NCBI GenBank assembly: GCA_963921795.1
Contig: OY997649.1
Span: 29,872,055-29,936,054 of the forward strand
Direction: 5' to 3'
From: Nannobrachium achirus
Lineage: Eukaryota; Chordata; Actinopteri; Myctophiformes; Myctophidae
DNA length: 64,000 bases
Shown here: positions 1 to 64,000 of the stretch, piece after piece
Layout: each line of letters begins with the position of its first letter
How positions within the stretch are numbered: position 1 is the first letter of the stretch
Position numbers and translations under genes: made by a program
The notes under the pieces: generated by a model
Databases searched by the model: none
What the model was told of the DNA's origin: nothing
What the model saw: the letters and a program-made list of their open reading frames with translations, nothing else

Positions 1-757
1 TCACTAAAGGCTTCGGGAAAGGGAGGCTTCTGTTAGACTGGAAAAAATAAAAACTGCCAGTCTGGAACCACACATCCCTTACGCCGGGATCAAATTCCAC
101 TAATACGCTGTGTCTTCCTCACAACTTTGTCAAAAATAAGACGCAAAGCAGAGTCAGCTGTTCACTGGCTTACAAAACAAAGATGGCTCTTTAGAGCCGG
201 GGCCATGGCTTTTTTTCTTCCATCTCAGTCTGCTGTTTCAGTGTCTTCGGCCATTGGTATTACTTCTTTTTAGAGACACTGGAAAGACAGAGACTATTTT
301 GGGGGAATGTGGGAGAGAAGGTTCTGGCAGGAATTGATGCCTGTATAGTTCTGGATCTTAACCACTATAATATGATCTCAGGGGACAGCTTTCCTTTTGA
401 TGTGCTGTAGCTACAGCCACATAGCCGTATCGAGTATAGGCTGTGTGCCTGTGTTGGCGTTGAGCGTGTTGTTTATTTAAATTCTCTTGCTTGACCCAAA
501 TACTGGAAATAAATCTGGGGATAATTCCAATGGTCCCATTTTGTGGTATGATTTAACCAGGAAAGTTGTGACACACATTGATGCCAGCAGGCTTGGGGAG
601 TAGCTTCAGAGAAGGATTAATTTCTATTAGGCAGACATCCATAACAACAATGACACCTAAAGGTTCATTCATGTGCAGCTTTAAACAGGATAAGGACAGA
701 CCCATCCATCTGTAGGCAGCGTTCATTCTAGTTGTAATTGTGCATGTCCGTGCATGG
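1..757. other. no gene recognised
   Basis: No long open frame, RNA gene or repeat end was recognised here. The stretch is AT-rich, ordinary-looking noncoding DNA up to the start of the first MITE. Confidence 0.5.
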
Positions 758-927
758 TGTAAATTAACTACGTCGATTTACTTACTGTAAGTACAATTTG
801 AGGTATCTGTACTTTACTTTAGTATTTACAATTCTTTTACTTCTACTCCACTACATCTCAAATCCAAATATGGTATTTTTACTCCACAGCAATTATTTGA
901 AAACTTTAGTTACTAGTTACTTTGCAG

Positions 928-1142
928 GGGGACTGCCCCATAGGTCGAACTCCTGTTGGGTCGAACAGCGTTGGCAGTTTAGATAATCACCCGCGAGCGT
1001 CGGCAGGTTAGATAATCACCCGCGTCACGGTTACTGAGGTTAGGTTTAGGATTAGGCATAGTTTTACTGAGGTTAGGATTAGGGTTTGGGTTAGAGTTTT
1101 GGTGGTCGATCCAAAGGGTGTTCGACCTAATGACATGTTACC
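928..1142. mobile_element. MITE family B (copy 1), nested in MITE A
   Basis: A 215-bp unit bounded by the direct repeat ACTTTGCAG (919-927 and 1143-1151). The uninterrupted site survives in the related element at about 23229, which reads straight through TTACTTTGCAGGTATC. Near its ends lie the inverted pieces CATAGGTCGAAC and GTTCGACCTAATG. The interior holds telomere-like GGTTAGG/TTAGGG words, including GGCATAGTTTTACTGAGG. A second copy lies at 58796-59012. It is noncoding. The 8-9 bp target duplication suggests hAT or a relative; the family is not identified. Confidence 0.75.
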
Positions 1143-1213
1143 ACTTTGCAGATAGAAGTGATTATTATAAAACATACATTAATCAACTTAAGCCCTATTT
1201 TATACCTAGGCTA

Positions 1214-1274
1214 TTTGAAAATAGCAGATCTACAAGCTCACGCGTTGTGAGCTTGTAGATCTGCTATTTTCAAA
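1214..1274. repeat. shared hairpin, copy 1 (perfect 28-bp stem)
   Basis: The left arm 1214-1241 and right arm 1247-1274 are exact reverse complements around a 5-nt loop GCGTT. The arm begins TTTGAAAATAGCAG and ends CAAGCTCAC. The same hairpin recurs throughout the window inside different MITE families. It is noncoding. Confidence 0.9.
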
Positions 1275-1469
1275 CATTTTGTACTTTTTACTTTTGGTAC
1301 TTTAAGTATAGTTTGATGCCAATACTTTCATACTTTTACTCAAATACATTTTGAATTCCAGACTTTTACTTATAGTAGTAAAATACTACGTATTACTACT
1401 GTATACTGCAGTATTGATACTTTTACTTGAGTAAAATAATGTCATACTTTTCCCACCACTGGTGCATGT

Positions 1470-3617
1470 TCAAAGGTAATGGAAAGCAGTCATTTGATTG
1501 GTCATGGCTTATGATTGAATCCTCCTGCACCGAATGAAACGATGATACGGTATATTCAGCCCTAATGAACCCTTCTTGCCACTTTGCCACAGATACTCCG
1601 TCCTGCTACTCTACTGGATAAGTGTTACACCACTTTGCCTATTCCCCCCAAATAGGGCCCTTATGTCTTGTTAAATCATTGCTCAATTTAGACATGCAGG
1701 CACCATTTTTCCCGCACAATCCCCCAAAGCCTGGGGAAGAGTGAAGGCTACCCTTCAGTATTCAAAGCAGGTTTGGCCCAGAAGATTTGCAGGGCAAACT
1801 GCTGATTTAATCAGGGCCACCACTTCCGATTCAAAGTACAGTACTATGTGCCTAAAGCGGGTGTGATGTAGTACCCAATAGTGCTCCATAAATTCATTAG
1901 CTTTTTAAAGGAAACACCCTCCATTAATCTAGAAGATGAAGAGGGAGAGTCCCTCAATATGTTTTTACTGAGCTCTCCGCACTTCAACCATTACAGTAGC
2001 TGCGACAGTCAATGTCTTAACGCCCTGTTCATCAGCTCCATCCAAGAGTTATCTGCTCGCACAACCCCCTGTTTGACTTCAGCTCATAAATCAACAAGAA
2101 AAACCCTATTGATTTTGTGGTCCATTCATTATTCACCTTTATTTTGGTGACAAATCGATTATCTCTGTATTACAGGGAGAGATAAGGCAATGAATTACAC
2201 CGTCCTCCAATGACAGTTGACTTTGCTGTTTTCTGGAGTTTGGTTATTTTAAATAATGGGTTCCTGCGGGTTCCTTTGAATAAGGTATTTGTTGACGACA
2301 ATCACAAGCGTACTTTTCGTAATTCCTTGGTTGTACCATTAATCAGGATAATATTTGACTGCCGCATTTTGCACATAGGATAAGTGTTAATGTTTAATTC
2401 CTCTTGCATGTTTTCTATTCCTGTCTAAATATTATCAATGGGATTACTGTGTCATTTATGCCATTTCTACTGATGTCCTGAATGTATACTATACGGGATC
2501 CATTTCATATAGTGTGCGTTACTGTATAGCTAGTGCATACATTTTCTACATGGGTGTGGCCACTGGCCAGTTGGAGTTGAGTCTCCATTACGGCTTGGGA
2601 AATTAACCGAATATCGAAACCGACATTTAGAACCAACTTGATTCTAAGCATTAAAAAAATCCTTACCTAAACAAATGTCAACTTGAACACAAAAGTTCTA
2701 ATAGAGACTACAATACAGACTAAATCTATTAGTTTGATTAACCACTTAAGCCCTTTATTATACTTCATTGTAAAAAAAATAGTTATTTTCACTCTTAAAA
2801 AAGCTCATTCGACGTCACCAGATTTTACCCAGGGAGAGCGTGTTTTTGGAGTGTTCTTGTGTTCAATCAAAGACGAGGCTCGTTTTGTGAGCATCACTAG
2901 TACACAGTGGGGCTGAGGGAACATAGGGTCGAGGGAACATAGCCATGATCCCCAGAGGGGTCATTAGCATTTAAGGTACATTAGGTCCTACTTTGATTGA
3001 TATGTTGTGCAGAGAGGGTGACCTTGGTGTTTTGCGTGGCGTGGCTAAAGTCGTGATGTGGAATGTCCCCACAATGTTTGATAAAAGTGAGGCATGGTCT
3101 CATGACCAAACAGTTGAAAAACAAATGAAGAAATACACTGACACTTCAAAGAAAGCAGCCTGGAGTCTCATCCATAAATAGAATAAATGTCCAATACTTT
3201 TCTTGGAATAGGCTATAACTTTTCTCATTTAACTGATAAGTAACTGCCTCCACTTTTCTTCTCAGGGGGCCATTTGTTTAGTTTTTAATTCAATGAAGAG
3301 AGATAAATAAATAGATACAGTACTGAAGAATGGCTACCAAGGTCTCAGGTTGCTCATAATGAGATACTCCCCCTTCTCTCTTTTTCATAATGGCTCCACA
3401 AAAAAGTCTCTGAAAGGATTATTTTTAAATCTATAGGGAACCTGTACTTTTCATGATACTGTAATTGTTTTTGTCTTGTTTTGTAAACTATCTTGCCTGT
3501 CTGACTACTGCAGTGCATGCACACATTGATGCACACCCACAACAACTTCAGAAACACCTCAAAGTGTTGTAATCTTATTACTATTTATTTAGCTTTTTCA
3601 GTTACTACTTAGCCCAA
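1470..3617. other. no gene recognised; one possible MITE end
   Basis: No gene is supported. Short open frames at 1881-2150, 2683-2916 and 2993-3181 show no recognisable domain. At 2739 the text TTAACCACTTAAGCCC resembles the left edge of the TTAA module that carries the shared hairpin elsewhere, so an old partial copy may lie at about 2739-2800. Confidence 0.4.
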
Positions 3618-3653
3618 CACGACATGTTGTGAGCTTGTCGATATACTATTTTC
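3618..3653. repeat. shared hairpin, right arm only
   Basis: GTTGTGAGCTTGTCGATATACTATTTTC-like text matches the right arm of the shared hairpin with several changes. The left arm is missing, so this is a decayed copy. Confidence 0.55.
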
Positions 3654-4303
3654 TGCGTACGTGTTTAGCTGTGGTGGTTAATTTGTTATTGCTATAAATG
3701 TCGAGGAACCAAGACCAAATAGTTTTACTCCTAATAGTATATGCAACGTGATGGATCATATGTTGAATCCTTTCCAAGAATACTTTCCAGCTGTAATACG
3801 TTTTCCATCTTCATTTTTTTAAAAGCTCACAAACACCTTGACTTTTGTCTGATGAAGCTATTATTTATCTGTATAGCTCCATGCCTGGCAATTGCATTAA
3901 GAGACCATGGAATCTCCATTTTCTATCTGTCTATTAATCATGCTTATGATGGAGCCTGAGTGGCTGTCAGCCACTGGAAGGATGTTCTCATTATACGTTC
4001 ACTCACGAGAGAATAGCTTACAGGAGATTGGGAGGAGAGTAAGACTTATCTACCATTCATTTTCTAGGTAGACGGAGAGAGCACCCTTCCTGGGAACTCC
4101 CCTCTATTCCAAACAGATATCCCAAGCCAAGAAAGATCGATCAAGGTATTGGGTGCAGACGTTCCTGGGGGGGGGGGGGGGGGATTCTTTCTATTCTTCT
4201 ATTTTCAGAAATGTATCCAATCTGAGGCCCTGCAGAGTCACAGTCCTGACTTTTACGCCAATGATTCGCCTTGCAACATGCAAAGAGAGAAACATTAAAG
4301 TGT
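3654..4303. other. no gene recognised; 17-G run
   Basis: No gene is supported. A run of 17 G at 4167-4183 is the only notable simple repeat; such a run could form a G-quadruplex or simply be a mononucleotide microsatellite. Confidence 0.5.
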
Positions 4304-4393
4304 AACGTTTCGGTCATTCAGAACCTCATCAGGCATCTGATGCCTCCATCAGGTATCTGATGCCCTGAGGAAGGTCAGAACGACCGAAACGTT
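4304..4393. repeat. inverted pair of hammerhead-ribozyme-like cores (Penelope-type)
   Basis: Two arms face each other. On the minus strand (4332 to 4304) the text reads CTGATGA, a GGT..ACC stem, then GAAAC. On the plus strand (4365-4393) it reads CTGAGGA, a GGTC..GACC stem, then GAAAC. CUGANGA-stem-GAAA is the conserved core of hammerhead ribozymes, and minimal hammerheads are known in terminal repeats of Penelope-like elements. The downstream text GCCAAATAAAATG and GAAGACAGTGTGCGGG continues the repeat to about 4480. Whether the cleavage site and stem I are intact cannot be told by eye. Confidence 0.55.
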
Positions 4394-4480
4394 GCCAAAT
4401 AAAATGATCTGTAAGTGAAGACAGTGTGCGGGACTCTGTTCCTCTTCGTCAAGTTCACTGTTCCGACATACCTGTCCCTG

Positions 4481-5111
4481 TGGGTGTGCAAAAAGACTTA
4501 ATAAATACTTGACCTTAAACTACACAACACATCCATGGCATGGAAACCCCCTGCAGTCCCATTCAAGGACCAATGGGGGTCCCCGGACCCCATTTTAAAA
4601 ACCACCAATGTTGGAAAGATGTATAATAAATAGATGAAAGGGGATTTCTTCAAAGAGAAATCACTGGTTAATCATCTCATTAACAAAGTAGATTATGTTA
4701 GGCCATCTCTTGTGAAGTGTTAATAATTTGGGAAGCTGCATAGGCTTGGAGGCTACAATTCACAAATGTCATGTACAGTAAGCTGTCATATCAAATGTCA
4801 ACATTTCAGTGTGGTTGTGTGCTAATAGGCTATATATAGATGAAGACAGTATGCTAATGTATGCCTTTTTTGTACATTACAAACAAATGTCCCAAATAAT
4901 CTTCATGAATGTTATATACCGGTACTGTACTTATTGCAACATACATTACTCACTGGACCATACTACACATCCCCTACAACTTCAACCACTGTTCAACTAT
5001 TCAACTTGTTCAACTTGTAATATTTGGTAATTCGCGTCACTTTCTGTAGAAAACGACAAGTGCAACCTGATATATAATGAGTTTTGTCATTTCTTGTTTA
5101 ATATATATACA
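4481..5111. other. no gene recognised
   Basis: AT-rich noncoding DNA; only short open frames without recognisable domains are present (for example 4809-5030). Confidence 0.5.
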
Positions 5112-5512
5112 GCGTATCCATCTATCTTCAACCGCTTACCCGTAATTGGGTCGTGGGCTAACAGTTCCTACAGAGAGCTCCAGGCGTCCCTTTCCAGATT
5201 AGCAACCCGAGGTGGCCAGTGTGGAGATAATAATCCTGTCACTTTGGTCCTTGGCCTGCCAGGGCTGCTGTGAGGACCTACCTAGGGAGAGACGCTCGGG
5301 AGGCATCCATACTAGATGCCCGAACCTCCTAAGCTGGCTCCTCTCCAAGCCAAGGAGCAGCGGTTCTATCCCCCGAGTCTCTCACGGATGACTGAACTTC
5401 TCACCCTATCTCTAAGGGTCTGAGAACCCGTCAGAGAACCTACTTTGGCTGCTTGTATCCGCAATCTTGTTCTTTTGGTCATGACCCACCACACTTCATT
5501 ACCATAGGTGAG
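5112..5512 (-). mobile_element. 3' fragment of a Rex3/RTE-like LINE
   Basis: The left edge TATCCATCTATCTTC followed by CCGCTTA and GGGTCGTGGG is the familiar 3' terminus (in complement) of a common fish LINE with a TGGATGGA-type tail. The following text, including GGCTCCTCTC, GAGCAGCGG, TTCTCACCCTATCTCTAAGG and CGCTTGTATCC-like words, keeps the order seen near the 3' end of that family. Only about 400 bp remain and no frame is intact, so it is a 5'-truncated, decayed copy. The subfamily name rests on recall of the family's text; LINE identity is firmer than the name. Confidence 0.6.
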
Positions 5513-5897
5513 AGTTAGATGAGTGCATCGGCACTGCCCTCACGATTAGATTACTATTCACCTTGTAACAATTCGATTAAATTACGATAAATTTTGTAAC
5601 GATTCGATTTGATTCTATGATGCATCACGATTCTTCTACTTTTTTATATAGGTTACATTATTAGGCTTCTGCTAATGGCTCAGTATTATAGGACTACTTC
5701 ACTGGTTCTAATCTTTTTTCATATCACCCCATTTGAAAATAGTGTAAATGCCAGGGACTCCCAAAAGAGAAGATTTTTTTCAGCCATTCTGAACCATTTT
5801 AATACGAAGGAAGGACCCTCAGTTTGACATGCATTAGGCCACGGCCCCCCATTTTCACATTCAAGTCAATGGGGTTAATTTCTTTATAGAATAACTT
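5513..5897. other. no gene; possible hAT fragment
   Basis: The text around 5540-5640 (AACAATTCGATTAAATTACG, GATGCATCACGATTC) resembles the AT-rich ends of a fish hAT family, but no pair of ends or target duplication was found. Nothing coding is seen. Confidence 0.3.
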
Positions 5898-5960
5898 TTA
5901 GCCAATGGGGAAGCAGCATTCTCTGTGACATCACCTTTATGCTGCTTCCTCATTGGCTAA
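5898..5960. repeat. long hairpin (23-bp stem, one mismatch)
   Basis: TTAGCCAATGGGGAAGCAG and its near-complement CTGCTTCCTCATTGGCTAA enclose about 18 bases including GTGACATCACC. This resembles the end-to-end core of a short foldback MITE. It is unrelated in sequence to the shared ATAGC hairpin. Confidence 0.75.
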
Positions 5961-6003
5961 AGAACAATAGTGCCTGAGCCACACTAATAATACTACTTTA
6001 GGT

Positions 6004-6234
6004 TTGGGCTACGCAGCCCTCACACCTATATGTCACACCAACAATCTGATTGATATGCCCATATATGGAGATCTCTGTATCTGTCATTCCTTGTCCTTTT
6101 ATGCCTATATAGGGAGATCCCTGGTATATAATGGGCATGCTGATACTGTATGTCCATATATGGAGATATCTGTATTTGGTCAGGTTTCATTTCTCAGTGA
6201 CAGCAGCGGCCATATGAGTGTACGCATGTCACAT
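6004..6234. repeat. CCATATATGG repeat, cluster 1 (interrupted by the LTR element)
   Basis: Perfect CCATATATGG decamers at 6059 and 6154 are each followed by AGAT, within text that recurs in the clusters at 44755-46250 and 59160-60628 (for example CTTGTCCTTTTATGCC). An open frame of 83 codons here is a by-product of the repeat. The LTR element at 6235-10902 is inserted in this unit. Confidence 0.7.
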
Positions 6235-6637
6235 TGTCATGAACTGACACCATGACAAACAGGGAAACGACACACAGGTTTACATTTTAACTTATTTTAT
6301 TAATAACTAAAGAAAACAGAGATAATACTTAACATTTGAGGGCTGCTGTGAGTTGTCAGTTGTCAGTAGTGTAGGTGTGGATGTGTGAAAGTGTAGTGTA
6401 TGAGTGCAAGTGCAGAAACCATAATCAAACTAACTCAAAAGGAACCAAAACAAACACTGTTCCTTGTGGAGGGGAGAGAGGGAAAATGGCCCTGACCAGC
6501 CTGCTTATATACCCTAGGGCTGGTCCCCTCCTCCTACACATGAACAGAGAACACAATCATTAGATTCACAGACAATGGGATGGACATACTGTAGACCAAG
6601 GCCCTTAGCCTCCCAGACCAGGGGATGGGTCATCACA
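6235..6637 (-). repeat. 3' LTR of the Gmr1-type element
   Basis: This 403-bp LTR lies at the element's 3' side because the element runs on the minus strand. Read on the minus strand it contains a TATA-like GTATATAAGC and, further on, AATAAAATAAG as a likely poly(A) signal. It is nearly identical to the LTR at 10453-10902. Confidence 0.92.
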
Positions 6638-6651
6638 GCCCCCCCCCATAA
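6638..6651 (-). promoter_or_regulatory. polypurine tract
   Basis: On the minus strand the text TTATGGGGGGGGGC abuts the 3' LTR directly. This is the expected place and composition for the primer of plus-strand DNA synthesis in an LTR element. Confidence 0.85.
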
Positions 6652-6844
6652 GAGAGGAGACCAACCAGGTACTCCGTAACCTTTTAATTCAAATTTTACA
6701 ACTACCCATCACCCATACTGATACCTGACCCATCCCCTCTGCAACCTTACTTTATAAGAGCATTTTAAGAGGGTTGACCTATGAGTAACTAGCCTAGTAC
6801 AGGCACCCTACAGGTTATGTGTAACTAAATTAACGAGCATTACA

Positions 6845-9800
6845 CTAAAATGCACGTGACAAGGCATCCGCAATCACATTTTCATGGCCTTTTATATGCC
6901 GAATGTCCAAACTGTAAGGCTGCAAAAACAATGCCCACCTCATCAAACGTTGATTTTGGTTTTGTAAGGAACGCAGAAAAGTAAGGGGATTGTGATCTGT
7001 GTATACCACCAGAGGACTCCCAGTGCTAATATACACATCAAAATGCTGTAATCCCCAAACTAAGGCCAAAGCCTCTTTCTCAATGACCGAATAGTTTACC
7101 TGATAGGAGTTGAATTTTTTTGAAAAAAACCCTACTGGTTTCTCAACCCCACTATCACCATCTTGTAACAAGACCGCTCCTGCCCCCACATGGCTGGCAT
7201 CTACCTGCAACACAAAACATCTGTCAAACTGAGGTGCTGCCAACACAGGTGAGGAACACAGAAGGGCCTTCACATTTTCAAAAGCCTGCTGAGCCTTATC
7301 TGCCCAGATAAACTTTACTTTAGACTTCAACAGATCAGTAAGAGGTGCCACAACTGAAGAGAAGTTCCTACAAAAACTTCTGTAGTATCCAATCATTCCC
7401 AAAAAACGCATTAACTCCTTTTTTGTCAATGGAATTGGAAATGTCTTGATTGCTTCCACTTTAGCCTCAACAGTGCGCACCAATCCCTGGCCCACCACCT
7501 TGCCTAAGTATGTAACCGTGGCTTTGGCAAATTCACACTTAGCCAAGTTTACAGTTAAACGTGCCCACACCAGCCTGTCAAACAGTGCACGCATCCTCTG
7601 AACATGGTCCTCCCACGAGTCACTAAAAATGACCACATCATCAAGATACACTGCACAACCAGACAGACCTGACACCACCAGGTTCATCAGCCGCTGAAAG
7701 GTGGCCGGAGCGTTGCGTAGACCAAATGGCATTACCTTGTAGGAAAACAGACCGGTAGGTGTTATAAAAGCACTTATCTCCTGCGCCCTAGGAGTCAGGG
7801 GGACCTGCCAGTAACCTTTAAGCAAGTCAAATTTACTCACATATTTGGCTGAACCTACTTGATCTACGCAATCTTCCATGCGTGGTAAAGGGAAGGAGTC
7901 CGGTTTGGTAATACTGTTTACCTTTCTAAAATCTGTGCACGGTCGAAAAGTGTTATCTGGTTTTTTAACCAACAGACATGGCGAAGCCCAACTAGAATTT
8001 GAAGGTTCTGCCAAATTATTATCTAGCATGTACTTAACCTCTTTATCCAGTTGCGCCTTTTTCTCAGGGGAAACACGATAAAACCGTTGTTTAATTGGCT
8101 TTGCGTCTCCAATATCAATATCGTGCTCTATCAGGTGTGTCTGTGACGGCGTGTCAGAGAACAGCACTGGGTAACCATTTACCATGGCCACCAACTCATT
8201 CCTTTTTGTCTCGTCCAAGTGCCCAAGCACCTTGGGTAAAGCTTTTAATGCCTCAGAGTTGTTTAACCGTACCTGTAACACCTGCTCATCTGCCGGCCAA
8301 TCTCCCCCCCCTTTAACCTCCCCCGCCAAAGAAGACGACACCGTGCCTACGCACAATGAAGGATCAATGTAAGGGACGTCACCGGAGCCTAGGGACCCCG
8401 GCACCCGAGCACAGTATGGTTTCAACAGGTTCACATGACACACCCTAGCTTTTCCTTTAGGCATTACAATCAAATAGTCCTGGTCAGAGACCTGCTCCTT
8501 TACTGTCAAAGGACCAGTAAAGCGTGCCTGAAATGGAGAACCCCCAATCGGCAGCAACACCATGACCTGATTGCCAGGACTGAACTGTCTGTGTTTTGCT
8601 TTACGATCAAACAAGGATTTCATTTTCTTTTGTGCTTGTGTTAGAGTACGCTTTGCCATTTGCCCCGCCATATACAGACGGTGTCTAAACCCATTCACAT
8701 ACTCTATCAAGTTTTTGGGCGGCTCAGACTGTTTGCACCCACTTTTCAAAACCGCCAATGGTCCCCGCACTGAGTGGCCAAAAACCAAATCATTAGGACT
8801 AAATCCAGTACTTTCCTGCACTACTTCTCTCGCCGCCAACAGCAGCCAAGGCAGACCCTCCTCCCAGTCTCGAGTAAGCTCTATGCAATAACCACGTAGA
8901 AGTGATTTCAAAGTTTGATGAAAGCGTTCTAGAGCTCCTTGACTTTGAGGGTGATAAGCTGATGACTGTATGTGTTTAACCTGAAGCTGCCTCATGATCT
9001 GCGCAAACATATGAGAGAGGAAATTAGATCCCTGGTCAGTTTGAATTATTCTGGGAATTCCAAACACTGAAATGAATTGAGATAAAGCCTTCAACACATT
9101 TTTTGTTGTAATAGACCGTAGCGCATAAGCTGCTGGATACCGGGTAGCCTGGCACATCAGTGTCAACAAGTATTGGCAACCAGACTTTGAGGGAGGAAGA
9201 GGCCCTACACAGTCCATAATCAAGTACTCAAATGGTTGAGCTAGAGCTGGAATAGGACACAACGGTGCTGGACTTATGGACTGGTTGGGCTTACCCGTCA
9301 ATTGACATGTGTGGCAAGACTTAATGAAAACCGACACATCCCTTTTCAAATGTGGCCAGAAAAAATGTTGCAAGATTCGACTGTATGTTTTCCTAACCCC
9401 TGTATGCCCAGCTATTCCGTCATGGGATGTTTTCAACACCAGTTCTCTAAATTCTGTTGGTACCACTATTTGCAAAATGGGTTTCCCCAGACCCATCTCT
9501 CCCTGTGCACACCATTTACGCAACAGTACATCATTTTGCACAAAATAGCCATGTGCAGCAGTGTCAATTTCTTCTTCAGGCGACACCAAATCAAATAAAG
9601 ACTTCATAGAGGCATCAGCCCTTTGTGCTTGTACCAACTCCGTAATAGAAATTGACTTAAGTGGCACAGGTATTGTCAAACTCTTTGACTCTGCCTTTTC
9701 CTGCTGAGTAACACCCTCCTTTCTACTCATAGCACGAGTCACTGCACATGCTGGAAACACCTCAGTTGGCACTTGTGGGCTTAGTTTCAATGGGACCTGA

Positions 9801-10471
9801 GTGATCACATTTGGAGGCGGGGCCTCAGCCCACACCTTATCCCCAGCCAAATCATTTCCAAGGATAATGTCAACCCCTTCAACGGGTAACTCAGGACGCA
9901 CGCCCACCACCACCTCCCCACTAACCAACGCACAGACAATGTTCACCTTATGGAGGTGTACTGGAATTACTTTCATACCCATACCTCGCATTAATATGAC
10001 ATCGCCCGTGTCTGACTCAGAGGAGAATGGAATAACATCCTCACGGATGTAAGTATGCAATGCACCTGTGTCTCTCAGGATGTTAACTTTAACTGCTTTT
10101 TTCCCCTGCAGTGACACATAACCTTCTGACAGGAATGCTGCATATTCAGGATTAGGGCCACGCCCTGTGAAACACCTGCGGTCACAACCACCTTCTGTTT
10201 TTACAATTAACTGAGATGAGGTTATGCCGGTTGCAGCCAAAGCCACAGGTTTAACTGATGCCCCACTTAACATCTTCTCTTTTGCTTTAAGAGCAAAACA
10301 ATCTTTTTTCCAATGCCCACTACGATGGCAAAAATTACAGACCTTAGGGTCCTCCTGTTTCCCTGAACTGTGTTGGGCTCGTTGGTCTAGGGGTATGATT
10401 CTCGCTTCGGTGCGAGAGGTCCCGGGTTCAGATCCCGGACGAGCCCCCATTTTGTCATGAACTGACACCAT
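6845..10471 (-). CDS. pol: Gmr1-type polyprotein part: NC, protease, integrase, RT, RNase H
   Basis: A 1208-codon open frame. Domains in order: a retroviral-type zinc knuckle CX2CX4HX4C at residues 45-58; an aspartic protease with RDTGA near residue 134; the integrase HHCC zinc finger at about 350-390 ending CHTCQ; the integrase core with D near 418 (IMDCVGP), D near 478 (QTDQGSN) and E near 514 (QGALERFHQ); a GPY/F-like module near 650; reverse transcriptase with YLDD near 940; RNase H from about 1085 to the end, with QVDAS and YTDHNPL. Integrase preceding RT is the diagnostic feature of the Gmr1 group. Residues 1-7 come from the LTR, and about residues 9-32 are the antisense of the tRNA-Pro copy read in frame, so the true protein start cannot be placed here. 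The proteins would have processed, copied and integrated the element's genome. This copy belongs to an element that is not whole. Confidence 0.92.
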   Translation of the reverse strand: MVSVHDKMGARPGSEPGTSRTEARIIPLDQRAQHSSGKQEDPKVCNFCHRSGHWKKDCFALKAKEKMLSGASVKPVALAATGITSSQLIVKTEGGCDRRCFTGRGPNPEYAAFLSEGYVSLQGKKAVKVNILRDTGALHTYIREDVIPFSSESDTGDVILMRGMGMKVIPVHLHKVNIVCALVSGEVVVGVRPELPVEGVDIILGNDLAGDKVWAEAPPPNVITQVPLKLSPQVPTEVFPACAVTRAMSRKEGVTQQEKAESKSLTIPVPLKSISITELVQAQRADASMKSLFDLVSPEEEIDTAAHGYFVQNDVLLRKWCAQGEMGLGKPILQIVVPTEFRELVLKTSHDGIAGHTGVRKTYSRILQHFFWPHLKRDVSVFIKSCHTCQLTGKPNQSISPAPLCPIPALAQPFEYLIMDCVGPLPPSKSGCQYLLTLMCQATRYPAAYALRSITTKNVLKALSQFISVFGIPRIIQTDQGSNFLSHMFAQIMRQLQVKHIQSSAYHPQSQGALERFHQTLKSLLRGYCIELTRDWEEGLPWLLLAAREVVQESTGFSPNDLVFGHSVRGPLAVLKSGCKQSEPPKNLIEYVNGFRHRLYMAGQMAKRTLTQAQKKMKSLFDRKAKHRQFSPGNQVMVLLPIGGSPFQARFTGPLTVKEQVSDQDYLIVMPKGKARVCHVNLLKPYCARVPGSLGSGDVPYIDPSLCVGTVSSSLAGEVKGGGDWPADEQVLQVRLNNSEALKALPKVLGHLDETKRNELVAMVNGYPVLFSDTPSQTHLIEHDIDIGDAKPIKQRFYRVSPEKKAQLDKEVKYMLDNNLAEPSNSSWASPCLLVKKPDNTFRPCTDFRKVNSITKPDSFPLPRMEDCVDQVGSAKYVSKFDLLKGYWQVPLTPRAQEISAFITPTGLFSYKVMPFGLRNAPATFQRLMNLVVSGLSGCAVYLDDVVIFSDSWEDHVQRMRALFDRLVWARLTVNLAKCEFAKATVTYLGKVVGQGLVRTVEAKVEAIKTFPIPLTKKELMRFLGMIGYYRSFCRNFSSVVAPLTDLLKSKVKFIWADKAQQAFENVKALLCSSPVLAAPQFDRCFVLQVDASHVGAGAVLLQDGDSGVEKPVGFFSKKFNSYQVNYSVIEKEALALVWGLQHFDVYISTGSPLVVYTDHNPLTFLRSLQNQNQRLMRWALFLQPYSLDIRHIKGHENVIADALSRAF
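10376..10449 (+). tRNA. tRNA-Pro (CGG) copy captured beside the primer-binding site; not a functional gene
   Basis: A full cloverleaf can be drawn: acceptor GGCTCGT pairs with ACGAGCC (10439-10445), then discriminator C at 10446 and an encoded CCA at 10447-10449. The T stem is CCGGG/CCCGG and the anticodon stem CTCGC/GCGAG. Compared with the standard vertebrate tRNA-Pro as recalled, only two departures are seen: the anticodon loop is TTCGGT, six bases instead of seven, and T-loop position 58 (10431) is G where all cytosolic tRNAs carry A. A 6-nt anticodon loop and G58 argue against a working gene. The encoded CCA and the place exactly next to the LTR argue for a DNA copy of the mature primer tRNA. 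Confidence 0.85.
10432..10449 (-). promoter_or_regulatory. primer-binding site for tRNA-Pro
   Basis: On the minus strand TGGGGGCTCGTCCGGGAT follows the 5' LTR after a 3-bp spacer. It is complementary to the last 18 nt of tRNA-Pro, including the CCA. The same 18-mer is the classical primer site of murine leukaemia virus. The match to tRNA-Pro continues beyond it through 10376. Confidence 0.95.
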
Positions 10472-10902
10472 GACAAACAGGGAAACGACACACAGGTTTA
10501 CATTTTAACTTATTTTATTAATAACTAAAGAAAACAGAGATAATACTTAACATTTGAGGGCTGCTGTGAGTTGTCAGTTGTCAGTAGTGTAGGTGTGGAT
10601 GTGTGAAAGTGTAGTGTATGAGTGCAAGTGCAGAAACCATAATCAAACTAACTCAAAAGGAACCAAAACAAACACTGTTCCTTGTGGAAGGGAGAGAGGG
10701 AAAATGGCCCTGACCAGCCTGCTTATATACCCTAGGGATGATTGGAGGCCAGGTGTGTCTCGTCCTCAGACACACCCCTGCAGGCTGGTCCCCTCCTCCT
10801 ACACATGAACAGAGAACACAATCATTAGATTCACAGACAATGGGATGGACATACTGTAGACCAAGGCCCTTAGCCTCCCAGACCAGGGGATGGGTCATCA
10901 CA
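10453..10902 (-). repeat. 5' LTR of the Gmr1-type element
   Basis: This 450-bp LTR matches the other LTR with about one substitution and one extra block of about 47 bp that contains the self-complementary words AGGTGTGTCT and AGACACACC. TATA-like GTATATAAGC (minus strand, 10721-10730) and a poly(A) signal are retained. CACAT follows at 10903-10907. Confidence 0.92.
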
Positions 10903-10907
10903 CACAT

Positions 10908-12048
<1,141 letters not shown>

Positions 12049-12206
12049 CAATACACCAGGGGTCTTCAACGTTTTCAGGCCAAGGACCCCTTAGCTGAGA
12101 AAGAGATGAAGCAGGGACCCCCACAACCTGTTCATAGATTCCATATAGTTTCATTGTTTGACAGCACAATCATCAGTGTATTTTGAATTCATTTTCAGAT
12201 ATTTAA

Positions 12207-12401
12207 CCGCTTGAACCGTAAATACTTAATAAACTTTCACTCTGTACTTAGTCTGCTCTTTTCCCCCTCTACACCAAACCTCTCTGCCGAAAATAGCCGA
12301 TCTACAAGCTCACAACGCCTCGCAGCGCGAAGCGTTGTGAGCTTATAGATCAGCTATTTTTGGCTAAAGTTCTCAGAATATGGACGTTAGGGTTCAAGTG
12401 G
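12207..12401. mobile_element. TTAA-type (piggyBac-like) MITE nested in MITE D, carrying the hairpin
   Basis: TTAA at 12203-12206 and 12402-12405 flank a unit that begins CCGCTTGAACC and ends GGTTCAAGTGG, an inverted pair with one change. TTAA duplications and ends starting with CC fit piggyBac-like MITEs. The hairpin at 12287-12363 occupies the centre. Equivalent modules lie at 56420-56620 and 61799-62000. Confidence 0.65.
12287..12363. repeat. shared hairpin, copy 2
   Basis: Arms CCGAAAATAGCCGATC... and ...GCTATTTTTGG pair over about 35 bp with a few mismatches around a 3-nt loop. The loop-proximal part is CAACGCCTCGC on the left against GCGAAGCGTTG on the right. Confidence 0.88.
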
Positions 12402-12520
12402 TTAATATAAAAAAGGAGAAAAAAAGTTTCTATCACACAAAGATTTGAAGGACCCCCTGTAGTAACTCTGAGGACCCCCTAGGGGTTCCGGACCCCCTGT
12501 TGAAGACCTCTGCAATACAC

Positions 12521-12894
12521 AACATCGATCCCGCATCACAATCGGAAACGGCGGCGTGCTAAACTAGTGCCGGTCGGGGAAAATAGATAAAAGACCATTC
12601 AATTGCATTAGTGTAACGGTGTGGCATCTACTGTACGTGGATCTCTTCCATCATGGTGGTGATCATATTGATGACGTCACTCTTGCCCAAATATGGAGGG
12701 GTGGCAGCCTGCGCACATCGGTGTTGTCAGGCAACCGGTTGTGTTTTGCGTGAGGTCAGACCAGAGCTCTGCTCAGCATGTATAAGAATGGAAGATATAT
12801 TTGTAATTTCCCACTTTATTCCAAAGAGACCAAGGAATTAAGTGTGCTAAGTGGTGAGTGAAGGAGTTAAAAAGGATAAGGAGTCCGAAAGAGG
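12521..12894. other. upstream region of the zinc-finger gene
   Basis: No repeat was recognised. If the gene at 12895 has a 5' exon, the text AAGTGGTGAGTG near 12851-12862 could serve as a splice donor. This is only a possibility; no promoter motif is clear. Confidence 0.3.
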
Positions 12895-14238
12895 ATGAAT
12901 AAATTGTCCATTACCCAACGGAACCTAAAACTCTGTCCCTATCACAATCCATGTATAGATGCAGATGTGATGATGAACCGCCACTCCAGGATGGAGTGTG
13001 GTCTGTCTCAATCGAGCCATGACGACCTCTACAGACAAATGCCCATAAATGGGCAGATCCCCTCAGAATCCCTCCAGCAAATCAACAGAATTATAACCAG
13101 CCAGGAAAAAGGCACAGATGAACCAAAATCTTACAGTCATCAAAAGTTTACCAAGACTTTAACTCAACCAGGAGAAGTAAAGACACATCAGCTGACTTAT
13201 AAGTCAGCTGGGAAGAAAACTCACATCTGTAAACAATGTGACAAGAGTTTCAGTCGCCTAAAGGAACACCAGCATGTCCACACTGGAGAAAAACCCTTTC
13301 ACTGTAAAGAGTGTGACAAGAGTTTCAGTCAGTTAAGTCACTTGAAAAGTCACCAGTATACCCACACAGGAGAAAAACCCTTTCACTGTAAACAGTGTGA
13401 CAAGAGTTTCAGTCAGTTACGTCACTTGAAAAGTCACCAGTATACCCACACAGGAGAAAAACGTTTTCTCTGTAATGAGTGTGACAAGAGTTTCAGTCAG
13501 TTAAATCACTTGAGAAGTCACCAGTATACCCACACAGGAGAAAAACCTTTCCTCTGTAAAGAGTGTGACAAGAGTTTCAGTCAGTTAAGTCACTTGAAGA
13601 GTCACCAGTATACCCACACAGGAGAAAAACCTTTTCTCTGTAATGAGTGTGACAAGAGTTTCAGTCACTCAGGTCACTTGAAAAATCACCTGCGTACCCA
13701 CACAGGAGAAAAACCTTTTCACTGTAAAGAGTGTGACAAGAGTTTCAGTAGGTTAGGTCACTTGAAAAATCACCTGCGTACCCACACAGGAGAAAAACCC
13801 TTTCGCTGTAAAGAGTGTGAGAAGAGTTTCAATCGCGTATGTTCCTTGAAGAGTCACCAGCGTATCCACACTGGAGAAAAACCTTTCTATTGTAAACAGT
13901 GTGATAAGAGTTTCAGTCTGTTAAATAACCTGAAGATTCACCAGCGTATCCACACAGGAGACAAACCTTACTATTGTAAACAGTGTGATAAGAGTTTCAG
14001 TGTGTCAACTAACCTGAAGAGTCACCTGCGTATCCACACTGGAGAAAAACCTTTCCTCTGTAGACAGTGTGACAAGAGTTTCAGTCAGCCATCTTCCTTG
14101 AAGATTCACCAGCGTAGCCACACAGGAGAGAAACCTTACTGTTGTAAACCGTGTGATAAGAGTTTCAGTGAGTTACGTCAGCTGAAAAGTCACCAGCGTA
14201 TCCACACAGGAGACAAACCTTTTCACTGTAAACAGTGA
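12895..14238 (+). CDS. C2H2 zinc-finger protein
   Basis: A 447-codon frame. Residues 1-110 carry no recognised domain and no KRAB, SCAN or BTB signature. Then comes a tandem C2H2 array with TGEKP(F/Y) linkers: 12 fingers plus the start of a thirteenth. The first finger is short, CX2CX9HX3H, lacking three residues of the usual CX2CX12HX3H helix region, so it may not fold normally. Fingers 2-5 are nearly identical (CDKSFSQL-HLKSHQYTHTGEK), which suggests recent duplication or gene conversion. The frame stops at CKQ inside finger 13, so the array looks cut at its 3' end. C2H2 arrays bind DNA in the nucleus, usually as transcription regulators. The ATG is the first in frame; a spliced 5' exon is possible. 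It could be a live lineage-specific zinc-finger gene or a recently truncated paralogue; the long frame favours recent function. Confidence 0.85.
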   Translation: MNKLSITQRNLKLCPYHNPCIDADVMMNRHSRMECGLSQSSHDDLYRQMPINGQIPSESLQQINRIITSQEKGTDEPKSYSHQKFTKTLTQPGEVKTHQLTYKSAGKKTHICKQCDKSFSRLKEHQHVHTGEKPFHCKECDKSFSQLSHLKSHQYTHTGEKPFHCKQCDKSFSQLRHLKSHQYTHTGEKRFLCNECDKSFSQLNHLRSHQYTHTGEKPFLCKECDKSFSQLSHLKSHQYTHTGEKPFLCNECDKSFSHSGHLKNHLRTHTGEKPFHCKECDKSFSRLGHLKNHLRTHTGEKPFRCKECEKSFNRVCSLKSHQRIHTGEKPFYCKQCDKSFSLLNNLKIHQRIHTGDKPYYCKQCDKSFSVSTNLKSHLRIHTGEKPFLCRQCDKSFSQPSSLKIHQRSHTGEKPYCCKPCDKSFSELRQLKSHQRIHTGDKPFHCKQ

Positions 14239-14305
14239 AAACCACCATCTGCCGGGTGTGACGCAATCGAGAAGTGCCTGTTGCACTGGGTGCCGTTGGT
14301 CCGAA

Positions 14306-14502
14306 ATGTCATTGTACCTACATCCCATCAGTCAGAATCTGGTGATGTTAACCTGGTGAAAAATACTATGCCTAAACCTAAACCTAACCCTAACCTCAGT
14401 AAAACTATGCCTAAACCTAACCCAAACCCTAACCCTAACCTCAGTAAAACTATGCCTAAACCTAACCCTAACTAAAGTTGGACTAATGAGATGTAGGACG
14501 AA
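14306..14502. mobile_element. MITE with telomere-like interior (family C, copy 1)
   Basis: Ends CATTGTACCTACATCCCATC and, in complement at the right, CATTCGTCCTACATCTCATT match at most positions. The interior is a partial tandem of TATGCCTAAACCTAACC and CCTAACCTCAGTAAAAC, telomere-like but not a true CCCTAA array. It resembles the interior of family B and the element at 17270-17720. The unit begins just downstream of the zinc-finger frame's stop. Confidence 0.55.
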
Positions 14503-14830
14503 TGAGATTACTTATGTTCTGACTGTAGTTCTTTCACTAGTCATCCTTACCGCTACCACAAACAAGTCCAATGAATAAAGTTAAATATTTGAAAAAACAT
14601 TTTCAAAATGATTAAATCACCAATGAAAAGTCAAAGATAGCTGAACATTTTAAAGTTTGACTGAGGTTCTTAGGTGAAAGTATGAACTATGAAGGAGTTA
14701 TCAGAGTACAAAATGCTCTAGAAAATTGCCTAATTTCCCCATAGACCCTCATTACATTGAGTGTAAAAAAAAAAGTTAAAAATATCAAAAATCATAAAGA
14801 AAGTACATAACTGTGTAAAGCTGAACATGT
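14503..14830. other. no gene recognised; possible older repeat
   Basis: AT-rich text without recognisable coding content. It continues in style on the other side of the TTAA element (from 15262), so it may be an older repeat split by that insertion. Confidence 0.35.
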
Positions 14831-14834
14831 TTAA

Positions 14835-15257
14835 AGGGGCACTCCACCACTTTTCAACCTATCTTCATATAATAGGTCCTCACTAATGTTCATGATAAAA
14901 TATTTAAAAAAAATCTACTCAGTTTGGGTCTCATAGGAGAGCTGTGGGTGGGTCAAATCCTTCCTACCGGTGACATCATCAATGGGAAATGCAAGCTAAT
15001 AGAAACTGCAGGCTTTCTATTCCTGAAAAGTTGCATGTTAAAGTGGAAGCCATTGTTCTCGTGATAATAAAAATTGTTTTTTTTTTCCAAAAATATTATT
15101 TAATTTGTTTTGTCAAACGATGATGTCACCGGTAGGAAGGATTTGACAGCTCTCCTATGAGACCCAGACTGAATAGAAAAAAATTGTGCTATTTTATTAT
15201 GAACATTAGTGAGGACCTATTATATGAAGACAGGTTGAAAAGTGGTGAACTACTCCT
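14835..15257. mobile_element. TTAA-type (Kolobok-like) MITE with long inverted ends
   Basis: TTAA occurs at 14831-14834 and 15258-15261. From there inwards about 75 bp are inverted repeats: AGGGGCACTCCACCACTT at the left and AGGAGTAGTTCACCACTT in complement at the right, both followed by TTCAACCT(A/G)TCTTCATAT. The words CCTACCGGTGACATCATC also pair between the two halves. It is noncoding, 423 bp. The TTAA duplication and AGGG start favour Kolobok over piggyBac. Confidence 0.82.
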
Positions 15258-15261
15258 TTAA

Positions 15262-16782
15262 GTTTGAAAAAAGTTTCTTGCACAAAGTATGAAAGTAGTT
15301 AGATGTTGAATTTTTGGAGCGGTGAAAGCGCTCCCAATAGACAGGTATGTCCGTGGGTATGTGGGTGGGTGGCTGGCTGGGTGGCTGGCTGGCCATGTCC
15401 GTAGCCTGGCAATACCTTGAGTGGCCACACACAACACACTAGTTAAAGGAGGGGCACTGTTTTGTGCAGGCCAGGCACACTCACCACTCACTCACAGGCA
15501 CAGTTTACACTCACTCACTCACTCACATAGGGTACAGCTGCTCAAATTCACCGCTCCACTTCGAACCGAGGTTTGATTTCTTTTCCATATATCTCCATTA
15601 ATTTATTTGTGAATTACTTTTCCCCATTGTCTTGAATGGGGAAAATTCAAATGGTAAGACGTATTTGCAAGTGTGACTTGTGTCACGGCAACCACACTTT
15701 TCCCAGAATTGCATCTTTCTAGTTGAACAGTAATGTAGAAGACTAGACCAGTGCTCGTTGGGCACCGGCCTACCCTGGAATGGTGCAAGTCGGTAACGTT
15801 GCAGTTGACGGAAACCTTGTTACCACATATGTCCACGATCACACCGGCTGTCGTAAATTCTCTGTTGGGGAGAGTAAAATTAACAGGTAGTCAGATGTGC
15901 TCATGCAGAACATTCTGATTGGAATGTAGACGGAAGCCCCATTTCAACCAATATGCAGTTAATTCATTTTAGCAGACTCTCAGAAAACTCTCAGAGTGCT
16001 AATAGAACAGTATAAACTACAACAAGGTAACTAGGATAATAATATGCACCAAGTTTACTGTCTTTGAAACTTGACAGTGATTCATTTTTATTTGATAAAA
16101 ATCATCCCAGTAGCTATTGTACCTGTGAAGCTCCCAGAAATGTGAGTGTGAAGCTTATTGTTGCTGTGTTTATCCAGATACATAACTTTCATTCACATTC
16201 ACATTCACTTGCTGTAAAAAAAAAAAGCTACCATAGATTGGATGCCAAGTAATTTTATTTTTAATTTGATTAACTACAGTGTTCAGTGACCTAGTCTACA
16301 CTATTATTGAAGACTCAGCGATGCCGAGAGTATATCTATCACATCTATCTATCACATACATCTATCTGATAAGAATGACTGTCGGCACTCCTTTATCTTG
16401 TAATGAATATTGAAATCTCAGACAATGTGATTTGCTCGCCTTTCAGAAGTAATTACACACAGCAGGTAAAAGTGAAGCTGGTTATCTGCTGTCCTTATGT
16501 TCACCTTGGTAAACGCCCAGAGGCAGTCCAATAAAGCTCCAATATGATCTTACCAGGGCTCCAGTGTTTAGCCCAAAGGAGGAGATGTACTTGTGGTATA
16601 GGGAAGGCGAATCTGCCATTGCAAAATAAAAATACAATCTTCGCTGTGATATTAGTCTGGCTATGCCAGGCTAGTCTTTTTAAACATAAAAACAGGAATT
16701 GAATTCCAAAAAGGCAGCACATCCAAAAATGTAAATCAGGAGGACAAAGTACTCATGTTTCCACTTATTTATTGGCACACAC
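15262..16782. other. no gene recognised
   Basis: Simple GGCTGGCTGGGTGGC-type repeats at about 15361-15392 and a CTCA run at about 15511-15526 are present. Open frames here (for example 15250-15491 and 15603-15842, minus) have no recognisable domain. Confidence 0.45.
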
Positions 16783-16876
16783 CAAAACGGAACGCATACA
16801 CGTTTCGGCTAAGAGCCTTCATCAGAGCATGAAGGCTGATGAAGGCTCATAGCTGAAACGTGTAAGCGTTCCGTTG
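16783..16876. repeat. second inverted pair of hammerhead-like cores (Penelope-type)
   Basis: Minus strand 16825-16799 reads CTGATGA, stem AGGCT..AGCC, GAAACGTG; plus strand 16836-16862 reads CTGATGA, stem AGGCT..AGCT, GAAACGTG. Outside these, CGGAACGCATACACG and CGTGTAAGCGTTCCG extend the inverted repeat to about 45 bp per arm. It has the same architecture as 4304-4393 with a different sequence, so it represents a different Penelope-like family. Self-cleavage is not shown. Confidence 0.6.
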
Positions 16877-17265
16877 GACTTAATAGAAAGTGTTAACAAA
16901 ATGTATGTGAGTGTTCAGCATTTATGCAGTATTATAATTGACATTGTGTCTTTATAAAATGCTTTATAATGTGTTATGATTATTGTTGTTATTCTTCTTT
17001 CGTGTATCATCGTCCTTGATAATTGGTTGGCGACATTTTATTTCACAAGATTTCTTGTTACTTTTCATGAGTGCTTATACAGTAAACCCACCCTTTCAGA
17101 CTTTTCTCGACAAATTCAACTCTCCCTTTCTGACTTTTAGTTTTAGCTTGATGTATTTTTTCTTTGATTAGTTTTTAGCTTTTTAACAAATTTTCTCTTT
17201 AAAGTTGTTTATTTTGTTGTTGTAAAGCGACTTTGGGACGGGTACAGAGAAAAGCGGTGCCATGG
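16877..17265 (+). mobile_element. possible L2/Rex-type LINE 3' tail
   Basis: TTTTGTTGTTGTAAAGCGAC followed by TTTGGG near 17210-17238 is a motif commonly seen at the 3' end of fish L2-like LINEs. Upstream text is T-rich and shows no intact frame. The assignment rests on one motif. Confidence 0.35.
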
Positions 17266-17269
17266 CATT

Positions 17270-17720
17270 GGTCCGAAACCTCTTTGTTCTGACAGCCCAT
17301 TAGTCCGAATCTGTTAGGAATACTATGCCTAACCCTATCCCTAACCTTGGGGGAGAATAGGGTTGTTAGTTATGCACAATGTATAAATCTGAAAGCCATT
17401 GGTATGCGGTCAGAAATAAGAACACTTCTGGCTCACGAAATTTGACCATCGTGCCATGCACAGTCTCACACATAAAACCCACAGGACATAAACTACAAGA
17501 TGACCTGTAGGATTTTATGAACTAGGGGAACCAACCCAATTTAAAATTGCAACATTCTTTCTTTTTAAAAAACAAGATGGCGAAAGCACTTTTCTCTATA
17601 CTGCATCTTAGGCCTTGACTTGGCCTAGGACAATATATTGAAGTCTTCACTCCCTAACCTAACCTCAGTAACCCTAACTAAATTCAGACTAAGGAGAAGT
17701 AGGACTAATGAACCTTCGGA
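17270..17720. mobile_element. MITE with telomere-like interior (family C, copy 2), interrupted
   Basis: GGCATTGGTCCGAAAC, GCCCATTAGTCCGAATC and ATACTATGCCTAACCC at the left, and CTAACCTCAGTAACCC with AGTAGGACTAATGAACC at the right, match the family seen at 14306-14502. About 300 bp of unrelated text (about 17345-17640) lies between, so something is inserted in it or it is a longer family member. Confidence 0.45.
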
Positions 17721-20700
17721 CTATACTAATTTGATGTATTCTTCTTCTTCTTCTACAGTGGCAGAGTATAATGCATTATATGTATGTTAATACATATAAT
17801 GCATTATGTTAAAGTGTTGCCGATGTATTTTGCCCTAAACATTGGAGAAATTAACGTGGTTTTGTGCTTCTGGCACAGAATGGAATCAGAATAATCTCAG
17901 ACAATATCCTATACCTTTGGCCATCATGAATGTTTGATGTATTTATCCATTTACAGGATGGCTCAGCAGAGAAATAATAGCAGAGTCTGAAATGTCAAAT
18001 GAGATCATTCTGAATGTGATATGGTATGAGGGTAGAGTTGCAGTTCAAGGACACAGCTACAGTACAAGAGGAAAATAACTTGCAACATATGACACTAAAG
18101 TGTAGGATAATATAATTGATTGAGTGATAAACTGGGCAGATGAAGGCATGTGTGTCCATTGTTCACAGTAAGACTAATGTGCATAGCTGAAAAAAGTAGT
18201 AGTGACAGGGCGGTATAGGGAGTTGCACCCCAGGAAATAGTTATAAAACCCAATTTAAACATACCCTTGTACATGAATAACTCCTCGCACAGTTCGTTTT
18301 ACATAATAAAAGCAAGGCAGAAATATGGCTCATAGTTATCAAAATACATAATCTTTATTGATACACAGTTAAATGTGTACACAGTCTAAATAGTAAAATA
18401 TCATTCATCGAATAATAAAACTGTTGTTCCACACCAGAGGTGAGGCATCATATACTATAGTTGTACTGGGTGTTTTCAGATGACATGGGTAGTTAAACTC
18501 AAATAATAACCCAAATAAATATTTAAAACCACTTAGGAACTAATAAAACAGGAAAACAATATTAGTATGACGATATCATGGTTGGCCCACATTTACGTAG
18601 AGCCAGCAACAGCTGGCGGGGCCTCATGTGGCTCAAGTTTGCTTGAGGCAGCGCGCCTCCGTCACGGTCAACTATACTTGGTTGATTAAAACCAAGTATA
18701 GCTGGTTTGGTTGGTGGAAAATATGTGGCGCAAGCTTTATTACTTTAGTGCACTTACCGGTAGATATCTGGCACCCACCAGTTGTGTCAGCCACCATCAT
18801 ATATGGATAATTTGTTATCAATAACTTTAATAGTGATGTAACTTGGATTTGATGGGGTACCTGTCATGCTTCACAACACGACTACTGCAAACGATCACCA
18901 GCCCATATGACATTTTCACATGAACAGACTGAACATTTCATTCCATTTACTGCATAATCAGGTAACAGGAGGAAGACTTGTAAATTATATCAAATGCAAA
19001 TCACCCACTAATCATTCTGCAACATGTCAGCTATGGCATAGTACATTTAATTATCCATTTACAACAGGATGACATCTATTGCTCAAAAAGGCAGGGCTTA
19101 GCTTGGCTAAGTACTGTGTTCCAAAAATTTATCAAATCCAGGAGATTCTGTCAGGTATGTGGCTCTGCCGTGTATGATATTGAGTTACTTTTGATAATGT
19201 CTGTGTTTGGATAAAAAGAAAATCTTACTCTTGGGATGAATTTGTACTTTTTCATTGGCAAGTTGTTCAGCATGAGGAGACACGTGTATTACAGTTTCAT
19301 GGCTCAAACAGGGCATTGTGGGTTTTGACATAGCCCTCTACCATATTGCCGACTTTCATAAAACATGACTGCACGGTTAGGCAATACTGCAAAATTTACA
19401 AAAAAACTTCAATAATAAAACCTACAGTAACAAAAGGGAAGCACGGACTGCGTGCTTGGCCCCCTAAAAATAACTTGTTGTGACCCAGTGGGATAGTGGC
19501 CTCCTGCATGATGTCAGACTTCCGTGCTCTATAGCCAAAGAGAGACTTGAAATATTTATGGAGGTGGTATGCTAAATCTCTGCAGACATACGTTTAGCCT
19601 GTCCCTGATTGAGGAAAGAGGATGGAATAGTATTATATACAGTAGGGCCTGATATATATCGGCCTGGATCTTCTGCTGGACTATTACAGAAGATTAATTC
19701 AAATGTGGAAAGAATATTTTTCCCAAGAAATGTAAGCAGGGTCAGGGTTACCTATTCTGCTGGTTATTGCCCCCTTTCCTGCTGTCTGTTCTCAGTGCCT
19801 ATGGTGGGGATTTTTATTGTATTCACAGATGACACCGCTTTTTATATTTTAGTGTTTTGTTTTTGACTCACTCCAGAGATAACTGTCCCGCACGCAGCCC
19901 TGAAATGATGCATGATAAATGAAGGTACAGCCAATACCAGAGTCAATTCAGTCAAGTCAACCTACAGAAAACCATTTTATTAATTCATGGTGTAACAATT
20001 GGCTTCTTGATAAATAATTAAGGCCATTCTGTGCTGACATACTGTATATCTAGTTGGTTGGTCGGACCGTCCAGCCAAAACACTTTGGTCCTAAACAGGG
20101 TATCTTGAAAACTACTGGCCAACTAGCTTAGCCAGACGCCAGATAGCCTGAATACTGTTGCTAAAGACTACCCTCTCACACTATAAGATTTTAAAAATAC
20201 TTTATAATGTTTTTTTTTTCAAAGATTTCAGTCTTTAGATGTGAGATGCCTCTAAAGATTAGATTTTTGATATTCTTGGAACAGAAGTCTCATGTCGGGG
20301 TAAAAATCGGGTCAAACTACCACCTCATACCTAATGATTTTATTACGACTCGACTGTGAAATCATTTGAAAGTCAGCAGGTGTAAGGCCAGCTTTAGTGC
20401 AGCCACACTATAGCCACACACACATGCACACAAACATCCTCACTCTCCCTCTCTCTTCTACTAATTAAATATTCTTGATTGTGCTTTTACTGAAAAGTAT
20501 CTGGTGACCCCTCCAAATGATTTGGCAACTCCTCAGAACTCCTCAGTTGTACCTGTTGCCAGAGAAGAGTAGTGCAGTACCCGCCATTACCATAGTACCT
20601 GGAGACAAGTCTCTGACATCAGTACTATGACCTTATGTTGATGGCATCATGCAGGAATCTCCATGTATGGACATAAAAGGGACACAGCACAGCACATTTC

Positions 20701-20798
20701 AATAATATGTAACCCACCCGCACGTAATCACTACATAATGTATAAAAGTGTGCAGTCAGGCAGTGTAGTATTTGCTGCAACAGGTAGCAGATTCTGTC
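17721..20798. other. no gene recognised
   Basis: Mostly featureless AT-rich DNA. Two local signals: a short hairpin near 17777-17812 with repeated TACATATAATGCATTATG, and at 18672-18705 the inverted words CTATACTTGGTTGATT and AACCAAGTATAG. Text near 18658-18690 (GCGCCTCCGTCACGGT, AACTATACTTGG) is shared with the MITE at 24932-25266. Confidence 0.45.
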
Positions 20799-21060
20799 TT
20801 AGGGCTCGAACACACTGTACGATATTTCGTGGTCGGCGAGTCATCAGATCGTTAGAGTATTTCACACTCCACGAGTGACTTTCTTGAAATTGGCTTGTTG
20901 TGGTTTTCGCCGACAAGATTGATCACCGTGAAGGGATCACACACTGCCAGACATTTCACCAGGATGCATCCCCGATTCATAGCCAATATTACATTTATTT
21001 TTATTCTAATTGTGCACGAGAGCGGGTGCTAATGATTTTTCGTCTCTCGCTGCACGTGCA

Positions 21061-21065
21061 CACGC

Positions 21066-21138
<73 letters not shown>
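21061..21138. repeat. (CA)n microsatellite
   Basis: An almost pure CA run with a CACGCA-rich left edge, lying inside the Harbinger-like MITE. Long HT/CV open frames over it are artefacts. Confidence 0.97.
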
Positions 21139-21141
<3 letters not shown>

Positions 21142-21304
21142 CGCACCTGTTCGATGTTTTCATAATAACAGCAGCCATGCTGCTGCATGGTTTTATCATA
21201 TTGTGAGATGCGTTGGTTTTATATTGCTGTGAAACGGCATCTATATTATGATGAAAGTCACGAAACAGACTATTTAACAGCAATATTACTACCAATAAGA
21301 CACC

Positions 21305-21381
21305 TAGCCTTACATTAAGACACTCCTGCATCCGCATTGTGAATGCGGAAGTCCCGGCAGCTCTATCTTAATGTAAGGCTA
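21305..21381. repeat. hairpin within a hairpin
   Basis: TAGCCTTACATTAAGA (21305-21320) pairs with TCTTAATGTAAGGCTA (21366-21381). Between them TCCGCATT-GTG-AATGCGGA forms a second perfect small hairpin. Confidence 0.85.
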
Positions 21382-21612
21382 CGAGAGAGCCAAATATCAA
21401 TCGCTAGATATCTAGAAACGCTCAGGAAGAAATCGCTGAGCGCTATAATCGCGTCCAGATCTTCTCGCAGTGCTTTTCACACACAACGAGCAAAACCTCG
21501 GCGAGCAAAGCCCAGTCTTGCGGCAGATCGCTGTTTTTGTTGGTGAGCGCCAAAAAATGGTCGGCGACAGCACAATCGGCTCAAAAGGTCGGGCAGTGTG
21601 TTCGAGCCCTTA

Positions 21613-21951
21613 CCCAGACACCAAAGTGCAAAAAAAGGTGAGCCATATCTGTTGTCTAAAATAAGAGGCTGCAGTCAAATGATATGACAGCATGGTATTT
21701 TGGGTGAGTATTGCGTGTTCTAGTGTTACAGGGCCTGGTTCAACTGGATTTCTCCTCCATTATTGAAGAGGACGTTTCCCTAGACTCACTGTCATTGTGT
21801 GCCTGGTTAGGGAGGGAGGTATAGGTGAAATATATTGTTCAGGTTGAAAAGCTTAGAATTCAGATGACACTGTCATGCAATTCCCTGACAGAATGAAATG
21901 TTTCTTGTGTTTGCCTGTTTGTACAGTACATGTGTTTTTCCAAAGAGTGTG

Positions 21952-21987
<36 letters not shown>

Positions 21988-23041
21988 TGGAGGAGGGGTG
22001 CTACAGTATACTCTGCATGGTTCACCGCATAAGTGAAAATAATGAAGTGAATCAAACTTTCAATTCAGTTGACTGAACAGAATCCTGGCTACAATTTTGA
22101 AACGTCTTAAATTCTAGCCGGGCTTTAGAGCTTATGAAACAGGATGTAACTCATCCAAAATCTGGAGGCCTCCTGTTGTCAACCAAAGCTTAAATCACTG
22201 AAACAAGTTCTCCTAATCAATACCCAACATGTGAGGTGATTTAATCCAAGAGACACAGCTCTGTTTTACAAGGCAGCTGCTAGAGGCCGCCCGGACGAAT
22301 AAACCTACAACTAGATAATATTTTGACTTGTATACAGGCATTAATTTCCCAGCAGAGGAAGTAAGTGTTCCATAAACTAAGCTGCCCTTGAGCCTGCAAT
22401 TATTGAGCTAGGGAAAAGGATCCAGCTGGCAGTGGATTGTCTTTCAGTTCTTTAGCTGAAACTAAGACCCCCCACCCCCCCATATGTCGAAAAAATATAT
22501 ATACCTACTCATCGTGACAATAAAGATAACACCTGCTCATCATGACAATGACTAACAGTAATGTGTTTAGGCTGCATATTCTACAGGCCAAATTTTAAGT
22601 GCAGAGGTGATTTCTGCATTGGCAGCCAACGGAAACTGTTGATTGTATGACTATAGACTTTAGAGATAATGTACTGATTGGCGTGATGTTTAGCAAATAT
22701 TGGCCTCCTGTTAGCGGTGCAGGCTGATGTGAAAGATTTAGGGCAGTGGTTTTTCCTTGGGCTCTAGGGAGTGTGTGCAAAGTTTCACACTGATTGGTAC
22801 ATTTATAGGCCAAAGCATGAATTTGGCCTGTGATGGCACCACCTTCAGGCAGATTTGAAAAAGCTAGGCCCACATTATGTGGGTGCAAATTTCACGTCAA
22901 CCGGATGATGCGTTCATGATTTGAGCCACACCTGACATTAACTTTCAATGTCACACTCTTGTGGCACACATTCCACATAATGGACAGTTCTACTGAAGAT
23001 GAGGTTGAAGTGATATGATTCAACAAAGGCAAACATGAAAA
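21613..23041. other. no gene; (CGTG)n run and a dispersed repeat piece
   Basis: A GTGCGTGC run lies at about 21946-21988. At 22790-22860 the text TAGGCCAAAGCATGAATTTGG and GCACCACC is shared with 36890-36940, so both are copies of a dispersed repeat of unknown family. No coding sequence was recognised. Confidence 0.45.
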
Positions 23042-23049
23042 CTGAGTAG

Positions 23050-23570
23050 CAGTGGTGGAAAGTAACTTACTTAAGTACTGTACTTAAGTACCATGCTGCG
23101 GTATTTGTACTTTATTGAGTATTTCCAATTTCCAATACTTTTACTTCTACTCCACTACATCTCAGATCCAAATATTGTACTTTTACTCCACTACTGTACA
23201 TGTATTTGAAAACTTGAGTTAGTAGTTACTTTGCAGGTATCAATTATAATATTTTAAAACATAACCACTTTAGCCCTATTTTATACCTAGGATATTTGAA
23301 AATAGCAGATCTACAAGCCGCTTGTTGTGATGCGACACGTTGTGGGCTCGTAGATCTGCTATTTTCAAACATTTCGTACTTTAAGTACTTTTTGATGTCA
23401 ATACTTTTATACTTTTACAAGTACATTTTGAATTCTGGGCATTTACTTGTAATGGAGTATCTACAGTGCAGTATTGATACTAACCCTGCCAAAAAAAAAC
23501 GTTTTCTATAATAAAAAAACGTCTTTTTAACTATGGCCTTCCCTGCCAGACGTCTTCTGGACGTCTTTAA

Positions 23571-23604
<34 letters not shown>

Positions 23605-23967
23605 TTTTTTTTCAAAAAATTAAAAAAAAAAAAAAAGAAATTGGACCTCCAACAGTGTATTAGGCATGATCGCGATCGCGAAATTGCATGTTTAACCCCC
23701 ATACCAACCCCATGTTTACATTTGAAGAAAACATAAGGGCTGCCTTCTCCTGAATGCCTGAACGGATTTCCAAGCGGATTTTTTTGTTTGAAAGCTGTGA
23801 AAAGCATGCACATGCATAGTGCATGATATGTGCACGAATGTGTGCACCAGCGTGCACACAATTTTTTTTAACCCTTTGTTGGCGAAACGGCAATATAAGA
23901 GGTCCCACTTTAAATATGGCACCGACTGAGTTAAGTGCACAAAATGTGAGTACTTTTTCCACCTCTG
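23050..23967. mobile_element. hAT-like MITE, family A (copy 2)
   Basis: It starts CAGTGGTGGAAAGTAACT and ends AGTACTTTTTCCACCTCTG, an inverted pair with a few changes. Perfect 8-bp target duplications CTGAGTAG lie at 23042-23049 and 23968-23975. The left half matches copy 1 (758-1461) and keeps the site into which MITE B jumped in that copy. The block about 23480-23940 is absent from copy 1; it contains an A-run/TA/T-run near-palindrome at about 23570-23620 and is probably a later insertion. It is noncoding despite a 148-codon low-complexity frame. Confidence 0.85.
23295..23369. repeat. shared hairpin, copy 3
   Basis: The arm TTTGAAAATAGCAGATC at 23295 pairs with GATCTGCTATTTTCAAA ending at 23369. 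The middle is more diverged than in other copies (left AAGCCGCTTG, right GTTGTGGGCTC), leaving a larger loop. Confidence 0.85.
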
Positions 23968-23975
23968 CTGAGTAG

Positions 23976-24415
23976 TCACGGTTGGCCAGCAGCAAAAGGG
24001 ATGACAATCTCAATCTATTGAACTGGATCCCCTGGACACCGGATCCAGCAGGTAACAGGCATTGTGCGGCAGATGTCCCAGGCTGGGGCCTCGTCCGTCA
24101 TTGAAAGGGGTGACAGTGAGACAGAAATCTCTCCTAGTTTGACCAGCCTCACTCTGGCTGATGAGCAGCACAACCCGATAGGGTTCACAGGACGTTGGAC
24201 AGAGGTGAGAGCTGGGCGGGGTGGGGTTTCTGTCTGATATCAGCTAGTGGGACGTTCAGCCCGTGCCAGAGCAGATAGCTGAGTATGTGTTGACTGCAGG
24301 GTTTTGTATCTTAAGTTGGCAATGAGGGGGACGTAATTTGACACTTTTTACATTGACTTGCCAGTTGATGTCTGAACAAGTCCTTTGGCACTTACTGTAA
24401 ATCATATACTTTGTC
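23976..24415. other. no gene recognised
   Basis: Ordinary sequence between repeats; no domain or RNA gene recognised. Confidence 0.4.
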
Positions 24416-24660
24416 GACCAGGGTCCCCTAGTGGTCTACTTGGTCCCCTTCTTTTTACCCTGAATCTATTCACAGAAAAATGCATTGCATTGTAATGTGT
24501 TGTGAGCTTGTATATCTGCTATTTCTGCTAAATATTCGCCTAGAATAAGGACGTTAGGGTTCATCTGTTTAATAAGAAAAACTGATCATATCACAAACTG
24601 TGTGAGTATGCATTATTATTGCCATTATTAGGGGGCCAAACTTGCAGTGCTTAGGCACCC
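24416..24660. mobile_element. partial relative of MITE D with half a hairpin
   Basis: GTTGTGAGCTTGTATATCTGC at about 24499-24519 is the right arm of the shared hairpin. It is followed by TAAGGACGTTAGGGTTCATC, the text that follows the hairpin in family D. Upstream CAGGGTCCCCTAGTGG resembles that family's ends. Left arm and right terminus are lost. Confidence 0.55.
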
Positions 24661-24931
24661 TTTTGTATTTGTTAATGTTATTATTTTTGCATATAGCTTT
24701 TTGCATATCCCATTGCTTGGCCCCCATATTGCTGCTAGCAGCTATATTTATTTACAACTTTAGATGCGTAAAATTACTTTGCATTTGGAACACATTGGTA
24801 GGATGGAGTGCACTCCATGCCCAAGTAATGAGTTCATGAAACGGTGGTACAATTCAATAGGAAACAGTCCCACTTAATCAATCAGTCATCTAACATATCA
24901 TTTTCCGAATGTCTGTCTGTCTGTCTTAGTG

Positions 24932-25266
24932 GCGAGAAGTGAAATTGGCGGATGTTTTTACCAAAGCCACGCCCCTCGTGGCTTGGGAGCAACGAATCAG
25001 AGCACAACGGTGGGGGACCAAAGTCAGGGGGACGAAGATTTAATATTCTGTCCATATCGTGTGGCGCTGAGTTGGCTCATGCGACCTTCGCAACTGCTCG
25101 GCACGGCGACTCGCTCGCTGCCGCTCGCTCAGCGGTTTCTCACAGGGCTCAAGGTCGCCTCCGTCATGGTTTTGTTAATAACTATACTTGGTCAAAACAG
25201 CGAGAGAAAAGCACTTCCGCAGTGGACGTGGCTTTGGTAAAAATCTCAGCTGATTTCACTCCTCGC
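24932..25266. mobile_element. MITE with about 50-bp inverted ends
   Basis: TTTTTACCAAAGCCACG (24955-24971) and CGTGGCTTTGGTAAAAA (25227-25243) are perfect complements. The pairing extends outward with mismatches over GCGAGAAGTGAAAT against ATTTCACTCCTCGC. The interior includes CGCTCGCTGCCGCTCGCTC and AACTATACTTGG. The superfamily is not identified; a clear target duplication was not found. Open frames of about 110 codons here are chance. Confidence 0.65.
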
Positions 25267-25783
25267 GTCCGAGTGTCTTTCTGTCTCTGAGTGTCTGTCA
25301 GTCTGATCCATTTCTTCCGTTTCTCCTCTGTGACTGGAGCAATTGATCTGAATCACCATGACCATTAGCATATGAACAGACCTGACCTAACTGCGAAGCC
25401 TGTTTGTCACTTTCACAAATTGTATTCTGTATATTAGCATTTTTATGGCTTATTCCTTTGTCGCCAGGGTTACAGCCACCGAACTGCCCTCCAAGCTATG
25501 GGACGATTGTGTGTACGATTGTGTGTATCTATCTATTCTGCATCTAGCATGAGGTGAAAACTCAAATCTTTGCTTCTGGGGGTCCCTGGCATGGGCGTTG
25601 ATTTTTCTCTATTCAATGGGGTGCCTACATTTGCATTGCTATGGGAGTAAGGTGTGAAAATCGGCAAAGTAGCAGGAATGTGGATGAGTGAGATGACTCA
25701 GATGAGGGAGAACTGTCTATAATTGGGTGCCTTAGCTACCAGGCGTACCCTATATTTCCGCCCATGGTCCCTGGCTACACTTG

Positions 25784-25966
<183 letters not shown>

Positions 25967-26004
25967 GGGGGGGGGAGACACTGCTATGTCTATTTATGTG
26001 TGCG

Positions 26005-26480
26005 AGTGCTGTAACTGTCTCATATCTTCGAACAGGTATGGAATAACTTAAGTGGCAGCAACCACAGTTGCCAACCCATGCAACTCAGTCTTGCTAATCA
26101 AAATGCACCCGAATGACCAATGTTGTATACAATACATATTAACACATACATAATCCCCATACTTCATTGACAGTCAAACTATTTACCTCATTTTGATTTT
26201 TATTCATCATAAATATTGTATGCTACTTTTATTTCAAAGTATGATGTTTGACCATGTTTACTGATATTCACAATTATAGCAAAGCAATTCTTCTACACAT
26301 TTATCAACATAAGCTGTCTCAATACATTGCACTCCTCCATGATGCAAGCACCAGTTAAAGTTACTTTCCATCCCTTATATACTGTGTGCACAGTGTGCAC
26401 CACATAATCCCACATTCTGCACATAATTTCGGAGCACACATTCAAACGGGTAAGGGGTAGTTAGTAATAATTGAACAGCT
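26005..26480. repeat. dispersed repeat F, uninterrupted copy
   Basis: Words such as TCTTCGAACAGGTATGG, CACCAGTTAAAGTTACTTTC, ATTCTGCACATA and ACATTCAAACGGGTAAGG recur in the same order at 30095-30310 and 34062-34090, where the LINE splits them. It directly follows a long GT microsatellite; the other copy follows a CT microsatellite. The family is unknown. Confidence 0.6.
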
Positions 26481-27196
26481 GTTTGCTTAACGCCTTGTGT
26501 TGTCTGTAAGGCTCAATTTGTATTCAACCTTTCCACATTACGGGACAGTTTGTATACTGATCTGTCATGTATTTGTTATCAGCCACAGTGAGCCACTCAG
26601 AGTGTTGTCTTTCTAAACAAGCAATGTATGACAATAGAGGGAGGATTAACATCCAGATAATGGGAACCTGATCATCAACTTTCCTATGGGCTCTCAACTA
26701 CAGTATTCATTAGGTATTCATGAGATAGACAGTACCTGTACTCAGTTGTCAAGCCCTGTCACATACAGTACCATTTTACCGTGGCTCTTAATATATCCAA
26801 TTTAGAGCTTTGAGTGGTATTAGAGTGTGGCAATTATTTCTTTGCCCATAGCATCTCAAAATGAAGGATAAACAACATGAACCATGTTCATTTGGTATTA
26901 AACTGTTTTATATTCATAAAGGGTCACTGCTCAGTGCACAGCCAGCACCAACAGCTAAACACAGTAAACAAGACAAAAAGGATGACAAGCAAATTAAGCC
27001 TCAGGTCAAGGCATCATATCAAGTTTATTACTTTATTGATAGTTCACCTAATGTACTGTATGTGTACTGTGAACCAAACACACACATGGAGGCCAAGGTA
27101 AAACAATAATGGATGTAAACATGAGCAGTAAACAATACAGCTCCACAATTATACAGTAATCCAGACTACAGTATTTAGATTGACTGTAAATATCTT
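26481..27196. other. no gene recognised
   Basis: AT-rich; the 82-codon frame at 26861-27109 has no recognisable domain. Confidence 0.4.
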
Positions 27197-27204
27197 GTGA
27201 TGGG

Positions 27205-27307
27205 TCGTCCGGATCGGGAATCGAACCGGCGCCGCCGCCAGGCATCCATGCCTATGTTGCAATGCCTAAGTGGTATGCACCTGGACCAGTAGGCCAGCGG
27301 GCACCCC
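27205..27307 (-). mobile_element. tRNA-derived SINE-like insertion
   Basis: The direct repeat GTGATGGG flanks it at 27197-27204 and 27308-27315. On the minus strand it starts GGGTGCCCGCTGGCC, has an A-box-like TGGCCTACTGG and a perfect Pol III B box GGTTCGATTCCC, and ends GGACGACCC. At 103 nt it is too long for a normal tRNA, and it lacks a visible SINE body or tail. It may be a retroposed tRNA-like RNA or a head-only SINE. Confidence 0.6.
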
Positions 27308-27597
27308 GTGATGGGATTTTCACATGAATGCATGCATTTATATATTAATGTATTGTTGTAAAGAGCATAAGAGTCAGTGTTCATTTTGAGCTCAGAATGC
27401 ATCTGTGATCCTAGTAGAATGTGTGTATTTCTGTCTCCACTGCCAATATGCTTTATAATAAAATAAGAGTTAATACATCCGTCACACAAAGCAGCATGAA
27501 GAAAGACTATCCAGTTGACAAACTTGATGTGTGTGTGCAGAGTTCGAGTTATACTCCGAGAGCTATGGGGTCCCTCTAGCGGCGCCGAAGGCGCTGC

Positions 27598-27662
27598 CGA
27601 AAAATAGGGCCCCCATAGTTATGGGGGTGGCCCCCATAGTTATGGGGGCCCTATTTTTCGGG
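27598..27662. repeat. large near-perfect palindrome
   Basis: CCGAAAAATAGGGCCCCCAT at the left is exactly complementary to ATGGGGGCCCTATTTTTCGG at the right. The centre CCCCCATAGTTATGGGGG appears twice as a smaller palindrome. It sits about 60 bp inside the left end of the hAT-like element. Confidence 0.9.
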
Positions 27663-27952
27663 TATAAAGTCGGCTAAAACGAGTATTTTCCTATATTAAA
27701 TCATATTAAATCAGGTACTTTTCGGTATATAGTCTGGATTTCTTGGTACCAACAGTCAGACAACAAGTGCCAGTTTCATAAAATCATTCAGTTCCCAGAG
27801 CTTTTCAGTTAATCTACTTAGTTACTTTACACCACTGTCTACAACAGCAAGCAAACATTTTAGCCCGTGAACCTGTCTACAACAGCAAGTATGATGGTTC
27901 CCAAACTTTTTAGCCCGTGAACCAAGAGACATTACTACCTTGTACCAAACAA

Positions 27953-28019
27953 GTAGTGAAAATAGCAGATGTACAAGCTCACAACGAGTTGCTTCGCACT
28001 GTGTTCAGTGCGTTGTGAC
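27953..28019. repeat. shared hairpin, left arm with decayed right arm
   Basis: AGTAGTGAAAATAGCAG, then TACAAGCTCACAACG, match the left arm. GCGTTGTGACCCATAC is a diverged start of the right arm. The preceding AGTAGTG is also found before the copy at 39141. Confidence 0.65.
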
Positions 28020-29408
28020 CCATACAACGTGTCTGCCACATCGGTCCAGACCCCAGTGTTAGGAAACAGCTAGCCTCGGAAACCCAGGCTTCATTGGCGA
28101 TGGTTCTGGTACACCATAGCCATTAGCCACTAGCTAGCCCAAACGTTAGCCTAGCCAGGCAGCACAGCAGCATAACATAGCATTCATTCATCATTACAAG
28201 TCTATAGCCACGAGCCCACGACTCACCAGTGAGGACGCCAGGGCTAGCAGAGGGCGATGTTTAATGTCTTCATAGCCTAGGTTGTGTTGTCTTGGTGTTC
28301 TGTATATTCCTTTATGGCCGTATTGTAATAATCCACCGAGTCCATGACGCATCAGTTACGCACGGAGAGACAGACGTTCAGACAAGTTAAAAGGGAAGTC
28401 CTTTGAAAGCCATTTCCTCTCTGAACAGTGCCCAGAAGCACATTTCAAAACAAGAGCCTTTCTTTTTTTTTTTTGTCTATACAATCGATCATCAACACAT
28501 GTTTATTTTGAAATTGTACTGGAAATAGAAGTAGCCAATAGCTCCTACTTCACGCCACTGATGTCAGAGCCTCTACTTGCCGATCGGCAATATTTTCCCC
28601 CCAACCCCCCTTTAGGGGGTGCGGTGGGACGTGGGGGAGGGGGTGCGGCCGCACCCCCAGCACCCCTACTTCCCTCGGGTATGGTCTTGCTAAGACAGCG
28701 TTGTTTTGTTTGGTTGTTTTGTTGCTCTCCGGCGTGTCCGCCTTCCTTTGCCGTCCGGGCCGTGGCTAGAAGTGCAAAGACTCGATGCAGTGGTTCCTAG
28801 CTTAGCCTATGCCCAGGCCATGGCGAGACCACGCAGCTGGGTAGGTCTGCATCCAGCTGGGGGAAAGGTAGGAACCATTGCAGCGAGTGTGTTATAACCC
28901 GGACGGTAAAGGAAGACTCACACCCCACATTAAATGCGCCTGATTTATAATAATACAATTAATAGTAGGATTAAACGGTGTGATGTCATTGTTCAGTCTT
29001 ACTGTCTAACATGTTTATTTAGTATATCTAGTTAACATAAATAATATAAATTCTTCCAATGGAACATAAAAAAAAAAAAAAAACACACTTAGAAAAAAAG
29101 AGACCCCAAAGGGGGTTGTTGACTATGGGGTCCCAGACTTTAACTATGGGAGCTAAGCTCCCACTGGCCCCCGCATAACTCGAACCCTGTGTGTGTGTCT
29201 GTAGCACTGGTACAGTAGCCTCGCAGGCCATACCGAGCTACGTCATCACCAATGTGCTTCCTTTCTCGGTCTGGTGGTCCTCCCATAGAGTCTCCTTATG
29301 AGAACTTACGTTCTAATTTCCAATCAAATGGCTGCATTTGGAGCGACCCGCCTCACAGCGCTCCTGATTGATCGAGCGGCTGCTGCAGCTCACATTTTGT
29401 AAACAAAC

Positions 29409-29580
29409 ATGGCGGTCCCCATGCCCGACGCGATTTCACAAATCGCAAATAAAAGCTGCATTAAGCGAAGTTTTATCTGAAATCAACAGAATCTCAGAAC
29501 TTAAAAAAGAACAACAGTTTGCACTTTTGGAATTTCTGTCTGGAAAAGACGTATTTGATGTTCTCCCGACGATGTTTTGA
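29409..29580 (+). pseudogene. fragment resembling the N-terminus of a RecQ-like helicase
   Basis: One frame gives LKKEQQFALLEFLSGKDVFD followed by VLPT, very like the Q-motif and pre-Walker-A stretch (KxEQ...GKDVFxxLPTGxGKS) of the repetitive RecQ-like helicase genes common in fish. The Walker A GFGKS is missing: the frame runs to MF and stops at 29580. The ATG at 29409 (MAVPMPDAIS) is in another frame from the helicase-like part, so at least one frameshift separates them. It is probably a 5' exon fragment or retroposed scrap. Family identity is from motif memory only. Confidence 0.4.
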
Positions 29581-29673
29581 TGCGCTGATGACTACTGACT
29601 GGACTGTCAGTCAAAGTGAGTAATACGTCATCGCGTAATGCGTTGTCTATCCATTATATAATTTTAGAGAGAG

Positions 29674-29715
29674 GTCAGTCAGTCAGTCAGTCAGTCAGTC
29701 AGTCAGTCAGTCAGT
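29674..29715. repeat. (AGTC)n microsatellite
   Basis: About ten AGTC/CAGT units in tandem. Confidence 0.95.
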
Positions 29716-29972
29716 AGGTCAGTCACAAATGCATTTCCACCTTTATCTCTTCAGCAACTGATCCCAATTTTCACATTTTTCATTGGCCATTAGCATTATA
29801 CAGAGGCTGACGGAGCCCGATTTCCATTTTCACCAAATTCATTATTTATTCGCGTTTTTATACCACTTCTGTTCAACTCAACTTCAGCCTGTTGTCAGGG
29901 CAACGGTCCGTTCCTCCAGGCCATGGGATCTGTAACCCCACACCCACCAATCTCACAGTTAGGAATGTTGCA

Positions 29973-30043
<71 letters not shown>
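29973..30043. repeat. (CT)n microsatellite
   Basis: A pure CT run of about 35 units; RE and SL frames over it are artefacts. It is followed by repeat F. Confidence 0.97.
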
Positions 30044-30045
<2 letters not shown>

Positions 30046-30094
30046 GTGGTTTGCCTGCATGCACGGGTCACTCATGCACCGGGTGCATTTGATG

Positions 30095-30309
30095 TGTGTC
30101 TTATCTTCCGACGGGTATGGCAAAATTATGTAGAGCAAGCGCATACATCCTCATACTTCTATTCACCTAATTTAGCTGTTAAATTATTTGTATCCATCAA
30201 AAAATATACACTCCTCCATGGGCTGCTCCTTACATTATGATGCCCCCACATATTCTCACGCACGCACCAGTTACAGTTACTTTCTCCATAACCCACACTC
30301 TGCACATAT
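30095..30309. repeat. dispersed repeat F, left part, split by the LINE
   Basis: Matches 26005-26420 in order: TATCTTCCGACGGGTATGG, CACCAGTTACAGTTACTTTC, ACTCTGCACATAT. Its continuation is at 34062 onward (CACATATCTTCAAACGGG). The duplicated word GCACATAT on each side is the LINE target duplication. Confidence 0.65.
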
Positions 30310-33300
30310 ATTGATTGATTGATTGAAGACTTTATTAGAAGTTTGCATAGGAAAAGGTACAGTTTCATGACGGTACAGTTCACTGGTACAAGGTCTACTA
30401 AAAGGAGATCCATGAAAAGACTAAGCTTATTTCCACTGGAAACCATTTAAGTATCTCATATAACATTGAATGACAGACAGATAGAACACAGTACTATGCA
30501 GTAGATATGTAAAGAAAAACAAAACAAAGACAGTAATTCTTAAACAAACAGTATATACAAAGAAGGGGCAGGGGAGGGTAGGGTTGGGGCTAGGTTCATT
30601 ATTACCAGTTGCGAACGGCTGCTGCCTGTAAGTGGCTTTTCAGGGCAATTTTAAAGGATGCAAGTGATCCACACTCCTTTATGGCCTTCGGTAAGGCTTT
30701 CCACATTTTGGTGGTATAGCAGAAAAAAGAGTTTTACCCTTTGTTGGTTTTGACTCTGGGTTGAAAGTGATCTGTGGCGCTGCCTCTGGTGTTGTAATTA
30801 TGGACATCCTTAATGTTTATAAAGTATTTTGACAGGTACTTGGGTATCATAGTGGTGTAGTGTATCTTGTACACCAGGCCCATTGCAAGCTGCTGTACTC
30901 TGTCATCTACTCTGAGCCACCCCACTCTTAATTGGTGAGTAGCGGTGAGGTGAGTCTGATAGGGAAGGCTAAGCAGGACCCTAATTAGTTTATTTTGGGC
31001 TGTTTGGAGTTTAGTTTTCAGGGCTTGTGGGGCGTCACGATACCATACGTGGACTCCGTAGTCAAAGAGGGGCTGGATTATTGCACCAGCTATGGTCTTC
31101 AGTGTGTTAAAATTGACCATCGGGGCTATCCTCTGTAGGAAACGAGTTCGTTGGTTGATTTTATTTATTACTTTAGAAGTCATCTTTTCACTGGAAAGAT
31201 TAGCTTCCAGGATACATCCTAAGTAAGAGATTTCGTTTTTTCGTGTTATGACCTTGTCACCCACTTTGATTGTGAAGTTATCGACCTTTTTGAGGTTATG
31301 ATTTGTTCCAAAGAGGATGGACTCCGTTTTTCCCAGGTGAATTGATAATTTGTTGTCGTTAAGCCATGTGCAGATCTTACTTAGTTCAGAGTTAAGTGTC
31401 TTCTCAACCTGCAAGTGGTCCTTGCCCGAGACTAGGAGAGCCGAGTCATCCGCGAACAGGAACAGGTTGCAGTCACAAGCAGATGCCATGTCGTTCACGT
31501 ATATTAGGAACAACAGAGGCCCCAGTATGCTACCTTGAGGAACACCACAGCTTACTGGGAGGGGGGGGGACATGGTACCGTTAATCTCCACCACCTGTTC
31601 CCTCCCCACCAGGTAAGATTGCATCCAACTCACTGCTGCGCTGTCAAGACCGATGGCTTTTAGTTTCTCAATCAGAATAGAATGGTTTACGGTATCAAAT
31701 GCCTTCTGGAGGTCCATCATGACCATGCCGCTATATTTGCCGTCATCCGCTTCGCGTTTGATTTGGTCAGTCAAATAGAGAAGGCATGTGTCGGTGGAAT
31801 GAGATTTTCTGAATCCAGATTGGAACTCGTAAATCAGATTATTCTCATCGAGATATCTTGCAATCTGTTCGTAGACTATTTTCTCCATGACTTTGGATAT
31901 GGAGCTGAGAATGGAAACGGGACGGTAGTTTCCAGGGTCTAGTTTGCTACCTTTTTTATGCAGGGGGGTTACTTTTGCTAGTTTGAAGTCCTGTGGGACA
32001 TGACCCTGTTCGATGGAAAGGTTAATTATGTGGGTAATGATTGGAGCAATGGTGGCGGCTGAATCTCTGAGAAATCTAGCTGGAATTTTATCAAGGCCAG
32101 TGGCCTTGTGCTGAGGTAGGGCGCTCAGTTTTTTAAACACTTCATCAGTTGTCACTGTGGCAAGTTTAAAACTGTCTTTTATGACACCCAGTTTATTGTA
32201 GTATTTCTTGACAAAATTTATACCATACCGCCCAGATGGGGCGACCAGTCTTTCAACCAGTGAATGGGCCATGGTGGTAAAGGTTTTGTTAAGATGGGTA
32301 GCTACTTCACATTTGTCAGAAATGAGAGCGGCGTCCGTTTTGATGTTTATGCTGTGGCATATGTTTTTAGATTTTAAGCCTAATTGGTTGTTAAGCAACT
32401 TCCATAGGTCTCGTGGTTTATTTTTGTATTCGTCGATTTTGGTGTCGATGTAGTCTTTTTGGGCGGATCTACATAGTGCGATCGTCTGGTTTCTGAGTTT
32501 CTTGCACTGAGCAGTAAGATGTTTGATTTGGATCTTGAGGTCAGGGTTGAATTTTTTCCTAAGCTTTTTGCAACACTTACGTTTTTCATCGTACTTTTTG
32601 TCTCTGAGTTTAGCTGATTCGGCTATATCTGAGTTATACCATGGCTCTTGGCGGGCTTTAACCCTGGTGGTTTGCAAGGGGGCCACGTCGTCTAGAGCAT
32701 TGGTCAATTTGGTTTTAAAACCACACCATGCTCCTTCGACATTTGTACAATTCAGTTCAGAAGAAAAGTCAGTATTCGCTAGTGTGTGATTTAATGCCTC
32801 ACTGGAGTAGTTTTTGAGGCTTCTAGCTACCACTGTTTTGTGACCACTAGCCTTGGGTTTGTGTATTTTACGCGTACAGTAGATCATGTAATGATCACTA
32901 AGACCGCATACAATAGCCCCGCTAGCGGTGACTTTGGATTTGTCTGTGGTTACGATGAGATCTATGAGGGTTTGGGAGTGCTCCGTCACCCTGGTAGGTA
33001 CGGTAACGAGCTGAGTGAGACCATATTGATTACATAACCCATTAAAGGACTTGAACAGGGGTGCTTCTTTACGCAAAGCACAAACATTCCAGTCGCCCAA
33101 AGCATAATACTCAATACCGTCCACCTTTGCTAAGCTCTCCTCAAACAGCTCAAAGAAGTCATTCTGGTCAGGGGGTCTATAGACTGCGCATATTAGTATA
33201 TTTTTAGCATGTTCAAAAATTATCTCGACCCATACAGTTTCAAGAGAGCTGTGGTGTAGGTCAGGGCGAATGATAAAATTTAAATCATTGTGAATATACA

Positions 33301-34061
33301 TGCAAACACCGCCTCCCTTCCTGTTCCTATCATTCCTAATGACAGTGTAATTGGCTATTTCAATGCTAGTATCTGAGAATGAGTCATCGAGTTTAGTCTC
33401 TGAGAAGGTTAAAATGTGTACCTTACCATCAAGAAACATAGCTTTGATTTGTTCCAGTTTGGGTTTCAAACTGTTGATGTTGAGATGAATCATTTTCAGT
33501 CCTCTTTTCACAAAAGTACCTTTCATGTCTGAGGTGTTCAAATAGCCATTATCAGGGCTGGGGGAGGGGGTTTCCCCTGTGTGTGAGTCCACATCCGTGT
33601 GTATTGGGGGTAGGGGGGCGCTGGGGGTGGGGGGGAGGTCATGTCCCGTTGATGTCTGAGAACCTAGACAATGGGATATCCAGCTTCTTTCATCGGCGCG
33701 AGGTGTCGAGGTGGCGGCGCCGGCGCAGATTGTATCAAAGCCGAGGTACGCCAACAGCCATGATTGGTTTCGATCCCTGGGGGGTGGCGGGGCCAGCGGG
33801 GGGACATCCTGCTCGGTGGTACTGGTAATCTCCGGGGATCCGACTGCCGCGAACTGGGCACCAACAGCCACGATGTCGGGTGGTGGAGCCGGCGCGGGGG
33901 TGGACACACCGACGTCCGAGGTGCTCCGTGGGTCGGGTGGTCCCTCGTGGATCCGTGGTTCCTCCGAGTTGGCCGTGTTGGTAACCTCACTGGTCGACAA
34001 TGGCGATGAGTCGACCGTGGAAAGACCATCCGCGGCTGCGAGAACGGCGGCGCACATTGGA
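30310..34061 (-). mobile_element. L2/CR1-group LINE, nearly whole coding part
   Basis: Target duplications GCACATAT lie at 30302-30309 and 34062-34069. The 3' end is at the left: minus-strand text AATAAAGTCTTCAATCAATC ends in a short CAAT/TCAA repeat tail instead of poly(A), as L2/CR1-type LINEs do. The right (5') edge lies only a few bases before an in-frame ATG at 34057-34055, so the copy is probably 5' truncated without a promoter or ORF1. The duplication and open frame point to a fairly recent insertion into repeat F. Confidence 0.88.
30734..34057 (-). CDS. LINE endonuclease-reverse transcriptase (ORF2-type)
   Basis: Counted from the first in-frame ATG of the open frame at 34153 (in flanking DNA; the LINE's own first ATG is at 34057): a proline-rich N-terminus to about residue 215; an APE-type endonuclease from HLNINSL (near 222) through SETKLDD (near 253), YRPPDQ, GDWNV (near 351) and SDH (near 417); then reverse transcriptase with NYRPVSILS, QSGFRKSHSTD, DLQKAFDTVNH (near 818), GVPQGSILGPLLF and FADD (near 900). 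Together these nick target DNA and prime cDNA synthesis. An in-frame TAA at 30736-30734 follows TNKG, but the same frame continues for 43 codons to a second TAA at 30604-30602. That extension contains KMWKALPKAIKECGSL and SFKIALKSHLQ, the normal C-terminus of this LINE group. So the copy carries one premature stop and would lose its last 43 residues. Confidence 0.9.
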   Translation of the reverse strand: MCAAVLAAADGLSTVDSSPLSTSEVTNTANSEEPRIHEGPPDPRSTSDVGVSTPAPAPPPDIVAVGAQFAAVGSPEITSTTEQDVPPLAPPPPRDRNQSWLLAYLGFDTICAGAATSTPRADERSWISHCLGSQTSTGHDLPPTPSAPLPPIHTDVDSHTGETPSPSPDNGYLNTSDMKGTFVKRGLKMIHLNINSLKPKLEQIKAMFLDGKVHILTFSETKLDDSFSDTSIEIANYTVIRNDRNRKGGGVCMYIHNDLNFIIRPDLHHSSLETVWVEIIFEHAKNILICAVYRPPDQNDFFELFEESLAKVDGIEYYALGDWNVCALRKEAPLFKSFNGLCNQYGLTQLVTVPTRVTEHSQTLIDLIVTTDKSKVTASGAIVCGLSDHYMIYCTRKIHKPKASGHKTVVARSLKNYSSEALNHTLANTDFSSELNCTNVEGAWCGFKTKLTNALDDVAPLQTTRVKARQEPWYNSDIAESAKLRDKKYDEKRKCCKKLRKKFNPDLKIQIKHLTAQCKKLRNQTIALCRSAQKDYIDTKIDEYKNKPRDLWKLLNNQLGLKSKNICHSINIKTDAALISDKCEVATHLNKTFTTMAHSLVERLVAPSGRYGINFVKKYYNKLGVIKDSFKLATVTTDEVFKKLSALPQHKATGLDKIPARFLRDSAATIAPIITHIINLSIEQGHVPQDFKLAKVTPLHKKGSKLDPGNYRPVSILSSISKVMEKIVYEQIARYLDENNLIYEFQSGFRKSHSTDTCLLYLTDQIKREADDGKYSGMVMMDLQKAFDTVNHSILIEKLKAIGLDSAAVSWMQSYLVGREQVVEINGTMSPPLPVSCGVPQGSILGPLLFLIYVNDMASACDCNLFLFADDSALLVSGKDHLQVEKTLNSELSKICTWLNDNKLSIHLGKTESILFGTNHNLKKVDNFTIKVGDKVITRKNEISYLGCILEANLSSEKMTSKVINKINQRTRFLQRIAPMVNFNTLKTIAGAIIQPLFDYGVHVWYRDAPQALKTKLQTAQNKLIRVLLSLPYQTHLTATHQLRVGWLRVDDRVQQLAMGLVYKIHYTTMIPKYLSKYFINIKDVHNYNTRGSATDHFQPRVKTNKG

Positions 34062-34069
34062 GCACATAT

Positions 34070-34700
34070 CTTCAAACGGGCAAGGTCTAGTGCATAATAA
34101 AGAGTGAGTTTTACGGTTTTGAAATATTGAGCAGATGCAAGTCTTAAATTCATGACTCAATGAATGAACTTCTGCAAATAATCATGTGTGTTTGTTAATC
34201 ATTGTAAGACACCAGACACATCATGACTAATCGGATCATGGCGATAAACTCTTGTAGATTTCAGTTCAGCTTGTAACAAACCTGCCGGCTAATATTCTCC
34301 TGAAAACATTGCAACAGTTGAATGTCACCCCTTCAATTACACCCTGCAGGGTGAATAGCACCATGTCTGAACCCATGACCATCAACGCTGGTGCCCCCAC
34401 CAGGGGTCTGTCAGTTCACCGGTTCAGTTCACCTTGTACAGTAATGAATGTATATATACATTATTGAAAACAATTACATGACAATGTATGTAGATAAGAA
34501 GCTCTTTGTTGTTTTTCAATGTACATGAGAAGCTGTCTTCATTGCTTTTGAAAGGTACATAGCCTACTGTATGCTGTTAAAGTATTGATTTGACATATAG
34601 TAGGATGATTTAGCTTTTCGTATTGTATTGTTTCTTACTGTATTGCCAATCTGAGTCTGAGCTAACTGTGAACCACCAGTAAAATAATATGTACATACAG
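34070..34700. other. continuation of repeat F, then no gene
   Basis: TTCAAACGGGCAAGG at 34071 continues repeat F after the LINE. Beyond about 34190 nothing is recognised. Confidence 0.45.

Positions 34701-34703
<3 letters not shown>

Positions 34704-34788
<85 letters not shown>
34704..34788. repeat. (CA)n microsatellite
   Basis: A pure CA run of about 42 units. HT and CV open frames are artefacts. Confidence 0.97.
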
Positions 34789-34789
<1 letters not shown>

Positions 34790-34984
34790 TAACGATTTTG
34801 ATTTCAATGGGTTGGGGGCATCCATACAAGTGGCTAAATATTTATGTTTTAGACACAAAGCCCATTCCCATGATGCGCCGCAATCTTTCATGGGCACATG
34901 TGACTTATAGGGGCTAGACTAGTAGTGTTGCTGTAAATAGTAATTGCCGGATTATTGCATCTAAAAACACATACGACCTAAGGT

Positions 34985-35572
34985 GGGAACTCAATTTTAA
35001 ACAAGCAACTGTTCAGACCACCCAAAAAAGTATGTGCATCTCTATTTGTGGAGTAAAGATTTGGAATAGTTTGACAGAAGAGATCAAACACAGTAAGAAC
35101 ATTTCACAATTTTAAAAAATACTCAAATTAAATATCCTGGCCAAATACAGCATTTCATAGTCTCATTATCATTATCATTTATTCGTACTTGTTAGTAGTA
35201 TTAATTCTATTATTATTTCTCTTACTATTACTTTGTAACATATCTCTGTTTCTTGAATTGTTATTATTATGGAATGTATCAAGTCTATTTCCTTATACAT
35301 TTTGTTTTTAGTTTTCCTTTTCTTTTTTCTTCTTTCTTTTCTTTTTCTTTTTTTCTTTTCTTTCTCTTTTTTTGAAAAAAAAATAATAATAATCTGAACA
35401 CTCTTATAACTAATCAATGTCTTAATTCATGAACATGTAGGATAGGCATTCACAAGCTTTCAGCTTCAGCCTATTCCTTTTGATCACCTGTAACAATGAT
35501 TTTATGAATGTATGACCTGTATGAAAATATGATGATCAAATAAACTAAACTAAACTAAACATATTTAGCCTC
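34985..35572 (+). mobile_element. 3' end of a Rex1/CR1-like LINE
   Basis: A frame through 35011-35110 reads VQTTQKSMCISICGVKIWNS then LTEEIKHSKNISQF, matching the conserved C-terminal W-N-S-L-P motif of CR1/Rex-type RTs, and meets a stop where such proteins read KKxLK. After a long AT-rich 3' region it ends AAATAAACTAAACTAAAC, a pentanucleotide tail instead of poly(A). Only the last part of the element is present. It is decayed; subfamily uncertain. Confidence 0.6.
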
Positions 35573-37083
35573 TTGTACGCATGCCCCCACCCAGTAAAAA
35601 AAAACGCTATAATGACTAGAACGATAGAAAGCAGTAAATTAAAACATTTTAACACTCATCTTTTCTTTTCTCTAATTGCAATGTAAAATATGAACCCTTG
35701 TTCAAACAAAGTTGTCATTTAAAGCTATGTGTGGGCCAGGGAATAGCAGCAGTTTAGACAAAACATATAAGTCAAGTAACATTTGTTCCATGAAATGTTA
35801 AAATGACTGCACAAGGATGAAAGCATCTTGACCCAACAACATGTTCTCTGAATGCTCCCTAGGGGGGTGTTACCACTCTTATTGAGGAACACCACTCTAG
35901 ACAAAGGCAGAGCTTTCTTTTTGGAATGTCATGATCAAAGAGGCTGAATTTGGTTGATCAAAGTCCGGTGATGGAGAGAAGTCCATGCACAGAGAGAGTC
36001 CTGGATAGATGCCAAAAAAGAGGCTTTTTGCTGCTTGCTGCCAAGAACATTTAAGATGCTGAGTAGAGGAGAATTTAAAGAGAAATGTTGATGTGAAATT
36101 GCCCAGTACTTTTTTAATTATTTAATTCTACAACAATTATATTGTTATCGGGGTCAGCTGCTTAAACAAGCAAAATCAGAGCAATTGACTGTTGGCCCTG
36201 ACTCTGTCGGCCCTGGTGTTATATTACATTAATGAGATTAGTAGACAATGTTTCTTTGCCAAATATGGATTGTAGTAGAAATGTTTGGACACATTACAAA
36301 AGTGGGATCATATTGCTTTACTGTAGCATATTCACCATGGAAATGTGAAATGATTTAAAATAATTTAAATCCATCTTGAAGTAGAACAGCTAGAAATATT
36401 CAGCGTAGAAATATATTCAACAATCAATAACTTTCTTCGAAGTTATGCTTTGTATAATAACATAAAAGGTCTCCGCCAGGCCGGGTTGCCTACCCAGGGC
36501 CTGCAAACTTTGGAGGGCAGTCATAGCCAATTGGAATGGAATTTGAGAAATGTGACAGATATGTCTTGATCGCATGACTATAGACGTAATTTACACTGAT
36601 TTGCGTTAGGTTTGGGAAAAGTATGTAGGACGTAACAAAAAATGTGTTTCGCAAGTATCTGTCTCATTATGGTGCTATAACAGGCACATTTGAAAAAATG
36701 TGGTGGAGATGTTTGGACAAAATCAGTAGGAGGAGTAGGAGGAGTAGAAAAAACTGTTTGCAAAGAAAAATAAAAAAAGAATGACTTTAATATTGTCAGA
36801 TGGGAATGGGCATGACTTATTTGGGAGTTGCATAATGATGCAGGGAATCCAAGGGGGAAATTATTTGATTGTATTTGTATGGCCTACAGTTCAAGAATTA
36901 TATGCCAAAACATGAATTGGCCTGTTATAGCACCACCATGAGGCCGATTTGTACGGATTTGTGTGAGATTTGGACAAAATCTTTAGGAGTAATATCAGAG
37001 AATTTGTTTTGTAAAAATAGGCTTAGTTTTCTTTCCATGTTGAAAATTATTCATACACATTTAAAGATTTTCAAAAAATAGTG
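35573..37083. other. no gene; dispersed repeat piece at 36560-37050
   Basis: Text such as TGCCAAAACATGAATTGGCC, GCACCACCATGAGG and TTTGGACAAAATC resembles 22790-22860. The same family repeats words within itself (36700-36725 and 36970-36990: GTTTGGACAAAATC / ATTTGGACAAAATC). Family unknown; nothing coding. Confidence 0.4.
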
Positions 37084-37125
37084 GAAATGGCCGATCTACA
37101 AGCTCACTTGTAAATTGGCTATTTC
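37084..37125. repeat. shared hairpin, shortened copy
   Basis: GAAATGGCCGATCTACAAG pairs with CTTGTAAATTGGCTATTTC; the loop-proximal half and some of the right arm are gone. Confidence 0.7.
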
Positions 37126-37961
37126 TTGCACGCACACTCCCTGTTAGCTTATGTCACCAAAATGTGTCACAATCACCACTAGCAAATTAGCTGCAGGAGG
37201 AACTCCCAAGTAACTTAAAGAGGCGGTGCCATATATTTGTACTTTTTCTTTTTTCATGTGTCTAGGAGGTTGACAGTACTTCATTAGACCCCCTAGTGTG
37301 GTTGTTATGAGCAATTATGTATTCCCTTTGTATTTGTTTTTTTTCCTGGAGGCTGCCACCTTGTGGGTCAAAAGTGCCGGTCCAAAAACACAGATACAAT
37401 TACATCATAGAATCAACCCCTCCCCCTTTACCATTCACCCAACACTGTGGGTGTGGCTAACTTCAGATGGGTCACCACCCACCTTGACAACCAGGCATAC
37501 TTAATGAACTGGTGTGGCCACATAAGAACCCAATTTTTTTTTTTGAATCAATCTTCCTCCTAGTATAATCATAATAGCTGATAATCATGTTTTAGAGGGG
37601 GGAAAAAATCATGGAATCCCATCTTTAACATGTGCCATATGGTGAGATGGAATTGATAACTAAGGAGGCACTGGAGTTTTCCCACATGAAAAGGAACCAT
37701 TGCAGAGCTTAAGAAAGGCAAAAATAAAGAGTCATTAAAAGAAGGGCTTGTGTTTTTGACCCACATCAAATTTTCAGGTAGTTCTTTGCTTAAAAGTCGG
37801 CTGCATCATTTATGATACAGTACATGAAAATTTTAACTGAAATGGTTCAATGGTCATTGCCAATAATGGACCAAGTGGGTGCTGTAGATGATTTACATGG
37901 CTGTAAAGATGAGTTAAAGGGGAAACAAACAACATAAAGTGTATTATTTAGGTAGGGCCAC
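37126..37961. other. no gene recognised; probably body of a decayed Tc1-like element
   Basis: AT-rich noncoding text. The part just left of the transposase remnant at 37962 may be that element's 3' region, but no terminal inverted repeat was found. Confidence 0.3.
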
Positions 37962-38040
37962 CACGGGCCACCAGAACAGCTTCAGTGCACCTTGACATAG
38001 ATTGTACAAGTCTCTGGAGCTCTACTGGAGCGATGGAACC
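37962..38040 (-). pseudogene. C-terminal remnant of a Tc1/mariner-like transposase
   Basis: The minus strand reads GSIAPVELQRLVQSMSRCTE then AVLVARGGPT and a stop. This fits the conserved end of Tc1-like transposases (a helix with L..L..SM..R...V...RGG.T). No catalytic part is present, so it is a broken relic. Confidence 0.5.
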
Positions 38041-39030
38041 ATTCAACTACCATCCTAACTCCATTGGATCCTCACACTTTCTACCAAACCAGCTAACTCC
38101 ACCCGTTTGGACCACTTTTCTTTTTTTTCCCTCATAAATATGTGCTATTGAACACTCTTTAGGTCTGTCTGTTGGTTAAAAACAAAATTGGACCAATGGG
38201 AAGTAGTAAAAAGCGCTTTGGACAAAACCTACTAACTCCACTTGAGCTCGATGTTTTCTCGTTTTCTGGAAAATTAACATTTTGGAGTTGGCTTTGGCCA
38301 GACAGCAGATATATACTGAACGGTTGCATACATGCACATACACACATTTAAAACACCCCCTGCAACTAAAGATTGACAGTTCCATCTACCCCACAGAGAG
38401 GTTTGAGCTCTGTATCCAACCAATCCTATCTATTTTGATTAGTCAAGTCGAGTGATAAGCCTCCGAGGGGATTTATTCTGGGAAATAGCTCTGAGTGTAA
38501 ATCATTTCTAATTCAATTAATATTAATCAATCCTCAAATATAAGGCTCACCAAGAGAATGGTAGAAAGCCTAGGGGGATAGAAGCACATTTGTATACATT
38601 CATAGGACCAAAGTGAAAAATAAATAAAACAAATGGTACATTATGAGAAACAGAGAATTATTAATAAATGAAAGTGTTTTCATTTAAAGTGTGAATTATA
38701 AATGGTTTACTATTGAGACTGTGTAGTGTGTGTAGCCCCTAATAGCAGAGCTGCACTCACCAATGCTGTAACTCTTTTAATTCCAATCTATCTCCAAAAA
38801 GACAAGACCAAGAGTCTAAGGCTAAGCTATACTAGCCATACTTAATCCCTACAGGAAGTGCTTATCATCATACCCAACCTGATCTGGAATATGAAAGCAC
38901 TCAAAATGCGGCCATTCCATTTTTTGATATTGTGTTCAAGTGGAAGATTTGGTCTAATAGTGGGGCTAGAGGAAACGCTGTGGTGACACCGATATCAGCA
39001 TCAGGTTCACCCTGGAATCTGACAATTAAG
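38041..39030. other. no gene recognised
   Basis: No repeat ends, RNA gene or domain-bearing frame seen. Confidence 0.4.
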
Positions 39031-39289
39031 GATATCGTCACTGTCGGGCAGAAACCTCGTATCTCCAAGTTTCAAATTTGTACATTTTTTCGCAGAGTAA
39101 AGCCCTGCTTCACCATACAAGGCGGTTGCACAAAAGTAGTGAAAACAGCAGATCTACAAGCACACAACGCCTCGAGGTGCGAGGCGTTGTGTGCTTGTAG
39201 ATCGGCTGTTTTCAGCCGATCTAATAATGATAATTACAAAACAAACGGTTTTGGACATACAAGGTTTTCACCCGACAACGACGATATTC
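39031..39289. mobile_element. MITE family E (copy 1) with the shared hairpin
   Basis: It starts GATATCGTCACTGTCGGGC then GAAACCTCGTAT, and ends, in complement, GAATATCGTCGTTGTCGGG then AAAACCTTGTAT: an inverted pair of about 36 bp with several changes. ATTAAG precedes and follows the element (39025-39030 and 39290-39295) as a possible target duplication. Other copies: 56996-57139 and the right end at about 62838-62878. Confidence 0.7.
39141..39213. repeat. shared hairpin, copy with matched arm changes
   Basis: 34-bp arms with one mismatch around the loop AGGTG. Relative to most copies the arm reads AAGCACACAACG instead of AAGCTCACAACG, and the opposite arm has the matching CGTTGTGTGCTT, so pairing is kept. 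Confidence 0.92.
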
Positions 39290-39295
39290 ATTAAG

Positions 39296-40990
39296 ATCAA
39301 TTATTTATGCTTCATCTTCCAGGGAGCATGAATACGGCCAGCAAGTTTCATGGCAATCTGCCCATTAGAATTTCAGATAACTGGTGTGCAAGTGGAAGGG
39401 TAAGTTTAATGGTAGCACAAGAGGGAAGGCTATGGAGTTACATATTATATTGAATCCTCTGTTTTTTATGAAGTTAGACAGAAAATTCAAGGGCAATCCA
39501 GCCTGTAGTTTTCAGTGTTATTAGATTCCCACTACTGGTGGAGTTAAACATGACATGGCCCACTCTCCATAGAAAAAAGTTGGTATTTTTCATTCTCATA
39601 TTGTGGGTTCAGAAGCATTGTTTGTTTTGTTAGTTGTTGTTTGTAGAATTCCATTCTATATTATTCGTTCAGTATTTGGCCTTTACTTTAAGCAGTGGAG
39701 TATTACGTGAAGTGTGAGTTTATGCAACAGATTTGCATGCATTATAGCATGCACTAACGCACCTTGTCTAATTCGGTCTTTTACCAGACCAGATTGCATG
39801 TGTGCTCCAGAACCTTTTTGCCGTTTGTATTGGACTGTCCTATACCAGTCTATCTGAGAGGCACAGGACTGTTCCCCCTCACAGGCTGCTGTGTGTGGTA
39901 ATCTTTCTAGTTCTTACGGCTTACTGTATTTATTTTATTTATCCTTTAAAATGACTTAGGCCTTGCCTGCCCTGTACCCAATATCTGCTTTTCAGTGACC
40001 ATGGTAAGAAAAAACACAATGCATGCTAAATAAGCCAAGAGACAAAGGCAGGCTGGCCTTTTGTGCTGGTGCCGGTAGACAGTACACAAAGTAGCTTTGT
40101 GTGATTTTGTAAACCATTTCTGATTCAATATCTACATAATGTAGTGCATTTATTCACACAATATCCATAATAAAGGGTATGCGCGTGATATCATCATCAT
40201 ACCTGGAAGTTATGCGGGAACGCATAAGTCCTATCTGATTGCAATAAACAACGTTAAACGACATAACACTCTCTTTTCCACTCACTTTGCCACTCGATTT
40301 GCCATTCACTTTATGCATGCGCATACACTCTATTCTGTAAGTACCTTTGAATTTCTTTATTAGACACTTACAGTATAAAGAGCAGATTATGATTGCTCAT
40401 AAGAACTATGCCAAATCACATGTTCTGGAAGATTGACTGCTATTGCACACATCGGCATACAGTAGGCAAGCCTAGTTCAGCCGGACTGCAGATACAGGCT
40501 GTGTGGAGCAGTGGCTATCAGAAAGGGTAACTGGTGACCTTATCTTCTGTCCATAAATGGTGCTGGGCTCTTTGCGTTGTGACCTAAAGCAGGTGGTGTG
40601 GCATAACATTTGGCAGGTCTGTGGGCAATATTAGCCAATAATATAAATATGTCACTGTCACAAACTTTACACACACATCTAGACATTTAATAAAATTATA
40701 ACAATCAACAATAATAATAATAATGTATTTTATTTATATTTCACCAACATTTAATTCAAAATGATTTGAAACAAATCTCAATACAATACAATACAGAATG
40801 AAAAAAAGCATTTGCATAAAAACAACACATCTTTTCCAGCATCCCATCGTGCATTGCGCAGAAGGTGGGTAGCAGTTCATGCTCACAGCTACGTCGCAGC
40901 CGAGCCGAGCCGAAAGTGACGTAATTGTAATCCCGACCGCCATTGACGGTCCCAGAATACCAAGATGTGCCACTCATAATTCTACAGTAA
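39296..40990. other. no gene recognised
   Basis: Nothing supported beyond short chance frames. Confidence 0.4.
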
Positions 40991-41150
40991 ATTCCCACGG
41001 AAACAGGATGATGTGATAAGATAACCGAATACTTTATTAAGAAGGAAAGTCTTTAGTCCTCTCTTGAAAGCATCAACAGACTGTGTGGAGCTCTTAGCTG
41101 GTCCGGGAGTGAGTTCCACCACAGTCAAGGGGCAGCTGAGCAGAAAGTTC
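40991..41150 (-). mobile_element. C-terminal scrap of a LINE RT frame
   Basis: The minus strand contains WNSLPDQL in one frame and SVDAFKRGLKTFLL in another. Together these match the usual LWNSLP...S...FK..LK..L ending of L2/Rex-type RTs, with a frameshift between them. Nothing of the catalytic region is nearby. Confidence 0.5.
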
Positions 41151-42035
41151 AGAGCTTGGTGGGGGTGGGGGGCACGAGGAGGCGCATCCCAGAAGCATCC
41201 CTCCCCACATCTAAGCTTGTAACACAACGAACCGCTACTTTTTGGTAGGAATTATTTCCTCTCCTTCCAAAAGTAGAGCAACAGCGAGAACTCTGTACGT
41301 CTGCATGATTCCATTAAGGTTATAACATTTGATCGCCTGGTTGTGCATGGCATGCAGCCACGCTCCCCAGGTGCCCAGTGCTGTTTCTGCCCCTGGGCAT
41401 TTTTGAAGCAGCTGTAGTGATGCAGCTGTAGCAATCAGACTGCTGCCTGCCTATCCTTTACTCTAGTTTATTTAAGCATTCGCATACTATTCGCAAACGT
41501 GAATCAAAATTTACATTTCATATAGGCTAAGCAAATTTTACAAAATACCCTGCACCTCGCGGGCAAATGTTATTATGGAAAAAATATATTCCACACATGG
41601 TGAAGTGTAGACATTGTATTGAAGAATATTCAAGCATAAAAACAACAGGACAGCAGCATAGCCCAGGCCTCCTGTTGGGCCTGGGCTCAACACCCATCTG
41701 GCCCCAGCTGGGCAAAAGCACACTGAGCACCAATTTCAGACCCTAGTGTCCACTCAAACTGAGATGCTCCCCTTGAATGGTCATATTCTATGTGTGGGCA
41801 CGTAGCACTTAAACACAACATCAAACCAGACGAAAAGATAAGAGTGAAGTGTAAATGACTAGACACAATAACAGCAACAGGAACACTCTAGGCCTACTGT
41901 CCAAATAAAATCAGACACAACTGAATTGATTTTTAATTGATTGGAATTGTATAAATTCCATGAAGCAAATGTTTAACTATTCAAGGATCAAGTTCCTCTG
42001 CCTACTGGCAGCGTACACAATACATTTGCATGAAT
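41151..42035. other. no gene recognised
   Basis: Short frames only; no domain recognised. Confidence 0.4.
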
Positions 42036-42043
42036 CATCATTG

Positions 42044-42074
<31 letters not shown>

Positions 42075-42103
42075 TATCATCATCCTCATCATCATCATCA
42101 TAC
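42036..42103. repeat. (TCA)n microsatellite
   Basis: An interrupted ATC/TCA trinucleotide run, giving poly-Ser and poly-Met frames that are not genes. Confidence 0.95.
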
Positions 42104-43628
42104 CACCACTGGTATGCCAAAGTAGTGCAACAAATGTGTTATGTTGACACCCTTGATTTAAACTGCTCTGTATTGTTTGCATATGACTCATATATGCATA
42201 TGACTCGCATATGACTAGTTCATCACCTCAAATTCTTCCATAACAGAACACATTTTCATCTAGCGCTGATAAAGAAACATGTTGGGTTCACCATGGCTCT
42301 GCTCACTTGTTATATATATTTCCCACTAGGCAGCTGGTATAGTTTGCCTGTTTCCTCAACGGTATATACAGTAAGTCATCAAGACCATTCCCTGTTGAAT
42401 GAGCAAGGGAGTGGAAGTGCTAAGATGAATAGACTATAGTGTGCAATGATTGATAGTGTCCTTATCCTACCAGCTGTGTGCATGAGGACTTTTCCCAGAT
42501 GTACACTTGCACACGATTGAAAAGAAAAACCCATCCCCAACCTAATCACTGGAGCTTAAACCAGGAATGAAATGTTAATGTAATTGAATAAAAAGTGCTC
42601 TAGTATGGAAGGGTCGTGCATACTTGCATACAGTACATTAGTGCAGTAGTATGTAGCCTGAAGACGTTGCTGACACAAGAATGCTGCACGCAACATGTAC
42701 ATTACAGCACATTGTAATTACACTTGTCAAACATGTTCTCCAATCACAAATTAGTATACTGTATTTAACCAGAAGCATCTGCCAGGCAATAGAAAATAAA
42801 TGATGTTACAAGTGTTCCACTTGAGTCAATTGTGGCAAATAGCTTGTGATGTTAAAGTCTCTTTCCTGATCTCTTTCCTTGTTAGGAAAAGTAAATAAAA
42901 AAATGATATTTCAGTATATTTCGATAAAGAATAAAGTACAGAATATTTCCGGACATTAGCTTCACCCAGTCTCCAGCGAGATAAATGTTAATAGATAGAT
43001 ACATGAGTAGTCCACAAATAATACAGCAACCAGTTAGCTGGCAAGTTTCTGTAACATACTTTTTTAGCTATCTCCACAGTATGATCTCTGTAGATTCATA
43101 TTTAGAGATACTTGGAGTTTTGGACCATTAGTCCCTGGTTAAAAATCATTTTTTCTCCCTTCCTCTGCATGTCGGTGTGCATCCCGTTGACCTTTAGATC
43201 CATTAATTATGAATGGGTAGTATATGTAGGCAAATTAACAACAGCTTATTGCTCATTAGTGTCAGAGGCTTCCTGAAAACTAGCTCTTGACCATCCCAGA
43301 CAGAAAACACAACCAACCAGCCGCTTGACAGACACACATAACAGACACGGTGAAGATTGCTTTGAATAATTTATGAGACGGGAGCATGCATTCCTTTACT
43401 TCATACTGTAGATATGCAGTACTGTTTGTGTGAAAGCACATGCTCTTCCAGAGTGGATATCACCAGAAAGCCTAAATAAACACACAGGAACCGCAGAGTA
43501 TGTGGAGACGGTAGACTGTAGAAGTGGTGCATTCCCTTGTGTACTGAGACATACTACAGTTTGCATGAGAAAAGTAGAGAGATTCCGTCATCCTCTTGAG
43601 CAGTGAGGTGTTGAGTTACTGAATATGC
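42104..43628. other. no gene recognised
   Basis: Featureless noncoding DNA as far as can be seen by eye. Confidence 0.4.
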
Positions 43629-43995
43629 CATCTTCAACGTTTTCAGGCCAAGAACCCCTTAGCTGAGAGACAGATGAAGCAGGGACCCCCCTCTACATGT
43701 TGTATAAAACTGTTTTGCAGATTTTCATAGATTTCATAGGTAGATTGAGATATTAAATACTTGTTTGACAGCACTGTCATCAGTCGATGTTAGAGTCGTG
43801 TTAATGTGTTTTTTCACAGATACAGATACGTTGTAAACTTGACCTATCACTCCGTATTTGGTCTGATCTTTTTATTTTTCTCCATACCCAACCTACAGTA
43901 TTTGCAGAAAATAGCCGATCTACAAGCTCTCAACGCCTGGCGTTGAGAGCTTGTAGATCTGCTTTTTTAGGGGGTCCCGGACCCCCTGTTGAAGA
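43629..43995. mobile_element. hAT-like MITE, family D (copy 2), worn ends
   Basis: CATCTTCAACGTTTTCAGGCC at the left and GGTCCCGGACCCCCTGTTG then AAG at the right match family D, but the outermost bases are lost and no target duplication is clear. The text right of the hairpin is missing compared with the other copies. Confidence 0.75.
43907..43968. repeat. shared hairpin, second copy with matched arm changes
   Basis: Arm text AAGCTCTCAACGCC pairs with GGCGTTGAGAGCTT around a 2-nt loop. CTCTC/GAGAG replaces the usual CTCAC/GTGAG on both arms. Confidence 0.9.
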
Positions 43996-44161
43996 GTGGG
44001 TGGGTTAATGCAGATTGCAGAACCTTCCTGGGCTGAAAAAAATGTTTTTCCTCACGTATGTCTACCAAAGCCTCATCAAAGACACACAAAAATATATGCG
44101 TGCATGCCTTTAGTCAGCCTATGATTGGACTAGCGTGGAATATAGCTACCTTGCACACATG

Positions 44162-44311
<150 letters not shown>

Positions 44312-44621
44312 CTCACTGAGAGAGATGAGAGGTAGAGAACGTACCAACAAATGACTAATGAGCTTTGAAACATTTCAGATATCCAATGCAGATATATGTA
44401 TGTAGCCTAGAATGTGTATTTATGACAGCAATAAACCTCATTGATGTGCACATTAGAAGAAGTGATTATATGCAATAGCCAGTGTAACAACACATATACT
44501 GTAGGCTGACATTTATCCCTTCATATACACACTTTATTCTATAATTGCCTACACATATCGAATTGATTCCCAGATTGTGTACAGACAAACATAACAACAA
44601 AGAAAAGACAATGACACACGC

Positions 44622-44732
<111 letters not shown>

Positions 44733-44754
44733 TCTTACCAGTATGATAGTATGA

Positions 44755-46250
44755 TTGCGATAGGTCGCAGTTAACTATGAGAACCGTCACATCTTGTCCG
44801 TACGTCCTTCCGATCAAACCCTGCATATCCGTGACAATGGAATGTGATGTCACAATGTGCCCATTGTGACATCCCATATATGGAGATCCCTGATGTACAG
44901 TTGTACAAAACAAAATGTTTCAGTAGAACCGCCAATCCAACCAATATTCCCATAAAAGGGGACAAGGACTGAAACAGATACTGACACGCACGGACGCATG
45001 TCTGGGGTCTCACAGCACACAGATGGTTCTACAGATAGGGATCTCCATATATGGGCATATATGGGATTGTATGTATGATGTCAGACCTATAGAACTTTCA
45101 CATAACGAGTAACCGAATAAGCATGTCTGGGGTCTCACAGCAAACGGTTGGTTCTACAGACTCCAACTTTTGCTCATGGATAGCTCCGATTTTTTCCTAT
45201 GTTCTTAGCAGCTTCCCCTGCCGTTACTGTACTTGCACAATGTACAGTTGTATGAAACAACATTTCTTTGCAGAACCGCCAATCCAGTCCATATCTCCAT
45301 ATACATGGATCTCCAATTCTCCATACTAGAACTACTAATACTAGGTCGTCTAGTCGGCGACCTGGCCAACTTGGAACAATGTAAATAGGGAATGAATGCC
45401 CCGCCCTTTAGGACCCGTTTTGACCATCTGTCTGTCGGCGTACATTTTATGTCCATATATGGAGATCACTGCAGTTATAGTTCTGGGTCCATTTTATGCA
45501 CAGATATGGAGATATCTGTCTATCTGCGTCCATGTTATGCCCATATATGGAGTATCTGTCTGTGCCTCCAACTGTGTTGCAGACACAGTGCCGGTTCCCC
45601 CTTTAATGCAAACCTCATTATACCTGTTGTCATAGGACCCGTTTTGAACATCTGTTTGCCTGTGTCCATTTATGCCCATATATGGAGATATCTGTATCTG
45701 TCTGTCTGCGTCCATTTTATGCCCATATATGGAGATCTTTGACCATCTGTTTGCCTCTGTCCATTTATGTCCATATATGGAGATATCTGTATCTGTCTGT
45801 CTGCAATCCATTTTATGCCCATATATGGGGGCATTCATTGAATGCGCGTGCCCGTGGGACGAACGGTTCTCGAGATACGCGGATTACATACATACATACA
45901 CACTCACAGAGATATTTTGTTGACTCATGTGGCGTACGTGATGTCAGAGCCTTTTATGAAGTGATGTCACAATGAGTCAGAGCTTTCGCCGATTTCCTCC
46001 GGAACAGCCTGATGTCAACAATCAACCCCGCATAAGGAGATTCCGAACGTTTCGAGGCGGTTCGGGAAAACCGCGCGTCGGGTCGGGTCGAGACCCGGCA
46101 CTGCACTCCGTGCCGCGGCGGGGAACGCGCGTGCCGAATCTGAAGCCGGTGGGACGAACGGTTCTCGAGATACGCAGATTACAGACACGCAGAGACTTCT
46201 CGCATTTATAGATAGATATGGGTATCAGGGATCTCCATATATGGGTAACT
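44755..46250. repeat. CCATATATGG repeat, cluster 2
   Basis: Nine perfect CCATATATGG decamers (44874, 45045, 45453, 45541, 45676, 45723, 45771, 45819, 46235). Four successive ones are 47-48 bp apart (45676-45828), a short tandem array whose unit contains GTCCATTTTATGCCCATATA. The left edge GCGATAGGTCGCAGTTAACT resembles the left edge of the nested element at 59843. GGGACGAACGGTTCTCGAG occurs twice (45856 and 46150). Frames of 80-116 codons translate the tandem repeat and are not genes. Confidence 0.75.
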
Positions 46251-47140
46251 GGTCCGATATGTATTAATAATGAATTCCGTCCTTTGCAAATTCCGTCCTG
46301 CGCGCCCTGTGTGTTTGTGTGTCAAATGTGCTGAGTGAGTGAGTGTATTATTTTTTGTAAGCATGCATGTTGTTGTCTTGGACTTTGTGTGTATGTGTGT
46401 GCGTGCGTGTGTTTGTGTCCAAAGCGGCTCAGGTCAAGACAGGGTGCTGCACACGTTGATGTTAGAGCTTGTCCCAGAGGCTGCTTTGTGACTTGGAAAA
46501 GGCACGCCATGGGAATACCAGTCTAATTTATCCTGGTTGAGAGGCAGCCCAATTCCCCACCACCATCTCTCTCTCACTCTCACTCTCACTCTGACACACA
46601 CACACGTGCGACACTAACCTACACTGACAGGACTAGGGAACCCCCAGGACCGCACCGGCCTATAGGGACAGGAACTTGTGTTTGCTAGAGAGAGAGAGAA
46701 ATAAATGTGTGGCAAAAAGAAGAAAATAATCAAGCGGTACATGCAGCTGTCATCTGAAAATCGTCTCGATGGAATTTTGCTGTTTCGTTTTCACACTCGA
46801 ATTGAAAGGAACGTGGGTGCGTGTTGTGTTCACATTTGTGCCGACTGAGTGCGCTGGACCTCAGGCAGGCCTTAAAAACCTGTTAGCCTGTCGTGTCGTT
46901 TTAAATTGACATGCATGTCAATGAGAAATAGGCATTCCTTGTCTTAAAAACATATACTTTTTGTCTGATTAGCGGCTTTCATCCTACATAACGGCCAGTA
47001 ATGACCCACAGACTGCCTATAGGACGTGGCAGTGGTTGGATAGATATACCTTGACAAGCCTGACTCGCCCCCCTGGCACAATCTAGCCACCTAGCCATGC
47101 GAGGGCAAAATGGATAAGACAACCACTAAGCCCCCCACCA
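46251..47140. other. no gene recognised
   Basis: Short TCTC/CACTCT runs near 46567-46592; nothing else supported. Confidence 0.4.
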
Positions 47141-49960
<2,820 letters not shown>

Positions 49961-49968
49961 GGTGTCAT

Positions 49969-50400
49969 TAGGGATGGGACGATAATCGTTATCGTTTATT
50001 GTCATAAAAAAAACACTCACAATAATCTTATCGTGGAGATTTACATTTATCGTGAAATGTATCCGCAGTCATGCACTGCAGGGATCAATTCACCTTTTAT
50101 TTGCCGAGCTGCATATCCGGTACCATTTAAACCCTAATTGATAAAACGAACCTGGAAATAATGTACTTGATAGTCTTTTTTACACTCTATACCAAATATC
50201 TTTGCCAAAAAATAGCCGCTCTACAAGCTCACAACGTGTTGCGTTGCGAGCTTGTAGATCTCATATTTTTTGGCAAACATTCCGCCAACAGGATAATGGA
50301 TGTTGGGGATATTTTGATTATTGTGATAATATCGTAAATCGCAATTTCTTTGTTCACATTCACAATAATCGTGACATATTTTCATATCGTCCCATCCGTA
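49969..50400. mobile_element. hAT-like MITE, family G, carrying the shared hairpin
   Basis: Ends TAGGGATGGGACGATA and, in complement, TACGGATGGGACGATA. Flanks GGTGTCAT (49961-49968) and GGCGTTAT (50401-50408) agree at 6 of 8, both differences being transitions. AATAATCTTATCGTG and CACAATAATCGTGAC also repeat within it. The centre aligns loosely with the TTAA module of family D (ACCATTTAAACCCTAATTG, CACTCTATACCAAA). Confidence 0.8.
50201..50276. repeat. shared hairpin, copy in MITE G
   Basis: TTTGCCAAAAAATAGC at the left and ATATTTTTTGGCAAA at the right extend the stem beyond the usual ATAGC edge. The core reads CTACAAGCTCACAACG against CGTTGCGAGCTTGTAG. Confidence 0.88.
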
Positions 50401-50408
50401 GGCGTTAT

Positions 50409-51515
50409 ACCCATGTCATGTTCTTGGTTAGATTCCCATTGTTCTGGGTCAGATTCCCATTTTGAGTGATCTATTAGCTATCTATATTAAGGATATAAAT
50501 CCTTAACCAACTATTACCAATCATTTCATAAATCATGAATAACTTATTAATTAATAGTTTGTGATTGCTCTATTAACTAGCAGCTACCGCTATTCAAGCT
50601 GTTGTGAATAGAATCACAGGAATAACAAATATAGAGCCTTTATTAATTGCCCCTTAATTTTATATTTTTACGCCAATGGCAGGTTTTCGCTATTCCAACC
50701 GACATCACTTAACAGTATCTGACCAGTGTCGCTTAACAACATCACTCCCTCTTCTTCTACCTCTCCATCGGAAAACAGCTAAAATAGGAGCACTTTCAGA
50801 CTGGATAATAAGTGGGGGGGAAAGGGAAATTCTGTCTGACTGTCAGGCTAATGTTATCCTGTTGTTTTGAGCCGATCTTAACAACCCTTGTAACTTGTCT
50901 ACATGGCTACCATTTTGAGACCCCCACCCTCACTCCCATTTAAATTCTGTTAATGAAAAAATTAAAAGAGTGAATTAATGACTTAAAATTCCAGATGAAC
51001 AGCTGTTGTCTACATGACTTAATTAGTCTTATCTATCTTCAGGGGTCAGGATGCCTACTGCCCCTACGTTGCTGGAAGATTTAATTAGAAAAGTTAATCA
51101 TGAAAAGAAATACTGCAGGTGTTGGAGTTGAAAGTGGAACGGCAGAGAAAAGAATGGCTTGTTTAAGCTGCATTGTCCCTTTGTTTTGCTCTGGAATGGA
51201 GCATTGGTTTGCGAGCTATCTTTAACATACCGTGTTGTCTATATTGCTATTGTATTGAATGATAAAAGAAATTCATATTTAGATAACATGGGTAAAAAAA
51301 ATTATTAGGCCTATCTTCAATGTAATGTATTTTTCAACAATGCACGTGAAAAATAATCTCTGATTCTTTTGCTTTCCCTTAACCATCAGTTGCTAGTGCC
51401 ATACTGTAGAGATCCTGGATTTGTGAACAAAATGTTTCAATTTAAAATAAGCACAACACCATCTATATTGAGAAATTTGAGGTCCATACATGTTGTGATG
51501 TCATATTTGCACAGG
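50409..51515. other. no gene recognised
   Basis: Nothing supported. Confidence 0.4.
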
Positions 51516-51640
51516 CTGGGGAACCAGAGCCCCTGGTTGTCCCAGGTTCGATTCCAGGCCCTGATGGTAGCAATGTCGATGTGTGTCCCTGAGCAAGACT
51601 CTTAACCCCTAATTTCTCACGCGCTCCTTGTGGGCAGCGA
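51516..51640 (+). mobile_element. tRNA-derived SINE fragment
   Basis: The Pol III B box GGTTCGATTCC (51545-51555) is followed by GTGTCCCTGAGCAAGACTC then TTAACCCCTAATT, the text that follows the tRNA head in HpaI-type fish SINEs. The A-box region is poorly preserved. Confidence 0.55.
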
Positions 51641-52514
51641 ATCAGCTGTTTTGGACAGAAAATACTGAATTTCCCTCACGGGAGGAAATAGGTATCTATG
51701 AGGTTAATAATCACAAAAATATCAAATAAGTCTTGCTTTTCTTGGTGTTCGACTGTCATTTCCACCAATATTCTCCATAGTACTAATATTAAAAGCTGTG
51801 AGCATTGTATGAGTCTTACCACTGGGAATGGGAACAGATGGATGGGGTAAATAATTAGAGTTATTGGAATTAATTTCCCTTACATCTTGTTGTAGCCCAC
51901 TGTAAGCTATCTATATGCCTCTATTTGTATTGTATTTTTAGATACTGTTGCTTGTATAGCTCCTCTGTAAAGAGTTTTGATGCCACGTGGTCTCTGACTG
52001 CTGCCCAGCTCTACGGAGTCTGAAATGTGTTACGAAGCCCTCGGGTCTCCTTTGTCTTGTACCCAGTTGTCTTTCTACTCCTTTTATCATCTACATAATG
52101 CAAATGAGCTGAATATTAGGGAAGCTAATTGAGACAATACGGCTGAGGCACAGGGTGAAGAGAATGGCGGTACAGTAGCTTACAGTTACAGTAGGTGTGT
52201 GAGGTTCTACGTTTGGTGTCTTAATCACTGTGCCATCAATGGAACCACATGGCAGCCATTTATGCACAAGGGAGAAGTTACCCCCAGGGCTTATATGCCA
52301 GACATAACGTTGCCACAATTGAAGTGATATCATTGGCTAGCGACATAACATCCACAACAACTTGATAGAACAGCGTGTTAAGCTCAGTGTTCCCAAGATC
52401 ACAGGTTCAAACCTCACCACAGGTGTCTTTCTTTTGACTCCAAAGCATGTCCTGACAAATGCTAGGTTAGTGTGAGGTTAGGGCTAGGCATAGTTATATA
52501 CATCTATATAATGT
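51641..52514. other. no gene; possible second tRNA-like piece
   Basis: At 52405-52425 CACAGGTTCAAACCTC resembles a B box but no A box or ends are clear. Nothing else is seen. Confidence 0.3.
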
Positions 52515-52522
52515 ATGTATAT

Positions 52523-54225
52523 TAGGGTAACCAGACGTCCCGGTTTGGCCGGGACTGTCCCGTTTTATGTCCCGGTTTTCAACATTCACGACAAATTGTC
52601 CCCGTTTTTGCCAGAATTAAAATAATAGTAGCTGTTTTCAGTCATTGGATAGACATTTAAGATGTTCTTTTCATGTAAACATGCTCACCTAAACAATCAG
52701 AAAACATGAACAAATTCATTGCGTGTCTGAATTCAACGCTGAGACTGTTTGTCAATCACTCAATGCCTATGTGCGTGTTCACAAACTTTAGAGAATGGGC
52801 ACGCGTGTGCGAGGTAAAATGCATATTGCTTTGAGGGTCCTGGTTTTAAGGGCCATTTATAGTTACGTATGCTTGATTTTGTGTACGTTTTGGGTGAGAG
52901 AGTACGTACGGTAAATCCGTCTACATGCATAGTTCCTCTACGTTATTTACGTGCCGACCCGCTCTCCGCCCCAATTCTGCTCCCGTTGGGGCCGTGCGCC
53001 GCATGGAGGTGGTTCTGAATCTGCACACATGTGTAAAAAAACAAACCGATGCATTTAGCCAAAATATGTAGAACCACATATTTTTTTGACCCACCATGAT
53101 GTTTGGTATAGGTGGTAACAGTCTGGACTGGTTCTGCTGTCTGTCGCAACGTTATCGCGGTAAATGCAACTCCGCGAGGGTACAAATTTAACCACATGGA
53201 TGCAGACCCGGAGTAATTAACAAAACACACGTACACACCCGCTCTATATTGAACATAATTCCCAAGTAATAAATGAGCCGCTGAGCTAAATCGTCTCTTC
53301 TTGTGCCTCGCTGTCTGTGCTGATGGCTGTGTTGATGCGGTGTGTGAGTGTGTGTGAGAAGTCGAGGCATCCTCTTCAAGTGGTTGTGTAACAACATTCC
53401 TTTTTTCCCCGTTTCTTGATAAAATATATTTATATTGGGACACAGTTTGAGAACCGCTGTCACTGTCATAGAGCAGAGTAAAGTAATTTTCATCACTACT
53501 GCGCCTATGTTTGACCGTGGGTACTTCTTGCTACGGATACATCTTGTACGTTCAGTCCGTCCAGTTGGGTGCTGTACGTAAGGGTCCGTATACCAAGCTA
53601 AATCATCCGGAGTATTACGTACTGGGAGACAGACCGTACGTGAACCGGATCAACCGGACAAAATCTTTTTCACCCTCCGTTTCTTGTGTATTCCTGCGGT
53701 CCTTATGTACTACTATGTATGGTACTTAAAGTTGTACCATGTAACTTTTTTTATAAAACAAATCTTAAAATTGTCCTAACTCTTAAATCGCTAAAGTTTT
53801 AGAACACCCACTCCGTTATTTTCAGCTTCTGAAGCCTTCTCTTTATATGTTTTCTATGATCCTGACCGGGGTCCGGTTATACACTGCCGGCCAATCACAG
53901 CGCATCTTGAAGTGGGGTCGCTAGCTATCACAATAGGGCGGCCATATTTGTAGACGCCCGTGTGTCTCTATCTATACTCGGGTGAAACACTCCGTTTCTC
54001 CGGAATGTCTGAACGTACAGGAACCAGGGACCCCTCTAAAGATAGATCTCGGCGAGGTGGAGGCAGACGCGGGGGTGACGCGGGGGTGTGAGGCCCGGTC
54101 CGCGGCGAAAAACGGCCGAAAGACGCGGACGCTACTGACCACTAGTTGAGCAACTTACACAGTATAGCTTTAAGGCAACAGTGGTTCACGTCCTGGTTTG
54201 AGCGGCTGAAAATATAGTCACCCTA
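52523..54225. mobile_element. hAT-like element, 1.7 kb, family H
   Basis: The left end TAGGGTAACCAGACGTCC and right end GTCACCCTA form inverted ends, with perfect 8-bp target duplications ATGTATAT at 52515-52522 and 54226-54233. The 166-codon minus frame at 52943-53443 (rich in S, T, H) shows no hAT or BED motif that could be recognised. A TTAA-type MITE is nested at 53730-54169. It is probably non-autonomous. Confidence 0.8.
53730..54169. mobile_element. TTAA-type (Kolobok-like) MITE nested in hAT H
   Basis: TTAA at 53726-53729 and 54170-54173. Ends AGTTGTACCATGTAACTT and, in complement, AGCTATACTGTGTAAGTT agree at 13 of 18. The interior has promoter-like GGCCAATCACAGCGC (inverted-CCAAT type) and a tiny frame from ATG 54005 to TGA 54091 with an Arg-Gly-rich peptide (RSRRGGGRRRGG). 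The coding potential of that frame is doubtful. Confidence 0.65.
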
Positions 54226-54233
54226 ATGTATAT

Positions 54234-56257
54234 GTATATGTATGTATGTGTGTGAAAATCTTATGAGGTGTGGCCATTGACCAGAGTCATTTTCTCGATC
54301 TAGCAATTCCAGCTGGCAGAGTTGTCGCACTGTGAGGCAAACTGCCGCCGGGGAGTTTGATGGAATGCATTACAGTCAGTCAACGGGGGCCAGGTGGACC
54401 AGCGTATGAGCAAACACTATTTCTGAACGATTGAGACCTTTGTAAAATACCCGGTCCAGGAAAAGAATGGGTATATTCTCTCTTTTTTGTGATTAGTGAA
54501 CAAAACGAACAAACAGTGCAATGTAACACAGACAGAACCCGTGGCGTGTAGTTGCAAGTGTCTCTTTAATTTTCTTTTTTTAACCCAGACACAGTAAAGC
54601 ACATAACCTAGAGCACATGGGGGACTACAGGGATGTATGACAGGTGGGCTTCCTCTGACAAAATGAGGACAGACAACTTGACTGAAAATTATGATTTGGG
54701 CTGAGCCAAGAGCAATTAATTGGAATTTTCTTTTTTTTTTTATCTCTTTTCTTTTTTTGTAAGAGCTGCATTAAACCACGTGCATCTCGGTTGTCATAAA
54801 AAAAAAAAAAAGATAAATCTATAAATTATTACTGTGTATGTTTTTTTTTGTCTCTTCTTCTTTTTTGTCTCTTGAGTCAGTTCTGAGATCAGTCTGTTGT
54901 TAGTCCGTGACAATGTTGATGTGCTTTCATCTCTCAACAGTACATCTCTGCAACTCCAATGGTGATGTGATTTCAGCTGTCAGTATGTTTAGAGGTCTTT
55001 TCAAAACAGTAATTAAAGTAAAGAGAAAGTGTCCAACGGGTGTAACCTCCAGAAAACATTTTAAAATCTCAATAGACTGGGCATAAGTTAGCACAAAAGT
55101 ACCCAAAACACCTTAATCGAGGCTACATTTTTTTCAAACATGATTACGTGGACACCGCTTTGAAATGACAGTGTAGAAAATATCACTTTACTCAATACAG
55201 GTACTGATTACAAGTTTATCCAATCCACAACAGTACAGTACAGTACATAGTAATAATTAATTTGACTTGTACCTAATTCTCTTATTTACAACACTGGCTG
55301 TTAAGTCACTGTAACATCATTAGTAGTGTTCTAATTATGACATCTGAAAGAGGACTGCTACATAGGACTTTAAGGTTTAAAAATGGTAGGGTTCAAATAA
55401 GGATGGATTGCTTTGAGTTATTCCATAATCACAATATTCTTCATAAACCATCTCCACTATGGTTCTGTCCATTGTACTTTAACAACCAACACATTCTACA
55501 AGCATTGAGTGGAATGGATTGAGTATACGTCAGCTCTTTTCAATAGTGTTTTCTTGTAAAGCGAACAATTGCACCTCCCTGAGATGAAGACAGTATTGAA
55601 ATGAAGGTGTCACAAGAGAAAACAATAAATAAATATCACTGACAACATGTGAGCTCCAATCATATGGGAAGACATTCTAGTGGTTAATTCCATGTGTTGT
55701 TATTAAAGATGTAATGATTACGTTAATCCCGATAAGAAGTCCACAATATGATATTCATGACTATATTTAGGGGGAGGAAATTAAATGAAATCTGTACGTT
55801 TAATTTCATAACATGAGCTGTGAATGTATAGCTCTGAGTATCTTGTGATTTCTCTTCTGTGGTTAATGAGATGCACTGTGCTAGTTTGAGGCTCTATCAA
55901 TGGTTTGTTTCTGTTTTGATACAGAGCCGTTTGACTAAAGCCTGATTTATACTTGCTTGTGCATCATGTCTGGCACGTTGTTAGGCTGTAGATCGGCAAT
56001 TGTCACCGGTTGGTGATCTCGCCCAGGGTGCTAGGATGGCCAGATGAGCCCCTGTATGAAAGTCATCGTCACCTGAGTCTATTGAAGATGCCGTCACAGG
56101 GCCACGATAACGCTGAGATGATTTTTTTTATTGTGATGCTGACAAAATCATTACATTTCTAGTTATTATAACCCCTTGATGTATTCTCTCTGCCCAACTT
56201 CACCACATGAATTGCATTCTTTTCAGTTTGTGAGTCGTAACATGGATAACAGAGAGG
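54234..56257. other. no gene recognised
   Basis: T- and A-rich runs near 54730-54855; no repeat ends or domains recognised. Confidence 0.4.
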
Positions 56258-56265
56258 GTATAAAT

Positions 56266-56726
56266 CAGGGGTCTTCAATGTTTTCAGGCCAAGGACCCCT
56301 TAGTTGAGAGAGAGATGAAGTAGGGACCCCCACAACCTTTTCATAGATTCCACATAGTTCCACAGCACAATCGTCAGTGTATTTTGGATTCATGTAAATT
56401 TGTGTTTTCAGATATTTAACCACTTGAACTGTCAATACTTCATAAACTTGACCTTTCACTCTGTACTTAGTCTGCTAATTTTCCCCTCTACACCAAAGCT
56501 CTTTGCCGAAAATAGCCAATCTAGAAGCTCACAACGCCTTGCAGCGTGAAGCGTTGTGAGCTTGTAGATCTGCTATTTTTGGCTAAAGTTCTCAAAATAT
56601 GGACGCTAGGGTTCAAGAGGTTAATATAAAAAAAAAAAAGTTTCTCTCACTCAAAGATTTGTAGGACCCCCTGTAGTAACTCTGAGGACCCCCTAGGGGT
56701 CCCGGACCCCCTGTTGAAGACCCATG
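56266..56726. mobile_element. hAT-like MITE, family D (copy 3)
   Basis: Starts CAGGGGTCTTCAATG and ends GTTGAAGACCCATG. Perfect 8-bp target duplications GTATAAAT at 56258-56265 and 56727-56734. It contains the TTAA module (56420-56620; TTAA at 56416-56419 and 56621-56624; ends CCACTTGAAC and GTTCAAGAGG) and the hairpin. Confidence 0.92.
56506..56582. repeat. shared hairpin, copy in MITE D3
   Basis: CCGAAAATAGCCAATCTAG at the left, CTTGTAGATCTGCTATTTTT then GG at the right. A few mismatches, loop-proximal CAACGCCTTGC against GTGAAGCGTTG. Confidence 0.88.
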
Positions 56727-56734
56727 GTATAAAT

Positions 56735-56995
56735 GATGACCGCAAGTGGTGCTTGGTTCTGTTGACAGAGAGATAATCAGATTCCTTGTCGAACATTGAT
56801 AACAATAATAGGATCCAGTCCATGACGGGTTAAAAACAGTACCTTCGTTCCTATGTCAGAAACAGCCATAGATAAATAAATAAATATGTAAACCAGTGTT
56901 TGGCAAGTAGTGGGCTGGGACCCAATGGTGGGCCGCAAGATGTTCTGACAGTATCACGGACACCTTAAATAGAGCAATATTGTGTTTGTTGTTTC
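56735..56995. other. no gene recognised
   Basis: Short spacer between MITEs; nothing seen. Confidence 0.4.
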
Positions 56996-57139
56996 ATATC
57001 GCCGTTGTCGGGTGGAAACCTTGTAAAAAAGTAAAATAAAAAAAACATTAAACACATTTATAAACATTTAATTCATGAAAAACCAAAACGCAACAATTTG
57101 AAACTGCTTTACAAGGTTTCTGACCGACAGCGAAGACAT
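56996..57139. mobile_element. MITE family E (copy 2), short, no hairpin
   Basis: ATATCGCCGTTGTCGGGTGG then AAACCTTGTA at the left pairs with TACAAGGTTTC then TGACCGACAGCGA at the right. This 144-bp copy lacks the shared hairpin that the 39031-39289 copy carries, so the hairpin is not an obligate part of the family. Confidence 0.6.
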
Positions 57140-57220
57140 ACTGTAATCAGGGGCGTCACACCAAATTCTGGGCCCTGGGTACAAGGATTCACTGCGGGCC
57201 CCCCATGAATGTTAACTATT

Positions 57221-57296
57221 GAAAAATAGCAGATATACAAGCTCACAGCGTGGCACCGAGTGCCGCGCTGCGAGCTTGTAGATCTGCTATTTTTGA
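57221..57296. repeat. shared hairpin, left one of the mirrored pair
   Basis: GAAAAATAGCAGATATACAA at the left, TTGTAGATCTGCTATTTTTG at the right. Loop-proximal CACAGCG..GGCAC against GTGCCGCGCTG. Confidence 0.88.
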
Positions 57297-57481
57297 AAAT
57301 CGTGAAAATGTGTGCCAAGAAACCTATGTTTCCATGTCAGTGATGCTCAAACTTTTTCATGTGAAGGACCCCCATCTCAAAATATTTAGTTCCAGGGACC
57401 CCCCAGAAGCAAAATTTGAGTTACAAATGTTCACTTAAAAAATACATATATTCAAAGATTTGCGCACATTTTCACGACTTT

Positions 57482-57558
57482 TCAAAAATAGCAGATCTAC
57501 AAGCTCGCAGCGCGGCACTCGGTGCCGCGCTGTGAGCTTGTATATCTGCTATTTTTCA
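57482..57558. repeat. shared hairpin, right one of the mirrored pair
   Basis: About 36-bp stem with a 3-nt loop TCG. The left arm starts TCAAAAATAGCAGATC and the loop-proximal part is CGCGGCAC/GTGCCGCG. Its sequence is close to the reverse complement of the copy at 57221. Confidence 0.9.
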
Positions 57559-57956
57559 ATAGCTAAAGTTATTAGGGCCCCTCCACCTTGGGCCCTGGTA
57601 ACTCAGTCCCACTTTCCTACCCCTTGTGACGCCCCTGACTGTAATACAGTGTGTCCTGACATCAGGGTCAACAAAAGAAATTGTGTGAAATCAGTCGAGA
57701 CCCACTGCTTTAAAGCACTGCCTCACAGAGAGACAGATGACTTACTATGGAATAGATGCATTAATCCACTGCACCATCACAATCTGTAATAAAGCCCAGC
57801 CATTATTGCCAGTCTAATTATTGCCAACAACCCTGTTGAAGCATTAGTGATTTCCTTTTATCGCAAGGATATGCACTAGAAGCATTAGCATAAAGTTAGT
57901 ACTGTATGTACTAGTATCAGCGGGTAAGGGTTTCTGTTACCCATAAATAAGATTAA

Positions 57957-57972
57957 CACACACACACGCACA

Positions 57973-58051
<79 letters not shown>
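57957..58051. repeat. (CA)n microsatellite
   Basis: CACGCACACGCG runs into about 40 CA units. Confidence 0.97.
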
Positions 58052-58053
<2 letters not shown>

Positions 58054-58787
58054 TTTCAATTCATTCATTCCAATAAAAGCCAACACACAAACAAATATGA
58101 CAAAATTAAACATACATCTCCCCAAGTCATATTTCCGGTCACACTCTTTTTATACTCCTGTCGTAAATAAACTATTTATTTCATGCATTATAAAGAGGTC
58201 CACATTAACACTCTCTGGTTATAACCTTGGTTGATGTCTAATACAAAATCTATATAAAAAAAAACTCATGATGCAGTTGTGGTAGAATATCAAAGTTTGT
58301 GTTGAATGGGGATGGACCTGACAAGCGTGATAGAGTTCAGAACTATTAACTCGCAGAAGCTGCATACTGACAGGTGAGGAAGTTGATGATAAAAAGAAAA
58401 CCTTCTCCTTGTTAGGACTGCTGAAAAACAGACGGTGAAAGAGAACAAGAAGTGAAAATGATGAGAGAGAAGAGGAGCAGGCTATGAGGCAGAAAAAGCG
58501 GGGGGGCAAGCTGACCAACAGCTTGTCTGACATCAATCCAATGGTTGGTATGACCTCCAGTTCATCATCTGAGGTTCACTGGACACATATCTGATTCTTC
58601 AAGCTGTCAGAGAGAGACAGAGAAACAGAGGGAGGGGGCAGAGATAAGTACTTAATGACATTTTTAACACAATAGTTGTAGTTATGGCGACTAATAAATG
58701 CACAGAATCTGTGTGTGTCTGTTCGTGTGTTCCCAGCATATACCCAAAAGAACTGTCTGACTGATCGACTTCAAAATTGATCTCTGT
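58052..58787. other. no gene recognised
   Basis: A 105-codon minus frame at 58219-58536 has no recognisable domain. Confidence 0.4.
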
Positions 58788-58795
58788 ATCTGTGT

Positions 58796-59012
58796 GGGGA
58801 CTGCCCCATAGGTCGAACTCCCGTTGGGTCGAACAGCGTCGGCAGGTTATATAATCACCCGCGAACGTCGGCAGGTTAGATAATCACCCGCATCACGGTT
58901 ACTGATTGGTTTAGGGTTAGGGTTAGGCATAGTTTTACTGAGGTTAGGATTAGGGTTTGGGTTAGAGTTTGGTGGTCGATCCAAAGAGTGTTCGACCTAA
59001 TGACATGTTACC
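58796..59012. mobile_element. MITE family B (copy 2)
   Basis: Starts GGGGACTGCCCCATAGGTCG and ends TTCGACCTAATGACATG then TTACC. Target duplications ATCTGTGT at 58788-58795 and 59013-59020. About 95% identical by eye to 928-1142, including the tandem GTCGGCAGGTTA(G/T)ATAATCACCCGCG words and the telomere-like interior. Confidence 0.85.
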
Positions 59013-59159
59013 ATCTGTGTCCCTTTTATTACCAACATCCAACAACTAACATATTGCCAACACATTCAACACACATTATACCAGTAAGATGCCCTAATGG
59101 CTGCTTTGGCATGTATACCCTTCTGCTGAGCTGGTCGAGTAATCACTGTGATGTCAGAA

Positions 59160-59420
59160 CAGGTCAGCTGTATCCATATATGGAGTCTGTGAGGTCAGAT
59201 GTAGAGGTACTGACCAGCTCCATCCAGTCATTTCCATTTATGGATATCCAGGGTTTGATGAGATCATGTCGTGATCTTCATATACTGTATGGAGATCCAG
59301 GTGAGGATAGTCAGCAGTCTTGATTTGCAAATGAATTCTGTCTTGGCCATATGGAGCGTCCATATATGGGCATTGCCAAATATGTGCTTTTCCTATGTGA
59401 ATTGCTAATAAAGTATTCAA
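59160..59420. repeat. CCATATATGG repeat, part of cluster 3
   Basis: Decamers at 59174 and 59360, with the related ATATGGAGCGTC and ATCTTCATATACTGTATGG words. Ends at about 59425, where AAGTATTCAATCAATCAA looks like a LINE-type tail. Confidence 0.55.
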
Positions 59421-59427
59421 TCAATCA

Positions 59428-59545
59428 AGTCTGTGTACTGGAGATACTGGACAGTGCAGATAGCCTACATGTCTGCGTACTGGAGATACTGGACAGTCTA
59501 GATACCGTTCTGCGTAGATACTGGACAGTGTAGATACAGGTCGGG
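59428..59545. repeat. minisatellite of about 45 bp
   Basis: Three imperfect tandem copies containing ACTGGAGATACTGGACAGT (59437, 59478, and a shortened one near 59517). Confidence 0.75.
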
Positions 59546-59801
59546 TAGATAGCAGATACATGACGGTAGATCAACCAGTACTATTCTGAATGATGCAAAG
59601 GGTCACTTTCAACACACTGCAGATGTTAAGGGAATCGGATGCTCTGATGCAATGTGTAGACTACTGTGTCTGAAAGCAGACATGGTGTGCATTCCTCTCT
59701 CTCTCTCTCTACGTATCTCTCCCCTTTAAGTCGCTATCCAGGTCTTCCTGCGTCTTTCACTCTTGTCTTTCACACTATTCCTACAGTATATTCGTCACCC
59801 C

Positions 59802-61139
59802 CAAGGTTATAATAGTTTTGGATTTTTCCATTCGTTTTTATTGCGACCGTAAGGTCGCAGTTTAGTATGAAAACCTCCACCGGCCGTCCGTCGGTCACAC
59901 GTGCGGTCGACCGCACGTCACACGTGCGGTCGACGTGTGATGAGGTCACGATGAGTCATCTATGCCCAAATATAGATTTCTAGGTCAGATGGCCCATAGA
60001 GTTTGTGATGTCAAACCTAGCAACCCAATATAAACAAACCTGATGTCAGACCTGAAGTATCCTTTTATACCCATATATGGAGATACAGAGATCTCCATAT
60101 ATGGGCATATTAGAAAGCCCATATATGGGCATATACGGATGACATCAGGGATATCCATATATGGGCATAAAAGGGACAAGGGCTTACAGTTAAGAGATCT
60201 CCATATATGGGCATATCAGAAAGCCCATATATGTTCATATACTGATGACATCAGGAATATCCATATATGGGCATAAAAGGGACAAGGACTTACAGTTAAG
60301 AGATCTCCATATATGGGCATAAAGGGACAAGGACTGTTACAGTAGATATAGAGATGTCCATATATGGGCATAAATGAACAAGGACTGACAAACACTGAGA
60401 TCTCCATATAACCTATGGGAATATAAGGGACGAGGACTGTCAGCTTGTAGACCTATTTTCTAAATATTGTTGTACATTAAAAACTTGAAATGGGTCGTTC
60501 TGCATAGTACTTGGGATTTGTTGATGTAAATGTTCACATAGTGTAATAATTGGTAAAACAAACTTTTGGCCTATTTGTGGAGATAAGCGACCAACGGTCG
60601 CTTATCTCCCGATTAGGGAGTCTTACTGGTTTTTATTAGTTTTGAGGTTTTGTTTTCAATTACAGTTTAGTTTTAATTCGTTTTTAAAGTGAGGTTGCTA
60701 GTTTTGTTTCGTTTTTATTTTTTGAAAATGCTTAGTTTTAGTTTAGTTTTTATTCGTTTTAGTGTTAGTTTTAGTCTTTTACGTAATATGGGGTATTTGT
60801 CAGGGGTGAGATTAAAAAAAGCTCCGGAAAAGGTATTGTCTAATAAAGAAAATCAACAAAACATCATATTGTTGAGAGTGACAGGAATGTTGAGACATAC
60901 AACTTCTCTCTTTGACCTCACCAACTGGTGTTTTTTTTTTTTTTTTTTTCCACAAAAGACGAAAACTAAGGAGATTTTCTCTATAATTTTAGTTTATTTT
61001 AGTTCGTTTTGGAAACACAATATCGTTTCAGTTAGTTTTCGTTTTTTTAAAAAGCTTAGTTTTTATTTTTATTTCAGTTAACTAAAATGTTTTTCCATTC
61101 TAGTTTTTTAGTTAGTTTTCGTTTACTATAATAACCTTG
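59802..61139. mobile_element. MITE with CAAGGTTAT ends, split by a nested CCATATATGG element
   Basis: The left CAAGGTTATAATAGTTTTG and the right CTATAATAACCTTG are inverted. The body is rich in TTAGTTTT words near the right half. GTCAC precedes and follows the element (5 of 8 bases of a possible target duplication). A 786-bp element is inserted at 59843-60628. The 130-codon frame at 60689-61081 is low-complexity F/S-rich and not a gene. Confidence 0.65.
59843..60628. mobile_element. nested element built around CCATATATGG (cluster 3)
   Basis: Flanked by the 9-bp direct repeat GTTTTTATT at 59834-59842 and 60629-60637, which defines it as an insertion. It begins GCGACCGTAAGGTCGCAG (a small palindrome). 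Near the end it carries the perfect hairpin GAGATAAGCGACC-AAC-GGTCGCTTATCTC (60581-60609, written in two arms). Eight perfect decamers lie at 60071, 60095, 60119, 60155, 60201, 60261, 60307 and 60358, usually with GGCATA(A)AAGGGACAAGG. No transposase is seen; the superfamily is unknown. Confidence 0.65.
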
Positions 61140-61140
61140 G

Positions 61141-61628
61141 TCACAGGTCACACTTCACACGGCCAAACATAAGAGCGTTGGCATGTGTTGGCATTCATAC
61201 ACCAACACATCATGCACATACTGTGTACACTTTTCTCTCCGTTTCTCCGCCCATTGCCACTGTAATTCTCAGCTGTCACTTAGACAGTGTGTTTTACCAT
61301 GACATTCAAAACCTGGTTTGAAGGAAGACCTGGGAAACAGCATTCAACATAAAAGTTTAGTCGGGAACACTCACGTCAAAGTAGATGTAACCATTTATTG
61401 CAACAAATGGAATTGAGGGCTTAAGGGCTCTGCGTTCGGACGGAGATGAATTTTGTACATGCATGCCTGGATTATGACAGTGTGATGTAATGATCAGCAG
61501 ATCTGTGAATGAGGAAAGGATCTGACTGACAGCTGATTACAGCTGAGGCGGGCAAGACTCACGTGTCCTGCATAAACTACCGCTATGCTTCATTTTCAGT
61601 CAAGCAACAAAACCCTAGCAGAGGCACC
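61141..61628. other. no gene recognised
   Basis: Nothing supported. Confidence 0.4.
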
Positions 61629-61636
61629 TGGCAGAA

Positions 61637-62103
61637 CAGGGGTCTTCAACGTTTTCAGGCCGGGGACCCCTTAGTTGAGAGATAAATGAAGCAGGGACCC
61701 CCACAACCTGTTCATAGATTCCATATAGTTTCATCGTTTGACAGCACAATCATCAGTGTATTTAGGAATCATGTCAATTTGTGTTTTCTGATATTTAACC
61801 ACTTGAACCGTCAATACTTAATACATTTGACCTTTCACTCTGTACTTAGTCTGCTCCTTTTACCCTCTACACCAACCCTCTTTGCCGAAAATAGCCGATC
61901 TACAAGCTCACAACGCCTCGCAGCGCGAGGCGTTGTGAGCTTGTAGATCGGCTATTTTTATCTATAAGTTCTCAGAATATGGACGCTAGGCTTCAAGTGG
62001 TTAATATAAAAAAGGAGAAAAAAAGACACAATGATTTGGAGGACCCCCTGTAGTAACTCTGAGGACCCCCTAGGGGTCCCGGACCCCCTGTTGAAGACCC
62101 CTG
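61637..62103. mobile_element. hAT-like MITE, family D (copy 4), best preserved
   Basis: Perfect ends CAGGGGTCTTCAAC and GTTGAAGACCCCTG. Target duplications TGGCAGAA (61629-61636) and TGGTAGAA (62104-62111), 7 of 8. It contains the TTAA module 61799-62000 (TTAA at 61795-61798 and 62001-62004) and the most perfect hairpin of the window. Confidence 0.92.
61888..61958. repeat. shared hairpin, perfect 34-bp stem
   Basis: Arms 61888-61921 and 61925-61958 are exact complements around the 3-nt loop AGC. The left arm begins AAAATAGCCGATC and ends CAACGCCTCGC. Confidence 0.95.
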
Positions 62104-62111
62104 TGGTAGAA

Positions 62112-62785
62112 CATTTACCATGTGAACTCCTTTCGTTGGAATCCAATCCGAGGCCTTTTACTGTTACAACCTCTCTTTCCTGCCTTTCAGGTCTCTCTAC
62201 TATACTATCACTAACAAATAAAGCAGAAAATACTGAAAACAATCTAAAAAACAAAATCAACAACAACAACAACATAGAGGCAAAAAGCACAGCAGTGCAG
62301 TCAAGGTCAGGTTCTTTATCAAGACCAGCAAAACAAAGCAGAGACAGCTCTTAATGCAGTCTGCCTTAAGGACCTTCACTCGCATTTAAGATCCTGTGAT
62401 AGAGAACAGGTCTTTTAGTTTTAAGATGTTCCACAAGGAGTTATGTGCAAGGGGTGTTCAGTACACGAAAGCCCCTTTCCCCTTATTTAGTGAGAACAGA
62501 GTCGAAGGCTGTTGGTAAATTAAAAGGTATATATCAAAAGAGGAAGGATGCAAGTAAAGTAACCTTGAGAGGCTACTCTGAAATGAACACACTCTGAGCG
62601 CGTTGGTAGAGGATTCTGTCTGTTTTGTATTCCTTATTTAAATGTGAGGCACTTTGATCTTTGATGTTGTAATTGCCATTCACATGCACGAGTATTGACT
62701 CTTTCTAAATGCTGCGTTCACAGTGGCAGCTACAAAACATACGAAGATACAAAAGGCGACATGTCACTGCATGATTTAAACTAGT
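62112..62785. other. no gene recognised
   Basis: Nothing supported; short frames antisense to the MITE are chance. Confidence 0.4.
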
Positions 62786-62878
62786 GAAAATAGCCGATCT
62801 ACAAGCTAGTCTGTTTCAAACATGTACAAATTTGAAACTTGGAGATACGAGGTTTCTGCCCGACAGTGACGATATCTA
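62786..62878. mobile_element. MITE family E fragment with half a hairpin
   Basis: GAAAATAGCCGATCTACAAG (left arm only, 62786-62805) is followed by ACTTGGAGATACGAGG and CTGCCCGACAGTGACGATAT, the reverse complement of the left end of the family E element at 39031. Confidence 0.6.
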
Positions 62879-64000
62879 GCTGGTACAGTACTGTATGTAC
62901 ATGAGGTAATTATTATACAGTACATGATATTTGACATTAGTTGCAAGTATCAGTGCATTGTACATGAGATTACGGTGCATTATCAGCGTCAGGTTCAAGC
63001 ACACAGTCCACAAAGGACAGTAACTTTCACAGGTACAGTCCACATAGTAGATCCACAAGGTCACACAGAGCGATAACTTTCACAGGTAAAAAGAACGTGA
63101 TTTTTGCCTTTGACACAGAGCTAATTAAAACGTACTCTAATTGTTATAGATAACTAACCCAAGCTAAAGCATGCTGTCCCTGTGTTAAAGGACCAGGTCA
63201 CCTCTGGGACAACCAGATCTTATTTTATTGTTGTGTGGGACACGATCAACACGATCCTGGGTTATTTTTTGTGTTCAATCTGTGTTTTTAGATATTTTAG
63301 TATTTCAGCCGATTTCAGCATGCTACAACTGGTCATATGATGCAAAATGCATCATATGCATTACTACAGGGGGATAGCCAAGTACAGAACGTGAAATTGG
63401 CAAGGGCTTAATTACAGTGGTGAAGGTAAATGGGAACCGGTAGAGTCTGAGGCAATGGCCTGTTGATTTGGTGGTGAATATACAGAAACACTGCTGAGTG
63501 CTGACCTTCGACTGAATCCCACTATTACTTGATTACAACATACAGTACTGCCCACTCTCTGTCTATGAGTACTGAACCAGTAAGTTGGCCTCCGTAGTTC
63601 ATGAATTTACTATCCCAAATGTTAGATTTAGTTTGCAGTTATGCATCAGTCAAAAGAAAGTGAAGCGGTGAATTTTTATTCTATGTGTTCTAGAGCTTTG
63701 AAATCTGTGTTCTAGATCTATACATTCTGTGTTCTAGATCTATACTTTCTATGTGCTTTAGTTCTATACTTTTATGAATTCTGAATTCTGAATGATTTTG
63801 TCTGGAGGGCCATATTGTCATGTGAAGCTTGACCAATCCTCAATTCTGCATGCACGGGACATGTACGGGACAGACATTCTCACTCCTTGAGAATCTATGG
63901 GAATCCTCAAAAAAAACAGGTACGGGACAGACAAAGCCACTCCTTGGAAGCGGCTTTCACCGCTTCAAAAACATTGTGAGATATAAATTGCTGCAAATTG
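62879..64000. other. no gene recognised
   Basis: A short tandem GTGTTCTAGATCTATAC-type repeat lies near 63707-63745. The window ends without a recognisable gene. Confidence 0.4.

Follow-up and report, generated by a model that had tools for sequence, protein, structure and literature searches.

The window, that is, the whole stretch of 64,000 nucleotides analysed here (C12:29872055-29936054), carries on its minus strand an LTR retrotransposon that reads from the 5′ LTR to the 3′ LTR (Table 1). Since the two LTRs are nearly identical and CACAT stands on both outer flanks, the element was judged to be a young insertion of the kind that integrase makes. Its long open frame holds a zinc knuckle of the pattern CX2CX4HX4C, recognised by eye, and the domains H2C2 (348-403), rve (423-519), RT (846-1001) and RNase H (1093-1197). 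Integrase is located N-terminal to reverse transcriptase within one polyprotein, an order that we take as the definition of Gmr1-type Ty3 elements, and by domain order alone the window element would be assigned to this type. No SCAN domain was detected in the window frame, and one was present in all three relatives scanned; in the relative P0001, the match to the window frame starts at residue 329 and the SCAN domain lies at 209-297. The organisms named among the 120 listed relatives of the retrotransposon protein are presumably fish, most entries carrying no name.

Between the 5′ LTR and gag, direct sequence reading and gene comparison revealed a copy of a mature tRNA-Pro (CGG-type) with a 71-nt body and CCA, which differs from the CGG gene sequence by A58G and the loss of one G from the anticodon loop, and by nothing else. 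Both the whole-length match down to 10376 and the two departures had been claimed in an earlier sequence-only reading and were confirmed. Consistently, ARAGORN reported a single tRNA in the window, at 10376-10449 with an unreadable anticodon, and a search of the short stretch alone with the Rfam tRNA model scored 44.2 bits at 10376-10446; with the 64-kb window as one query, Rfam reported nothing at the gathering threshold.

Table 1. Coordinates of the features of the window element and of related LTRs, with the evidence for each
Feature	Position	Strand	Evidence
5′ LTR	10453..10902	-	LTR comparison
3′ LTR	6235..6637	-	compared with 5′ LTR: 1 substitution and a 47-nt indel
Target duplication CACAT, left	6230..6234	.	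flank reading
Target duplication CACAT, right	10903..10907	.	flank reading
1219-aa open frame: LTR end, tRNA copy, zinc knuckle, integrase, RT, RNase H	6845..10504	-	frame and domain search
Mature tRNA-Pro copy with 3′ CCA, complement of the element's coding strand	10376..10449	+	sequence, ARAGORN, Rfam
Position 58, G for A (putative m1A58 site)	10431..10431	+	A in 232 of 232 gene matches holding the position; deleted in 3 more
6-nt anticodon loop, G35-G37 run short by one G (10409-10410)	10406..10411	+	7 nt in 235 of 235 gene matches
CCA of the window tRNA copy	10447-10449	+	follows 0 of 235 full-length gene matches
Extra nucleotide separating tRNA 5′ end from gag	10375..10375	+	absent from the tRNA and from gag of two family members
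Edge of gag (nucleocapsid) sequence	10370..10374	-	1,475 nt from primer site to join missing relative to the C7 member
Primer-binding site of ordinary family members, 12 nt in common with tRNA-Pro	10438..10449	-	7 of 8 members read; 13 nt in the eighth (L052)
D-arm match regions, tRNA sense	L023 6513-6592; L024 from 4996; L025 5008-5087; L026 4926-5005		sequence match

The open frame is unbroken across the tRNA copy, probably by chance; a 7-nt loop would shift it there. Elsewhere in the window, a 452-codon open frame (12880-14238) runs over an 84-bp tandem array and looks C2H2 zinc finger-like by eye, and short tandem arrays of a ATGCCCATATATGGAGAT-type unit occur in either orientation at 45426-45828 and 60087-60410, and also at 6054-6178.

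Ordinary primer sites and the join to gag

With the window primer site and LTR edge as query, 16 of the 30 matches extended to the primer site; the match started at query base 7 in twelve of these and at base 6 in one, and the three that started at base 1 were the window itself, C24:18424808 (L022, full tRNA) and C13:54640736 (L053, 18 nt). Eight of the 13 shorter matches were read. Seven of them (L044-L050) have in common the 12-nt tRNA match GACGAGCCCCCA, and L052 carries a tandem double primer site whose 13-nt match adjoins the LTR. The 18-nt primer site that had been assumed as usual is therefore not the ordinary site of this family, and the question is raised of how elements with 11-12-nt primer sites handle a plus strand that is expected to stop at 18 nt. 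A tandem double primer-binding site adjoining the LTR was also observed in L054 (129-159).

The window tRNA adjoins the LTR spacer on one side and meets gag after one base on the other. Read in the tRNA sense, GTGTT is followed by CGACTTCGG in gag of two family members, and by a single G and then GGCTCGTTGG in the window, indicating one added base between gag and tRNA base 1. With the C7 member as reference, the join is located 1,475 nt past the primer site, plus the added nucleotide. The earlier statement that the copy runs straight into nucleocapsid-coding gag was thus right about the join to gag, but not about its directness. Among the 30 primer-site/LTR-edge matches, the flanks of which were read in part, a tRNA joined to gag was found in the window copy only.

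A tRNA gene should have a 7-nt anticodon loop, A58 and no encoded CCA, and the window copy departs from each of these; by reading, it also has neither a target duplication nor a tail of its own apart from the LTR, as a retropseudogene or SINE should. Instead, it is continuous with the primer site past position 58 and lies beside the 5′ LTR, as a strong-stop read-through should. Because the tRNA is placed inside the target duplication, it was absent from the site before the element arrived.

tRNA-Pro copies beside LTRs in the genome

The genome of 1.66 Gb was searched with tRNA-Pro and its edges (best 40 of 234 candidates scored) and with two further queries (best 40 of 251 and best 40 of 188), and locus coordinates are given in tRNA sense. 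At least six loci carry tRNA-Pro beside an LTR in primer-site orientation, the window and five beside other LTRs, a number that is a lower bound. Two further genome queries returned the same six tRNA-plus-LTR loci and no other among the matches listed, and the 86-base query had no other 100% match among those listed (best 40 of 234). The 3′ end of the tRNA is CCA in five of the six copies and CGA in one (L023).

In L022 (C24:18424808), a single tRNA, preceded by 11 nt of other sequence, lies between inverted LTR arms; these arms and the outer duplication CTGG suggest that integration of the molecule used two U3 ends. L023 (C3, duplication ATGCT) contains the tRNA together with 100 nt of U5 within the element and retains its ordinary 11-nt primer site. 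In L025 (C5, duplication CCTCC), the tRNA is missing its first three bases. After it, in the coding sense, come 209 nt that resemble element sequence, and after these the ordinary primer site; the 209-nt stretch gave 27 matches, three of which were read and, judged by eye, look like untranslated parts of elements of this kind. In L026 (C9), a 29-nt LTR tip is joined to the tRNA 5′ end and the LTR is truncated; a target duplication was looked for there and not found.

L024 (C18) has one LTR, and a 20-nt inverted repeat made up of the LTR tip, TGG and the acceptor strand flanks its one tRNA on both sides, TGTAACAATTGGGGGCTCGT on one side and ACGAGCCCCCAATTGTTACA on the other being exact reverse complements. 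Folding of the single strand leaves its 3′ end base-paired within the acceptor stem, and such an inverted repeat is what self-priming at the acceptor stem would predict. Its duplication, GGCTA, is less secure; it came from a directed search, in which 3.5 kb were scanned for an LTR-like end followed by a 5-mer of the left flank, and the probability of a chance match in such a search is not negligible. Counting L024, five of the six chimeras are enclosed by target duplications, and acquisition of the tRNA before integration is clear for the window and three others and less sure for L024.

Two further inverted LTR pairs were left out of the count. In L057 (C7:42916900, 179-1966), a 1,788-nt inverted LTR pair, 99.3% alike, surrounds a 17-nt tRNA-Pro end, and the structure may have formed by foldback once copying had stopped immediately before m1A58; one side runs on into apparent element sequence, and the locus was described but not taken as a further case. 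In L053 (229-946), the centre of an inverted LTR pair opens with exactly 18 nt of tRNA-Pro complement. It resembles a palindrome derived from an 18-nt strong stop, but was not counted, the arms being 81% alike and one of them cut short.

Location of the changes within the tRNA copies

The control comprised 235 full-length tRNA-Pro gene matches, 179 of them ungapped, with 123 partial matches set aside; of the 71 positions compared, 61 show a departure in at least one of the full-length matches. The six tRNA bodies contain nine base changes and 1-nt indels, every one of them at position 34, 35-37 or 58. Under even placement, the chance that nine departures all fall within 5 of 72 positions is 3.8e-11, where the nine exclude the CCA change of L023, a tenth and background-like departure, and the three bases absent from L025.

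In detail, position 34 is G in two copies (L024 and L025), and T, A, C and G in 146, 64, 25 and 0 of the 235 gene matches, respectively. The G35-G37 run shows one deletion (window), one insertion (L022) and one G37T (L024); the extra base of L022 can be read as a G inserted in a UGG tRNA or as a T inserted in an IGG tRNA. Position 58 is G in the window and L025, T in L023 and L026, and A in the remaining two (L022 and L024). G34, G58 and T58 are absent from the 235 gene matches, the loop is 7 nt long in all of them and none is followed by CCA, so that the lack of G58 and of 6-nt loops in tRNA-Pro genes, which had been named as the support to be sought, was borne out for these matches. A base at 35-37 is changed in four of the 179 ungapped matches (two G37A, two G35A and no G37T).

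It might be argued that the element arrived at a site already occupied by a tRNA gene or tRNA-derived SINE, or that such a sequence was inserted later next to the LTR via an unrelated route, and the genome is indeed rich in tRNA-Pro genes, with large arrays on C14 and C3. However, this explanation is extremely improbable, considering the CCA that no gene match carries, the CACAT duplication that encloses the window tRNA, the tRNA 3′ end positioned and oriented like a U5-joined primer in six separate insertions, and the G34, G58, T58 and 6- or 8-nt loops found in none of the gene matches read.

tRNA-Pro carries m1G37, and all nine changes fall at sites that are expected to bear Watson-Crick-face modifications. 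m1A58 is present in tRNA-Pro (PMC13191261), and among zebrafish tRNA clusters m1G37 was reported in many and m1A58 in nearly all (PMC11417395). Reverse transcription of inosine gives G at I34 (PMC11417395), and A34 read as G, as may be the case in L024 and L025, is the known reading of this base. The lack of C at position 58 of the copies would fit the published signature of m1A followed by A, in which C is low (PMC4787781).

Alternatively, the copying of the tRNA could be real and its departures ordinary mutations or polymerase errors, without involvement of modification. The C75G in the CCA end of L023 is such a change, genes also vary at 35-37 in the four matches mentioned, and ordinary slippage is possible for the indels of the window and L022, which lie in a G run. 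Because of this run, the window deletion is the weaker of the two marks of the copy when taken alone; the skip at m1G37 proposed earlier stands as a deletion in the run that includes position 37, but carries less weight than the change at 58. Still, this alternative is quite improbable, as the even-placement value and the wide spread of gene departures speak against it, and the insertions are young: the LTR pairs differ by 1 substitution in 403 in the window, 2 mismatches in 882 in L025 and 5 in 848 aligned columns in L023, and the L022 arms by no mismatch and one gap in 381, L024 and L026 being without a second LTR.

Some points count against read-through of a mature, modified tRNA. A58 in L022 and L024 means that the block was absent or was passed correctly there, and L023 ends in CGA while L025 is short of the first three tRNA bases. 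Nevertheless, with marks at 34, 35-37 and 58 in five parallel insertions, the single case of the window becomes a repeated one, which supports the reverse transcription through a modified tRNA primer first read from the window.

Relation of the copied tRNA to the primer

In the families of the window, of L022 and of L023/L025, the ordinary primer sites that were read match the tRNA-Pro 3′ end, and the copied tRNA end meets the family's own pre-LTR spacer, TTT or TTAA. Both observations bear on the possibility that the tRNA was not the primer, but a free tRNA that was reverse transcribed separately, for example by self-priming, and then joined to the LTR. A copy of a non-primer tRNA-Gly joined to an LTR end beside HIV is a precedent for this (PMC12220202). 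Against it stand the matching primer sites and spacers, and the six of six copies that are tRNA-Pro, although the queries were tRNA-Pro and blind to other tRNAs; this origin is considered very improbable.

The U5 tips of the L023-L026 LTRs were observed to contain 11, 7, 11 and 9 nt, respectively, identical to the tRNA-Pro D-arm (Table 1). Matches as good were reached by 1, 351, 2 and 12 of 2000 shuffles, so that only L024 is not significant, and no such match was found in the window and L022 LTRs. The ordinary members L059-L062 have this box as well, and it was therefore not taken as a further trace of copying. It is possible that the element RNA pairs with the D-arm and so contacts the primer at a second place, by analogy with yeast Ty3, for which a D-arm contact has been described (PMC5371799).

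Discussion

Before the window element integrated, a mature tRNA had been copied, and the copy has the place and direction of a primer that was still attached to U5. On the evidence of the sequences compared, the feature is very probably an inherited plus-strand strong-stop read-through, in which a mature, modified tRNA primer was copied, followed by template switch or foldback and integration. Minus-strand DNA would have been primed at the 12-nt primer site by mature tRNA-Pro with CCA and base modifications, and the plus strand would have run from the polypurine tract through U3-R-U5 and on into the attached tRNA. Rather than stopping at m1A58, the polymerase would have placed a C opposite it, read as G58, and skipped one G in the G35-G37 run that holds m1G37; it would then have gone on to the last base at the tRNA 5′ end and added one nucleotide more. 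Such a plus-strand 3′ end would be unfit for the primer-site complement, and a strand switch to the nucleocapsid part of gag, with loss of 1,475 nt, could have completed the chimera, which would then have integrated with duplication of CACAT. In this scheme we infer the origin of the departures from modification, the order of the steps and the untemplated origin of the extra nucleotide.

For the six copies together, the predicted course comprises misincorporation past m1A58, a slip or misreading at m1G37, I34 read as G, and a 5′ end that is reached or nearly so. The outcomes after read-through would differ: a switch to gag in the window, to untranslated sequence and then the primer site in L025, insertion of a strong-stop piece in L023, and three foldback or end-joined forms in L022, L024 and L026. 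L024 is the most informative of these: the 3′ end of its DNA copy may have paired in the acceptor stem and been extended back across CCA and U5.

The genome therefore seems to record both the modification of an RNA and the failure of a step in replication. These copies probably form a germ-line archive in which I34, m1G37 and m1A58 are preserved as fixed errors that can be dated by LTR pairs, with strong-stop failure as a recurrent route to insertions and self-priming as one of its branches. Failure of the strong stop has been held to yield no useful product; if the reading is true, it is a recurrent source of new insertions. The copies would then show the m1A58 stop failing in natural retrotransposition in a vertebrate germ line, and put several sequels on view, that is, an internal template switch, a strong-stop fragment inside an element and a foldback palindrome. 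The self-priming branch, if true, would mean that acceptor-stem-primed copying of the tRNA yields LTR-tRNA-inverted-LTR molecules as substrates for integrase. Should this reading hold, the copies also reveal which bases of the primer tRNA were modified at the time of copying, and the same question can be asked of other dated insertions and species.

Comparison with known systems

The m1A58 stop is a textbook step, and most of what is known about it comes from HIV-1 studied in vitro and in cell lines. Read-through itself has already been seen in cell-free experiments and in cell lines, and copies of a tRNA have come from two laboratory infections; a search of the open literature, with few subscription papers, found no account of inherited read-through copies that bear marks of modification. 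For HIV-1, a 2026 review describes full-length read-through in vitro with transcribed tRNA (product P1), a minor product at position 37 when the tRNA is native, and plus strands that reach beyond A58 in TRMT6-mutant cells, and names as active templates the products that stop at 58, 55 and 54 only (PMC13191261). The over-extended HIV-1 plus-strand strong-stop DNA passed position 58, as did the window copy. However, P1 came from unmodified tRNA and is not listed there among the active templates (PMC13191261), whereas in the window a tRNA that was apparently modified was copied whole, integrated and inherited.

As described in PMC12220202, a tRNA-Gly with CCA adjoins an HIV provirus in a Jurkat clone with proviral deletions, so that, as in the window, a copy of a mature tRNA adjoins an LTR. 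The Jurkat case involves a non-cognate tRNA, the 3′ LTR and cultured cells, whereas the window copy involves the cognate primer and the 5′ LTR, lies inside a target duplication and has marks at putatively modified sites. The same source cites an MMLV circle with tRNA-Gly (Colicelli and Goff), in which the primer tRNA was retained and copied at the plus-strand end; this was an unintegrated circle in a mutated clone, while the fish copies are integrated and germ-line.

With Gmr1-type Ty3 retrotransposons, the window element shares the order of integrase before reverse transcriptase. It differs from them in that the leader and approximately the first 330 gag codons are missing, and the tRNA stands in their place.
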